NCBI GenBank assembly: GCA_028717385.1
Contig: JAQUNW010000006.1
Location: forward strand, 1-52,596
Length of the DNA: 52,596 bases
Source of the DNA: Dehalococcoidales bacterium
GTDB lineage: Bacteria > Chloroflexota > Dehalococcoidia > Dehalococcoidales > CSSed11-197
Reading direction: 5' to 3'
A program made the translations under genes and the position numbers. This document shows, in pieces, positions 1 through 52,596 of the stretch. The notes under the pieces are model-generated. The model worked only from the letters and a program-made list of their open reading frames with translations, searched no databases and had not been told where the DNA came from. Every line of letters begins with the position of its first letter. Within the stretch, counting starts at the first letter, position 1.

Positions 1-254
1 ATGGATTGTAAGGGTCCAGCACATATTGGACTTTTAAGGGTTAGCAATAAATTTATCCAGATAATAACGCAGGGGAGCCTTTTTGCCTGTTCCACCCGCA
101 TACCGCCGTATTCCTTGCGCCACCTGTAATATGTCTGTTCGACGATGCCTATCTTGCGACTGGCTTCGGCAACGCTTAGTCCCTGGCTGAGGAGAATCTC
201 GGCTTCCCTGAGCTTGTTGATGATCTGTTCCGGAGTGTATCCCTTCTTTACCAT
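1..254 (-). pseudogene. IS3-family transposase OrfA fragment, 3' part lost
   Basis: Reading from an ATG at 254 on the minus strand gives a short helix-turn-helix protein that closely resembles the OrfA at 360-626: both share a GIVEQT-aromatic-YRW core followed by a K-x-Y-x-GM segment. The resemblance ends near position 80. Beyond that the frame stays open to the window edge but encodes unrelated sequence, so the leucine-zipper half of OrfA and all of OrfB are missing. OrfA proteins of this family bind the element's terminal repeats. The fragment lies head to head with a second OrfA about 105 bp away, which suggests nested or successive insertions. It could instead run on into an intact gene outside the window, but the loss of similarity argues for a remnant. 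Confidence 0.65.
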
Positions 255-359
255 GCTGCCCCCCCCAATGTATTTTTTGACCTGCTCCCCAAAAACTGGA
301 GCAAAAGTAAGGAGATTTCTTCGGAATGCTAGAATACTGGGGAAGGGAGTATTAGCTTC

Positions 360-626
360 ATGAAAAGATCGAACTTTACCACGGAGCAGATCGTATTCGC
401 TCTGAGACAAGCCGAAGCGGGGACACCGGTTGTTGAAGTCTGCCGCAAAATGGGTATTGTTGAGCAAACCTTCTACCGCTGGAAGAAAAAGTATATTGGC
501 ATGGGAGTTGCTGAAGTCAGACGATTGAAGATATTGGAGGAAGAAAACCGTAAGCTGAAGCAGCTTGTAGCCGATCTTTCCCTGGATAAACAGATGCTTC
601 AGGATGTATTAAGAAAAAAAGCCTGA
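360..626 (+). CDS. IS3-family transposase OrfA
   Basis: This 88-residue protein has the usual OrfA layout. A helix-turn-helix occupies about residues 6-45, with the signature FTTEQIVFALRQAE and GIVEQTFYRW. A leucine-zipper-like coiled coil follows at about 55-85 (ILEEENRKLKQLV). An A/G-rich ribosome site lies just before the ATG. The final codons run through seven consecutive A residues (614-620), a typical -1 slippery site from which IS3 elements make the OrfAB transposase. The -1 frame does encode an OrfB start (see next entry), but OrfB is truncated, so at most a DNA-binding OrfA could be made. The gene is probably inert. Confidence 0.85.
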   Translation: MKRSNFTTEQIVFALRQAEAGTPVVEVCRKMGIVEQTFYRWKKKYIGMGVAEVRRLKILEEENRKLKQLVADLSLDKQMLQDVLRKKA

Positions 627-722
627 AGCCTGCTCAAACCCGGGAATGTGGTCAATGGCTACAGCTATGCTATGAAGTAAGTGGGCGGAGGGTCTGTAGA
701 ATCCTTAATCAGTCCGCTTCCT
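623..722 (+). pseudogene. IS3-family transposase OrfB remnant (first ~30 codons)
   Basis: In the -1 frame relative to orfA, the DNA reads LKPAQTRECGQWLQ, then a segment ending RRVCRILNQSAS. This matches the usual beginning of IS3 OrfB, including the R-RVC-xxL motif of its N-terminal helix. Similarity stops near 722. The continuation is an AT-rich hydrophobic stretch that ends at a stop about 100 bases later. The DDE integrase core is absent. The overlap with orfA across the A-run fits programmed -1 frameshifting in the ancestral element. Confidence 0.65.
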
Positions 723-878
723 GTTCGATTATATTTTCTTGCTTGTTATTATATTTGTTATTACTCTTCGATGTTAATCATCCTTTCCAACAATTTATAA
801 TTTCTACAGACAGCGCCACTTGAAAAGTGCTATATTTATTGATCAGACACCTGAGTGCGTAGAGAAGGATGCAAAGCC

Positions 879-1799
879 ATGGCTAATGACCCAGACCTGG
901 TGGTAGAAACTAAAAGCCTCACCAAACGTTTTGGCAGGATTACTGCCGTTGACGAACTTAATATAGAAGTATACAGGGGTGAAGTTTTTGGCTTCCTCGG
1001 GCCTAACGGCTCGGGTAAAAGCACAACCATGGGCATGATACTCGGCCTGATTGCACCAACATCTGGTAAAGTATTTGTTTTTGGTATGGACGTTGCTCAT
1101 AATCTCCCTAAAATCCTCCGCCAGACCGGAGCACTCACAGAAAGTACCAGTTTTTATCCCTATCTTTCCGGCTATGAAAACCTTCGTTACTTCGCCCGTA
1201 TTACTGGAGGAATCAATAACAGCCGCATAGAGGAAGTGCTCGAGCTGGTAGACTTGACGAACCGCGCCTATGATCCATTTTCAAACTATTCCCTGGGAAT
1301 GAAACAGCGCCTCGGCTTGGCATCCGCGCTACTTGGTAACCCAGAATTTATCATATTAGACGAACCCACCAATGGACTCGATCCAGCCGGCATGAAAGAA
1401 ATCCGAGAGTTAATTATGCTATTGGGGAAGCAGGGAAAAACAGTTTTTCTTAATTCTCACCTTCTTCACGAAGTCCAACAGGTTTGTGACCGGGTGGCGA
1501 TCATCAAGAAAGGCAGAGTAATCACCCAGGGTCCAGTAAAGGAACTGCTTAACCGAAAGCGTTTACTACAAATACAAGCAACCCAAACCGACAAGGCTTT
1601 CGACCTGCTATCCGGCCAGGAATGGTTAAAAAACATCTCCCGCAATGGCGAGAGAATATTGCTTGAGGTTGATCCTGAATCAGCATACAAGGTTAGTGCT
1701 TTCCTAGCAGACAAGGGGATTTACTTAATCGAAATGAAATACACAGAAAATACCCTTGAGGACCTGTTTTTAGAGCTAACCGGGGAGGCAGCAATATGA
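879..1799 (+). CDS. ABC-2 type transporter, ATP-binding protein
   Basis: This cytoplasmic ATPase of about 306 residues energises the membrane partner encoded next. It has Walker A GPNGSGKST at residues 41-49, an atypical signature (SLGMK in place of LSGGQ), Walker B followed by the D-loop (FIILDEPTNGLDP), and an H-loop histidine (FLNSHLL). Its C-terminal 80 residues form the accessory domain common in CcmA/NatA-like ABC-2 ATPases. I chose the ATG at 879 because a GAAGGA ribosome site precedes it; a GTG at 855 in the same frame would add eight residues without a good site. It overlaps the permease by 4 bp, so the two are translationally coupled. The substrate (drug, lipid or sodium export) cannot be told from sequence. 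Confidence 0.88.
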   Translation: MANDPDLVVETKSLTKRFGRITAVDELNIEVYRGEVFGFLGPNGSGKSTTMGMILGLIAPTSGKVFVFGMDVAHNLPKILRQTGALTESTSFYPYLSGYENLRYFARITGGINNSRIEEVLELVDLTNRAYDPFSNYSLGMKQRLGLASALLGNPEFIILDEPTNGLDPAGMKEIRELIMLLGKQGKTVFLNSHLLHEVQQVCDRVAIIKKGRVITQGPVKELLNRKRLLQIQATQTDKAFDLLSGQEWLKNISRNGERILLEVDPESAYKVSAFLADKGIYLIEMKYTENTLEDLFLELTGEAAI

Positions 1800-2641
1800 C
1801 ATCAATGATAGCAGGGGAAATAACCAAAACAGTTAAAAGGCGGATGACTTGGATTTTGGTAGCTGTAATGGTAGTTTATTTTACTATCATATTCTTTGCT
1901 ATTTATGGTGTTGTTGACAGCCCTCCCCGCATGATGTCCCCAGATATTCTGGCTCAAATCAGCGCTTCGCTACAGTTTCCCGGCGCATTTGATACTATTT
2001 TTTCTACGGCACGCACTATCGGCACATTGCTGGTAATAGTGCTCACAGCTTCATCTATCGGCAGTGAATATAGCTGGGGTTCAATCCGCCAGGTGCTAAC
2101 CAGGAAGGGCATCAGATACCAGTTTGTTGTATCCAAGCTGATTTCACTGGTGTTATTAACCCTGATTGGATTGTTAATAGCAGTATTGGTGGGATTTGTT
2201 CTTTCTTTTATTACAGATAGCCTGCTTGGTTCCGTTGAGTGGAGTTTTATTACACCAGGTTTTATTGGTGAGATTGCTGTTACGTTTGGCTGGACATTGT
2301 TAGGATTGCTACCGTATATTACCCTTGCTGCTTTCTTTTCTTTCCTGGGGCGCTCTGCCATTTCCGGGATAGCAGGTGCGCTGGGTATCTACGTTATCGA
2401 AACAGTACTGGTAACCATTTTTAACTCTTCTGGTGGCTGGCTAGCAAAGATCCCTCAATACCTGTTAGGCCCGAATATCGATGCTCTTGTGCCGTCAACG
2501 CTGTTTTCTCAAAGCCCCTTTTTTGTAAGCGGAGAATTACCGGGAACAACCCACGCAACCATAGCATTGGCAATATATTGCGTTGTTCTGGTTACCGCTT
2601 CCCTTGCGGTTTTCCAAAAACGAGATATTTTACTCGGGTAG
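1796..2641 (+). CDS. ABC-2 type transporter, permease protein
   Basis: This 281-residue membrane protein has about six transmembrane segments, near residues 17-38, 72-88, 108-133, 157-183, 188-207 and 250-272. A cytoplasmic stretch after the second (IGSEYSWGSIRQVLTRKG) is the typical ABC-2 coupling region, in which an E-[YF]-xxG-[ST] motif precedes the substrate half. It overlaps the ATPase gene by 4 bp and forms a two-gene transporter operon with it. The ABC-2 family exports drugs, lipids or polysaccharides. No regulator gene is adjacent, and the upstream neighbour is a dead IS element, so its regulation and substrate are unknown. Confidence 0.82.
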   Translation: MTSMIAGEITKTVKRRMTWILVAVMVVYFTIIFFAIYGVVDSPPRMMSPDILAQISASLQFPGAFDTIFSTARTIGTLLVIVLTASSIGSEYSWGSIRQVLTRKGIRYQFVVSKLISLVLLTLIGLLIAVLVGFVLSFITDSLLGSVEWSFITPGFIGEIAVTFGWTLLGLLPYITLAAFFSFLGRSAISGIAGALGIYVIETVLVTIFNSSGGWLAKIPQYLLGPNIDALVPSTLFSQSPFFVSGELPGTTHATIALAIYCVVLVTASLAVFQKRDILLG

Positions 2642-2700
2642 CCGTAATGTAGCACGGTCATTAGCAAACATAAACACATCTTCTATGGTATTATGATGCC

Positions 2701-3594
2701 ATGAGACACTGGATATATACACCAAAGCAATCAGGACCGCCGCCTGTAATTGCCTTTTTTATATCTGGCTCTGGAACTAATTACCAACAAATTGTAGCGG
2801 CAAATCCACACAACCGGTATGTGGTTTTTACTAACCGACCGGGTTGCGAAGGAGCTCGTAATGCCACCGCAGCTGGCCACACCGTGATCGAGCTTAGCCA
2901 TCATGATTACCTTGAAGGCGCAAGGGAAAAATACGGTTTAAACAAAGTTCCTCGGAACTGCCCGGAAAGAACAGAGTACGAAAAACGGGTTTCCGGTTTA
3001 CTAGAAGAGGCATGCGGGGGAGAGCCCGATTTGATTTGCCTTGCCGGATATGACCAATGGGTTACAGACTGGTTGGTAGAAAGGTACTACCCCAGAATTC
3101 TTAACGTTCACCCCGGTGATACAATCAAAGGTTATGACGGTTTACACTGGCTTCCGTCTGCCAAGGCAATTATTGCTGGAGATCCAGCTGTTAAGTCTAC
3201 CCTATTTCTGGTGGATAAAGGCGAAGACACTGGACCAGTACTGCTCCAGTCCAAACCTCTGGGTATTAGAGCGACTCTCAAAAATCTTAAAAAAAGAGGC
3301 GAAGGCGGACTGGTAGACCAACTTGAAAGCCTGCAGGCTTTCATCCAGTCCAGTGGTATAACTTCTTACCGGGATTTTAGCGCCCTCGCCAGCGCAGAGC
3401 AAAAAAGCCAGATAAAACTTATTTGTCAGGCTGTCCAGAACGAACTCAAAGTACAAGGTGACTGGAAAATATATCCATTCGCTGTTCATGAACTGATTTC
3501 TAAAGGGCGGGTTGAAGTTGATGGCAGAGACATCTACGTTGATGGCATCAAACAACCTGAAACCGGATATAGTAACGACTGCTTTAAGCTGTAG
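2701..3594 (+). CDS. PurN-like formyltransferase family protein
   Basis: Residues 15-185 resemble the formyltransferase fold of phosphoribosylglycinamide formyltransferase (PurN). There is an N-terminal SGSGTNYQ loop, and the catalytic triad positions are conserved: N135 and H137 in ILNVHPG, and D176 in GEDTGP. The protein is longer than PurN (297 versus about 200 residues), with an unusual insert around residues 70-100 and an extra C-terminal region of roughly 100 residues that I do not recognise. PurN transfers a formyl group from 10-formyltetrahydrofolate in purine synthesis. Because no other pur gene of that branch is adjacent and the protein is extended, it may act on a different amine. 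The family is clear; the substrate is not. Confidence 0.75.
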   Translation: MRHWIYTPKQSGPPPVIAFFISGSGTNYQQIVAANPHNRYVVFTNRPGCEGARNATAAGHTVIELSHHDYLEGAREKYGLNKVPRNCPERTEYEKRVSGLLEEACGGEPDLICLAGYDQWVTDWLVERYYPRILNVHPGDTIKGYDGLHWLPSAKAIIAGDPAVKSTLFLVDKGEDTGPVLLQSKPLGIRATLKNLKKRGEGGLVDQLESLQAFIQSSGITSYRDFSALASAEQKSQIKLICQAVQNELKVQGDWKIYPFAVHELISKGRVEVDGRDIYVDGIKQPETGYSNDCFKL

Positions 3595-3728
3595 ACATCA
3601 GAAATCCTTGACGATTGATCTGGATTTAACCAGCCTTACCCAGCCGGAACAGATGAACTAATTTATTGTATAATTATACAAGTACTTTAGTAACGCTCAA
3701 TTGATCTACTCCACTAATCGTTTGTATT

Positions 3729-4328
3729 ATGAAAATAAAAGAATTTAAAGGTATAGCAATTTCTGCAGTGGCTCTGGCTATTGCTTTTGGAATAGCATTA
3801 GCGGGTGGTTTAGACGGATTAGGCAATCCCGTCTATGTTTTTCAGCTAATTGGAATCTCTCTTTTGGCGGTTTCTACAGGCTTTATTTTCCACGAGCTGG
3901 CACACCGGCTGGTTGCCAGAAAATTTGGTTATTATGCTGAATATGAAATGTGGCCAGCCGGGCTTTTTATTGCACTCGTTTCCTCATTGATGGGCTTTAT
4001 TTTTGCCGCTCCCGGTGCAGTGGTCATACGACCGGGTAACATAATTATTGCTGACCATAAAACACAAATGGAAAACTTGGGGCTTATTTCGATTGCGGGG
4101 CCTGCAACTAACATAGCGATAGCAGTTTTGTTCTTAGTGCTGGATGCTATATACCCGACCCTTATTTTTTACCTGGGAGCATATATCAACACTTGGCTGG
4201 CCATTTTTAACCTGATTCCATTTGGACCGCTGGATGGCGCCAAGATTTTCAGGTGGAGTAAATTATACTGGGGAGTTGCTCTGGCAATTGCGGTATTGTT
4301 GTATATCCTGCAGAGGTTTGCTCTCTAG
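3729..4328 (+). CDS. M50-family (site-2 protease-like) membrane protein
   Basis: This 199-residue protein is nearly all membrane segments. The zinc-binding HELAH motif sits at residues 55-59, inside the second hydrophobic helix. The third ligand is expected in NLIPFGPLDGAK (D169), the usual intramembrane M50 pair. It lacks PDZ or CBS domains, so it is a minimal site-2 protease of the kind that cleaves membrane-bound substrates such as anti-sigma factors or small membrane proteins. It has no obvious partner in the window. Its 3' end overlaps by a few bases the decayed prepilin-peptidase gene on the other strand. Confidence 0.8.
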   Translation: MKIKEFKGIAISAVALAIAFGIALAGGLDGLGNPVYVFQLIGISLLAVSTGFIFHELAHRLVARKFGYYAEYEMWPAGLFIALVSSLMGFIFAAPGAVVIRPGNIIIADHKTQMENLGLISIAGPATNIAIAVLFLVLDAIYPTLIFYLGAYINTWLAIFNLIPFGPLDGAKIFRWSKLYWGVALAIAVLLYILQRFAL

Positions 4329-4568
4329 AACCCAAAAAAGCCTAAATACCAATTTAAAATATTCTGACCCCATAAAAGCGCAGCCATAGTTCCCAGGGAA
4401 AGAAAGGTCCAAAGTGAATTGCCTGCCTTCCTTTTTTTTCTTTTGGTAAGCAATGCGACGGAGGTGTTATGATTGACTTTTGTGCTGGCAACCGGTCCGA
4501 AAGCACATTAAAAAACTGCCAAACACCAGCCCCGTCAGGGTAAACACGACTGCCCAGTAAATAGCCAT
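4325..4568 (-). pseudogene. Decayed type 4 prepilin peptidase (A24), internally deleted and frameshifted
   Basis: From an ATG at 4568 on the minus strand the DNA reads MAIYWAVVFTLTGLVFGSFL, the usual first membrane helix of prepilin peptidases. The match then jumps frame at a run of six T to NVLSDRLPAQKSIITPPSHC, the conserved cytoplasmic segment leading to the first zinc-binding cysteine. Immediately after that cysteine the similarity leaps to the C-terminal helix, also split over two frames (HFGPF, then LSLGTMAALLWGQNILNWYL), and ends at TAG 4325-4327. The catalytic aspartate region is therefore deleted and at least two frameshifts are present. A working enzyme normally has about 250 residues and joins several helices; this one cannot. 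It lies about 2.2 kb from a degenerate pilin gene. Confidence 0.75.
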
Positions 4569-4773
4569 AATGGCCTAATTTACATAGTTTTACCCACCCC
4601 AAAATCAACTATAGGGTATAGGACTGGCTTATTTGCAATTATCTGTTGGTAACTTGCCACAACAAAAACATAAGTGCTTGTAACTGGCTGGTTATTAGCC
4701 CTTGTTGATGTACTTTTTGTAGACATTTCTTTCATTTTGTTCAAACCGGTGGGGTTTTTATTTGTCCCTCAAT

Positions 4774-4827
4774 TTTACACACCCCCACCTATTAGTTTAT
4801 AATGTATACTTTCTACTTGATAAACTA
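4774..4827 (+). promoter_or_regulatory. marR-MATE promoter overlapped by a palindromic operator
   Basis: A -35 box TTTACA (4774-4779) and a perfect -10 TATAAT (4798-4803) are separated by 18 bp. Over the -10 and the expected start of transcription lies an exact inverted repeat, TAGTTTAT (4793-4800) and ATAAACTA (4820-4827), with half-sites 27 bp apart centre to centre. The next gene encodes a MarR-type repressor, so the arrangement fits autorepression. The operator assignment is inferred from position and symmetry. The ATG of marR has no clear ribosome site, so the transcript may be nearly leaderless. Confidence 0.6.
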
Positions 4828-4837
4828 TTAGAATCAT

Positions 4838-5302
4838 ATGCGAGTTCCAAAAAACAAACTGCTGGATAAGATCAGCGCTGATTTATTATCTGTTTCCCCC
4901 TTGATACACCGCGGACTCCGGAGAAAGCTTGTAATGACCACGCTTGCCAATGCTAATTTGCCAATTACTCCGCTGCATATAGAAATCATGCGCCTGCTCA
5001 GTGAAAGCGGCGAATTACCCATCACCAGAATAGGCGAGGCGCTGAACATCACCAAAGCACAGATGACCCACCTGATAAACCGGCTGAGTGAAATGGAGAT
5101 AGTGGAACGGCGGGCGGGCGTGAGTGACAGAAGGATAGTAAACATCGCCCTTACACAAAAGGGCAAAGAGCTTATCCGCTCCCACGACTCAAAATTGCGA
5201 GCAGCCGCCAGGGAAACCCTCTCATGCCTGAGCCAGGAAGAGCTGGAAAACCTGGCCACAGCTCTTGAAAGCATACAAAAAATCCTTTCCAAAACACTCT
5301 AG
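4838..5302 (+). CDS. MarR-family transcriptional regulator
   Basis: This 154-residue cytoplasmic winged-helix protein has the family layout: dimerisation helices at both ends, a central recognition region (ELPITRIGEALNITKAQMTH) and a wing with the conserved DRR-xVxxxLT motif (SDRRIVNIALTQKGKE). MarR proteins repress drug-efflux or stress genes and are released by small ligands. It lies 24 bp upstream of a MATE efflux pump on the same strand, so the pump is the probable target. The inverted repeat over its own promoter (4793-4827) suggests that it also controls itself. The ligand is unknown. Confidence 0.9.
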   Translation: MRVPKNKLLDKISADLLSVSPLIHRGLRRKLVMTTLANANLPITPLHIEIMRLLSESGELPITRIGEALNITKAQMTHLINRLSEMEIVERRAGVSDRRIVNIALTQKGKELIRSHDSKLRAAARETLSCLSQEELENLATALESIQKILSKTL

Positions 5303-5326
5303 AAAGAAGAAAAACGACTTATCTAA

Positions 5327-6694
5327 ATGAACTCTACAAACGTATTTGATACCGATAAAATAGGCAGCCTGCTGCTAAAACTGACCGCACCGGCTTTTAT
5401 GGGAATGGCAGTTACCACCCTTTATAATGTGGTAGATACTATATTTATAGGCCATTATGTCGGCCAACTGGCTATAGCCGGGCTCTCGATAGTATTCCCT
5501 ATACAAATGTTTTCCATGGGAGTGGGGCAAATGATGGGTATGGGGGGTGCCTCTCTGATTTCCAGGCTTCTTGGCGGAGGAAAGGTCCAAGAGGCAGAAA
5601 AGGTACTGGGCAACGCCATCACCGCAACCATAGTATTTTCTGCCATCATCATGATTGTAGGACTAAGTAATATAGACTACTTTCTAACACTAATCGGTGC
5701 CTCGCCGGACGTGCTTCCATATGCCAGGGACTACCTCCAGATAATCCTGATAGGCATGTTCTTCCAGACATTTGCCATGACCATGAACTTCCTAATACGT
5801 TCGGAGGGGAATTCCCGTGTTCCCATGAAGGGAATGATGATCGGTGCAGTAGTAAACATAGCCCTGGATGCAGTATTTATCATTCCTCTGGATATGGGGG
5901 TGCAGGGAGCAGCTCTTGCAACTATTATTGCCCAATTTATTTCTGTGCTGTATTTTGGCTATTACTACCTAAGTGGCGCCAGTTATTTTAAAATCCTGGT
6001 TAAGAACCTGAAGATCAAATGGGGAGTTCTTTGGTCCATCATCACCATTGGCTTTGCCTCTCTTGCCCGCACGACCGCCAACAGTTTTACGGTTATTCTT
6101 ATTAATATTGCATTGGGTACTTATGGTGGCGATTTAGCTATCTCTGCTTACGGTATTATAAACCGGATATCCATGTTTGCCCTTATGCCCGGCATAGTAA
6201 TCGGTCAGGGAATGCAGCCAATTCTTGGCTACAATTATGGCGCAGGTCGCTATGACAGAGCTTTAAAAGTGATTAAGCTTTCTATAATTTCGGCAACTAT
6301 TTTTGGAATAACTTCGTTTATGCTATTGTATTTTTTACCAGATTTGCTGATACGGATTTTCACCAGCGATGCCAGTGTGATTGACCTGGGAATCCACGCA
6401 GCTAAGAAGGTATTTTTTGTAATATATATTGTCGGGTTCATCATGGTGGGATCCACCAGCTTCCAGGCGCTGGGAAAAGTCTGGCAATCGATAGTCTCTT
6501 CCATGGCAAGATCGGTACTATTTTTAATACCGGCAATTCTTCTGCTGCCCCGGCTCTGGCAACTCGATGGTATATGGCTGGCCTTCCCAATAACCGATGT
6601 ACTTACCTTTGTATTGACGATGGCTATGTTTATACCTCAGGTTATCAACCTGGTAAAAGCCAGGAAACTTGAAGTAACGGCGAATGTGCAATAG
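5327..6694 (+). CDS. MATE-family multidrug efflux protein
   Basis: This 455-residue inner-membrane protein has about twelve transmembrane helices in two similar halves, the length and layout of MATE antiporters. Typical signatures are the start (IGSLLLKLTAPAFMGMAVTTL), an N-terminal helix rich in small residues (VDTIFIGHYVGQLAIAGLS), the GGASLISRLLG turn and a central QGMQPILGYNYGAG motif. Members expel cationic drugs or metabolites in exchange for Na+ or H+. It is co-transcribed with the MarR regulator just upstream. The subfamily is DinF/NorM-like; the substrate cannot be read from sequence. Confidence 0.9.
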   Translation: MNSTNVFDTDKIGSLLLKLTAPAFMGMAVTTLYNVVDTIFIGHYVGQLAIAGLSIVFPIQMFSMGVGQMMGMGGASLISRLLGGGKVQEAEKVLGNAITATIVFSAIIMIVGLSNIDYFLTLIGASPDVLPYARDYLQIILIGMFFQTFAMTMNFLIRSEGNSRVPMKGMMIGAVVNIALDAVFIIPLDMGVQGAALATIIAQFISVLYFGYYYLSGASYFKILVKNLKIKWGVLWSIITIGFASLARTTANSFTVILINIALGTYGGDLAISAYGIINRISMFALMPGIVIGQGMQPILGYNYGAGRYDRALKVIKLSIISATIFGITSFMLLYFLPDLLIRIFTSDASVIDLGIHAAKKVFFVIYIVGFIMVGSTSFQALGKVWQSIVSSMARSVLFLIPAILLLPRLWQLDGIWLAFPITDVLTFVLTMAMFIPQVINLVKARKLEVTANVQ

Positions 6695-6803
6695 TAATGC
6701 AGCCACAAATGATTTTTGCCTTATTGACACTCCAAAACGCATAAAATAAAATAGGGCTGTCGGATTGATTTGGCAAACTACAGTGAAGGAAAAGCTGCAG
6801 AAT

Positions 6804-7166
6804 ATGAAAAAGCTTTTTACCAAGTTCTTCAAAGGTGAAAAACAGTTATCAATCAACGACCTTATTCTTGTTTTAGTAATTCTTGGTATAGTAGCAATTG
6901 TGGCTGTGCCAAATATGATAAGCCATATCAACAAGTCGGGAATCCAGGCGGAAGAAGCAGAACTGCATGAAGTTTTAGCCGCCGTTGCTGCCGCCCAATA
7001 CGAAGGTAAGGGAATGGTAATAGAATATAAGGATCGGCAAATTATTGCTGATAGTGAAGCTGAGCTCAACGACCCTGCCAGATATATAACAAAAGACACG
7101 ATATATAAATACTCAATTACCTGGGATTGTGAAGTAACACAAGGCGCCCTGGTCGAACCAGATTAA
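6804..7166 (+). CDS. Degenerate type IV pilin-like protein
   Basis: Residues from about 16 onward carry the long N-terminal helix of type IV pilins and pseudopilins (LILVLVILGIVAIVAVPNM), followed by a small soluble domain of about 80 residues. The processing site is unusual. Aligned with the usual G-F-T-L-I-E-L, this protein reads Q-L-S-I-N-D-L, so the glycine needed by prepilin peptidase is glutamine and Glu+5 is aspartate. I chose ATG 6804, which gives a basic leader (KKLFTKFFKGEK); a TTG at 6765 would extend it. The gene stands alone, with no pilus assembly genes nearby, only a decayed prepilin peptidase 2.2 kb away. It may be a membrane-anchored relic or a repurposed protein. Confidence 0.65.
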   Translation: MKKLFTKFFKGEKQLSINDLILVLVILGIVAIVAVPNMISHINKSGIQAEEAELHEVLAAVAAAQYEGKGMVIEYKDRQIIADSEAELNDPARYITKDTIYKYSITWDCEVTQGALVEPD

Positions 7167-7262
7167 TATCCTCTACGATACTGCAACGGTGTTATCCTTA
7201 GTTGACAGTCATTCAGAGCTGGCACCGCAAGTCAAAGCGTGTTCTCTTCAAACACTTTATGT

Positions 7263-7292
7263 TTTACACTCTTGACAGGTTTGTGTTATAAT
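7263..7292 (+). promoter_or_regulatory. Promoter of the rpsO-pnp-dap operon
   Basis: A -35 TTTACA (7263-7268) and a perfect -10 TATAAT (7287-7292) are spaced by 18 bp, ending 46 bp before the rpsO start. A TTGACA inside the spacer (7273-7278) is too close to the -10 to serve with it. This is the only convincing promoter between the pilin-like gene and rpsO. Confidence 0.65.
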
Positions 7293-7338
7293 CCACCCGA
7301 TTATAAATAAAAAAAGCGAGAAGTCTCAGGAGTAAAAC

Positions 7339-7602
7339 TTGGATAGGAAAACCAAATCCACCATCATTGAAGAGTACAGGCTGCACGAAGGGGATACCGG
7401 CTCAGCCGAAGTCCAGGTAGCCATACTAACCGCACGCATCAAGCAACTTACCCGTCATATGACAGATAACAGGCATGATTTCCATACCAAGCGCAGGCTC
7501 TTCCAGCTTGTCGGTCAACGGCGCCGCTTACTCTCCTACCTCTACAAGGAAGATGCAGACCGTTACCAGCAGCTCATACAGCGTCTGGGACTGCGCAAAT
7601 AA
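7339..7602 (+). CDS. rpsO: 30S ribosomal protein S15
   Basis: This 87-residue protein has the all-helical S15 pattern, including the conserved GDTGSAEVQVAILTARI and H-x-D-F-H-(S/T)-K-R-x-L segments that bind the 16S rRNA three-way junction. It is the normal length of about 88. The start is a TTG preceded by an AGGAG ribosome site at the right distance. It is followed after 15 bp by pnp, the classic rpsO-pnp pair, and heads an operon that continues into lysine/DAP biosynthesis. Confidence 0.96.
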   Translation: MDRKTKSTIIEEYRLHEGDTGSAEVQVAILTARIKQLTRHMTDNRHDFHTKRRLFQLVGQRRRLLSYLYKEDADRYQQLIQRLGLRK

Positions 7603-7617
7603 AAACCAGGAGAAATC

Positions 7618-9795
7618 ATGACTCCCCAAACTTTTAAGACCACATTGAGTGGTAAAGAACTCATTGTTGAGATCGGGCGCGTCGCTGCGCAGGCAGAAGC
7701 TGCCGTAACTTTGCGTTGTGGCGATACAGTTGTACTCACCACCGTATGTGTGAGCCCGGAAGCACGCGAAGGGGTAGATTTTCTACCCCTTACTGTTAAT
7801 TACGAGGAGCGCATGTATGCGGCTGGGAAAATTCCTGGCGGTTTCCTCAGGCGTGAGGGTCGCCCTACAGATGAAGCCACACTTGCCGGCCGTCTTACAG
7901 ACCGGCCAATAAGGCCTCTTCTCCCCAAAGATTGGCGCCGGGAAATACAGATAATTTCCACAGTACTATCTACCGATCAGGAAAACGACCCAAAAATACT
8001 GTCCCTTATTGGCGCTTCAACAGTATTATCCCTCTCCCAGGTACCTTTTGATGGACCCGTTGGTGCAGTACATGTAGGTTATTTTAACGGAGAATATAAA
8101 ATCAACCCTTCTTTACCCGAACTCCAGGAAGCAGAACTCGATCTTGTAATTGCCTCTACCAATAAAGCGGTTGCGATGATCGAAGCCGGGGCCAAGGAGG
8201 TTTCTGAAGATGTGTTTAACAAGGCTGTCAAACTGGGGCATGAAGCCAACCAGACGATAATTGCCCTGCAGGAAGAAATAACTGCCGTTTACGGTAAAAC
8301 CAAGGTTAGCTCGCCAAAAATCGAGCCTTCACCAGAAGTTACTCAAGCAGTAGAAGCCATCCTTGGCAACAGGCTGTCATCTGCCCTGGAATTACCTCTC
8401 AAGGCTGACCGAATTGATGCCATCGAGGCACTAAAACAGGAAATCCTTGATAATCTGGGGGATGAATATCCAATTTCCAATATCATGACCGTCTTCGAAG
8501 CCAGTCTTAAGACAGTAGTACGATCATCCATACTGGATAAAGGCCAGCGGGTTTCCGGGCGCGGATTGAAAGAAATACGCCCCTTGAGTTGTGAGGTGAA
8601 CCTGTTACCTCGTGTTCACGGTTCCGGGCTCTTTAATCGTGGTGAAACCCAGGTGTTGTCTATTGCCACTCTAGGCGCAATCCGCCAGGAACAAATGCTG
8701 GATGACATTGGCATAGTTGATACCAAACGCTTTATGCATCATTATAACTTCCCGCCATTTTCCACCGGTGAAGTCAAGCGAACCGGCTCACCTGGCCGTC
8801 GTGAAATAGGGCACGGAGCCCTGGTGGAAAGAGCTCTTACAGCTGTAATGCCACCGGATGCCGATTTCCCCTATACCATCAGAGTGGTATCTGAAGTTCT
8901 TAGTTCGAATGGTTCAACATCCATGGCCAGTACCTGCGCTTCTACCTTGGCTTTGATGGATGCCGGTGTCCCTATCAAAGCTCCAGTTGCCGGAATCAGC
9001 ATTGGCCTGGTTACCGATGATAACGGCCGTTTTACTCTGCTTACCGATATCGAAGGCATGGAAGATCACCTTGGGGACATGGATTTTAAAGTTACCGGTA
9101 CATCGCAGGGAATTACTGCCGTACAGATGGATATGAAAATCAAGGGTTTGAGCCTGGAAATTGTAGAAGGCGCCATGACTCAGGCAAAAGAAGCCCGCCT
9201 GGATATTTTGGAAGTTATGAAGCAAGCCCTCGCCGAATCAAGAAGCCAGGTTAGCCCTTATGCTCCCAGGATGCACAAAATAAAGATCAACCCCGAGAAG
9301 ATCGGCACGGTCATCGGCCCTGGTGGAAAGATGATACGTAATATTATCGAGGTCAGCGGGGCTACTGTTGATATCGAAGATGATGGCTCAGTATTCGTTG
9401 GTGCAACCAGCGAAGAATCCGCCAACAAAGCTATCCAGATGATTACCGACCTGACTCGTGAAGTAGAAGTAGGCACAATCTACACCGGCAGAGTAACACG
9501 CCTGATGAACTTCGGTGCATTTGTTGAAGTACTCCCCGGTAAGGAAGGGCTGGTTCACATCAGCGAACTTGCCGATTACCGGGTCGATAAAGTTGAAGAT
9601 ATAGTCAAGCCGGGCGATGAGATTACGGTCAAAGTCACCGACATTGATTCTCAGGGCAGGATTAACCTTTCCCGCCGTATCCTTTTACCTGGTGCCCAGG
9701 ACAAGCCGGATAGCCCGCCAAGACCCCAGGGCAACCGGTTTAAGAATCACCGCTCCTCCGATCGTCCCAACCGCCCCGGCGGATTCAAACGCTAG
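7618..9795 (+). CDS. pnp: Polyribonucleotide nucleotidyltransferase (PNPase)
   Basis: This 725-residue 3'-5' phosphorolytic exoribonuclease acts in RNA turnover. Domains in order: first RNase PH core (about 10-140, with the FLRREGRPTDEA motif), all-helical linker (about 145-230), second, catalytic RNase PH core (about 320-540, with RFMHHYNFPPFSTGE and PGRREIGHGAL), KH domain (GTVIGPGGKMIRNI) and S1 domain (about 620-690). A basic, proline-rich tail follows. The ATG follows an AGGAG site, 15 bp after rpsO. It trims mRNA ends as a trimer and usually controls its own message; no special leader is visible here beyond the rpsO gap. Confidence 0.97.
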   Translation: MTPQTFKTTLSGKELIVEIGRVAAQAEAAVTLRCGDTVVLTTVCVSPEAREGVDFLPLTVNYEERMYAAGKIPGGFLRREGRPTDEATLAGRLTDRPIRPLLPKDWRREIQIISTVLSTDQENDPKILSLIGASTVLSLSQVPFDGPVGAVHVGYFNGEYKINPSLPELQEAELDLVIASTNKAVAMIEAGAKEVSEDVFNKAVKLGHEANQTIIALQEEITAVYGKTKVSSPKIEPSPEVTQAVEAILGNRLSSALELPLKADRIDAIEALKQEILDNLGDEYPISNIMTVFEASLKTVVRSSILDKGQRVSGRGLKEIRPLSCEVNLLPRVHGSGLFNRGETQVLSIATLGAIRQEQMLDDIGIVDTKRFMHHYNFPPFSTGEVKRTGSPGRREIGHGALVERALTAVMPPDADFPYTIRVVSEVLSSNGSTSMASTCASTLALMDAGVPIKAPVAGISIGLVTDDNGRFTLLTDIEGMEDHLGDMDFKVTGTSQGITAVQMDMKIKGLSLEIVEGAMTQAKEARLDILEVMKQALAESRSQVSPYAPRMHKIKINPEKIGTVIGPGGKMIRNIIEVSGATVDIEDDGSVFVGATSEESANKAIQMITDLTREVEVGTIYTGRVTRLMNFGAFVEVLPGKEGLVHISELADYRVDKVEDIVKPGDEITVKVTDIDSQGRINLSRRILLPGAQDKPDSPPRPQGNRFKNHRSSDRPNRPGGFKR

Positions 9796-9806
9796 GGAGG
9801 AAAACC

Positions 9807-10634
9807 GTGAGGAAAATAAAAGTCATCGTCCATGGTGCTCGTGGCAGGATGGGGCAAACGGTCGTTGGCGCTGTACAGGCCGAGCAGGATATGGAGCTCG
9901 TATGCGGCATAGATACTTCACCGGGAAGTTTGAATGTTCCCACGGGTAACGGAGTTATTCCCGTATATGCCAACGCCACAGAAGCGATTGACAACCATCA
10001 GCCGGACGTAGTTGTAGATTTTTCCCTGGCTCACGCACTTCTTCCCCTTGCCAGGGAAGTATTATCTCACAAAGTACGCCTGGTTAGCGGAACCACTGGT
10101 ATAGACAGCCAGGCTTTGGATGAAATAAAAACTCTGGCAAAAAAGTACAAAACCGGAGTCATTTATGCAGCCAATTTTGCCATTGCTTCGGTTATGATGA
10201 TGCATCTTTCCCGAATCGCCTCTCCGTACTTCGACCATGCTGAAATTATCGAGTTGCACCATGAAAAAAAGGCCGATGCTCCCTCTGGCACTGCGCTGAG
10301 CACGGCAAAAGGCATGATTGATTCACGAGGCAAACCTTTTATAGCTCCAGACACCGCCCCGGGAGCACCCTCCCGCGGTCTTAACCAGAACGGAATTTCC
10401 ATACACAGCGTGCGCCTTCCCGGCATTCTCGCCAGACAGGAAATAATCTTCGGTGCCCCAGGGCAAACCCTCACGATATCATCCGACACCGTAAGTAGAG
10501 ATTGTTATATGCCTGGTGTTATAATGGCGATTCGCAGGGCTATGACCATTGAAGAAATGGTGACCGGCCTTGATATACTATTAGGTTTACAGGAGGCAGC
10601 GTGCAATACTCGGGAGATAAAAAATACAGGGTAG
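9807..10634 (+). CDS. dapB: 4-hydroxy-tetrahydrodipicolinate reductase
   Basis: This enzyme reduces 4-hydroxy-tetrahydrodipicolinate with NAD(P)H in the diaminopimelate/lysine pathway. The N-terminal nucleotide-binding loop (VHGARGRMGQ) and the catalytic ELHHEKKADAPSGTA motif, which holds the active-site histidine pair and lysine, are intact. The length of 275 is normal. The start is GTG after a GGGAGG site, 11 bp after pnp. It overlaps the next gene, asd, by 34 bp, which suggests coupled translation. With asd and dapA it supplies diaminopimelate, or only lysine if the cell makes no peptidoglycan. Confidence 0.95.
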   Translation: MRKIKVIVHGARGRMGQTVVGAVQAEQDMELVCGIDTSPGSLNVPTGNGVIPVYANATEAIDNHQPDVVVDFSLAHALLPLAREVLSHKVRLVSGTTGIDSQALDEIKTLAKKYKTGVIYAANFAIASVMMMHLSRIASPYFDHAEIIELHHEKKADAPSGTALSTAKGMIDSRGKPFIAPDTAPGAPSRGLNQNGISIHSVRLPGILARQEIIFGAPGQTLTISSDTVSRDCYMPGVIMAIRRAMTIEEMVTGLDILLGLQEAACNTREIKNTG

Positions 10635-11656
10635 CAATCCTCGGTGCAACTGGCCTGGTAGGCCAACAATTTATCAATATTCTTCAGGAACGCAATTTCC
10701 CCGTTTCTGAATTGAAATTGCTTGCTTCAGACCGTTCCGCTGGTGGCAAAATAGACTTCAAGGGAGCGGATATTGTTGTCGAGGAAGCCAATGCTCATTC
10801 TTTTGAAAATATTGAAATAGCCTTTTTTTCCGCTGGCTCAGATGTCAGCCGCTACTATGCACCAATTGCTGCCAAGCAGGGGGCTGTGGTAATAGACAAT
10901 AGTGCCGCTTTCCGCATGGATCCGCGTGTTCCTCTGGTGGTGCCTGAAATCAACCCAGAAGATATTGCAAAGCACAACGGCATAATTGCCAATCCAAACT
11001 GCTCCACCATTCAAATGGTAGTCGCCCTCTTTCCACTGCATAAAGTAAACCGGATCAAACGCATCATAGTATCCACCTATCAGTCTGTTTCCGGCACGGG
11101 CAAAGCAGCCTTAACCGAACTTGAAAACCAGTCCCGCCTGGTACTGGAGAATAAAGAGGTCATTCCTCATGTTTATCCGCACCAGATAGCATTTAGTATT
11201 TTGCCGGAAATCGATGTATTTCTGGATAACGACTATACCCGTGAAGAATGGAAAATGGTTGAAGAAACCCGAAAGATTATGCACGCTCCGGATATTGCAA
11301 TTTCCGCTACTTGTGCCAGAGTTCCGGTTTTCTATAGCCATAGCGAATCTGTAAACGTTGAATTCAGTGAGCCCATTTCTCCAGATAGTGCACGCCGGAT
11401 TCTTGCTGTGGCGCCGGGAGTAAAAATCCTGGACGAACCGACGGTCAGTCTTTACCCGCAACCGGTATCTGCAACCGGCACGGATGATGTATACGTCGGC
11501 CGGATTAGGCAAGATTTTTCTACCACTAACGGGCTCGTCATGTGGGTTGTGGCTGATAATATTCGTAAAGGCGCGGCTTTAAACGCCATACAAATTGCCG
11601 AAACCATGATAAAAAAAGAGTGGGTTCAGCGCGGTCAGGAGGATGAAGGAAGATGA
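10601..11656 (+). CDS. asd: Aspartate-semialdehyde dehydrogenase
   Basis: The enzyme converts aspartyl phosphate to aspartate semialdehyde with NADPH, the branch point to lysine, threonine and methionine. The NADP loop GATGLVGQQ is at about residues 15-23. The catalytic cysteine is C134 in NPNCST. A conserved histidine is expected within the later part of the sequence. The length of 351 fits the bacterial family. The GTG start has a GGAGG site (tacaggaggcagc) inside dapB. The stop overlaps the dapA start by 4 bp. Confidence 0.95.
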   Translation: MQYSGDKKYRVAILGATGLVGQQFINILQERNFPVSELKLLASDRSAGGKIDFKGADIVVEEANAHSFENIEIAFFSAGSDVSRYYAPIAAKQGAVVIDNSAAFRMDPRVPLVVPEINPEDIAKHNGIIANPNCSTIQMVVALFPLHKVNRIKRIIVSTYQSVSGTGKAALTELENQSRLVLENKEVIPHVYPHQIAFSILPEIDVFLDNDYTREEWKMVEETRKIMHAPDIAISATCARVPVFYSHSESVNVEFSEPISPDSARRILAVAPGVKILDEPTVSLYPQPVSATGTDDVYVGRIRQDFSTTNGLVMWVVADNIRKGAALNAIQIAETMIKKEWVQRGQEDEGR

Positions 11657-12546
11657 AAGAAATGGGCAGACTTATTACTGCAATGATAACCCCAATGAAA
11701 GAAGATGGCTCGGTAGATTACGAGCAAGCTAAAGTTCTGGCTAACAAGCTGGTTGATTCCGGTTCAGATGGTGTAGTGGTCGTTGGCACAACCGGAGAAT
11801 CCCCAACACTGGTCAGACCTGAAGAGTTAAGGCTTTTTGCCGAAGTTAAGGACGCAATCGGAGATCGCGCTTCGGTTATCGCTGGTACCGGCTCAAACGC
11901 CACCGCAGAAGCAATAGAAGCTACTATACAAGCTGAAGACATTGGAGTGGACGCGTGCCTCCTGGTAGTGCCCTATTATAATAAACCTTCCCAGGAAGGC
12001 CTTTATCAGCATTTCAAGGCAATTGCATCGGCAACAACATTACCCTGCATTCTTTATAATGTTCCTTCACGTACAGTGGCAAATCTTTCGGCGGAAACTA
12101 CTATTCGACTAAGCCAGATTGATAACATCGTGGGAATCAAGGAAGCCAGCGGCAACTTCGAAGAAATTTCCAAAATCATAAGGTCAACAAAAGAAGATTT
12201 CAAGGTCTGGAGCGGCAACGACAGTGATACACTTCCCCTGCTTGCTATCGGGGCTTACGGTGTAATCAGCGTCGTCTCACACCTGGTGGGCAAACAAATC
12301 AAGGAAATGATCGAAAGCTTTTTAGAGCATGACATTAAAAAGGCAGCTGCTATCCACAATCGCCTGATGCCTCTCTTTAAGAATATGTTTATTACCGCCA
12401 ACCCATGTCCGTTAAAATATGCATTGAACTATCTTGGATTTTATGTTGGCAAACCAAGACTCCCGCTAGTCGAGCCTGATGAAAAATCAGCCGCTATTAT
12501 CCGCGAGGTATTAGCTAATTCGGTAGTTGATTTACCGATACCCTAA
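11653..12546 (+). CDS. dapA: 4-hydroxy-tetrahydrodipicolinate synthase
   Basis: This TIM-barrel aldolase condenses pyruvate with aspartate semialdehyde. The Schiff-base lysine is K163 in GIKEASG, and Y135 and R140 sit in the LYNVPSRT motif; the GTTGES loop at 45-50 binds pyruvate. The length of 297 is normal. The ATG overlaps the asd stop (ATGA) and has a GGAAG-type site upstream. It is the last gene of the rpsO-pnp-dapB-asd-dapA operon. Its TAA overlaps the stop of the convergent purA by a few bases, with no terminator visible between them. Confidence 0.96.
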   Translation: MKEMGRLITAMITPMKEDGSVDYEQAKVLANKLVDSGSDGVVVVGTTGESPTLVRPEELRLFAEVKDAIGDRASVIAGTGSNATAEAIEATIQAEDIGVDACLLVVPYYNKPSQEGLYQHFKAIASATTLPCILYNVPSRTVANLSAETTIRLSQIDNIVGIKEASGNFEEISKIIRSTKEDFKVWSGNDSDTLPLLAIGAYGVISVVSHLVGKQIKEMIESFLEHDIKKAAAIHNRLMPLFKNMFITANPCPLKYALNYLGFYVGKPRLPLVEPDEKSAAIIREVLANSVVDLPIP

Positions 12547-13826
12547 AATAGTGGGGAGACTTCTATAGTTTGCGCTCTTTCGGGGCCTATACATGCCAGA
12601 TTCACCGGGCACCCTATCAGCTCGGATAGCCGGGTAATAAAGTTCCTGGCTTCCATGGGTAAATCCCCCCAGGTACGGACACCGGTGGTATCAACCTGCC
12701 AGCCAGGTAATTCTTCATAGACAGGCTTACATTTTTCCAATTCGCTGATGCTGGATGGGAAATAGTTGATTTCTTTATCTCCCAGGCGATAGGCAACACA
12801 GACTTTCAAGCTGGGAAAACCGTCAAATACATCCACCCTGGTAATTACAGCACCGGTAAAACCGTTTATGCGTGCACTGTAACGGGCGGCTACCCCATCG
12901 AACCATCCACACCTGCGAGGCCGCCCGGTGGTAGTACCGTATTCCTGAGCTTCTTCACGAATTCGTTCTCCCATTTCATCATGAAGCTCGGTAGGCAAAG
13001 GCCCGCTGCCTACACGAGTACAATACGCCTTATACACTCCCAGCACCCGGTCTATACGATTGGGTGCAACCCCACTGCCAAGACTGGCATTGCCAGAAAG
13101 AGGCGATGAAGAAGTCGCAAAGGGATACGTACCGAAGTCTGGATCAAGCATGGCACCCTGAGCCCCTTCCAGCAATACCGTTTCCTGTCTTTCAATACTT
13201 GCTGAAATCAGCTCAACTGTATCTTTAATAAATGGTTTCAGCTTATCAGCATAACCTGCATATTCCCGATACACTTCATCTGCATCCAGTGGGGGCGCGC
13301 CATAGATACGCTCCAGGATTACGTTCTTGTTTTCCAGCACGGTTTTTATACGGCGTTGCAAACTGCGTTTATCGAGCAGGTCGCCAACCCTGATACCCAT
13401 CCTGGCAGTTTTGTCGGTAAAAGCAGGGCCAATCCCCCGCAATGTAGTACCTATGGCTTTCTTACCACGGGACTTCTCTTCAAGCTCATCCAGAAGCGTG
13501 TGGTAAGGCATTATGAGATGAGCTCTATCGCTAATAACCAAACGACTGGTATCAATGGCCTTTTCAGCAAGTTTTTCAAGTTCGGCAATCAGGGACCGTG
13601 GATTAACCACTACGCCATTACCAATAACACAGGTAACATTGGGGTAAAATATCCCGGAAGGAATGAGATGCAGCTTAAAATGCCCAAGTGGGTTAATTAC
13701 GGTGTGTCCGGCATTATCCCCTCCGGCAAACCTTACAACCACGGACGATTTTTCCGCTAGCATATCCACGACTTTGCCTTTGCCTTCATCTCCCCATTGC
13801 GCTCCAATAATTGCTACTACTGGCAT
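12543..13826 (-). CDS. purA: Adenylosuccinate synthetase
   Basis: The enzyme joins IMP and aspartate using GTP, the first step from IMP to AMP. The N-terminal GAQWGDEGKGKVVD loop carries the catalytic aspartate and GTP-binding residues, followed by GGDNAGHT with the catalytic histidine; GTTGRPRRCGW near residue 300 and TRVDV also match. At 427 residues it is the usual length. I chose ATG 13826, which has an AAGGAG site; an in-frame upstream start at 13868 would add 14 unrelated residues. It is the last gene of the run ino1-GT4-phosphatidyltransferase-purA on this strand. Confidence 0.96.
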   Translation of the reverse strand: MPVVAIIGAQWGDEGKGKVVDMLAEKSSVVVRFAGGDNAGHTVINPLGHFKLHLIPSGIFYPNVTCVIGNGVVVNPRSLIAELEKLAEKAIDTSRLVISDRAHLIMPYHTLLDELEEKSRGKKAIGTTLRGIGPAFTDKTARMGIRVGDLLDKRSLQRRIKTVLENKNVILERIYGAPPLDADEVYREYAGYADKLKPFIKDTVELISASIERQETVLLEGAQGAMLDPDFGTYPFATSSSPLSGNASLGSGVAPNRIDRVLGVYKAYCTRVGSGPLPTELHDEMGERIREEAQEYGTTTGRPRRCGWFDGVAARYSARINGFTGAVITRVDVFDGFPSLKVCVAYRLGDKEINYFPSSISELEKCKPVYEELPGWQVDTTGVRTWGDLPMEARNFITRLSELIGCPVNLACIGPERAQTIEVSPLF

Positions 13827-13909
13827 AACCTGCTCCTTGTAATTATAATCATTTTCATAAACACACACTCATCCCCGGGATTAGATGTGGCAGGGGATTT
13901 TATATAATC

Positions 13910-14506
13910 TTACCTGGTTTTTTGCCAGACCAAGATAAGCCGTTGTACCGTAGTTATTATACTAAAGAAGACTACTATTGCTAAAGCAATGATTATGTGA
14001 TTTACGATTATACCCACACCGAGCACAATTACCCTTTCTGATCGGGTAAATACGCCATCCTTTAGCTCCAGACCAATTCCTTCTGCGCGGGAGCGTATAT
14101 AACTGACCAGGAAAGAAAAAAGCATTGTCACTGCAACCAGGGTAACCCCCGGAACGCTGGCTTGCACGCCTAAATAATAAGCTAATGCAATTAATACCGC
14201 TCCCTCACTGGCGCGATCAAGGGTGGAATCAAGAACAGCTCCGAATTTGCTGACTTTGCCAGTATAACGCGCCAATGCCCCATCAAACATATCGCAAGCA
14301 GCTCCGGCAAGTATTACCAATCCACCGGCAATGTTGTAACCGGCACCGGTTAAACCGGCACCGGAGAGCACTACAATAAATCCAAACCAGGTCAGCATAT
14401 CCGGGGTGATACCGGTTTTAGATGCCACCCTGACTACCGGCCCGGCGATAGCACCGGCCAGCTTTCTGCGGAAATTTTCCAGTCTGGGCTGGGCACTCAA
14501 AGACAA
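13910..14506 (-). CDS. CDP-alcohol phosphatidyltransferase (likely phosphatidylinositol-phosphate synthase type)
   Basis: This 198-residue membrane enzyme has the complete family motif D-x2-D-G-x2-A-R-x8-G-x3-D-x3-D: D72, D75, G76, A79, R80, G89, D93 and D97. About five or six hydrophobic helices surround it. The family transfers a phosphatidyl group from CDP-diacylglycerol to an alcohol. Inositol-1-phosphate synthase and a PimA-like glycosyltransferase directly upstream make inositol 1-phosphate the likely acceptor, as in actinobacterial phosphatidylinositol synthesis; that is inference. Glycerol 3-phosphate (a PgsA role) is the alternative. The start is TTG after a strong AGGAGG site. Confidence 0.85.
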   Translation of the reverse strand: MSLSAQPRLENFRRKLAGAIAGPVVRVASKTGITPDMLTWFGFIVVLSGAGLTGAGYNIAGGLVILAGAACDMFDGALARYTGKVSKFGAVLDSTLDRASEGAVLIALAYYLGVQASVPGVTLVAVTMLFSFLVSYIRSRAEGIGLELKDGVFTRSERVIVLGVGIIVNHIIIALAIVVFFSIITTVQRLILVWQKTR

Positions 14507-14551
14507 CCAAGCCTCCTGTTAATTTTCGGTAGTAATATTACTGCTGTTCTA

Positions 14552-15688
14552 TCATGACCGACAACGGGTAATAGTATCCTGATAAAACTGCAACACGCGG
14601 TTGGCGACTATTTTCCAGTCATAACGGGCAGCCGTAGCAATTCCGTGCTGTCCCATTTCCTGCCTTGTTGCTTCTTCGTCAATAAGCTTTTCCAGAGCTT
14701 CGGAAAGTATTCGTGCATTTTTAGGCGGCACCAGGATGCCTTCCTGGCCATCGGTCACTACGTGCCGGTATCCTTCGATATTAGTGGCTACCATAGGTTT
14801 TCCCAAGGCCATTGCTTCCAGCAATACAATACCAAAACTCTCCCTGCCGGTAGCCGGACTGCAATAGATATCGGCAGTCTGATAATACCTGGGCAATTCA
14901 TCATAGGTTACACGCCCAACAAAAGCGACATCTTCGATGCCGCGCTTCCTTACCGTTCTTTCGTAACTGCGCCTGAGCACTTTCCCGGGACCAACCACGA
15001 TCAGGCGAACGTTATCGTTCTTCTTCCGGATTATCTCAAATGCTTTTAACAGGTAATCCAGCCCCTTGCGTCTCTCCATGCGGCCTACAAACAAGATGTT
15101 TATCTTGCCATCTTTGAAACGCTCAATAGGGGGAACCTGAGGATTGAAATGTTCCAAGTCAATACCATTGGGAATGATAGTGTATTTACCGGGCACGTGT
15201 TTACGCGCGTATTCATATGCTGGTTTTGAAACAGCAATGTGTCCACTCAGCTTGCGGTTACGGCGACGCATTAAATAATAAAAAAGCGGCCAGCTGATAT
15301 AGTATCCCGGTCTGCCGCCAAATGCGTGAAAAGTCCCTACGGTTATTGTATCAGAAAATCGAAGGGTCGCCGTACAAAGCATTGGAATAAATGGCTCATG
15401 CAAATGAATTATATCGAATTTTTCCCGAGCTAGCGCAGCCTTGATATCTTTGGAAAGCCGCAAAGAAAGACTGATACGAGCAATGGAACCACTCATTGGG
15501 ACTGAACGTGGTTTGCCAATCTGTATAAAGCGGCCATCGACCTGCGGCGACACAGATGCCTCCGAGGCAGGTGCGATAATCCTTACATCATGCCCCATCT
15601 GGCAAAATTGCTTGTCCAGTGCAAGGATATGATTAACTACACCCCCCGGATGGGCAAAGTCATAAGGCGATACCAGAGCGATTTTCAT
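14552..15688 (-). CDS. GT4 glycosyltransferase, PimA-like
   Basis: This 378-residue GT-B glycosyltransferase has an N-terminal acceptor domain starting SPYDFAHPGGVVNHI, with the glycine-rich loop typical of PimA, and a second element, HLHEPFIPML. The donor domain carries GRMERRKGLDYLLKAF and the E-x7-E pair in RESFGIVLLEAMALGKPMVA. It has no transmembrane segment and probably binds the inner membrane face. PimA adds mannose to phosphatidylinositol. The position between ino1 and a CDP-alcohol phosphatidyltransferase supports a glycosylated inositol lipid. The sugar and exact acceptor are inferred. Confidence 0.82.
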   Translation of the reverse strand: MKIALVSPYDFAHPGGVVNHILALDKQFCQMGHDVRIIAPASEASVSPQVDGRFIQIGKPRSVPMSGSIARISLSLRLSKDIKAALAREKFDIIHLHEPFIPMLCTATLRFSDTITVGTFHAFGGRPGYYISWPLFYYLMRRRNRKLSGHIAVSKPAYEYARKHVPGKYTIIPNGIDLEHFNPQVPPIERFKDGKINILFVGRMERRKGLDYLLKAFEIIRKKNDNVRLIVVGPGKVLRRSYERTVRKRGIEDVAFVGRVTYDELPRYYQTADIYCSPATGRESFGIVLLEAMALGKPMVATNIEGYRHVVTDGQEGILVPPKNARILSEALEKLIDEEATRQEMGQHGIATAARYDWKIVANRVLQFYQDTITRCRS

Positions 15689-15700
15689 TTGCCTGCTGAC

Positions 15701-15737
15701 AGCCTTAACACCCTCTTTGGGGTGCAGTGTTAAGGCT
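15701..15737 (-). other. Long hairpin across the ino1 stop codon
   Basis: AGCCTTAACAC (15701-15711) and GTGTTAAGGCT (15727-15737) form a perfect 11-bp stem with a 15-nt loop. The ino1 stop codon lies inside one arm and the glycosyltransferase starts 13 bp beyond the other. There is no T-run on the minus-strand side, so it is not a standard terminator for ino1. It could stabilise or process the message between the two genes, or end transcription on the plus strand, where a TTCTTTTCTT stretch follows. Confidence 0.5.
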
Positions 15738-16851
15738 TCTTTTCTTCAGCAACCGCTTTCTTTGCCGGTTCAGGGCAGGACTTTGTATCGGCAATATAGT
15801 CTTCTACCATATGGCGAGCAACGTCATCGGTGTATTGAACCGGAGGTGATTTCATAAAGTAGGCAGATGGGGCTTCAACTGCACCCTTTATACCACGGTC
15901 AAGCGCCAGCTTGGCACAACGTACGGCATCGATTACCACACCAGCAGAGTTGGGGCTATCCCAGACTTCCAGCTTGGTTTCAAGATTCAGCGGTACATCA
16001 CCAAAAGTACGTCCCTCCATGCGAATGTGGCAGAATTTACGGTCTTCAAGCCACGGAACATAATCACTGGGGCCGACATGAACACAACTGGGATCCAGCT
16101 TGTAATCCAGCTGTGATGTTACTGCTCCAGTTTTGGAGATTTTTTTAGATTCAAGCCTTTCTCTTTCCAACATATTCATAAAATCGGTATTTCCACCGAA
16201 GTTAAGCTGATAGGTTCTTTCCAGGCGAACTCCGCGGTCAGCAAATAAACGGGTAAGAACACGATGGACTATCGTGGCACCAACCTGGGATTTGATGTCA
16301 TCTCCAATGACTGGCAACCCTTTACTAGCAAAACGCTGCTGCCAGTATTTTTCCCTGGCTATAAAAACCGGAATACAATTGACTAAACCACAACCAGCTT
16401 CCAGTATTTGCTCTACATACCACTTGGTAGCCATTTCACTGCCAACCGGAAGATAGTTGATAACTACATCGGTTTTAGTATCTTTGAGGATTTTTACAAT
16501 GTCTGCGGTAGGGCCAGGAGCCTTTTCGATTATTTGAGAAAGGTATTTACCCAAACCGTCATGGGTCATACCCCGTTCTACCTTGACGCCCAGTTGAGGG
16601 ACATCACAGAATTTAATGGTGTTGTTGGGAGGTGCGATAATCGCCTTACTGAGATCTTTGCCGACTTTGTTTTTATCGACATCGAAAGCAGCTACAAAAT
16701 TGATATCGCTAATATGATACCCGCCCAAGTTGACATGCATCAGACCTGGAACAAATTCAAATTCCTTGGCTTTCTTATAGAATTGAACCCCCTGTACCAG
16801 CGAGGATGCGCAGTTCCCTACACCGATAATCGCAACATTGATACTACCCAC
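15730..16851 (-). CDS. ino1: Inositol-1-phosphate synthase (actinobacterial/archaeal type)
   Basis: The enzyme makes 1L-myo-inositol 1-phosphate from glucose 6-phosphate with NAD+. The N-terminal loop [11 protein letters not shown], the central [14 protein letters not shown] motif, the [12 protein letters not shown](V) segment and the NFGGNTDF(MN) motif are the signatures of the short bacterial form (about 360-375 residues; here 373, with a Lys/Glu-rich tail). GTG start after an AAAGGGG site. It heads a run with a PimA-like glycosyltransferase and a CDP-alcohol phosphatidyltransferase. Inositol phosphate could also feed the MshA-like enzyme encoded at 47.2-48.4 kb. Confidence 0.93.
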
Positions 16852-16908
16852 GTTTGACCCCTTTCTTTTTTATGTAAAGCTTAATTATTTACCTTGATCA
16901 ACCTATGA

Positions 16909-16937
16909 AATATAGCTATTTAAAGGCCGAATGTCAA
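16909..16937 (-). promoter_or_regulatory. Promoter of the ino1 operon
   Basis: Reading the minus strand, a perfect -35 TTGACA (16937-16932) and a -10 TATATT (16914-16909) are separated by 17 bp. The -35 box lies over the last codon and stop of truB, so the inositol genes have their own promoter at the end of the nusA-truB operon. Confidence 0.7.
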
Positions 16938-17830
16938 GGTTGACTTGCCCCGACAAATACTTTCCGGGGCTTATACCAGTCTGGCGCTTGTCCTGATACT
17001 AACAGCGCAGCCAGACTTCCGTTTTCGTCATATGCTCGCCATGTATTGCCAGTACCAGGCATGTCTTGCCGATAAATACTACCACCATTGGCAACAAGCC
17101 CAGCTTCTTCCTGCGTTAAATTGATAGCAGATAAATGACCCAGAACAGTATCCAGCGGCAGGAGATTTGACTTGATAAGATCTTCCCCATTCTGCTCATC
17201 AATATCGTCCAGGCATACAGAACTGGCGATGTCTAATGGACCATATTCGGTGCGCTCCAGCTTACTCAAATATCCTCGGCTTTTTAAAGCCAATCCGATA
17301 TCGCGGGCAAGAGAACGTATATAAGTACCGCGACTGCAAGTAACATCAATTGTAAGAATGGGTAATTGAAAAGATATTATCTGCAATTTATAGATTGAAA
17401 CGCTGCGGCTGGCAGGCTCGGGATTCAAGCCTTCTCTTGCCATTTGATACATTCTTCTCCCATCCAGTTTGAGAGCGGAAAAGACAGGGGGTATTTGCTG
17501 AATGACTCCAGTAAACATCCCAATTACTGATTCTGCTAGTTGCAACGTTATGTGGGTGGTTTCAGCGGTAGCGATAATATTGCCAGTAATATCAAGCGTA
17601 TCGGTTTCGTTCCCCAGCGTAATTTGCGCACGATAGGTCTTGGCATGATCCAGGCAATATTCCGCAACTCGGGTGGCTTTTCCCAACATCACTGGCAGCA
17701 CTCCGGTCGCAAAAGGATCAAGCGTGCCTGCGTGCCCAACTTTATCAACTCCGGCAATACGCCGAACTTTAGAAACCGCTTTAAAGGAAGTTATACCCGC
17801 TGGTTTATTAAGATTAAGGATGCCATCCAC
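16934..17830 (-). CDS. truB: tRNA pseudouridine(55) synthase
   Basis: The enzyme converts U55 of tRNA to pseudouridine. The catalytic aspartate is D38 in GHAGTLDPFATGVL; the LNLNKPAGITSF start and the later SRGTYIRSLARDIG motif are family hallmarks. The length of 298 is normal, with a C-terminal PUA-like part (about 240-298). It is the last gene of the nusA-ylxR-infB-rbfA-truB operon and starts 3 bp after rbfA ends, the usual bacterial order. Confidence 0.95.
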   Translation of the reverse strand: MDGILNLNKPAGITSFKAVSKVRRIAGVDKVGHAGTLDPFATGVLPVMLGKATRVAEYCLDHAKTYRAQITLGNETDTLDITGNIIATAETTHITLQLAESVIGMFTGVIQQIPPVFSALKLDGRRMYQMAREGLNPEPASRSVSIYKLQIISFQLPILTIDVTCSRGTYIRSLARDIGLALKSRGYLSKLERTEYGPLDIASSVCLDDIDEQNGEDLIKSNLLPLDTVLGHLSAINLTQEEAGLVANGGSIYRQDMPGTGNTWRAYDENGSLAALLVSGQAPDWYKPRKVFVGASQP

Positions 17831-17833
17831 TAG

Positions 17834-18187
17834 CTAGAGCGATTCCTCGTGTTTGATTTCTTCAATCAATTCGAGCACTTGAGCACCCCTGGCTATTGAG
17901 TTATCCTCCTGGAACAGGATATCGGGAATGGTACGTATTCGTATGCGCTTCATAAGCTCGTTACGAATAAACCTCGAGGCAGATTCCAGCGCAGCCATGG
18001 TTTCCTTTTTGCTCTGTTCAGATCCATAAAAACTGACGTAAACTTTAGCAAAGCTCAGATCAGGAGCAGTATCTACCCGCAAGACAGATACAAAGTTATC
18101 CAACCTGGGATCCTTGAGTTCTCGCAGCAATAAATCTGAAATTTCCTGACGGATAAGACTGTTTATCCGTTCAATTCGCCGTGACAC
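17834..18187 (-). CDS. rbfA: 30S ribosome-binding factor A
   Basis: This 117-residue KH-fold protein binds the 30S subunit during late 16S maturation and cold adaptation. Family patterns are the N-terminal RIERINSLIRQEISDLL, the KDPRL segment and the central AKVYVSFYG strand, followed by RIRTIPDILFQEDNSI. GTG start. It lies between infB (2 bp gap) and truB (3 bp gap), its conserved position. Confidence 0.95.
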   Translation of the reverse strand: MSRRIERINSLIRQEISDLLLRELKDPRLDNFVSVLRVDTAPDLSFAKVYVSFYGSEQSKKETMAALESASRFIRNELMKRIRIRTIPDILFQEDNSIARGAQVLELIEEIKHEESL

Positions 18188-18189
18188 AG

Positions 18190-19986
18190 CTATACCTGCC
18201 TGGTTTTTTGCTTGCGGAATATCTCAATAATATCACCAACCTGGAAAGCGTCAAAATCCTTTAGGTTAACTCCACATTCATAACCTGCAGGAATACTGCG
18301 CACGTCATCTTTAAAGCGTTTTAAACCGGTAACCGCTGATTGGGCAACAACACTCCCACCGCGTTTGACTCTCGCCAGTGCGTCCCGGGTTACTGTTCCT
18401 TCCGTAACATAGACGCCAGCAACTTTACCCTTTTTTCCGCTAGGGAATACCGCTCTTACCTCACATACGCCTTCCACAACTTCCACAATTTGCGGTGCCA
18501 GCAAGCCCTTGAGGGCTTTTTCCACGTCTTCAATAAGTTCATAAATTATTCGATAAGCACGAATGTCAATACTTTCAGAGTCAGCTAGTTTTTGTGCCCC
18601 GGATTCTATTCCTGTGTTAAAAGCGATAATCAAACCTTTGCTGGCAACTGCCAGCATAACATCACTTTCAGTCACGTTTCCAATCCCTGCCCTGATAATA
18701 GTTACCCGGACTTTCTCGGTACTAAGTTTTTCAAGTGAATCTCGAACTGGTTCCAGACTACCTTGAACATCAACTTTAAGAACCACGGTCAGCTCTTTAA
18801 CTTCGCCTTCCTCAATCTGATCGAAAACGTTGGACAGGTTAACTGTCTGGACTTCCTTCTCTTCCGTCTTGCGCTGAACAAATGCGCGAGCTTCCTGTTC
18901 AGAGTTGAAAGCTACTACCGGATCACCCACTTCAGGGATATCGTGCAGACCAAGCACGGCGACAGGGGTAGAAGGATTAGCCCGACGCATGCGCCGGCCA
19001 CTACTGTCAAACATCGCCCTTACCCTACCCCAGGTAGCACCGGCAGCAATGTTATCTTCAAGCCTCAAAGAACCATCGTGCACCAGTACAGTTGCCATCG
19101 GTCCTCGATTTTTATCAAGACGTGCCTCTACGACTACGCCGCGTGCCAATAAATTAGCATCAGCCTTTAATTCTTCCATTTCTGAAACCAGCAAGATATT
19201 ATCCAATAAATCGGAGATACCTTCACCGCTCATCGCAGAAGTATGCACACAGATAGTATCGCCACCCCATTCTTCACAGAGCAAACCAGCTTCGGCAAGC
19301 TGTTGCTTTACGTGGTCCGGATTAGAGCTGGGTTTATCTATCTTGTTGACCGCAACGATTATAGGAACACCTGCCGCCCGGGCGTGATCAATTGCTTCAA
19401 GCGTTTGCGGCATCACCCCATCATCAGCAGCCACCACCAGAACAGTGATGTCGGTGACCCTGGCGCCTCGAGCCCTCATAGCAGTAAAGGCTTCATGACC
19501 GGGAGTATCCAAAAAAGTAATTTTTTGCTCACCAACCTTGACCTGGTATGCACCAATATGCTGGGTTATCCCTCCGGCTTCGGTGCTCATAACATTAGCT
19601 TTACGTATTGCATCAAGCAGGCGTGTCTTGCCGTGATCAACATGCCCCATAATGGTCACTACAGGAGGTCTGGGTTTTAGATTGCCTGGCTCTCCGATAG
19701 TCTTCTGTTGGCGTTTAATCTCACTGATAATACTAGCCGCCTGGGTAGCAATCGGCTGCGGCTTGGTTTCAAAACCCAGTTCAGCACTTACCGCTGACGC
19801 GGTTTCATAATCTATCACCTGGTTTATATTAGCCATGATACCCCGGCGCATCAGTTCTTTTATAATGTCTACTGGGGTCAAACGCAGTAATTCCGCCAGA
19901 TGGCGCACACTTAAAGCTCGAGGAAGTTCTAGCGGCGCACTCTGCTTCTTTGATTTACCATTTTCTGTCTCTTTAGCTAGTGCCAA
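18190..19986 (-). CDS. infB: Translation initiation factor IF-2
   Basis: This GTPase places fMet-tRNA on the ribosome. The protein is 598 residues with a very short N-terminal domain: a single IF2_N motif (about 20-75), then the G domain with GHVDHGKT (G1), DTPGHEAF (G3) and NKIDKP (G4). Domains II to IV follow, ending in a C-terminal domain with a [15 protein letters not shown] motif. The long charged N-terminal extension of enterobacterial IF-2 is missing, as in many small genomes. It lies within the nusA operon, 3 bp downstream of ylxR. Confidence 0.96.
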
Positions 19987-19989
19987 TTC

Positions 19990-20283
19990 TCAAATACTCC
20001 TCTCAAGCTTTTCTAAATACTCGCAGATGCCAGCTTTCTCTTCAGTCGTAATACTCCGATGCAGCGAATGAGGGAGTTTATCTTTTTTCAAAGCAGTTTC
20101 CCAGCATTCCAACACCGGGCATATATAAGCTCCGCGGCCTTTTTTCTTCCCGGTTTCATCAACCATAACCCCTTCCGGACTGGCGACAATTCGCACAAGC
20201 TCCCGTTTGGGAGCTACCCGCCGGCAAGCAACACAACAGCGCTGGGGAACATGTTTAGAAGTACTCATCCTCATCATCTGCAT
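19990..20283 (-). CDS. ylxR: YlxR-family (DUF448) RNA-binding protein
   Basis: A small basic protein of up to 97 residues with the family's RCCVACRR motif, the LVRIVASPEG strand and a GRGAYICP-containing segment. YlxR proteins bind RNA and sit between nusA and infB in most bacteria, as here; some influence RNase P activity or act as nucleoid-associated regulators. The start is uncertain: ATG codons at 20283, 20277, 20274 and 20268 are all in frame, and none has a strong ribosome site. The family usually begins a few residues before the first cysteine motif, so 20268 is equally likely. It overlaps the end of nusA by up to 29 bp. Confidence 0.88.
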   Translation of the reverse strand: MQMMRMSTSKHVPQRCCVACRRVAPKRELVRIVASPEGVMVDETGKKKGRGAYICPVLECWETALKKDKLPHSLHRSITTEEKAGICEYLEKLERSI

Positions 20284-21649
20284 ACAGTATATCCCGCTTT
20301 TGCTTATTCAAGCGTATACCGTCTTCCGCCTGTTCCTTTTTGGTGGTCTTTTTTTTCTTTTTCTTGGGCTCCGGTTTAGCCGGTGGCGGTATAAGAACAT
20401 CTTCGGCAAATCTGAGAGCAGGCCCGGAATCTTTACGCGGCAGCGACCGGTCACCTGCTTCGATTGTTACCGGTATCAAATCAGGCTCGATTTCTTCAGA
20501 TACCTCTTCGACGGGCGATTGTTCTGTAATTGTCTCAAGTTCCTGTTCGGTAGCAGCCAGAGCTGCCTCAGCTTCTTCTTCAGCTCGTCTGGCTTCGTAT
20601 TCAGCCCTTTCCTCTTCAGCCTGGGAAAGGCTTTTGATATCTATTCTCCACCCGGTTAATTTTACTGCCAATCTAACATTCTGACCTTCTTTACCAATAG
20701 CAAGTGAAAGTTGTTTATCGGGGATGATTACTTCAGCAGCTTTTTCATTTCGGTTGATCCTGACTTCCGAAACATGAGCCGGACTCAACGCATTGGTAAT
20801 AAATACAGCAGAATCGGGATTCCAGGCAATTACATCTATTTTTTCGCCATTTAGTTCGTTGACGATATTTTGTATACGAATTCCGCGCAAACCAACACAA
20901 CAACCAACAGGATCCACGCCCTGCTGACGGGCAGCAACTGCAACTTTACTACGGTAACCTGCCTCGCGCGCAATTTCTTTAATTTCCACAGTACCATTGA
21001 ATATCTCGGGTACTTCAAGCTCGAAAAGCCGCTTTAATAAACCGGGATGAGCACGAGAGGCTACCAGTTGAGGGCCGCGAGATGTTTCTGCGACTTCAAC
21101 CAGGTATACTTTCAATCTTTGCCCTACCCGATAGCGTTCGTTTGGGGACTGATCCTGGGTAGAGAGCAGTGCTTCAGCCCTGCCCAAATCTACATAGGTA
21201 TTGCGGGTGTCAACCCGGCGGACAGTACCAGTAATAATATCACCGACTTTATCTGCATACTCGGCATAAATAGCGCTGTGTTCAGCATCGTGAAGACGCT
21301 GCAGGATAACCTGCTTGGCGGTTTGAGCTGCTATTCGCCCCGCATTATTGGGGGTAGATTCTACCATGATTTCATCATCAAGAGCAGCCTTTTTATCCAG
21401 GCGCTTTGCATCAGTCAGGCTGATTTCCTGACGGGAATCAGTAACGTGGCTTACTACCTTTTTTTGCGCCCATACGGCAACCTCCCCGGAAGAGGGGTTG
21501 ATCTTGACGACAATATTCTGGTTGGGAACGAAATTATTCTTGCGATAAGCTGATACAAGCGCGGATTCCACCGCTCCCAGTACCACCTCTTTTGAAAGAT
21601 TTTTTTCTGCCGATAGCTGAGTTATGGCGAGCATGAAGTCACTCTTCAT
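20255..21649 (-). CDS. nusA: Transcription termination/antitermination factor NusA
   Basis: This 464-residue RNA polymerase-binding factor has an N-terminal NusA domain (about 1-125), an S1 domain (about 133-198), and two KH domains. The conserved motifs [18 protein letters not shown] and [22 protein letters not shown] are present. The C-terminal 110 residues are acidic, then lysine-rich, and replace the acidic repeats of Escherichia coli NusA. ATG after a GGAGGAAGGA site. The usual rimP gene upstream is absent; nusA is the first gene of the operon here, behind its own promoter and a hairpin leader. Confidence 0.95.
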
Positions 21650-21690
21650 ACCGTTCTATCCTTCCTCCAGATATAAAACTCCCTGACAAC

Positions 21691-21718
21691 AAAAAAGTGG
21701 GCTTTTGGCGTCCCACTT
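21691..21718 (-). terminator. Intrinsic terminator/attenuator in the nusA leader
   Basis: On the minus strand the leader folds into a 7-bp stem (AAGTGGG at 21712-21718 against CCCACTT at 21695-21701, read as RNA) with a 10-nt loop. A run of six U (from the A-run at 21691-21696) follows at once. It sits between the predicted nusA promoter and its ribosome site. That placement fits transcription attenuation of the nusA operon, possibly by NusA itself; the regulator is inferred. Confidence 0.6.
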
Positions 21719-21743
21719 GATAGAAGTATTCTCTTGTACCCTA

Positions 21744-21773
21744 AATATAGCACAGATGTCATAAAAAATGCAA
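21744..21773 (-). promoter_or_regulatory. Promoter of the nusA operon
   Basis: On the minus strand a -35 TTGCAT (21773-21768) and a -10 TATATT (21749-21744) are separated by 18 bp. Transcription would start near 21737 and pass through the attenuator hairpin before nusA. Confidence 0.5.
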
Positions 21774-22040
21774 GCTTCCAAGCTTTCCGCGTTGCTGGAA
21801 CTGTATCTAGAAGTACGATGTCATACCCTAAAAAACCTGAAAACCTCTATCAGCCAAGCATAGCGCTCCATATGAGAACAAGCATATCATACCATATCAC
21901 CATCTTCTGTGTTCCGTATTCACCAATTATTACTGCATCACTCACTACAAATATGACAACCTGTATTGGTTATTATTGATAATTTTACAGTGTAATTGAC
22001 ATGTTGCTGTTACAATGGTTACCATTTACCCAGACTTATC
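21774..22040 (+). other. Gene-free spacer between the divergent nusA and comM operons
   Basis: I find no supported gene here. The stretch is AT-rich, and the short open frames in it have no ribosome sites. Near its right end, a short symmetrical element AATGGT-T-ACCATT (22014-22026) lies just before the comM start. With a TTGACA at 21996-22001 it could mark a regulatory region, but the -10 spacing is poor. Confidence 0.4.
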
Positions 22041-23552
22041 ATGCTTGCCAGAGTATTTAGTTGTGCCCTGATCGGACTCGAAGGGGCGATTGTAGAAGTT
22101 GAAGCAGATATTTCCCCTGGTCTACCATCTTTCACGATTGTAGGCCTCCCCGACACTGCTGTACAGGAAGCCCGTGAAAGAGTCAGGGCGGCAATCCGTA
22201 ATTCCGGTTTTTCCTTTCCTCCGCGTCGGATTACGGTTAACCTTGCTCCAGCCGACCTTAAGAAAGTCGGGCCTTCTTATGATCTGCCAATCGCAATTGC
22301 TATCTTGATTGGCTCCGGGCAATGCCAGGGTGACCTTTCAAATATGCTTCTCCTCGGCGAGCTTTCTCTTGACGGGAGTTTGCGCCACACTAACGGAATC
22401 CTGCCTATGGTTGCTTTTGCCAGAGAAAAGAAAATGGCTGCCGTAATCGTTCCTGAAAGCGATGTGGCTGAAGCCGCACTGGTAGAAGACATTAATATAG
22501 CCTGTTTTAAAAACCTGCGCCAACTCTCAGACGCAATATCTTCTCCTGAGCCGCTCTTTTTTTACCAACCGGAAAGTTCTGATTATATAGCCTCAAAGCC
22601 TGCAGACTGGGTGGATATGTCCACTATCAAAGGCCAGGAGCACGTTAAGAGAGCACTCGAAGTGGCAGCCGCTGGGTCACATAATATTGTGATGTCTGGC
22701 CCACCGGGAAGCGGAAAAACAATGCTTGCAAGAGCATTATCTTCTATCCTTCCTCCGATGACCCAAAACGAAGCTATCGAGGTAACCAAGATTTATTCTA
22801 TTAGCGGATTACTCCCTCCAGACACCCCGCTAGTACTCAACCGGCCATTCCGGGCACCCCATTATACTATCTCCAGCGCTGGCATGGTTGGCGGAGGCTC
22901 ATGGCCAAAACCCGGTGAAATCAGCTTAAGCCACCGCGGTGTACTGTTTCTGGACGAACTACCCGAATTCGGGTCTTCCAAATTGGAAATGCTCAGGCAA
23001 CCTCTGGAAGACCGGACTGTAACTATCAGTCGTGTAAAAGGCAGTGTTTCCTTCCCGGCAAATTTCATGCTCGTAGGGGCGATGAATCCATGTCCGTGCG
23101 GTTATTATAATGATCCAATAAAAACCTGTTCTTGTTCGCCCTCTGCAATCGCCAGATATCAGCAAAGGCTCAGTGGCCCTTTTAATGACCGCGTTGATAT
23201 TTTTGTAAATGCGCCATTTGTTGATTACGAGAAGCTAACCTCGGAAAGATGCGGTGAGAAGTCTGGAAGCATCGCAAACAGAGTGGCAGCCGCAAGAAAC
23301 AGGCAGCTGGAACGATTTCAGGGGAATCTTGTGCTTTCCAACTCTGATATGCGCGCTGAAAACATCGCCGATTATTGCGTAACCGACGATACTGCGTGCA
23401 GCTTGTTAAGAGAAGGCATGCGTCAACTGCATCTGTCAGCTCGCGGATATCACCGCATATTAAAGCTTGCCAGAACTATTGCAGATTTGGAAGAAAGTCA
23501 TTTAATCAAGGCTCATCACATAGCTGAAGCCATGCAGTATCGCCCCAGATGA
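22041..23552 (+). CDS. comM: YifB/ComM-family Mg-chelatase-like AAA+ ATPase
   Basis: A 503-residue protein with the N-terminal ChlI-like/Lon-type domain (about 1-165; IVGLPDTAVQEARERVRAA), a AAA+ core with Walker A GPPGSGKT (about 220) and Walker B (GVLFLDELPEF), and a C-terminal helical lid. A zinc-like CPCGYYNDP segment, usual for the family, is present. ComM is a branch-migration helicase that helps integrate incoming DNA during natural transformation; despite the database name it does not chelate magnesium. I chose ATG 22041 because the family begins MLARVFS; an in-frame extension to 21996 is spurious. No other competence gene is nearby. Confidence 0.9.
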   Translation: MLARVFSCALIGLEGAIVEVEADISPGLPSFTIVGLPDTAVQEARERVRAAIRNSGFSFPPRRITVNLAPADLKKVGPSYDLPIAIAILIGSGQCQGDLSNMLLLGELSLDGSLRHTNGILPMVAFAREKKMAAVIVPESDVAEAALVEDINIACFKNLRQLSDAISSPEPLFFYQPESSDYIASKPADWVDMSTIKGQEHVKRALEVAAAGSHNIVMSGPPGSGKTMLARALSSILPPMTQNEAIEVTKIYSISGLLPPDTPLVLNRPFRAPHYTISSAGMVGGGSWPKPGEISLSHRGVLFLDELPEFGSSKLEMLRQPLEDRTVTISRVKGSVSFPANFMLVGAMNPCPCGYYNDPIKTCSCSPSAIARYQQRLSGPFNDRVDIFVNAPFVDYEKLTSERCGEKSGSIANRVAAARNRQLERFQGNLVLSNSDMRAENIADYCVTDDTACSLLREGMRQLHLSARGYHRILKLARTIADLEESHLIKAHHIAEAMQYRPR

Positions 23553-23603
23553 TAATCTGGGTCATATTCAAATGTTATAAAACACCACATCACAGTAAAA
23601 ACA

Positions 23604-23635
23604 AACTGGGGAGTCTGACAATAGACTCCCCAGTT
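23604..23635. terminator. Bidirectional terminator between comM and the ribosomal-protein side
   Basis: A perfect 13-bp inverted repeat (AACTGGGGAGTCT and AGACTCCCCAGTT) with a 6-nt loop lies between convergent genes. On the minus strand it is followed by TTGTTTTT, a good intrinsic terminator for the 83-residue membrane protein and the operon above it. On the plus strand the following sequence is less T-rich, but the stem could still stop comM transcripts. Confidence 0.75.
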
Positions 23636-23656
23636 ATTGAATTCTGTTGGTTCTTT

Positions 23657-23908
23657 TCAGAACACTAGCCAAAGGAGCAGCGCGATAATAAACATCGCAA
23701 CGCCAACCGCCAGGGCTATGAATCCGCCGGCTTTCAGACCCCCGGCTTCGAACTGTGGCGGAAACCGGTTAATAAATTCCTTGGCATCCGGCCGCCGGGT
23801 AATATAATCAACGTATCGTTTTTCTTCCCGGTATCCCCAGATAACCAGGCCTAACCCAAAAAGGGTAAAAAAGGCTCCCAATACCGCCACTATTACCGGT
23901 GCTTCCAT
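23657..23908 (-). CDS. Small membrane protein of unknown function
   Basis: An 83-residue protein with two hydrophobic helices (about 4-25 and 58-82) joined by a charged loop containing EEKRYVDYITRRPDAKEF. The ATG follows an AGGGGTGAG site. It lies 70 bp downstream of rplL, where rpoB and rpoC are found in many bacteria. I do not recognise the family and assign no function. The coding status is supported by the ribosome site, the clean two-helix layout and the terminator just downstream. Confidence 0.7.
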   Translation of the reverse strand: MEAPVIVAVLGAFFTLFGLGLVIWGYREEKRYVDYITRRPDAKEFINRFPPQFEAGGLKAGGFIALAVGVAMFIIALLLWLVF

Positions 23909-23978
23909 GGCTCACCCCTTATTTTCGAGCTGGTAGGTACCGTTTCAATATAACGTTTGCTGTCTATATAATCAACAA

Positions 23979-24365
23979 TTACTTGATTTCTACGGTAGCA
24001 CCAGCGGCTTCAAGTTTGGTTTTAGCAGCCTGGGCTTCATCCTTGCTGATGCCTTCTTTTACTGGCTTGGGTGCGCCTTCTACCAAGTCTTTGGACTCCT
24101 TCAGGCCAAGACTGGTAATTTCACGTACTGCACGAATGACGTTAATTTTGTTATCGCCGACGGCTTTAAGAATAACATCGAATTCTGTTTTCTCTTCCTC
24201 AGCAGGCGCTGCTTCACCAGCTCCACCAGCTGCGGGTGCAGCAACCGCTACCGGAGCAGCAGCACTAACACCGAATTCTGTTTCGAGGGCTTTCACCAAA
24301 TCAGCCAGCTCAACAACAGTCATACCTTTGATGATTTCCATTACTTCTGTTTTTTTGTCAGACAT
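23979..24365 (-). CDS. rplL: 50S ribosomal protein L7/L12
   Basis: A 128-residue acidic stalk protein. The N-terminal dimerisation domain (about 1-35) is joined by an alanine/proline hinge (about 36-58) to the C-terminal factor-binding domain, with [20 protein letters not shown] and [14 protein letters not shown] motifs. It recruits elongation factors and directly follows rplJ, its binding partner, with which it is always stoichiometrically linked. Confidence 0.97.
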
Positions 24366-24905
24366 TTATGCCTCCTCAAGTTGATTTATTCTTGCCTGTA
24401 ATATATAAGCCAGACCCCTGATAGGCCCGGCAAGACAACTGACAAGCCCAGTAAGCGGCCACTGTATGCCGCCGACTACCTTAGCCAGTAGTATTTCGCG
24501 CGAAGGTAATTGCGCCAGTTCTTTAACATCATCTGCGCTAAGAAGGGAATCTCCAATGATTCCACCGACAATTGAAATGGGAATATCGCCGTTCTTGGCA
24601 AAATCTACAACCAATTTTGCTGCCACTACCGGATCGTCAAACCCAAAAGCAGCTGCAACTGGACCGTTGAAGATACTACGGTCAAAACTTTGGCCTGATT
24701 CATCCGCGGCGAAACGTGCAAGTGTGTTTTTTACAACCCTGTATTCGACTCCACCAGCTTTCAGTTTACGCCTGAGCGCAGTGATATCTGCAGTGGTCAT
24801 ACCAGAATAGTTGGTTAGCACTACAACCTGGCTCTTTTTAAAAGATTCGGCTACTTCTTTGACAACCTTTACTTTGTGTTCTCGTATTTTGGCCTTTCTT
24901 TGCAT
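24366..24905 (-). CDS. rplJ: 50S ribosomal protein L10
   Basis: This 179-residue protein anchors L7/L12 dimers to the 23S rRNA. The N-terminal RNA-binding region (VVLTNYSGMTTADITALRRKL, VVKNTLARFA) and the C-terminal helix that holds L12 are visible. ATG after a GGAGGGG site. The leader ahead of it (24928-25045) carries the L10 autoregulatory motif, so L10 or the L10-L12 complex probably controls the rplJL part of the operon. Confidence 0.97.
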   Translation of the reverse strand: MQRKAKIREHKVKVVKEVAESFKKSQVVVLTNYSGMTTADITALRRKLKAGGVEYRVVKNTLARFAADESGQSFDRSIFNGPVAAAFGFDDPVVAAKLVVDFAKNGDIPISIVGGIIGDSLLSADDVKELAQLPSREILLAKVVGGIQWPLTGLVSCLAGPIRGLAYILQARINQLEEA

Positions 24906-24927
24906 TAGCCCCTCCTTTTCCCTAAAT

Positions 24928-25045
24928 TAAAAAAATCCCTGCGCTTTCCACAGGGATATTGCCTCGCAAGAGGTTACTCTTCAAGGCTTTCCTGGGCAGG
25001 CATATAATTAAGCCGTATGGCACCCGCTGTCTTGGGAAAGCAAAT
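24928..25045 (-). ncRNA. Ribosomal protein L10 leader with attenuator hairpin
   Basis: Reading the minus strand from about 25045, the leader contains CCCAAGACAGCGGGTGCC, then GGCTTAAT and CCTGCCCAGG, the conserved parts of the L10 leader RNA family. It ends in a terminator-like hairpin ATCCCTG/CAGGGAT (24951-24957 and 24935-24941) followed by seven U. L10 binding to the kink-turn-like element is known to lower translation of rplJL. The extra terminator suggests transcription attenuation as well; that second mode is inference. Confidence 0.75.
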
Positions 25046-25060
25046 GTTTCTATTTGTTTC

Positions 25061-25774
25061 TTAACTGACCGAAATAGCCATTACCTCTTTAAGATCCAGC
25101 TTTATACCAGGCCCCATTGTAGTTGTCAAAAAAGCACTCTTTATGTATTGCCCTTTTGCGCCCGTGGGCTTGGCTTTCAATATAGCATCCATGATGCTGT
25201 AAAGATTCTCCTTAAGCCTTTCGGCCTCGAAACTAGCTTTACCCACCGGAACATGGATAATAGCAGTGCGGTCAAGCTTGAACTCAACTCGACCCTTACG
25301 AGCATCTTCGATAACCCTCGGGAGATCTTCGGCAGGTACAACTGTACCAGCCTTGGGATTTGGCATCAAGCCTCTCCTTCCCAGGATTTTACCCAACTTA
25401 CCAACCTTGCCCATCATTTCCGGCGTGGCAATGGCTGTATCAAAATCAAGCCATCCTTCTTCAATCTTTTTAGCGAGATCTTCCCCGCCAACAAAATCAG
25501 CTCCGGCGTTCTCAGCGATTTTTACTGCTTCGCCTTGGGCAAATACCAACACCCGTACTGTTTTACCAAGTCCATGCGGTAACAACGCTACTCCTCTGAC
25601 CTGCTGGGAACTATTACGTGGATCAAGCCCCATTCTAAGGTGAAGTTCAACAGTTTCGTCAAACTTAGCCTTGGGCATTTCCTTGATAAGTGCTATCGCG
25701 TCCACCAGGATATAACTTTCCTGGCGGTCTACGGATTGAAGCGCTTCCTGATATCTCTTGCTATGCTGTGTCAT
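25061..25774 (-). CDS. rplA: 50S ribosomal protein L1
   Basis: A 237-residue protein of the L1 stalk that binds the 23S rRNA. The conserved segments AVALIKEMPKAKFDETVELHLRM-like N-terminus (domain I), LGRRGLMPNPKAGTV and the C-terminal LKAKPTGAKGQYIKS match the family, and the length is normal. It starts 3 bp after rplK and is separated from rplJ by the 155-bp L10 leader. Confidence 0.97.
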   Translation of the reverse strand: MTQHSKRYQEALQSVDRQESYILVDAIALIKEMPKAKFDETVELHLRMGLDPRNSSQQVRGVALLPHGLGKTVRVLVFAQGEAVKIAENAGADFVGGEDLAKKIEEGWLDFDTAIATPEMMGKVGKLGKILGRRGLMPNPKAGTVVPAEDLPRVIEDARKGRVEFKLDRTAIIHVPVGKASFEAERLKENLYSIMDAILKAKPTGAKGQYIKSAFLTTTMGPGIKLDLKEVMAISVS

Positions 25775-25777
25775 ATT

Positions 25778-26203
25778 CTAATCTTCCACCTTGATACCCA
25801 TATTACGGGCGGTACCGGCTATAATACGCTCGGCTCCTTCAACATCGTATGCATTCAAATCGGGGAGCTTGGTATTTGCAATCTCCCGCAGTTTTTCACG
25901 AGAAATCTTTATAGGGGCATCTCTGCCAGGAGCTCCAGCTCCCTTGTCCCTTCCAACAGCCTTTTTCAAAAGATCTGAGGCTGGCGGAGTTTTGGTGACA
26001 AAACTGAATGTTCGGTCAACATATACTGTTATCTCTACGGGTATTACAGAACCGGCGTATTTGGCGGTTCTCTCGTTGTACTCCTTGCAGAAACCCATAA
26101 TGTTGACTCCATGTTGACCCAAGGCTGGGCCAATAGGAGGAGCCGGGTTGGCCTTACCGGCTTCAATCTGTAATTTAATTTTTGCTTTTACCTTCTTAGC
26201 CAA
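25778..26203 (-). CDS. rplK: 50S ribosomal protein L11
   Basis: A 141-residue protein of the GTPase-associated centre. The proline-rich N-terminal domain ([17 protein letters not shown]) and the C-terminal rRNA-binding domain ([17 protein letters not shown]) are intact. It lies between nusG and rplA, the conserved order. Confidence 0.97.
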
Positions 26204-26224
26204 TTGATTTTACCTCAATCTAAA

Positions 26225-26782
26225 TTAAAGCTTTTCTACTTGCAATAAGTCCAACTGCACAGGAGTTTCGCGCCCGAAAAGTGATAGTAAGACTTTAACC
26301 TTACCCTTATCAGAGTCTACTTCATCAACCGTGCCGATAAAATCGATAAAGGGTCCATCCACCACACGCACGCTTTGTCCCTGCCGAAGACCCACTTTTA
26401 CTCGCGGTGCTTCAGCCTCAACCTGTCGTTTAATCCACCCAACCTCAGACTCTGCTAGCGGGGTCGGCTTGTTTCCACTAGATACAAAACCGGTTACTGC
26501 CGGAGTATTGCGCACGATAGCCCAACTCAAGTCATTAAGCCGCATACGCACTAATATATACCCGGGCAGAATCTTCTTATTCACTGTACAACGTTGCCCG
26601 TTTTTGATCTCGACTTCTTCTTCTTTGGGAATAAGAACTTCTTCAATATCCCCATCGAGGTCCATGCTCCGCCTACGTTGCTCCAGGTTCTTGACCACTC
26701 GCTCTTCGTAACCGGAATAGGTATGCACAACATACCACTTCATATCATCGTTGGCGGTTTTTGGTTGTACTGCTCCTGCCAT
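26225..26782 (-). CDS. nusG: Transcription termination/antitermination factor NusG
   Basis: A 185-residue protein with the NGN domain (about 12-125; WYVVHTYSGYEERV, LVRMRLNDLSWAIVRNTP) and a C-terminal KOW domain (about 132-185; GQSVRVVDGPFIDF, GRETPVQLDL). NusG tethers RNA polymerase to Rho or the ribosome. I chose ATG 26782, which follows the secE stop by one base and has a GGTGG site. An in-frame start at 26809 lies inside secE and would add nine unrelated residues. Confidence 0.95.
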   Translation of the reverse strand: MAGAVQPKTANDDMKWYVVHTYSGYEERVVKNLEQRRRSMDLDGDIEEVLIPKEEEVEIKNGQRCTVNKKILPGYILVRMRLNDLSWAIVRNTPAVTGFVSSGNKPTPLAESEVGWIKRQVEAEAPRVKVGLRQGQSVRVVDGPFIDFIGTVDEVDSDKGKVKVLLSLFGRETPVQLDLLQVEKL

Positions 26783-26783
26783 A

Positions 26784-26996
26784 TTATCCACCAAGAAACA
26801 ACTTATCAATCATAGCGCTAAAACCCCAGTCAATCAGGCCAAGAACAACTCCCATGAAAACCGCTACAATAAGCACCAGCCCGGTGAGATACAGAGTCTC
26901 TCGGCGGGTGAGCCAGGTGACTTTCTTGAGCTCGCCGATTATTTCACCGAATTTACGGAACCTTGAAGGTTTTTTTTCTACGGGTTTATTAGCCAT
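26784..26996 (-). CDS. secE: Preprotein translocase subunit SecE
   Basis: A 70-residue single-span SecE of the short type. The amphipathic helix (RFRKFGEIIGELKKVTWLTRRE) precedes one transmembrane segment (about 42-65). It completes the SecYEG channel. Its place between rpmG and nusG is conserved in most bacteria. Confidence 0.94.
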   Translation of the reverse strand: MANKPVEKKPSRFRKFGEIIGELKKVTWLTRRETLYLTGLVLIVAVFMGVVLGLIDWGFSAMIDKLFLGG

Positions 26997-27016
26997 AACG
27001 CTTTCCCGAAATGGGG

Positions 27017-27184
27017 CTATTTAACCTCACGATGCGGCCGACTTACCCGGCATCGCGGGCAGTATTTATTTAACTCAAGCCGTTGAGTGTCGTTACGCTT
27101 GTTTTTTTCAGTCGTGTAGTTGCGCTCTCTACACTCATTACAGGCAAGAGTGATTACCGTTCTTGCTTCGCCTTTTTTTGCCAT
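27017..27184 (-). CDS. rpmG: 50S ribosomal protein L33
   Basis: This 55-residue gene is below many ORF cut-offs. From ATG 27184 the protein starts [18 protein letters not shown] and ends with a YCPRC pair, giving the four cysteines of the zinc-binding C+ form of L33 (CNEC and CPRC). It begins one base from the tuf stop and lies 20 bp upstream of secE, the usual tuf-rpmG-secE-nusG order. Confidence 0.93.
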
Positions 27185-27185
27185 A

Positions 27186-28394
27186 TTATTCTATTATCTC
27201 GGTGATCGAGCCGGCACCAACAGTGCGGCCACCTTCCCGGATTGCAAACCTTAAACCTTTCTCCATCGCTACCGGATAGATTAGTTTAACTCTCATCTTG
27301 GTGTTATCACCAGGCATCACCATTTCGACGCCTTTTTCAAGCTCAATTTCGCCAGTCACGTCAGTAGTGCGGATATAGAACTGTGGTTTGTAACCATTAA
27401 AGAATGGAGTATGCCGCCCTCCCTCATCTTTGCCAAGAACATATACCTCTGCGTTAGCATAGGAACGCGGTTTAATGCTACCCGGAGCTGCGAGAACCTG
27501 CCCTCTTTCGATATCCTCACGATCTACGCCCCGAAGAAGGACACCAACTGCATCACCAGGCTCAGCTCGATCAAGCATTTTGTGGAACATTTCAACGCCG
27601 GTTACAACAACCTTGCGCGGCTCGTGATGAAGACCAACCAACTCGACTTCATCTCCAACTTTGACAACGCCGCGTTCTACACGACCGGTAGCTACTGTTC
27701 CGCGACCTTTGATGGAGAAAACATCTTCAACCGAAAGCAGGAAAGGCTGGTCGGTGGGCCGAGGAGGTACCTGAATATAGTTATCTACGGCATCCATCAG
27801 TTTAATGATGGAACCACACCAACGACATTCTTCTTTGCCGCAACCGCATTCAAGGGCTTTAAGAGCACTTACGCGAACAACAGGCAAATCATCACCAGTG
27901 TAATTGTATTTTGCCAGAAGATCTCTTACTTCCATTTCTACCAGTTCAAGAAGCTCTTCGTCTTCCATAAGATCGCATTTGTTTAAAGCAACAACGATAG
28001 CTGGTACTTCGACCTGACGAGCAAGCAACACATGTTCCCTGGTCTGAGGCATGGGGCCATCTGGAGCACTGACTACCAGGATAGCGCCATCCATCTGAGC
28101 AGCGCCGGTGATCATGTTTTTAACGAAGTCTGCGTGTCCGGGGCAGTCAATATGAGCATAGTGGCGATTTTTTGTTTCATACTCAATATGGGAAATAGCA
28201 ATAGTAACGCCCCTGGCCTTTTCCTCAGGCGCATTATCGATAGTGAAAAAATCCCGGTAAATATTCTGGCCACCTATATGCTTGGCCAGTACCATAGTGA
28301 TAGCCGAGGTTAACGTTGTTTTGCCATGGTCTACATGACCAATGGTTCCTACATTACAGTGTGGTTTAGTCCTGTCAAACTTCTGTTTTGCCAT
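27186..28394 (-). CDS. tuf: Translation elongation factor Tu
   Basis: This 402-residue GTPase delivers aminoacyl-tRNA to the ribosome. G1 GHVDHGKT (near 20-27), G3 DCPGHADF, G4 NKCD and the C-terminal domains ([24 protein letters not shown]) are all intact. An insert around residues 175-190 carries four cysteines ([11 protein letters not shown]), which is unusual for EF-Tu and might bind metal. It follows a Thr/Tyr/Thr tRNA array and is co-transcribed with it, the arrangement known as the tRNA-tufB operon in Escherichia coli. Confidence 0.97.
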
Positions 28395-28444
28395 TTAAGC
28401 CCCCTTTATTCCTTTATACCTTCTTTAATTGTTTTATAATTAAA

Positions 28445-28517
28445 AGCCCACAATCAGATTCGAACTGATGACCCCGTTCTTACCAAGAACGTGCTCTACC
28501 TGCTGAGCTATGTGGGC
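28445..28517 (-). tRNA. tRNA-Thr (anticodon GGU)
   Basis: A 73-nt cloverleaf on the minus strand: acceptor GCCCACA pairs with TGTGGGC, the anticodon stem CGTTC/GAACG encloses TTGGTAA giving GGU, and the T-loop GTTCGAATC is canonical. It is the last tRNA before tuf and corresponds to thrT in the Escherichia coli tRNA-tufB array. CCA is not encoded. Confidence 0.93.
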
Positions 28518-28565
28518 AACCTGCTTATTATACACGCGCATATTGTTCTGTGTCCAGTAAAAAAA

Positions 28566-28653
28566 TGGTGGAGGGAACAGGATTCGAACCTGTGTAGCCC
28601 TTCCAGGCGGCAGATTTACAGTCTGCTCCGATTGGCCGCTCCGGCATCCCTCC
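28566..28653 (-). tRNA. tRNA-Tyr (anticodon GUA)
   Basis: A class II tRNA with a long variable arm on the minus strand. The acceptor GGAGGGA pairs with TCCCTCC, the anticodon stem GCAGA/TCTGC encloses CTGTAAA giving GUA, and the T-loop is GTTCGAATC. An ACCA end is encoded (28566-28569). It lies between two threonine tRNAs. Confidence 0.93.
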
Positions 28654-28691
28654 ATTTGAACACTATAAAGTTGACAAAAAAAATAGGCCCA

Positions 28692-28764
28692 AGCCCGAGA
28701 GGGGACTCGAACCCGCTAACCTACCGATTACAAGTCGGTTGCGCTACCGTTGCGCCACTCGGGC
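28692..28764 (-). tRNA. tRNA-Thr (anticodon UGU)
   Basis: A 73-nt cloverleaf on the minus strand: acceptor GCCCGAG pairs with CTCGGGC, the anticodon stem ACCGA/TCGGT encloses CTTGTAA giving UGU, and the T-loop GTTCGAGTC is present. It is the first gene of the tRNA-tuf operon, directly behind its promoter. Confidence 0.93.
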
Positions 28765-28806
28765 ACCATTTTGGCAGATTTGCCTACCAATGTCAACCAA
28801 ACGCCC

Positions 28807-28835
28807 ATTATAGAAAAATACGCTGCCTGAGTCAA
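28807..28835 (-). promoter_or_regulatory. Promoter of the tRNA-tuf-ribosomal protein operon
   Basis: On the minus strand a -35 TTGACT (28835-28830) and a perfect -10 TATAAT (28812-28807) are separated by 17 bp, 43 bp ahead of tRNA-Thr(UGU). No other strong promoter was seen between here and rplK, so it probably drives the whole run to rplL. Confidence 0.75.
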
Positions 28836-28872
28836 TTTATCAAGCTGCGCGCCCGGAAACGATACGTTTTAT

Positions 28873-28901
28873 TTGAACTTCGAGTTTGTCTCTGTTATTA
28901 T
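28873..28901 (+). promoter_or_regulatory. Promoter of the HesB-like gene
   Basis: A -35 TTGAAC (28873-28878) and a -10 TATTAT (28896-28901) are separated by 17 bp. They lie 54 bp upstream of the ATG at 28956 and back to back with the tRNA-tuf promoter. Confidence 0.6.
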
Positions 28902-28955
28902 GAAAACAGATATTACTATTTATATATAGACTATGTTTACAGGAGAGAAAGCAGG

Positions 28956-29234
28956 ATGTTAAAAGTAACCGAAAGGGCCGCGCTCGAACTCGAAAAGATG
29001 CTCCAGGAAAAAGCCGAAAGTAAAGACGATTGCCTCAGGCTGGTAACCGAAGATGGCGAGAGCTTCGCAATAGGAGTTGGCAAGGCAAAAGAAGGTGACC
29101 ATTTTGTGAATTACAACGATAAACGCTTGCTAGTTGTGAGCGGTATTTTAGCTGCGCACCTTAACGATGCAACAGTAGGCGTAAAAGATACTCCCGGTGG
29201 ACCTGAAATAGTGGTATTCAGGACCGCCGCCTAG
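28956..29234 (+). CDS. HesB/IscA-like (iron-sulfur biosynthesis domain) protein lacking the cysteines
   Basis: A 92-residue protein with the A-type carrier fold pattern (start KVTERAALELEKML, a two-strand core, end KDTPGGPEIVVF). The Cys residues that bind the cluster in IscA/HesB are not present: the only cysteine (DDCLRL) is in the N-terminal half, and the usual C-terminal CGCG is missing. Homologous cysteine-free proteins occur in anaerobes, and their role is unknown. ATG after an AGGAGAG/CAGG site. A longer in-frame extension upstream overlaps the tRNA genes and is spurious. It is monocistronic, between a promoter and a terminator. Confidence 0.75.
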   Translation: MLKVTERAALELEKMLQEKAESKDDCLRLVTEDGESFAIGVGKAKEGDHFVNYNDKRLLVVSGILAAHLNDATVGVKDTPGGPEIVVFRTAA

Positions 29235-29291
29235 CTTATCTACCAAATCGGTATTTGACCTTACAGTTGATGCTTACCTAAAAAAACAAGT

Positions 29292-29321
29292 AAAAAACCC
29301 GCTTAAAAAAGCGGGTTTTTT
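29292..29321. terminator. Bidirectional intrinsic terminator
   Basis: A near-perfect stem AAAAAACCCGCTT / AAGCGGGTTTTTT with a 4-nt loop, flanked by A-runs on one side and T-runs on the other. It would stop the HesB-like gene (+) and the site-2 protease operon (-), which meet here. Confidence 0.9.
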
Positions 29322-29357
29322 AATTCCAAAAGTTTCCATAGTACCAAAAAGCATTCA

Positions 29358-30479
29358 TCATTCTAAGCCAAGCCCTTCTTTTAAACTGATAAAATTGAGG
29401 AGGTTATCCCTGGCTAGCATTCCCTGCAACTTACCTTCTGCAATTACTGGCAACTGGTTTACATTTTTTTCTGTTAATAGTTTAAATGCTTCTCCAAGGT
29501 CTTCCTCAGGACCGATAATATGTAGATCTTTCAGCGGTGTCATAACCTGCTCAACGCTGGTTTCGCTCCAGTTGTTACGTGAAAGGTTTTTAATATCCTT
29601 TAGAGTAATCACACCTTGTACGATTCCCGAACCGCCAATAGCAAAGCAGCGTCTCCCACTGGAGATGACATGTTCATTAACAAGCTGCTCTATGCTCATC
29701 TCCGGATCGATAAGCAAGCAATCATCAGCCATTACTTCCTTTACCTTATGGCCCTTCATCAATTGCCGGAGAGTCAGTTGTCGATAACTGGAAGCTGCAG
29801 CGCTCCGGATAAACCAGCCTATGATACTAATCCACAAACCGTTTAACAGCATTCCATAAAAAACCAGGGAAACGCCTCCAATAATAAACAGAAGTCCAAC
29901 ACCCTGGCCAATGTTCGAAGCAATGCGGGTAGACTTGTCAAGATTTCCAGTTTTCCACCAGATTAAAGCCCTTAAAACCCTCCCTCCATCCATTGGAAAT
30001 CCGGGCGTCAAGTTAAACAACCCCAGCATTAAATTAATCCAGGCCAGCCAGAAAGAAACTGCAATAAAGACTTCGGCTTTCAGCGGAAGGGCAAGCCATA
30101 ATACAGCAAATATCAATCCTATAATCACACTGGAAAGAGGGCCAGCCAGAGCAACCATAAATTCTTCTTTTGGTTTTCGTGGCTCCTCAGCTATTTCAGC
30201 AACACCACCAAGAATAAATAGTGTTATTGAAGATACCGGAATACCATACTTTTTAGCCATCAGGCTATGTGATAATTCGTGAAAGAGCACTGAGCTAAAA
30301 AATAACAGACTAGTGGCAAAACTAACCCCAATAGCAAGCCCGGTAGACCAGTTTGGATAATTGGCTGGAAAGTAGTTTGAGGCTAAAGCCCAGGTAACCA
30401 GGCCAAATATTATAAACCATGAAAGATGTAAACGAATTGATATTCCGAATACTTTTCCAATCAATATTCCCTGGCCCAA
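29358..30479 (-). CDS. Site-2 protease (M50) with C-terminal CBS domains
   Basis: A 373-residue membrane metalloprotease of the CBS-containing M50 group. HELSHS gives the zinc ligands H67 and H71 with catalytic E68, and the third ligand is in LTPGFPMDGGRVLR. About six hydrophobic segments occupy the first 220 residues. Two CBS domains at about 245-370 are likely nucleotide sensors. Such proteases activate membrane-bound regulators in response to stress. It ends next to a bidirectional terminator and lies 2 bp downstream of feoA, so it is transcribed with feoA. Confidence 0.9.
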   Translation of the reverse strand: MGQGILIGKVFGISIRLHLSWFIIFGLVTWALASNYFPANYPNWSTGLAIGVSFATSLLFFSSVLFHELSHSLMAKKYGIPVSSITLFILGGVAEIAEEPRKPKEEFMVALAGPLSSVIIGLIFAVLWLALPLKAEVFIAVSFWLAWINLMLGLFNLTPGFPMDGGRVLRALIWWKTGNLDKSTRIASNIGQGVGLLFIIGGVSLVFYGMLLNGLWISIIGWFIRSAAASSYRQLTLRQLMKGHKVKEVMADDCLLIDPEMSIEQLVNEHVISSGRRCFAIGGSGIVQGVITLKDIKNLSRNNWSETSVEQVMTPLKDLHIIGPEEDLGEAFKLLTEKNVNQLPVIAEGKLQGMLARDNLLNFISLKEGLGLE

Positions 30480-30481
30480 TT

Positions 30482-30733
30482 CTACCCCTCCAATTTTGGT
30501 TTTTCGATAACCATAATACGCTGAGCAACACCTCTACCCAAAGCCAACCGGCAGCTCTTAACCTCAATAATAACTGGTCCGGTTGTTGCCGGACTCACCA
30601 GTTTTATTTCAGCCCCTGGTATTATGCCCATGTCGCCGAGGCGAGTTTTTAAACCATGCCCGGCTACGACTTCTACTATTTCCAGATTACTGTAAGCCGG
30701 AGCCAGAGCAAGCGGAAAACAATTACTTTTCAA
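30482..30733 (-). CDS. feoA: FeoA-domain protein
   Basis: An 83-residue SH3-like protein with the FeoA pattern (GHGLKTRLGDMGIIPGAEIKLV, RGVAQRIMV). FeoA proteins assist the FeoB ferrous-iron GTPase. Here no feoB is in the window, so it could serve a FeoB elsewhere or act alone. It lies between a DtxR-family regulator and a site-2 protease on the same strand, which suggests metal control. Confidence 0.88.
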   Translation of the reverse strand: MKSNCFPLALAPAYSNLEIVEVVAGHGLKTRLGDMGIIPGAEIKLVSPATTGPVIIEVKSCRLALGRGVAQRIMVIEKPKLEG

Positions 30734-30754
30734 ATAATTGCCTTATCAATATTA

Positions 30755-31255
30755 CTACAAGCCATCCTGAGATGCCTTGCATCTGTCTGAACATACAGCC
30801 AAATGTTCAGGATTTCTTTCTCCATGGTTTAAATAATAATTAAAACCTTCCAACCAATAAGGCCGTCCTTGAGGGCAGCTCGTAACATATTCAATAAATT
30901 TGTCTAGTCTTTCCATGCTAACAGAACTGAGATAATGCTCCATACGGCAAGCATCTTCAGAGGCAACGTCCTCTTTTATATCCAGGATGTCAATCAGAAA
31001 ACGCTTCAAGGCTTGATGCCTCTTGTAGACATCACACGCGGTCTTCAAGCCTTTCCCGGTTAAATGGATCTCTCCATACTTTTCATGTGTCGCAAGACCG
31101 TTTTCGACAAGCCTGGTAATCGCCGAGGTCACACTCGGTTTCTTAACTCCCATTGCATGGCTAATTCTGGTAACGGTTACTTTTTCTCCATTCTCGGAAA
31201 GGAGCATAATTGCTTCAAGGTAGTCTTCAATACTGGCTGAATGGCGAATGCCCAA
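30755..31255 (-). CDS. DtxR-family metal-dependent transcriptional repressor
   Basis: A 166-residue protein with the family's N-terminal winged helix (SIEDYLEAIMLL, VTRISHAMGVKKPSVTSAITRL) and dimerisation domain with metal ligands expected among the segments EDACRMEHYLS, HGERNPEHLAVCS. The C-terminal SH3 domain of DtxR is absent, as in MntR-like members, but the FeoA protein encoded next is the same fold and could substitute. In family members Fe2+ or Mn2+ triggers DNA binding. A palindrome just upstream (31270-31285) is a candidate self-operator. Confidence 0.9.
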   Translation of the reverse strand: MGIRHSASIEDYLEAIMLLSENGEKVTVTRISHAMGVKKPSVTSAITRLVENGLATHEKYGEIHLTGKGLKTACDVYKRHQALKRFLIDILDIKEDVASEDACRMEHYLSSVSMERLDKFIEYVTSCPQGRPYWLEGFNYYLNHGERNPEHLAVCSDRCKASQDGL

Positions 31256-31269
31256 ATTATCACCTCTTA

Positions 31270-31285
31270 GTTAGCCATATCTAAC
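31270..31285 (-). promoter_or_regulatory. Candidate DtxR-type operator ahead of the regulator gene
   Basis: GTTAG-N6-CTAAC forms an interrupted palindrome 15 bp before the start codon of the DtxR-family gene. It resembles the TTAG-N-CTAA half-sites of DtxR/IdeR boxes. A -10-like element is not evident, so the assignment rests on symmetry and position. Confidence 0.45.
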
Positions 31286-31336
31286 AATTATGGTTCAAAC
31301 TCATAAATGTGTCAAGAGTTTTTCAACTACGAACCA

Positions 31337-32686
31337 TTACAAGGTAAGGAGTAAATTAGCAATAAAGAAATATAGAACCACTCCAAATATATCCATCACT
31401 GTAGTGATAAATGGAGCAGAAACCAGCGCTGGATCAACCTTGAAAAAGCGGAAAATAAAAGGCAGGGATCCTCCTGTTAGTGTAGCCATAGTCGCGATCC
31501 CGATTAATGTAATGCTTACAACAACCGCCACCTCAATATTTCTCCCAAGTAAATATGCCCAGCCTAACACCAAAATTGCCAGCACCGCCCCCAGCATCAA
31601 ACCAATTCCTATTTCTCTTAGAATGATAGAAGTTGCGCGGCGAGGGGTAATTTCTCCAGTAGCAAGTCCTCTTATGACAACGGTTGCCGATTGAGAACCA
31701 ATATTGCCTCCAGTCCCGATAAGTAAAGGGATAAAAGCAGCCAATATCACAATTTCTCCCAGCAAACCTTCCTGCCCCGCAATGATAGAACCAGTAATAG
31801 TATTCACAATGAGAAGTAAAATTAGCCACACTACCCGGCTTTTTACTACGCTAAACAACCTGGATGCAAAGTAACCTTTTTCTGTACCGGTTACGGCTCC
31901 AAAGCGGTAAATATCTTCAGTTGCTTCTTCCTCCAGAATATCAACAACATCATCCCATGTTACAATGCCAACCAGGCGGTATTCAGTATCGACCACGGGC
32001 ATAGCCAGCAAGTCGTAATCTTTAAGTTTTCGTGCAACTTCTTCCTGATCCGTATAAGTACAGACGGTTTTTGGATTTTCAGTCATGATTTTTGATAACG
32101 GTATTTCCGGATCTGTCAGTACCAGATCTTTTAAACTCACCGTACCGAGCAATTTTCTACCGCTGTCCATAACATAAGCTACATAGATAGTCTCTTTTGT
32201 TACCGCCAGTTTTCGAACACGCTCTAATGCATCGGCAACGCTCATGCGGAAATCCAGATCAATAAAATCAGGAGTCATTACCCTTCCGGCAGTATTTTCC
32301 TGATAACCAAGCAAGGTCAGCGTTGTTTGCCTTTCAGAATCAGATAAAAGTTTTAATAACCTTCTGGCAACCTTGGCAGGAACCTCATCAAGAAGCTCAG
32401 CTCTATCATCAGGCGGCATCGATTCAAAGAAATATCTTGCCCGGCTATCGGCAAATGCTTCCAGCAGTTTCAGTTGCTGGTTGGAATCCAGATGGTCAAA
32501 CACCTGCATGGCAAGATCTTTTGGCAATAGGCGAAAACTCATCAAGGCACTACTGTCGTCGACCTCTTTCAGCAGGTCCGCAATATCAACGCTGTCAAGC
32601 TTGATCAGCTCTCCTCTGAGTATTTTAAAATTCTTACTCTCGAAAAGCTCTTTCAATAATGTGGAATTTAAGATTGGTTCTGACAT
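31337..32686 (-). CDS. mgtE: Magnesium transporter MgtE
   Basis: A 449-residue Mg2+ channel. The N-terminal helical domain (about 5-125; superhelical repeats with LLPKDLAMQVFDHLD) is followed by two CBS domains (about 130-250; VTWDDVVDILEEEATEDIYRFG plug-helix junction) and five transmembrane helices (about 270-449), the second half containing the conserved GNIGSQSATVVIRGLA pore segment. The CBS and N-domains close the pore when Mg2+ is plentiful. I chose ATG 32686 (MSEP); a TTG at 32692 would add two residues. No riboswitch-like M-box was recognised upstream. Confidence 0.93.
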   Translation of the reverse strand: MSEPILNSTLLKELFESKNFKILRGELIKLDSVDIADLLKEVDDSSALMSFRLLPKDLAMQVFDHLDSNQQLKLLEAFADSRARYFFESMPPDDRAELLDEVPAKVARRLLKLLSDSERQTTLTLLGYQENTAGRVMTPDFIDLDFRMSVADALERVRKLAVTKETIYVAYVMDSGRKLLGTVSLKDLVLTDPEIPLSKIMTENPKTVCTYTDQEEVARKLKDYDLLAMPVVDTEYRLVGIVTWDDVVDILEEEATEDIYRFGAVTGTEKGYFASRLFSVVKSRVVWLILLLIVNTITGSIIAGQEGLLGEIVILAAFIPLLIGTGGNIGSQSATVVIRGLATGEITPRRATSIILREIGIGLMLGAVLAILVLGWAYLLGRNIEVAVVVSITLIGIATMATLTGGSLPFIFRFFKVDPALVSAPFITTVMDIFGVVLYFFIANLLLTL

Positions 32687-32846
32687 AAACAATATAATCT
32701 TACCATAACAGCAATAGCCTTGATAGCAATGATAACCTTGTCTGTAACTGGTAAAAATCTTGACAACTACCTTACAGGCGCTTGCTCTGGCGCTTGATAA
32801 TGTATGATAGAATTAACCAATAAATTTAGCTATAGGAGGAGTTTAA

Positions 32847-33293
32847 ATGTATAAAAGTATCCTTATACCGCTTGATGGTTCTGCTCTTTCTGAAACCAGC
32901 CTGGCCCATGTATTGAACATGACAGAGTGCAACAATCCTCCTGCTGTTGTGTTATTACGCGCAAGAGAACCGATGGATAGCGGGGTCCGGCAACGCCTCA
33001 GCAACGATCTTGCCCGTCAACTGGACGAAGCCTACCAGGAGGAAATGAAGGAATACCTGGAAAAAGTTGCCGCTTTTCTCAAAGAAAAGGGAATAACCGC
33101 TAAAACTGTCGCGGCGACTGGTCCGGCGGCAGAAAGCATTCTCGATTATTCCCGAGAAAACGACATTGATATTATTGTCATGAGCAGCCATGGGCGCACC
33201 GGTATTGCCCGCTGGGCTTTTGGGAGTGTTACTGAGAAAGTGCTCAAGGAGTCTGCCATTCCAGTGCTGGTTATCCCTCACAAGGCAAAGTAA
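32847..33293 (+). CDS. Universal stress protein (UspA family)
   Basis: A 148-residue single-domain Usp. It begins with the β-strand ILIPLDGSALSE and ends with the ATP-binding signature SHGRTG…FGSVTEKV, the G-2X-G-9X-G(S/T) class. Members bind ATP and help in stress survival. ATG after a strong AGGAGGAG site. It is divergent from mgtE and has no downstream partner (the GYD gene is convergent). Confidence 0.92.
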   Translation: MYKSILIPLDGSALSETSLAHVLNMTECNNPPAVVLLRAREPMDSGVRQRLSNDLARQLDEAYQEEMKEYLEKVAAFLKEKGITAKTVAATGPAAESILDYSRENDIDIIVMSSHGRTGIARWAFGSVTEKVLKESAIPVLVIPHKAK

Positions 33294-33311
33294 AGCTATT
33301 GTTTGTTGAGG

Positions 33312-33620
33312 CTACCAGTCTGGCTGGCTGCTTTTTCTTAAGGTCTGTACCAGACTCTCCAAAGGAATGGCAGCCAGGGTTGTTGGATTAACTGTGCCAG
33401 TAGCCGAAAGCTTGATCGCGATCTTTGCCGCTACCTCATCTGACGGGGCTTCAATAATATTTATAAAGTCATACTGGCCCAAAAGTGCATACTGAGTGAC
33501 GATCTTGCCACCCAATAGCTCAATTTCTCTATCCAGCTCTTCTTTTATCCAGTCTGGGTTTTCATTGAAATTTTTTCGTCCTTTATCGGTAAGCACTACC
33601 AGTTGAAGATAACGTGCCAT
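33312..33620 (-). CDS. GYD-domain protein
   Basis: A 102-residue soluble protein with the family's GYD-like pattern in a shortened form (LLGQYDFINIIEAPSDEVAAK), an α/β ferredoxin-like fold. The family function is unknown. It ends 18 bp from the convergent uspA stop. An AAGGAG-type site precedes its ATG. Confidence 0.85.
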   Translation of the reverse strand: MARYLQLVVLTDKGRKNFNENPDWIKEELDREIELLGGKIVTQYALLGQYDFINIIEAPSDEVAAKIAIKLSATGTVNPTTLAAIPLESLVQTLRKSSQPDW

Positions 33621-33744
33621 TGTAACCTCCTTGCCAAAATCTTCAAGCTAATTAAATCATATCAGGTTCTACAAAACAAGCAGCATGATTGTAAAATCAG
33701 GTATAATGATGCTAGGATATTTTAATCTTCGCTGAGGGGTTTAT

Positions 33745-34005
33745 ATGACCGACTGGCAACTTACCGCTACCACCATATATTGTAATGCCGTTCAAGATGA
33801 AGTTACCATCTTCGTTCACAGAGACGGCTCCCTCGGGTGTACTGGCTTTAACCAAAACCATCAAGAATCGAACCAAAAAATAGGTGTTAAACCCACCGAT
33901 TCAGCCAACACCGTTATAAAAAAAGGGTGCATCGGTCTGGAATGTGAAAATACCACCGGTTACCGGGACAGAATTTTTTCAGAAGAGAATGGGCAGAATG
34001 GATAA
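33745..34005 (+). CDS. Small cysteine-containing protein of unknown function
   Basis: An 86-residue protein with a GAGGGG ribosome site at proper distance from its ATG. Four cysteines stand in YCN, GCTG and KGCIGLEC, a spacing that could bind a metal, which is inference. The C-terminal third overlaps livG by 8 bp, so the two are probably co-transcribed. I do not recognise the family. A zinc or thiol role is possible, but there is no direct motif. Confidence 0.65.
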   Translation: MTDWQLTATTIYCNAVQDEVTIFVHRDGSLGCTGFNQNHQESNQKIGVKPTDSANTVIKKGCIGLECENTTGYRDRIFSEENGQNG

Positions 34006-34810
34006 TTCAGCTATCTTGAACATAGATGATATTCATCTTACTTTCGGCGGCGTACAAGCACTTAAGGGAATAAGCGCCCAGATTAAGGAGAATGAAATTC
34101 TAGCTGTAATTGGCCCAAACGGCGCTGGTAAAACCTGTTTGCTTAACTGCATTAATGGTTTCTACAAACCCCAGAAAGGCCGAATTACCTTTAAAGGCCA
34201 AGACATTACCGGAATACGTCCTGACCTGGCAGCCAGAATGGGGCTGGCACGAACCTTCCAGAATATTGAGCTGTATGCTGGTCTTACCGCACTGGAAAAT
34301 ATAATGGCAGCCAGGCATGTGCACATGAAACAAAACATGCTTTCCTCCGCCATGTATTTTGGACCAGCTCACTCGGAAGAAATTGAACATCGCCGTATTG
34401 CCGAAGACATTATAGATTTCCTCGAAATTGAACCGATTCGCAAGAGTGTTGTTGGTTCTTTACCTTATGGTATGAGAAAAAGAGTCGAGCTGGGCAGAGC
34501 CCTGGCGCTCGAACCCAGCGTACTTCTGCTCGATGAACCTATGGCTGGCATGAACCTTGAAGAAAAAGAAGACATCGCGCGTTTCATTATTGATATTTTC
34601 GAAGGCCAGGGGCAAACTTACCCGAACACTCCGGTACTCAGAGACGGGGTAAAAAGCATTATACTCATCGAGCATGATATGGGAGTGGTGATGGATATTG
34701 CTGATCGTATAATCGTGCTTGATTTTGGTAAAAAAATTGCCGAGGGAATTCCTGAAGAAATTCGAGTTAATCCTGAAGTTGTTGCAGCTTATCTGGGCAA
34801 AGAAGCTTAA
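33998..34810 (+). CDS. livG: Branched-chain amino acid-type ABC transporter ATPase (LivG)
   Basis: A 270-residue ATPase of the Liv/HAAT family. Walker A GPNGAGKT, a LivG-type GLARTFQNIELYAGLTALEN segment, the signature SLPYGMRKRVELGRAL, Walker B LLLDEPMAGMN and a H-loop (LIEHDM) are all present, with the C-terminal PEVVAAYLG tail of LivG. I chose ATG 33998 with an AGAAGAG site. It is the only ATPase gene of the system on this strand; livF and the permeases are on the other strand and converge on it, which is unusual because livG and livF are normally adjacent. Confidence 0.9.
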   Translation: MDNSAILNIDDIHLTFGGVQALKGISAQIKENEILAVIGPNGAGKTCLLNCINGFYKPQKGRITFKGQDITGIRPDLAARMGLARTFQNIELYAGLTALENIMAARHVHMKQNMLSSAMYFGPAHSEEIEHRRIAEDIIDFLEIEPIRKSVVGSLPYGMRKRVELGRALALEPSVLLLDEPMAGMNLEEKEDIARFIIDIFEGQGQTYPNTPVLRDGVKSIILIEHDMGVVMDIADRIIVLDFGKKIAEGIPEEIRVNPEVVAAYLGKEA

Positions 34811-34821
34811 GCCTCAGTATA

Positions 34822-36096
34822 TTATTGCCAGGTGCGGTTATCTTCTATTTTTTTATACCCCGGCTTAAAAACTGCATCCGCTACAATGCTGATTCCATCC
34901 AGCTTCAAGCGACATCTAGACTGGAAATTCCTGGCAATCTCATCACGAATATCCTTTTCATTTGTGCCCGGTTTTAAACTGACAATTATTTCCACCGAAT
35001 CCCGTTGACCGCTGCGTCCTATTTTCATCTGGTAGTGAGTTACTTCTTCAAACGCTTTCATCACCCCATCAACTTCATAACCCACAACGAACATTCCTCG
35101 AATTTTTACCGCTTCCCCGATTCTACCTAGAATCCCGGTTAATTTAGGGGAACTCCGCCCGCAAGGACAGGGGTTAATGTCAATACTCGAAAGGTCTCCA
35201 GTCCCGAACCTGATCAGCCCCCATGCCTTATTATGCACCGGAGTAATTACTATCTCTCCGATCTCACCAGCCTTAACTGGCAAGCCATCAGCGGAGTTAA
35301 TAATTTCAATCGCGTAATCATCCATCAGGTGATAACCTTCCTTGTGGCTGCACTCATAAGCTATCACTCCACCTGGTTCAGTCACCGCATAGCCCTGATA
35401 GGTATCAATACCATAGTCTTGTTCAAATACTTTCCGCACAGATGCAGCCAGGGGCTCGCCGGTAAACCACGCTTTTTGCAGGTTGTAGTCCTTTTTGAAA
35501 TCATCCCCGTTTTCTTCAGCTTTCTTAATCAATACCATCAGAAATGACGGCGTTCCTAAAAAACCATTGACTTTAAGATGTTTCATGGCACGAAGTTGTA
35601 TTTCTGTGTTGCCCGCCCCGGTAACCACTACTGTAGCTCCGCATTGTCTCAAACCTTCATGCATAAGCATACCTGCCGGCGAAAGGTGATACGTGAAGCT
35701 ATTCAGAACTATATCACCCCGCCTGAATCCGGCAGCCCATAATGCCCGGCTAAACCACTGGATATCAGTAGTTTGTATTTCGTATACCGGACCCGGAGAA
35801 ATGAATATACGTTCAATATCCTCCTCCGGAACAGCAATAAGACCGCCGTATGGAGGATTTTCTTCTTGCGCTCTGATAATATCCTCTTTACGGGTCACGG
35901 GTAAACGAGGCAGATCGGCAATAGTGTTAATATCACCAGCTTTAATTCCGGCTTTCTCAAACAATTCACGCGCAGCTGTAGAATAGTCATAAAGATGGCG
36001 CATCTGAAGCCTTAGTCGGCTATTCAGATAATTCTCCCTGGCTTCAGTTGACATGGTTTCCCATTCATCGTAATGCTCGTCTTGTCTTACAGCCAT
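34822..36096 (-). CDS. Phenylacetate-CoA ligase family (PaaK-like) enzyme
   Basis: A 424-residue AMP-forming ligase of the short PaaK type: N-terminal part with RLPVTRKEDI and ISPGPVYEIQ (the usual SSGTTG is altered), the YQGYAVTEPGG loop, an IRFGTGDLSSI hinge with a Cys-Pro-Cys-Gly-Arg segment, and a C-terminal ligase domain (VKIRGMFVVG). Members activate aryl acids such as phenylacetate with ATP and CoA. Its altered P-loop (SPGPVYEIQ) may change the substrate or lower activity. It overlaps livF by 10 bp and is the last gene of the ligase-liv operon. Confidence 0.85.
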   Translation of the reverse strand: MAVRQDEHYDEWETMSTEARENYLNSRLRLQMRHLYDYSTAARELFEKAGIKAGDINTIADLPRLPVTRKEDIIRAQEENPPYGGLIAVPEEDIERIFISPGPVYEIQTTDIQWFSRALWAAGFRRGDIVLNSFTYHLSPAGMLMHEGLRQCGATVVVTGAGNTEIQLRAMKHLKVNGFLGTPSFLMVLIKKAEENGDDFKKDYNLQKAWFTGEPLAASVRKVFEQDYGIDTYQGYAVTEPGGVIAYECSHKEGYHLMDDYAIEIINSADGLPVKAGEIGEIVITPVHNKAWGLIRFGTGDLSSIDINPCPCGRSSPKLTGILGRIGEAVKIRGMFVVGYEVDGVMKAFEEVTHYQMKIGRSGQRDSVEIIVSLKPGTNEKDIRDEIARNFQSRCRLKLDGISIVADAVFKPGYKKIEDNRTWQ

Positions 36097-36878
36097 CTTT
36101 TCCGCCTTTTGTAGTGCTTTAATTCACGATAATTTTTTTTAGTACCGGTAGCCGAAAGCCCCATATAAAATTCTTTAACATCCTCGTTATTTTTAAGAAA
36201 ATCGGCAGTGCCGTCAAGGACAATTCTGCCGTTTTCCAAAACATATCCATAATCGGCAATATTGAGGGCTACCCGTACGTTTTGCTCAACAATCAAAACA
36301 GAGGTTTTTTGCTCTTGGTTAAAACGCTTTATTATCTCGTAAATTTCTTCAACTAGCATCGGCGCCAAACCAAGTGAAGGTTCATCCAGCATCATCATCT
36401 GCGGAGCGGCCATCATCGCCCTGCCAATCACCACCATCTGCTGTTCGCCCCCTGAAAGATACCCCGCAGTATTTTTCCTCAGGTCTTTAAGGCGTGGAAA
36501 GTAATAGTAAACCATATCCAGATCTTTCCTGACTTCCCCCCGGTTACTGCGGTTGAAAGCACCAACCAACAAGTTTTCTTCAGCAGTAAGATGGCCGAAT
36601 ATACGGCGCCCTTCCAGAGCCTGCACAATACCAAGTCTACCAATATCTTCGGCGCTTTTTTCATCTATCCGGATATCATCCCAGTATATTGATCCGTCAG
36701 TTACCCGGCCTTCTTCTATATGCAAAAGCCCTGATACTGCCTTAAGGGTAGTACTTTTTCCAGCGCCATTACCCCCCAACAAAGTAACAATAGCTCCATC
36801 GGGCACGGTTAAGGAAATGCCGTGAATAACCCGAATAACGTTTAGATACGTGACTTCTATATTGTTAATCTTAAGCAT
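36087..36878 (-). CDS. livF: Branched-chain amino acid-type ABC transporter ATPase (LivF)
   Basis: A 263-residue ATPase of the LivF type: Walker A GGNGAGKST, LivF signature YLSGGEQQMVVIGRAM, Walker B MMLDEPSLGLAP and the VEQNVRVALNIADYGYVLENG segment. The C-terminal basic tail (KRRKRW) is slightly extended. It lies 18 bp downstream of livK on the same strand and overlaps the PaaK-like gene. With livG, H, M and K it makes a full importer. Confidence 0.93.
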   Translation of the reverse strand: MLKINNIEVTYLNVIRVIHGISLTVPDGAIVTLLGGNGAGKSTTLKAVSGLLHIEEGRVTDGSIYWDDIRIDEKSAEDIGRLGIVQALEGRRIFGHLTAEENLLVGAFNRSNRGEVRKDLDMVYYYFPRLKDLRKNTAGYLSGGEQQMVVIGRAMMAAPQMMMLDEPSLGLAPMLVEEIYEIIKRFNQEQKTSVLIVEQNVRVALNIADYGYVLENGRIVLDGTADFLKNNEDVKEFYMGLSATGTKKNYRELKHYKRRKRWL

Positions 36879-36896
36879 GATATCGTTAACGAGAAC

Positions 36897-38192
36897 TTAT
36901 TTCTTCCCAAACCAATCGTATTTTTCATATTCAATTACTGGCGCCTCGATCCAATCCGTCACCGGATTGATGCTTCCTCCCTGGACCTGAAAAACCCTGA
37001 GAGACTTGGACATGCGATTATCCCCGGGAGTATAGCTAACAGGACCCTGAAGCCCCTCTACATCATAGTTATTTAACGCTTTAATTCCATAATCTTCATA
37101 GGCTTTCCACGCATTCGAATCACCTTTTGACAGTGTTTCATATCCAACCGATTCCACAGCAAGCTCGGCGGCTTTGGCCATAATCAGACTCTGGCACCAA
37201 GAGGCTATGTAGTCCATATTACCAAAATCGGCAGGATGATACTTCTGGCAATACTCCTTTACCTTTGCCATTCCAGACGCACCATCATCCCAGTTCACTG
37301 TAGGAAACAAGCCATAAACCCCCTCACAAACATTTGTACCCGCCAGGTCTACCAGAGCCTTGGTCATCCCGGCGTGACCGCAAGCAATTATCATATTTCC
37401 ACCAGTCATACCCAATTCGTAAGCATTTTTAATAATCACCGAACTGGGCTTTGGAGTACTGGCAATGTAGAGTATGTCCGGATCGAGCGCCCTGATGGAA
37501 TTCAGGCTGGTTGTTTCTGAAGTTGTGCTAGCAGTGTGTTCGAAAACCGGTTCCAGTAACTCGAACCTTAACTCTGCTGCCTTTGCTTTTGCTCCATCAT
37601 AAGCACCATATCCGGTAGAGTTGTTTAGCAAATGCATTACAACCGTTGGTTTCCCCCGCCCGTCCCACAGGTTATCTTTATAATACTGCGCAAATACCAC
37701 GAAATCATCACCGTAATCAGGCATCTGGCCATATATGTGTTGAGGTGGCCTATATATCACAGGGGCGCCATATACTGCCAATCCAGTAAAACCGCTCTGG
37801 TTGGCAACAGTCATTCCAGCCGTCATCATAGCGGACGAAGAACAACCGAAAGTGATGCACCGGCTATCCATAAACTTGTTAACGTTGTTTACCATGGTAG
37901 CCGCATTGTAACCATTGTCCATCCATACCAGTTCCACTTCGTAACCGCTCACTCCGCCCCATTCCTGGTTAATATACCGAATTGCATCTTTGTTTCCATG
38001 CTCCAAAACCTGCCCCTTCTCAGCAGCAGCTCCAGTGCTGGGAGTGGATAATCCAATTCTTATAGTTTCCTTCTGGCTCCCGCAGGCTGAAATGAGCAAC
38101 GGTACACCTCCAATAAACAAAACAAGTGATGCCATGCTTGTTCCTTTGATGAACCCGCGTCTTGAAATATTAGCACTATGATATTTTCCCAT
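36897..38192 (-). CDS. Substrate-binding lipoprotein of a branched-chain/amide-type ABC importer (LivK)
   Basis: A 431-residue periplasmic-binding protein. The N-terminus combines a twin-arginine motif (SRRGFIKG) with a lipobox (LISAC), so it is probably exported by Tat and lipid-anchored. The mature part has the type I fold of the Leu/Ile/Val family (IRIGLSTPSTGAAAEKGQ, HLLNNSTGYGAYD). I chose ATG 38192 after GGGAGG; an in-frame start at 38219 adds nine residues and loses the site. Tat export of a Liv binding protein is unusual. The ligand is not clear from sequence: amino acid, aromatic acid or amide. Confidence 0.9.
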   Translation of the reverse strand: MGKYHSANISRRGFIKGTSMASLVLFIGGVPLLISACGSQKETIRIGLSTPSTGAAAEKGQVLEHGNKDAIRYINQEWGGVSGYEVELVWMDNGYNAATMVNNVNKFMDSRCITFGCSSSAMMTAGMTVANQSGFTGLAVYGAPVIYRPPQHIYGQMPDYGDDFVVFAQYYKDNLWDGRGKPTVVMHLLNNSTGYGAYDGAKAKAAELRFELLEPVFEHTASTTSETTSLNSIRALDPDILYIASTPKPSSVIIKNAYELGMTGGNMIIACGHAGMTKALVDLAGTNVCEGVYGLFPTVNWDDGASGMAKVKEYCQKYHPADFGNMDYIASWCQSLIMAKAAELAVESVGYETLSKGDSNAWKAYEDYGIKALNNYDVEGLQGPVSYTPGDNRMSKSLRVFQVQGGSINPVTDWIEAPVIEYEKYDWFGKK

Positions 38193-38243
38193 TTCGTTTT
38201 CCTCCCCGTGTCTTACCAATTTTTACATTTTTGCCCTTTTACA

Positions 38244-39302
38244 CTAATACGAAAAAGGCCAAAGACGATAGGAATTTTTAAATATCTGCCAGCGATGAGC
38301 CAGTCCTCTGGGTTCAATAATTAAAAACAACACAATAACTAACCCAAATAACATGGGGGTGATACCCGAAGCCCACCCGGAGGGGAACACGGTGATAGTC
38401 GACTCCAGGAACGGTACGAGTTCCAGTGACAGTAACCGTTCCAGCAAGCGGATGAAAACCACCCCAAATATTGGGCCTGCGGTGGTGCCCAGCCCGCCAA
38501 TTATAATCATACCTACATATAATATAGATTCTTTAAAGCTAAAAAATTCCGGATTAAGGAATCCGTAATAGCAGTGCGCCAATAACGCTCCGCTAATTCC
38601 GGCGAAAAAACACCCGGTGAAAAAAGCAATAAGTTTGTAGCGAAACAGGTTTATACCCATCACCTGAGCTGCCAGGTCGTTATCCCTGATGGCTACAAAA
38701 GCCCTGCCCTGCCGGGTCCTTGCCAGGTTTTTTGCCACAAATATCGCAATGACACAAATTGCCATGATTAAGTAGTATTTGCTTAGTTGGCCGGTGAACT
38801 GGTATCCGAATATTTCTGCAGCCGGTACGTTGAGACCAATAAATCCCCCGGTTAAGCTTCCCCACTGGCTAATCACCCACATTATGATAAATTGAGCAGC
38901 GATGGTACTAATCGCCAGGTAAAATCCTTTCACACGTAAAGATGGAAGCCCAAAAAGCACACCGGTTAAGCCCGCCATTAATCCGCCTCCAAGCATACCA
39001 AAGAGAAACGGGACTTCGTATTGACCGGTAAGAATTGCTGAAGTATAAGCACCAACTGCTATAAATCCTGCGTGCCCAATTGAAAGTTGCCCGCAATAAC
39101 CAGTAAGCAGGTTTAAACCCAGAGCAGCGATAATCGTAATGGCAATGATATTGAATATACTCAACCAGTAATTTGCCATAAAAAGGGGCACTACTATTAA
39201 AGCAACCAATAGCAATCCAAGCATAGCCCACTGCGTTTTAGTGCGGAATATTGCCATATCTTGAGCATATGTATAGTTTCTTATTCCTGCCGGTAAATGC
39301 AC
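38244..39302 (-). CDS. livM: Branched-chain-type ABC transporter permease (LivM)
   Basis: A 352-residue permease with about ten hydrophobic segments. It has the family's LNLLTGYCGQLSIGHAGFIAVGAYTSAIL segment and the cytoplasmic coupling loop RTRQGRAFVAIRDNDLAAQVMGIN. GTG start one base after the livH stop with a GAGG-type site. It pairs with LivH to form the membrane channel. Confidence 0.92.
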   Translation of the reverse strand: MHLPAGIRNYTYAQDMAIFRTKTQWAMLGLLLVALIVVPLFMANYWLSIFNIIAITIIAALGLNLLTGYCGQLSIGHAGFIAVGAYTSAILTGQYEVPFLFGMLGGGLMAGLTGVLFGLPSLRVKGFYLAISTIAAQFIIMWVISQWGSLTGGFIGLNVPAAEIFGYQFTGQLSKYYLIMAICVIAIFVAKNLARTRQGRAFVAIRDNDLAAQVMGINLFRYKLIAFFTGCFFAGISGALLAHCYYGFLNPEFFSFKESILYVGMIIIGGLGTTAGPIFGVVFIRLLERLLSLELVPFLESTITVFPSGWASGITPMLFGLVIVLFLIIEPRGLAHRWQIFKNSYRLWPFSY

Positions 39303-39303
39303 T

Positions 39304-40188
39304 TTAAATCCTCTCTATACGTGTTTCGCCAAATAGTCCATACGGTTTAATAAACATTACGATAATTATGATGATAAACGGAATAATTTCTTTTACTCCC
39401 GGCCAAGTTATAGCCGTGAGATATCCACCCGCCAGATTTTCCGCAAGTCCTATGATAGGTCCAGCGATTATTGCCCCAAGAAAGGAATCGAGTCCCCCTA
39501 ATATCACTACCGAAAATGATTTCATGCCGGTTTCAACCAATCCGTAACTTATCCCCCCAATACTGGACATCAGTACTCCGCCAATAGCCGCCATGACGCA
39601 GGCAAACATCCACGAGCGGGAGAATATTTTGGTTACCGGTATTCCGCATGCCTGCACTGCCATCTGATCATCAGCAGTAGCTCTCATGGCAATACCCATA
39701 CGACTATACTTAAAATATAACGATAAGGCTACAAATAACAGCAACGAGATGCCAGCCGCCCAAAGGTATTCCTGAGACACCACTGCAGTAACAATGCGTA
39801 CCGGATCCTGAGGAAACAGCCTGGGCAGCACATCAACACCCCAAGGCCAGACAAAGGTACAAAGCCCCTCAATGAAATAAGCCATACCAAGCGTAACCGC
39901 AATCAGTGATAGGATTGGCTGAGCGATCAACGGTCTTAATATAAACCTTTCGATTATCCATCCGAGCAGAAGAGCGAAGCCTACAACAATGAACAAACCA
40001 AGCCATATTGGTAAGCCAGTTTGAGCCAGCATTCCGTAGGTAAACCAGGAAAACAACAGCACCAGTTGGCCTAACGCAAGATTGGCTACGCCGCTGGATT
40101 TCCATATAAGCACAAAACCCATTGCTATCAGAGAATACACCATGCCTACAGTTATGCCAGTGATTGTGTACTGAAGTAAATCAGCCAT
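39304..40188 (-). CDS. livH: Branched-chain-type ABC transporter permease (LivH)
   Basis: A 294-residue permease with about eight transmembrane segments. The N-terminal SLIAMGFVLIWKSSGVANLALGQ, the AMRATADDQMAVQACGI coupling loop and the central SFSVVILGGLDS are family marks. I chose ATG 40188 after a GGAGGG site; it overlaps the acyl-CoA synthetase stop by 8 bp, so translation is coupled. An in-frame start at 40206 would add six residues. Confidence 0.92.
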   Translation of the reverse strand: MADLLQYTITGITVGMVYSLIAMGFVLIWKSSGVANLALGQLVLLFSWFTYGMLAQTGLPIWLGLFIVVGFALLLGWIIERFILRPLIAQPILSLIAVTLGMAYFIEGLCTFVWPWGVDVLPRLFPQDPVRIVTAVVSQEYLWAAGISLLLFVALSLYFKYSRMGIAMRATADDQMAVQACGIPVTKIFSRSWMFACVMAAIGGVLMSSIGGISYGLVETGMKSFSVVILGGLDSFLGAIIAGPIIGLAENLAGGYLTAITWPGVKEIIPFIIIIIVMFIKPYGLFGETRIERI

Positions 40189-42103
40189 TAATCCCTCCTG
40201 GTTCATCTGCGGATCTTACCTTTATACTAGTTGTCACAACTCCCCGCCTGCCATCCCGATAAGTCACCGGGGCTTCAACTTTAACCTCACTGCCACCTTG
40301 ATACATGGCTTCAATCAATTCCCGATAGCGCTCTTCCATATATTCCCTTCGCAGTTTACGTGTCCTGGTGAGCTCAGCTTCATCGGCATCGAATTCCTTG
40401 TGCATAAGAACGAATCTTTTTACGCGCGCTGGTGCTGGCAGATAGCTGTTGACTCGATTAAGATCGCGGCGGATGAGATCGGCTACTTCTTCACGCTGGG
40501 AAAGATCTACAAAAGTAGTGTATGCGATGTGGTGGTCTTCCGCCCATTTGCCTACCATCGCAAAATCCATGTTGATAATTGCCGTTACGTAGTCTCTTTC
40601 AACATCACCAACCACCATGGCATCTTTTATGTAAGGGCTGAAACGTAATCTTCCTTCTATATACTGTGGAGCGTATTTTGCGCCGGTTCTGAGCTCGCCC
40701 ATATGTTCCAGGCGATCCAGAAACAGAATATGACCATTATCATTAATGTTTACTGCATCACCTGTACGACACCAGCCTTTGTAAAGTGCTTGCCGGGTTT
40801 TCTCCGGATTAGCATGGTAGCCACTAAACATACAGTCACTTCTCACCCAGAGCTCTCCGGAATCCATCAACCTGACTTCTACTCCCCTGGCTGGCCTTCC
40901 TACACTTTCAAAACGTATATCTCCCTCACTATGGGAAGAAATATATCCCGATTCGGTACTAGCATAATTCTGCCTGAGCGATACACCTATTGCATGAATA
41001 AACCGAAAAGTATCCAGACTTAAAACAGAACTGCCAGTCACAGCGAACCTCACCCGGGATAATCCTAGTTTATCTTTAAGGGGATGAAATAATAATAAAT
41101 TGGCAATAGCGTATAGTACTTTCCATCTTGTCGGAGGCTTTTTACCTTCTAATGTGAAATCAGCCATCCGATACCCAACTGGCATACACAATTTATATAC
41201 AAACCGCTTAAGCCAATGGGCATCCATCATTTTAATCTGGATTTCGCTAACCAGTCCTTCCCATTGGCGTGGTCCATATATAACAAAATGCGGACCAACC
41301 TCGCGTGTATCTTGTGCAATTGTATCCGGCTCCTCGGCAAAGTTCAGCCGCGCACCGGTTAAAAGATGCGGTATCGTTGAAAAATAACTATCGCCGACCC
41401 AAGCGGCAGGGAAGTTTGAAATAAGGTCATCTTTATCAGTAAGCGGATAACGACTGATGAAACTCTGAGCTGTACGGATCAAAGCCCGGTGGGTAAGAAT
41501 AGCCCCTTTGGGAAGGCCGGTAGTACCTGAAGTATAGTAAATAAAAGCGGTGTCATCAGGTTGAAGCCTGACAACAAGATTATCAAATTCGTCTGGATTA
41601 TTACGGTCTCGCTCTTTACCCAGGTCTAATACATCATTGAAATTAACAAGGGTAGGATCATCGTAGTTTTTTAAACCTTTTGGATCCCAATAAACGACTT
41701 TTCTGAGGGATGGTAATTCATGTTTAATCTGGAGAAACTTGTCAACCTGTTCTTGATCGTTGGCAATGGCAAAGCTTGCACCAGAATGTTCCATGATATA
41801 CTTTAATTCAGAGGGAATCGAATCAACAAAAGTCCCTGTTGCAATCGCTCCTGCTGCCTGGACAGCAAATTCCCCCCAGAACCACTCAGGCTCATTATCC
41901 CCAATAATGCAAACTACGTCGCCAGGATTTAATCCCATTTGAATCAGTCCTAGCGAAAAATACTTTACACGCTTGTAATACTCCTGCCAACTGTACCGCT
42001 TCCAGATTCCAAACTGCTTCATGCACATGGCCGTACGGTCTGCCCGTTTCAAGCTGTTAGCTACTACAAGCCCTGGTATTGTTTCTGCTGTCAACTGTGA
42101 CAC
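40181..42103 (-). CDS. AMP-forming long-chain-type acyl-CoA synthetase
   Basis: A 640-residue adenylating enzyme. The ATP-binding P-loop YYTSGTTGLPKG is at about 189-200, an acyl-adenylate motif (SSEGDIRFESVGRPARGVE) precedes the GELWVRSDCMFSGY turn, and the C-terminal domain has KTRQALYKGWCRTGDAVNIN. It is close to long-chain acyl-CoA synthetases but may act on another acid. GTG start after GGGAGG. It is the first gene of an operon with livH, M, K, F and a PaaK-like ligase, which suggests that an imported acid is turned into its CoA ester. Confidence 0.9.
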   Translation of the reverse strand: MSQLTAETIPGLVVANSLKRADRTAMCMKQFGIWKRYSWQEYYKRVKYFSLGLIQMGLNPGDVVCIIGDNEPEWFWGEFAVQAAGAIATGTFVDSIPSELKYIMEHSGASFAIANDQEQVDKFLQIKHELPSLRKVVYWDPKGLKNYDDPTLVNFNDVLDLGKERDRNNPDEFDNLVVRLQPDDTAFIYYTSGTTGLPKGAILTHRALIRTAQSFISRYPLTDKDDLISNFPAAWVGDSYFSTIPHLLTGARLNFAEEPDTIAQDTREVGPHFVIYGPRQWEGLVSEIQIKMMDAHWLKRFVYKLCMPVGYRMADFTLEGKKPPTRWKVLYAIANLLLFHPLKDKLGLSRVRFAVTGSSVLSLDTFRFIHAIGVSLRQNYASTESGYISSHSEGDIRFESVGRPARGVEVRLMDSGELWVRSDCMFSGYHANPEKTRQALYKGWCRTGDAVNINDNGHILFLDRLEHMGELRTGAKYAPQYIEGRLRFSPYIKDAMVVGDVERDYVTAIINMDFAMVGKWAEDHHIAYTTFVDLSQREEVADLIRRDLNRVNSYLPAPARVKRFVLMHKEFDADEAELTRTRKLRREYMEERYRELIEAMYQGGSEVKVEAPVTYRDGRRGVVTTSIKVRSADEPGGING

Positions 42104-42124
42104 TTTTCCTCCCGGATATAAAGA

Positions 42125-42146
42125 AACCTCCCTTGCCGGGGAGGTT
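42125..42146 (-). terminator. Terminator-like hairpin in the acyl-CoA synthetase leader
   Basis: AACCTCCC (42146-42139 on the minus strand) and GGGAGGTT (42132-42125) form an 8-bp stem with a short loop, followed by TTCTTT in the RNA. It ends about 20 bp before the GTG of the acyl-CoA synthetase and after the long stem of the leader, so it could act as the off-switch of an attenuator. Confidence 0.5.
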
Positions 42147-42162
42147 AAATCTCTACCATATT

Positions 42163-42248
42163 CAGGTTAAGTTCTATAATACCTGCATAAAAGAAATACC
42201 CCCGGCGCACCTGGTGCGCCCGGTAAACGCGAAATTAAACTTAACCTG
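42163..42248 (-). promoter_or_regulatory. Structured 5' leader RNA of the acyl-CoA synthetase-liv operon
   Basis: An exact 11-bp inverted repeat, CAGGTTAAGTT (42163-42173) and AACTTAACCTG (42238-42248), closes about 64 bases of sequence. Inside lies a second, GC-rich hairpin, GGCGCACC/GGTGCGCC (42204-42211 and 42213-42220). The whole sits in the leader between the promoter and a terminator-like hairpin. The long stem and inner hairpin suggest a cis-acting RNA or a protein-binding site. It does not match a T-box (no GGTGGTACCGCG) or another riboswitch I know. Confidence 0.5.
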
Positions 42249-42298
42249 GTTTAAATAATTGTTATTTTCCATAACTGACTCATACAGAGAACGTGGAG

Positions 42299-42327
42299 AG
42301 ATTACCACAAGAAGAATAATCCGTCAA
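42299..42327 (-). promoter_or_regulatory. Promoter of the acyl-CoA synthetase-liv operon
   Basis: On the minus strand a -35 TTGACG (42327-42322) and a -10 TAATCT (42304-42299) are separated by 17 bp. It lies just downstream of the thioesterase stop and produces a leader of about 190 nt that carries the structured element and terminator-like hairpin. Confidence 0.5.
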
Positions 42328-42350
42328 ATTATTTTATACTACTAATCCCT

Positions 42351-42782
42351 TTATCGCTTGCGATCCTCGATTTTTGTTACAGGCACCGTAGTACCAGTGG
42401 CCAGAGCTACCAATTCTCCCTGCGAGTTGGTAATCCTGATTTCAGAAACGCTTATGCGTTTGCCGCTCTTGATCACCCGGGATTCTGCAATCAGAACTTC
42501 ACCTTCAGTGGCGGCTCGTAGAAAATGCATGTTAAACTGACTGGCTACGCTCGGATATTCTAGAGAGTTAGCCGCGTAACCAAATGCATGGTCAGCCAAA
42601 GCCATAATAATTCCCCCAAATGCATTGCCATGGAAGTTTTTATGCTCGGATTTTATCATCATAGATACCCTGGCATAGCCTGGCTCGAGCGTTTCAAGCC
42701 GCATCCCAAGATAGTCAACCGCCGGTTCCACACGGCTGGTTAGCAAGCGAATATTTTGTTCAGCATTATCACACTCACCCAT
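42351..42782 (-). CDS. Hotdog-fold thioesterase (PaaI-like)
   Basis: A 143-residue acyl-CoA thioesterase of the PaaI type. The catalytic segment NFHGNAFGGIIMALADHAFG matches the HGG-x-F-x-L-xD signature, with the Gly-rich turn and Asp intact but the first His preceded by Phe (HGN in place of HGG). The β-strand half (VASQFNMHFLRAATEG, VSEIRITNSQGELVALATGT) follows. I chose ATG 42782 (6 nt after AGGAAGG); the ATG at 42788 overlaps the aminotransferase stop. It releases CoA from acyl- or aryl-CoA products, likely the IorAB products here. Confidence 0.85.
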   Translation of the reverse strand: MGECDNAEQNIRLLTSRVEPAVDYLGMRLETLEPGYARVSMMIKSEHKNFHGNAFGGIIMALADHAFGYAANSLEYPSVASQFNMHFLRAATEGEVLIAESRVIKSGKRISVSEIRITNSQGELVALATGTTVPVTKIEDRKR

Positions 42783-42784
42783 TA

Positions 42785-43963
42785 TCATCCTTCCTGAATA
42801 GCCTTTGTCAATCCCTTAACCGCGCCTTCCAATGTAACCTGATTGACACAAAAGGAAAGGCGCATGTATCCCTCACGTCCGAAACCACTACCCGGAACAG
42901 CCAGGACTCCATATTCCATCAATCGTTGAACAAAATTGATATCTTCTCCTCCGGGTACTCCTGGAAATAAATAAAAGGCTCCCTGAGGTTTGATTACATT
43001 ATATCCAGCCTTTATCAATCCTTTATAGAGGTAGTCTCGCCTGTGCTGGTATTCAGCCACAGATACAGTCGCATTCATCAAGTTGGTTACCACATTTTGC
43101 ATCAGTGCCGGGGCATTTACAAAGCCTAATACCCGGTTCGCATAAATAAAACCGGCAACAAGTTCGTCTTTGTCGTCAATCTCAGGATTGACAGCGATAT
43201 AGCCAATTCGTTCACCGGGCAGGGAGAGATCTTTGGAAAATGAAGTTGCTATAATCGCTTGACGATAGTGATTAAGCGGAGAAGAAAACTGTATGCCATC
43301 GTAGATCAACCGTCGATAAGGTTCATCACTGATAAGGTAAATTGAGTGCCCCAACCGGTGGCTTTGTCGTTCAAGCACTGAGGCTAAACCACCCAGCAAC
43401 TCTTCGTTATAAACAACACCCGTTGGATTATTGGGGGTATTAAGGATAATCGCCCTGGTCTTTCCAGAGATTGCCTGTTCTATCTTTTCCGGGATTGGTA
43501 AAAAATCATCCCCGGCTTCCACAATGCGGACTATTCCCCCATGATTATCGATATAGCTCAAATATTCCGGAAAGTACGGGCTGACAACTATTACTTCATC
43601 ACCAGCATTGAGCATTGTCTTCAAGACAACGTTAAGACCAGCAGCAGCTCCACATGTCATCACAATATCGCTGCCTTTAAAACTTAATCCGAGTTCTTTT
43701 GAAATTGCTGTCGCCACCGCTGCCCGTGTAGCCGGATATCCGGCATTGGCCATATAACGATGCATACCAGGACGCGGATTATGAGTCTGGCGCATTAATT
43801 CCCGGAGGAATTCAACCGGTGGTTCATCTATCGGATTACCCAAGGATAAATCGAATACATTTTCTGGTCCCAGCCTGGCTTTTAGTTCTTCACCGGCTTC
43901 AAACATCCGGCGGATCCACGAACTGTGCCTCATCCCCTCCGCAGTTTTAGCCGATACGGCCAT
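42785..43963 (-). CDS. PLP-dependent aminotransferase, class I/II
   Basis: A 392-residue fold-type I aminotransferase. The PLP-binding lysine is in SFSKDLSLPGERIGY, and conserved residues in NTPNNPTGVVY and SDEPYRRL are intact. The N-terminal LSLGNPIDEPP and C-terminal GFGREGYMRLSFC match the aspartate/aromatic aminotransferase family. It overlaps iorB by 17 bp and the thioesterase by 4 bp. It probably makes the 2-oxo acid (such as indolepyruvate or phenylpyruvate) for IorAB; the exact amino acid is inferred. Confidence 0.9.
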   Translation of the reverse strand: MAVSAKTAEGMRHSSWIRRMFEAGEELKARLGPENVFDLSLGNPIDEPPVEFLRELMRQTHNPRPGMHRYMANAGYPATRAAVATAISKELGLSFKGSDIVMTCGAAAGLNVVLKTMLNAGDEVIVVSPYFPEYLSYIDNHGGIVRIVEAGDDFLPIPEKIEQAISGKTRAIILNTPNNPTGVVYNEELLGGLASVLERQSHRLGHSIYLISDEPYRRLIYDGIQFSSPLNHYRQAIIATSFSKDLSLPGERIGYIAVNPEIDDKDELVAGFIYANRVLGFVNAPALMQNVVTNLMNATVSVAEYQHRRDYLYKGLIKAGYNVIKPQGAFYLFPGVPGGEDINFVQRLMEYGVLAVPGSGFGREGYMRLSFCVNQVTLEGAVKGLTKAIQEG

Positions 43964-44546
43964 TTTTAACCTCCTCCCGCCCCAGTGAAAACGCTTTCAG
44001 GTTTATATTGAGGATTTTTGACGGAAGTTTTGCTTCGAGGGAAGCCCTCCAGATATCCACACTAAATGGTAAAAACACAGAAAGAGCCCCGAGGAGAAAC
44101 ACATTCAATGTCCTGGTATTGCCCAACTCCTCAACTTTTTTTATTCCGTCGATTAACAAAACCTCTCTGGTCTTTTGCTTGATGGCATTTAGAATTATGT
44201 CATCTTCAGGATACTTGGTTTCACCGCTGGTTACAGATAGAGGAGGAGAACCATACTGGTTTACCAATGCCCAGCCACCAGGTTTTAAGAAATGACAAGA
44301 GCGAGCTGCTTCTAATTTTTCCATGCCAAAAAGCACATCTGCTCCTCCCGCCGATATCAACGGGGAATTCACCACTTCGCCCATTCGTACATGACTGGTA
44401 ACACTTCCGCCTCGCTGAGCCATTCCAATCGAATCCGTCTTTTTAACATCCCAATCCATACGTAATGCAGTTTCGGCTAATATATCGCTTGCCAGAATAA
44501 TCCCCTGGCCTCCTATGCCGGTCATAAGAACACTAATATTTTGCAT
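43947..44546 (-). CDS. iorB: Indolepyruvate ferredoxin oxidoreductase, beta (gamma-domain) subunit
   Basis: A 199-residue subunit of the 2-oxoacid:ferredoxin oxidoreductase gamma family: GIGGQGIILASDILAETAL at the N-terminus, KKTDSIGMAQRGGSVTSHVR in the middle. With IorA it oxidises aryl-pyruvates to acyl-CoA with ferredoxin as acceptor. The ATG follows the iorA stop immediately. The length is normal. Confidence 0.93.
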   Translation of the reverse strand: MQNISVLMTGIGGQGIILASDILAETALRMDWDVKKTDSIGMAQRGGSVTSHVRMGEVVNSPLISAGGADVLFGMEKLEAARSCHFLKPGGWALVNQYGSPPLSVTSGETKYPEDDIILNAIKQKTREVLLIDGIKKVEELGNTRTLNVFLLGALSVFLPFSVDIWRASLEAKLPSKILNINLKAFSLGREEVKNGRIG

Positions 44547-46394
44547 TTATTCTTTTACCGCCTTACCGAAAACGCCTATGGCGCCTACTGGACAAACTTG
44601 CTCACACAAACCGCAATTATCACCAGCACAGAGGTTCGGATCTATATACACCATATCGTTTTGATACTGAATCGCCGGACAGGCCAATTTAAAACAGGTG
44701 TTGCATCGGGTACACTTTTCTATATCTACAATGCGGCTTGCATCCGAATGTCGCCTTAGCGGAGCACACTCCCCGCGTACAATTAATACATATAGTTTTT
44801 CGCTTTCTATTGCTGTTTTAACTGCGTCGCGAAGTGCAGGGATATCAAAAGCATTTATTACAGCAACCTCTTCAACTCCCATCCCCTTTACCACGTTCTC
44901 CAGACTTACCGCCTGTACTTTTTCTCCGCTGGCAGCAATTCCAGTCGCCGGATGCCCCTGGTGCCCGGTCATTGCAGTTGTCATATTATCCAATATCACT
45001 ATGGTGATGCTGCTGTGGTTGTATACCGCATCTGCCAGTGCAGTTAATCCGGAATGCATAAATGTAGAATCTCCGATAACCGCTACCAGCTTATCAGTTA
45101 AACCAGCTTTTTCCATTCCAAGAGCATGACCAATGCTAGCCCCCATACAGGCGCAAGTATCAAGGCCATTGAGTGGTGGATAGGCACCCAGGGTATAACA
45201 ACCGATATCACCTGATATAACCAATCCGCCCTGTGCTTGGGAATTTGCTCCGGTGGCCATTTTTTTAATGCGTCTTGGATTTCTGGCAAGAGCATAAAAC
45301 AAACCGCGATGAGGGCAACCGGGGCACAGAGATGGGGGGCGCGCTGGCAATTCGGTCTGGCAAGAAGTGGTGTCTTCACTCTGGATTTCGGTCAAAATTC
45401 CAGCCTTCTTTGCAGACGAAGCCACAATCTCTGGCGACAATTCGCCAATTATCGGGATGAAAGACTTCCCGCTTGCCGCTATCCCCATGGACTTAACAAT
45501 GTCTTCAACAAACGGATCCAACTCTTCTATTACGATCAGTTTGTTCACTCCGGCAGAAAACCTGGTAATCAATTCTTTCGGAAGAGGATATGTCATACCC
45601 AATCTGAGTATGGGGGCAGCGGGGAATACTTCTCTTGCATATTGATAAGCGATACCGCATGTAATGATACCCAACGGTCCTTTGCCTTCGATTATCTTAT
45701 TTAGCGGACTGGTTTCTACATACTCTTTGAGCTGTTGTATTCTCTTTTCAATGGCTACATGCCGTTTCCGTGCATATGCCGGCAGCATCACATATTTCTC
45801 GGGATTAGTAGCAAATTGAGCCGTTTCAATATTTTCCCGGCATGATCCCCTAATCTGTACCACGGATTTTGAATGCGAAACACGCGTGGTTGTTCTAAAA
45901 AGCACCGGGGTATCATACTGCTCGCTTATTTCAAAAGCCAGGAATATAAAATCGTAAGCTGACTGACTATCATAAGGTTCAATGACCGGGATTTTAGCCA
46001 GTCTCGCATAATGACGATTGTCCTGCTCATTTTGCGAGCTGTGCATCCCGGGATCATCAGCGCTAACAATCACCAATCCACCATTGACACCAGTAATCGA
46101 CGCAGAAAGCAGAGAATCAGCTGCCACGTTCAATCCAACATGCTTCATACCGGCAAGACAACGCACGCCCGCATACGATGCTCCCATGGCAACTTCTACA
46201 GCTACTTTTTCGTTGGTGGACCATTCTCCGTAGACTCCGTCAAAATGAACGAGGTTTTCCAGTATTTCAGTACTTGGTGTACCTGGGTAGGCGGTTGCTA
46301 CCTTTAAACCGGCATGATAGGCTCCCAGAGCAATGGCTTCATTACCAGAAAGAAGGATCTTGCTACCAGCTGGTAATTGTTGTAGATTATGCAT
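44547..46394 (-). CDS. iorA: Indolepyruvate ferredoxin oxidoreductase, alpha subunit
   Basis: A 615-residue thiamine-diphosphate iron-sulfur enzyme. In order: the N-terminal pyrimidine-binding domain (GNEAIALGAYHAGLKVATAYPGTPSTEI), the TPP domain with a GDSTFMHSG…N loop (about 430-480; SITIVILDN), and a C-terminal ferredoxin domain with two 4Fe-4S motifs (CTRCNTCFKLACP, CGLCEQVCPVG). It oxidatively decarboxylates aryl-pyruvates (from Trp, Phe, Tyr) to aryl-acetyl-CoA and reduces ferredoxin. A TATAAT lies 40 bp upstream of its ATG. It heads the ior-aminotransferase-thioesterase operon. Confidence 0.95.
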   Translation of the reverse strand: MHNLQQLPAGSKILLSGNEAIALGAYHAGLKVATAYPGTPSTEILENLVHFDGVYGEWSTNEKVAVEVAMGASYAGVRCLAGMKHVGLNVAADSLLSASITGVNGGLVIVSADDPGMHSSQNEQDNRHYARLAKIPVIEPYDSQSAYDFIFLAFEISEQYDTPVLFRTTTRVSHSKSVVQIRGSCRENIETAQFATNPEKYVMLPAYARKRHVAIEKRIQQLKEYVETSPLNKIIEGKGPLGIITCGIAYQYAREVFPAAPILRLGMTYPLPKELITRFSAGVNKLIVIEELDPFVEDIVKSMGIAASGKSFIPIIGELSPEIVASSAKKAGILTEIQSEDTTSCQTELPARPPSLCPGCPHRGLFYALARNPRRIKKMATGANSQAQGGLVISGDIGCYTLGAYPPLNGLDTCACMGASIGHALGMEKAGLTDKLVAVIGDSTFMHSGLTALADAVYNHSSITIVILDNMTTAMTGHQGHPATGIAASGEKVQAVSLENVVKGMGVEEVAVINAFDIPALRDAVKTAIESEKLYVLIVRGECAPLRRHSDASRIVDIEKCTRCNTCFKLACPAIQYQNDMVYIDPNLCAGDNCGLCEQVCPVGAIGVFGKAVKE

Positions 46395-46457
46395 TAGTCG
46401 TTACCCCTTAAATAAATAGGCATCAAATTAACATTATACCTTAAAAGAGTTAAAGGC

Positions 46458-47159
46458 CTAGTGATCAATAATAACCCTGTGAAAAGCTTCGGCCAACGGG
46501 TAATTCTGGCCTGAAGCCATCTCTTGAGCTCTTTGCCTTAACCATAGTTCAAGGTTTTTCTCATTATGAGAACCCAGCTGGGAAGAATGACATTTAAGTG
46601 CGTCTATTTTCCGGTTAAAAGAATCAGTTATATCAACATAATAATTAGGGTCTTCGCTGCCCCAAAAAAGCATTTCTTTTACCATATGCGATTCAAGATC
46701 CTCTTCAATCAACTCGGGAAAAGCTGGACGATTTCTCGCAAAAGGATACACTGCTTCAGCAACAACAAGCCCCGTAATTCGGTGATCCCTATGCAATAGA
46801 TAGCGTCGGTAGGGATCAGTGGTAGCAACTGCAAGGGGTTTATATCGCCGGATTTGGCGAGTTATTGCCAGGCGTAATTCGTAGTTATCCTCAAGGCTTC
46901 CGTCAATAAAGCCTAAAAACTCCACTGTCTTGACTCCCAGGATTTTAGCAGCTGCCAATTGCTCCAACCGCCTGGCACTTTTTAATTTTTCAGGAGTCAT
47001 TTGTTTATCTTCGCTACCCTTTTCGCCACCGGTAACTATTACGTAAACTACGGTTTTTCCTTCCATGTAATACTTTGCAACAGTGCCTGCCATGCCAAAC
47101 TCAGCATCATCCGGATGAGGGGAAACAACGAGTAAATCAGTCACCTGTGAGGTCATCAT
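46458..47159 (-). CDS. PIG-L family N-acetylglucosamine deacetylase-like (MshB/BshB-like)
   Basis: A 233-residue zinc hydrolase with the PIG-L motif HPDDAEFG (H15, D17, D18) and the second histidine pair expected in the HRDH (LHRDHRITG) segment. The N-terminal strand is VVSPHPDDAEFGMAG as in BshB. Members remove an acetyl group from GlcNAc-inositol or GlcNAc-malate in mycothiol or bacillithiol synthesis, or from other glycans. It overlaps the MshA-like glycosyltransferase by 4 bp, so the two are coupled, which supports this role; the true substrate is inferred. Confidence 0.88.
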   Translation of the reverse strand: MMTSQVTDLLVVSPHPDDAEFGMAGTVAKYYMEGKTVVYVIVTGGEKGSEDKQMTPEKLKSARRLEQLAAAKILGVKTVEFLGFIDGSLEDNYELRLAITRQIRRYKPLAVATTDPYRRYLLHRDHRITGLVVAEAVYPFARNRPAFPELIEEDLESHMVKEMLFWGSEDPNYYVDITDSFNRKIDALKCHSSQLGSHNEKNLELWLRQRAQEMASGQNYPLAEAFHRVIIDH

Positions 47160-48394
47160 ACTGCTCCTGCCGTGTTAAAAGCTAAAGCTTCAAATTCATT
47201 GATTAATTCCTGGCTAACATTCACCCAGCTAAAACCGGCAACTGTCTCTCTGATTATACTTACCTCAACAGCAGTCCTTGGAGAGCGTTTTATCCAATCC
47301 CTGAATGTTCTTGCAAGCTCTTCAGTATTTAACTTTTTTAAAATATCTCCGCTTAAGCCAGGCTTGATAATATTTTTTAAATCCCCGACATCTCCCGCAA
47401 TCACCGGGCACCCGCAAGCCAGCGCTTCTATAGCAACAAGACCAAAGCTTTCATAATATGAAGGAACAACCAACACACTTGAAGTTGAATAATAAGCACT
47501 AAGCTCTTCTTGCGGGACCGGACCGGTGAATATCAGTTTATCGGCAATACCTTCTTGTATTGCCTGTTGCTGCAGCTGGTTAACTCCATCATTACTGCCA
47601 TCACCGCCAACAATCAAACAGATCCAGCCATCATCAGCCTTAATTAAAGATAACGCTTCAACGAGAAGACTGGTTCCTTTAAGAGGATCAATTCTTCCAA
47701 CATATAAAATAATCCGCGTTGAACCATCTCGCAGACCGGGTACTGGCGAGGGACGAAAAATTGGTTTAAACATTTCCAAATTAACGCCACATGGTACAAC
47801 CCGGATTTTATCGGCACTTGCTGAATATAAATGACAAAGATAATCTTTTTCCCGATCAGTGGAAGCAATTATCCGATCGCATACCTGTATAATCCTGTAC
47901 TCTTCCTGCAAACGCAAATCAGGTTCAACCAATCCTTGCCCAATCTGATTTTTTACTTCTCCAAGCGTATGGAACATTACGATATGTGGAATTTTCCATC
48001 TATCTGAAAGTAATTGACCGCTGACACCAGATAACCAATAATGACTGAATATATAGCTATACTCACTATTATTCTCTTTAGCGAATCTATATACACCCTG
48101 ATTAAAGGTATTAATATGGGAGTGCAAGGCAATTTTATCTACTACCTCTTGCGTTTCTCCGGCTTTGATATGCACAAGACGAACACCTTCTGCCAACAGC
48201 GTAACGTCGCAACTATGCGAATTGTGGCCACGTGTGAATATGTCAACGTGAAAACCTTTACTGGCAAACTGTAGCGCAACTTCCCGTATATAAACGCTCA
48301 TACCTCCGGTGTCCCGGGCACCCAAATTGCCAAGCGGACAGCTATGAAGGCTGATTAATGCTATGTAGCGAGGAATGTTTGCCGAATATCTCAT
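47156..48394 (-). CDS. GT4 glycosyltransferase resembling MshA
   Basis: A 412-residue GT-B enzyme. Its N-terminus (LHSCPLGNLGARDTGGMSVYIREVALQ…FTRG) follows the MshA/sucrose-phosphate-synthase pattern of LSLHTSP-xx-PGtgDxGGMNVYV, which binds the acceptor. The donor domain has LYVGRIDPLKGTSLLVEAL and the E-x7-E pair in YYESFGLVAIEALACGCPVIA. MshA joins UDP-GlcNAc to 1L-inositol 3-phosphate, the first step of mycothiol. The adjacent PIG-L deacetylase and the ino1 elsewhere in the window fit this, but related GT4 enzymes use other acceptors. Confidence 0.85.
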   Translation of the reverse strand: MRYSANIPRYIALISLHSCPLGNLGARDTGGMSVYIREVALQFASKGFHVDIFTRGHNSHSCDVTLLAEGVRLVHIKAGETQEVVDKIALHSHINTFNQGVYRFAKENNSEYSYIFSHYWLSGVSGQLLSDRWKIPHIVMFHTLGEVKNQIGQGLVEPDLRLQEEYRIIQVCDRIIASTDREKDYLCHLYSASADKIRVVPCGVNLEMFKPIFRPSPVPGLRDGSTRIILYVGRIDPLKGTSLLVEALSLIKADDGWICLIVGGDGSNDGVNQLQQQAIQEGIADKLIFTGPVPQEELSAYYSTSSVLVVPSYYESFGLVAIEALACGCPVIAGDVGDLKNIIKPGLSGDILKKLNTEELARTFRDWIKRSPRTAVEVSIIRETVAGFSWVNVSQELINEFEALAFNTAGAV

Positions 48395-48396
48395 GG

Positions 48397-49383
48397 TTAA
48401 CTTAATTCTATTTCAAGGCTGTAAAGATTGATACTTGTTCCCCCGAGCCAGCGCTTGTACTTCTCATCACCCTTTAAGAAATCCCATTTGCACCGCCCGA
48501 TATTTATGGCTTTTTCTATTGCAAGAACTTTGCTCAAGAGTCCAACGCTAAGGTTGGCATGGCTAAAATTATAAGCATTATTATACAGGAAAATGGAATT
48601 ATTACAGTCAAAAAGAAGCACCATGGCCACTCTCTCGCCATCAACTTCCAAACACCCGAACCGCAACACACCACTTGGACCAGCTTGCTCCCAAATCTTG
48701 TTAAAGAACTGCTGCATCAACGGTGTCATGAAACCGGCTTTTTCTATCTGATTCAAAAAGAACAATCTTAAAAAATCTTGCATATATTCCGGGCTATATG
48801 AATAGCGCGAATAGTTATCACCAGTGTAATAGAATTTCACCCTATTAGCTTCAAGCAGCCGCCGCATCTTGCGCCTTATTTCATGCCGATTCTTTTTGTC
48901 TAAAGTATCGAGATAAGCGCTAAAAGTCGAAGGAAGGGGCATCTCCAGGCTAACAGTTTCCTGTTTCACAGTTGCCCTGTGTTTAAGAGCGGAAGCTACT
49001 GGAGCCAACTCGGTAATAGCCAGGGAATCTGGCCTAAGGTGCCGCAAATGCAATCTCCTGATTTTTTCTTTTTTCACATCATCTAATAAAAGAGTAAAAA
49101 ATTCTTCTTCTTTTCCGTTGATCGCTATGAAGTCCTGGTAATCACAAATATCAGTCGAACCCAGAAATGTTGCCGTATCGCCAGATATCTTTAAGGGAGC
49201 TATCGCGACCGGCTTTGTATCTTGTATACCAACTTTGATATAAGAAGAATAATCTCCGCCAAAAACCTCCCACCACGAGAGAATCCATTCTGGAGTTAAG
49301 AATGGATTCGAAATACCTGTTTCTGCTTGCACCATTTTAGCCATCGAACAAAGGCCTGTAATATCTACGTTGGATATTATCAT
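48397..49383 (-). CDS. GNAT acetyltransferase-like (CelD/BcsL family) protein
   Basis: A 328-residue protein of the BioF2-like acetyltransferase family, with GNAT-fold halves at both ends (SNPFLTPEWILSWWEVFGGD, RFGCLEVDGERVAMVLLFDCNN) and the central LDKKNRHEIRRKMRRL element common to this group. These proteins transfer acyl groups to sugar- or amine-containing molecules in cell-surface or small-molecule pathways. It is 2 bp upstream of the MshA-like gene and so probably acts on the same product; an acetyl transfer to the deacetylated sugar (as MshD does for mycothiol) is inference. Confidence 0.8.
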   Translation of the reverse strand: MIISNVDITGLCSMAKMVQAETGISNPFLTPEWILSWWEVFGGDYSSYIKVGIQDTKPVAIAPLKISGDTATFLGSTDICDYQDFIAINGKEEEFFTLLLDDVKKEKIRRLHLRHLRPDSLAITELAPVASALKHRATVKQETVSLEMPLPSTFSAYLDTLDKKNRHEIRRKMRRLLEANRVKFYYTGDNYSRYSYSPEYMQDFLRLFFLNQIEKAGFMTPLMQQFFNKIWEQAGPSGVLRFGCLEVDGERVAMVLLFDCNNSIFLYNNAYNFSHANLSVGLLSKVLAIEKAINIGRCKWDFLKGDEKYKRWLGGTSINLYSLEIELS

Positions 49384-49494
49384 TGTATTTTTTCCTGAAT
49401 ATTTCGGTTAACAGTTACATTTTGTACTTGATTCAATACTTTAAAGATACAATTTATCCGGTTTCTGCGCAAATAAATCTCTTGTATTTAACAT

Positions 49495-49524
49495 TTGACA
49501 AATTGCACTTTAAAAAGATAAACT
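49495..49524 (+). promoter_or_regulatory. Promoter of the formate dehydrogenase gene
   Basis: A perfect -35 TTGACA (49495-49500) and a -10 TAAACT (49519-49524) are separated by 18 bp. The expected start near 49531 places the first base of the leader structure (49535) at the 5' end of the RNA, which supports the two being one unit. Confidence 0.6.
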
Positions 49525-49534
49525 TGCCTTATAA

Positions 49535-49649
49535 CTCCGAGCTAGGCTTTCCTAAACTTTTTTCGGGCAAGGGGGCCAGCCGCAGGGCGAGCAAAAAGTC
49601 CGAAGGGTGCAACCGGAAACAGTTGCGCCTACCTCTTTCAGGAAAGGAG
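49535..49649 (+). ncRNA. Candidate molybdenum/tungsten-cofactor riboswitch (Moco-like leader)
   Basis: A GC-rich, structured island in AT-rich spacer, at the predicted 5' end of the formate dehydrogenase mRNA. Its ends CTCC (49535-49538) and GGAG (49646-49649) can pair as an outer stem. It begins CTCCGAGCTAGGC and ends GCGCCTACCTCTTTC, close to my recollection of the conserved ends of the Moco RNA family. Inside are a TTCGGGC/GTCCGAA stem (49562-49568 with 49598-49604) and an 8-bp hairpin GGTGCAAC/GTTGCGCC (49606-49613 with 49622-49629). Moco RNAs precede molybdoenzyme and cofactor genes, and the downstream gene is a molybdopterin enzyme. The family call is from memory and needs a covariance search. 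The remaining 160 bases to the start codon hold nothing else I recognise. Confidence 0.6.
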
Positions 49650-49811
49650 ATTATTAAGAGGAAAAATTTTGCTCCGAATAAACCTGCTAGGGGTATTTGT
49701 TAACGATAAAGAATACCAGTATCAATTACATGGGTATGATTACGCATACAGGCAATACAGCTTGTATGCTTTTTTATTTTTATAGAGTTTTAAACAAAGG
49801 GGGTAGAGTTT

Positions 49812-52596
49812 ATGGAAATTAGCCGAAGGAGTTTTCTTAAAGCCTCCGGCGCAACCTTGGGCGGATTGTTTCTATTTAATGGTGTTGATAATAACGCCGT
49901 CATGGCCAGATCTCTTAAGAAAGTTCCTCTTAAGAAGAAGGTCAAAGAGTCAACAACAATCTGCTGTTACTGCAGCGTGGGCTGTGGTCAGATAGTATCC
50001 GTCTACGAGGATGGTATTATCAAAATAGAAGGTGACCCGGATCATCCCATCAATGAAGGGGCACTTTGTCCCAAAGGCCTGGCGATGTCACAAATTCACC
50101 AGGTAGATGGCAAACCAAATCCGTACAGGTTAACCAAACCTTTGTACAGAGCCCCAAACTCAACCGAATGGGAAGAAAAATCATGGGAATGGATGCTGGA
50201 TACCATTGCTGCCAGGGTTAAGGCTACACGGGATGCCACCTGGGTCGAGTCAGCAAAACGTACAGAAGGGCTGGCTTCTTTTGGCGGTGGGGAGCTAGAC
50301 AACGAAGAGGTCTACATGCTTACCAAGATGAACCGCGCGCTTGGCGTGGTGTATCTTGAACATTGTGCACGCATATGACACTCCTCTACTGTAGCGGCTC
50401 TGGCAGAGTCGTATGGAAGAGGGGCAATGACCAATCATTATATCGACCTCAAAAACTCCGATTGTATAATGATAATCGGCTCCAATGCAGCTGAGAACCA
50501 CCCCATTTCATTCCGGTGGATTACAAAAGCCAAGGAAAAGGGGGCAAAACTGATCAGCGTTGATCCACGCTTTACCCGCACTTCTTCCAAGGCAGATATT
50601 TACGCCCCGATGCGCTCAGGGACTGACATAGCTTTTATCGGTGGAATGATAAACTATGTCATCAACGACATTGAACAAAATCCGGGCAACTACAACATGG
50701 AATATATAACCCAGTACACCAACGCATCGTACATTTTAAATCCGAGTTATAAATTTAATGATGGCTTGTTCGGCGAAATAGAACAAAAAACATACAATGG
50801 TTCATACACCGCTGCTTCGAAGGCAACCTGGAAATATGGTGGCGGCAACACTCCCGAAGCAGACCTGACCCTTAAAGATCCCAATTGTGTTTTCCAGATG
50901 CTGAAAAAGCACTACTCGCGTTACGATGCAGACACTGTATGCCGCATTACCGGTACACCCAAAGAGGATTTCCTCAAGGTTTGCCAGGCATTTGCAGAAA
51001 CTGGAAAAAAAGATAAAGCTGGTACAATCTGCTATGCAATGGGAGCTACACAGCACACCTATGGCGTACAGAACATACGCGGTTATTCCTTGTTGCAAAC
51101 ACTACTCGGAAACATGGGAGTTGCCGGTGGCGGCATCAATGCTCTTCGCGGCACTTCCAACGTACAGGGTTCAACCGATATGGCAGCGCTGGAGCATATT
51201 CTTCCAGGTTATATCGATATGCCAATTGAGGGCGATAATGATATCGACTCGTTCTTAAGGCGTGTTGGCAAGCATCCGGCAGCTACCATTACTCCTCCCA
51301 CAGGTCTGGCCGGGGATACCAGCGCTAACTGGTGGCAAAATACCAGGAAATACCTTGTGAGCCTGTTAAAAGCCTGGTACGGAGATGCCGCAACACCGGA
51401 AAATGAATTCGGTTTCAACTTGCTTCCCAAAAGAAATCCGGCAGTCAACTACACTCATATTGGCTTGATTGAAGCTATTAGCCGCGATGTTATAAAAGGT
51501 CTTTGGATCTGGGGACAGAATCCTGCAGCCGGTGGCCCAAATGCCAATGGCGCCCGGGAAGCTTTTGCTAAACTTGACTGGATGGTTTCAGTTGATATTT
51601 GGGAAAACGAAACCGCGATCTTCTGGAAGAGGCCTGGGGTAGATCCAACCACTATTAAGACTGAAGTGTTTATGCTGCCTGCAGCCTGCTCATATGAAAA
51701 AGAAGGCAGCATCGCCAACTCCGGCCGCTGGGCACAATGGCGCTATAAAGCAGTTGAGCCAAATGGTGAAGCTATAGCTGATCTTGAAATTATGGCTGAG
51801 TTGATGACAAAAATCAGAAGTCTTTATGCAGCCGATTCTAACGCACCCGGCCGAGAAGGTGTTCTTAACGTAACCTGGGACTACGATGCCCATGTTACTG
51901 CTGATCAAATCGCCAGGGAAATCAATGGCTATGATTTAACCACTGGCAAGCTAATGGCTAGTTTTGCCAACCTTAAAGACGATGGAACTACTAGTTCGGG
52001 TAACTGGCTATATTGCAATAGTTATACTGAAGATGGAAATAAACTGCAAAAACGTGACCCGGTTGATGCTCACCCGCAGAAAATCGGGCTGTTCTCCAAT
52101 TGGGCATGGTGTTGGCCGGTTAACCGCCGCATCATCTACAACCGCGCAGCCGTTGACCTGAACGGGAATCCTTACGATAGCGAACACCCGGTAATCTCCT
52201 GGGATGCCCAAGGTGCCAAGTGGGTCGGAGACGTTCCTGACGGAGCTTGGGCTCCTATCAACGTAGCCGACACCGGCGCAAAGACTCTTCCGTTTATAAT
52301 GAAACCCGAAGGTGTTGCCAGGCTGTGGGGTTTCGGGAACGCCGAAGGTCCGCTTCCTGAGGTTTATGAACCATGGGAGTCACCACTGGATAGAAATATT
52401 ATGTCCGGTCAGAAAATTAATCCCTGTGCCTTTATCGGCAAATGGATGAACGAACAGGGAACACCCGATAAATATCCTTATGTGGACACAACCTATCGTT
52501 GTACAGAGCACTGGCAGACCGGCATCATGACCAGAAGCCTGCCCTGGCTCGTAGAGCTCATGCCTGACATGTATGCTGAAATGGACGAAGTTCTCG
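49812..52596 (+). CDS. Formate dehydrogenase catalytic subunit, selenocysteine-containing, Tat-exported (3' partial)
   Basis: A molybdopterin oxidoreductase running off the right edge (928 complete codons, so most of an about 1,000-residue FdnG-like protein). A twin-arginine signal (SRRSFLKASG) leads, then the 4Fe-4S cysteines C51-x2... as C51/C54/C58 with C86 (CYCSVGCG…ALCPKG). At codon 189 the frame meets TGA (50376-50378) exactly where FDHs have Sec or Cys, in the context R-I-U-H-S-S-T-V-A-A-L. The frame is open on both sides, without other stops, and the downstream part continues normal FDH sequence (CIMIIGSNAAENHP, KLISVDPRFTRTSSKAD). A SECIS-like hairpin follows. AAAGGGGG site before the ATG. 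It oxidises formate outside the membrane, feeding electrons to partners beyond the window. Confidence 0.93.
50376..50412 (+). promoter_or_regulatory. Selenocysteine UGA codon with bacterial SECIS-like hairpin
   Basis: The in-frame TGA at 50376-50378 is followed 15 bases on by a hairpin: 5' arm GCGGCTCT (50394-50401), loop GGC (50402-50404), 3' arm AGAGTCGT (50405-50412), 8 bp including two G-U pairs. A small apical loop starting with G, roughly 16-37 nt after the UGA, is what SelB-recognised bacterial SECIS elements look like. The structure was folded by eye; no energy was computed. Confidence 0.75.

Follow-up and report, generated by a model that had tools for sequence, protein, structure and literature searches.

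The in-frame UGA at codon 189 of fdnG, a formate dehydrogenase gene at one end of the 52,596-nucleotide window (the whole stretch of DNA that was analysed), almost certainly encodes selenocysteine (Sec), as is the case for this enzyme in numerous anaerobic bacteria. Judged from the sequence, the gene product would be a periplasmic, Tat-exported and membrane-bound formate dehydrogenase (FDH) of the FDH-N type, which carries a SelB-decoded Sec in its active site and oxidises formate. The probability of this reading was estimated to be about 0.97. The Sec interpretation had been proposed in an earlier note on this DNA and is supported by the present analysis, in which those of the note's checks that were run all gave results in favour of Sec.

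The fdnG reading frame and its UGA codon

The features of the gene, its leader and the region downstream of the UGA are as follows.

49523..49665, plus strand: Moco (molybdenum/tungsten cofactor) riboswitch aptamer RF01055 in the fdnG leader (Rfam cmscan 57.5 bits, gathering 36)
49796..49803, plus strand: likely ribosome binding site AAAGGGGG, 8 nt before the ATG, read from the sequence
49812..52596, plus strand: fdnG, formate dehydrogenase-N alpha subunit, predicted selenoprotein (TIGR01553); cut by the contig end, last part on contig C27
49812..49910 (end approximate), plus strand: probable twin-arginine signal peptide (MEISRRSFLK...; Pfam TAT_signal 20.3 bits, slightly below the cut-off of 22.7)
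49944..50096, plus strand: molybdopterin oxidoreductase Fe4S4 domain (CCYCSVGC...C; Pfam PF04879 58.4 bits, residues 45-95)
50376..50378, plus strand: UGA codon 189, predicted Sec at the Mo ligand position (reading frame, alignment to PDB FDHs, homologues)
50394..50412, loop 50402-50404, plus strand: predicted bacterial SECIS hairpin, 8 bp, GGC loop (hairpin scan, recoding test, codon invariance)

The frame starting at ATG 49812 contains a single TGA, at 50376-50378, in the peptide R-I-U-H-S-S-T-V-A-A-L. It then stays open for 739 further codons, as far as the end of contig C6, where the window also ends; a lone TGA at the Mo-ligand position followed by more than 730 open codons had been described earlier. 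The read-through product scored 1069.7 bits against TIGR01553 (cut-off 814.2) and covered positions 1-920 of the 1009 of the profile. The remaining part (profile 845-1008) was found on contig C27, and fdnG was taken to continue there because the ends of C6 and C27 overlap by 237 bp; the joining of the gene across the two contigs depends on this overlap, in which one mismatch was seen. The alignment around codon 189, suggested as a check, placed the UGA in the Sec column of the solved FDH-N/FDH-AB structures (PDB 1h0h, 9qm0), with R-I-U-H-S in the Sec/Cys column of the PDB enzymes and His next to the ligand.

The expectation that an annotator stopping at the TGA would lose the rest of the gene was not borne out, as ORF calling with table 11 also returned an ORF that starts at ATG 50427 and is at least 723 aa long. 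Automatic annotation splits UGA genes such as fdnG into two ORFs.

The hairpin downstream of the UGA

The 8-bp hairpin with a GGC loop reported in the earlier note was located at exactly 50394-50412 (GCGGCUCU-GGC-AGAGUCGU; two of the 8 pairs are G-U), and its conservation was detected at the RNA level. By the bSECISearch rule, a SECIS hairpin has a G in the first two loop positions and lies about 16-37 nt after the UGA. The fdnG hairpin agrees with this rule, its loop beginning 23 nt past the UGA; no SECIS match was obtained from Rfam in the window at gathering cut-offs. The fold of the 45 nt after the UGA was unexceptional relative to dinucleotide shuffles (z -0.53), and since plain folding was uninformative, codon-level tests were used instead. 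When the downstream peptide was recoded in 4000 trials with synonymous codons drawn according to the codon usage of the window, 0.6% of the recodings gave an equally stable hairpin in an allowed position and 0.35% reached an equal 48-nt MFE. Of 906 other codon positions in fdnG, 19 had an equal hairpin, so the single sequence alone provides moderate evidence.

The strong and decisive evidence for the predicted hairpin is the codon invariance across species. The codons GCG GCT CTG, GAG and TCG were invariant in all 41 Sec homologues with the peptide V-A/P-A-L-A/G-E-S, a set which spans Dehalococcoidia, Anaerolineaceae and Thermodesulfobacteriota (Chloroflexota to Desulfovibrio) and includes two near-duplicate pairs (L031/L079, L032/L078). 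The sole variation in the six hairpin codons, GCA/GGA, alters the third loop base alone, whereas the flanking codons vary although their residues are similarly conserved. The Cys homologues with the same peptide (n=4) mostly use other codons and are mostly without the hairpin. Separately, an intact SECIS-like hairpin was observed in two Cys-coded FDH homologues from Nitrospirota and Calditrichota MAGs, L097 (TGC) and L085 (TGT), indicating either a recent Sec-to-Cys change or a sequence error.

The loop of the E. coli SECIS contains GU. As the fdnG loop is GGC, recognition of this hairpin by SelB was assumed. The codon at Sec+7 ended in T in 82 of 82 Sec homologues (GCT 41, GGT 19, AGT 22), and the loop began at 23 nt in 40 of 41 sequences with Ala at this position, at 18-19 nt in 19 of 19 with Gly and at 19 nt in 21 of 22 with Ser. 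The Ala (GCU) class has a 7-9 bp hairpin with a GGC, GGG or GUC loop; in the Gly (GGU) and Ser (AGU) class the loop beginning at 18-19 nt contains GGU or GU. The Ala-class stem-loop is nearly frozen from Chloroflexota to Desulfovibrio, and its GGC form is a ready test object for the tolerance of SelB. Compensatory pair changes were found in the sister class (column pair 18-30: CG, GC, AU, UA); its covariation score of 0.239 was higher than in all 500 shuffles, which ignore relatedness, and all slid controls, in a sequence set chosen by its predicted hairpin. The three FDHs of the source genome have the loops GGC at 23 nt, GUC at 23 nt and GGUCU at 18 nt, hence a single SelB would have to serve both kinds of hairpin. 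The odds seem about even that the SECIS register of FDH-N is set by the Sec+7 residue, with the Ala class possibly being a distinct SelB-recognised type without a loop U. A description of this relation was not found in a limited literature search, which is not proof of novelty; the prediction of the register from Sec+7 is regarded as mildly new.

Selenocysteine machinery, relatives and alternative readings

The source assembly (1.37 Mb, 96% complete, 0.8% contamination) was searched family by family. The Sec system that the earlier note had expected elsewhere in the genome was found as one cluster on contig C2, consisting of tRNA-Sec with a UCA anticodon (C2:30016), selD (C2:30170), selA (C2:31243) and selB (C2:32610). 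The absence of selB and tRNA-Sec had been named as grounds for rejecting Sec; both are present in the same assembly, and the complete set of selA, selB, selC and selD, by which bacterial selenoproteins are judged, is in the genome. The selD gene has its own in-frame TGA (MSLSEYSGU; L017 about 1528 = C2:30197) at the usual Sec/Cys position. The second- and third-best matches to the tRNA-Sec model were tRNA-Ser.

Two further UGA formate dehydrogenases were detected, on C7 and C2. The FDH-N paralogue on C7 (L023 / L059 5321-8362; C7:21326-24355) is accompanied by beta, NrfD and FdhE genes, and its grouping with Smithella and relatives in the tree suggests a separate acquisition. Beside it lies a GntR-type regulator with a molybdopterin-biosynthesis-like domain fused at its C-terminus. 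A nearby frame with two TGAs (L059 11440-14319) was rejected as a selenoprotein after inspection of the translation, being NrdD and then NrdG with an ordinary TGA stop. The C2 enzyme, a NuoG-like N-terminus plus FdhA split by the TGA (L061 4326-10496, minus strand; C2:59.3-65.5 kb), adjoins a NuoF-GltD-like fusion (1029 aa) and NuoE, features suggestive of an NAD(P)-linked and possibly electron-bifurcating enzyme. Acetyl-CoA synthase CdhC was searched for in the genome and not found, and a full Wood-Ljungdahl role was therefore not taken further. One Tat-exported reductive-dehalogenase-like protein is encoded on C1 (L153 1099-2496; PF13486, 45 bits).

Among 61 genomes, the Sec column was occupied by UGA in 14 (own included), Ser in 2, Cys in 2 and Asp in 1. 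Of the 14 UGA-form genomes, 13 have SelB; the 5 genomes with Ser, Cys or Asp all lack it (Fisher p = 5e-4). The one UGA-form genome without a SelB match is G030, with a completeness of 87%; SelB is present in its congener G054. The Ser forms (L042 and L048, of the order-level relatives G049 and G013) both occur in genomes without SelB, and the identity between the fdnG product and the G049 form was 47%. In a quick tree, with midpoint rooting for drawing only, the Ser forms lay inside the Dehalococcoidia Sec group, adjoining the Sec forms of G030/G054 (SH-aLRT 99). This nesting fits a loss of Sec and, for the Dehalococcoides Ser form, a joint loss of Sec and SelB.

The TGA is formally a stop codon and is followed by the ORF from ATG 50427, so fdnG could be regarded as a pseudogene arisen by a nonsense mutation or as two separate proteins. 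By comparison of sequences, this is in practice already refuted by conservation, and its probability is negligible: 14 genomes of the order and 84 homologous sequences carry this TGA, the frame stays open at the full family score, the codons downstream are constrained at the RNA level, and the complete Sec machinery is encoded in the genome. It is just as improbable that an error in sequencing or assembly turned TGC/TGT (Cys) or a Ser codon into TGA. The assembly is a draft of metagenome type, and Cys and Ser homologues exist, but the TGA is shared by the congeners G003 and G004, whose proteins are 85-92% identical, and by the named MAGs L078 and L079; in addition, the SECIS hairpin is intact in fdnG and mostly lacking in the Cys homologues with the same peptide.

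An unlikely alternative, less remote than those two, is that Sec is inserted but the protein no longer mainly oxidises formate and instead transfers electrons within a complex for organohalide respiration, a role proposed for the Ser-bearing FDH-like protein of Dehalococcoides. The reductive-dehalogenase-like protein, the NrfD-like membrane subunit and the nesting of the Ser form among Dehalococcoidia Sec enzymes are in line with such a role. In contrast, fdnG has kept the Sec residue and SECIS together with FDH-beta-like and FdhE-like genes, whereas in the Ser-form genomes Sec has been lost and SelB is absent. The product of fdnG is probably a working formate dehydrogenase.

Proposed function, gene neighbourhood and known systems

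When the ribosome reaches UGA 189, the downstream hairpin would bind SelB loaded with Sec-tRNA-Sec, the product of SelA and SelD, and SelB would insert Sec in place of termination. The Sec would coordinate Mo or W in bis-MGD. Formate would be oxidised to CO2, the presumed direction, and the electrons would be passed to the 4Fe-4S beta subunit and from it to the NrfD-type membrane subunit as the likely acceptor. The Moco riboswitch, which was also found upstream of fdnG in congeners (L031/L079 and L032/L078), probably tunes synthesis to the cofactor supply.

Three genes follow the end of fdnG on C27; their products resemble FDH-beta (a 4Fe-4S protein), NrfD (a membrane protein) and FdhE. The best match of the beta subunit was TIGR01582 FDH-beta, with 214 bits, under the equivalog cut-off of 334.7. 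The cytochrome b gamma subunit FdnI of the E. coli type is not encoded there, the third gene of the set being NrfD-like (PF03916, 97.5 bits).

The combination of an FDH-N-type Sec-FDH and a standard sel system is of a known kind, and its novelty is small: Sec-FdnG together with selCDAB has been published for Dehalogenimonas (PMC4918011; PMC13390414). Both belong to the class Dehalococcoidia and have an FDH-N with UGA-encoded Sec, a complete sel cluster and Sec-SelD. The present assembly differs by its two additional UGA formate dehydrogenases, the Moco riboswitch directly before fdnG and a membrane subunit matching NrfD in place of the b-type cytochrome gamma subunit described for Dehalogenimonas. 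With FDH-AB and FDH-N (PDB 1h0h, 8cm4; E. coli 1kqf) the fdnG product shares the alpha-subunit family over the full length and the Sec column; the E. coli FDH-N gamma subunit is a cytochrome b, unlike the NrfD-type subunit here. The FDH-like CISM protein of Dehalococcoides is a homologous alpha subunit with Ser instead of Sec, as stated in the earlier note, and a relation to functional FDHs has been proposed for it (PMC5736913). The results show that an uncultured Dehalococcoidia lineage has the genetic equipment for a genuine formate dehydrogenase of the Sec type.

The upstream neighbours, all on the opposite strand, look unrelated to fdnG and code for an MshA-like glycosyltransferase, a PIG-L deacetylase, a GNAT/FemAB-like protein and an indolepyruvate oxidoreductase. 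The MshA-like glycosyltransferase and the BshB/MshB-like PIG-L deacetylase (46458-48394 and 48397-49383, minus strand), with the adjoining GNAT/FemAB-like protein, may belong to a low-molecular-weight thiol or glycoside pathway.
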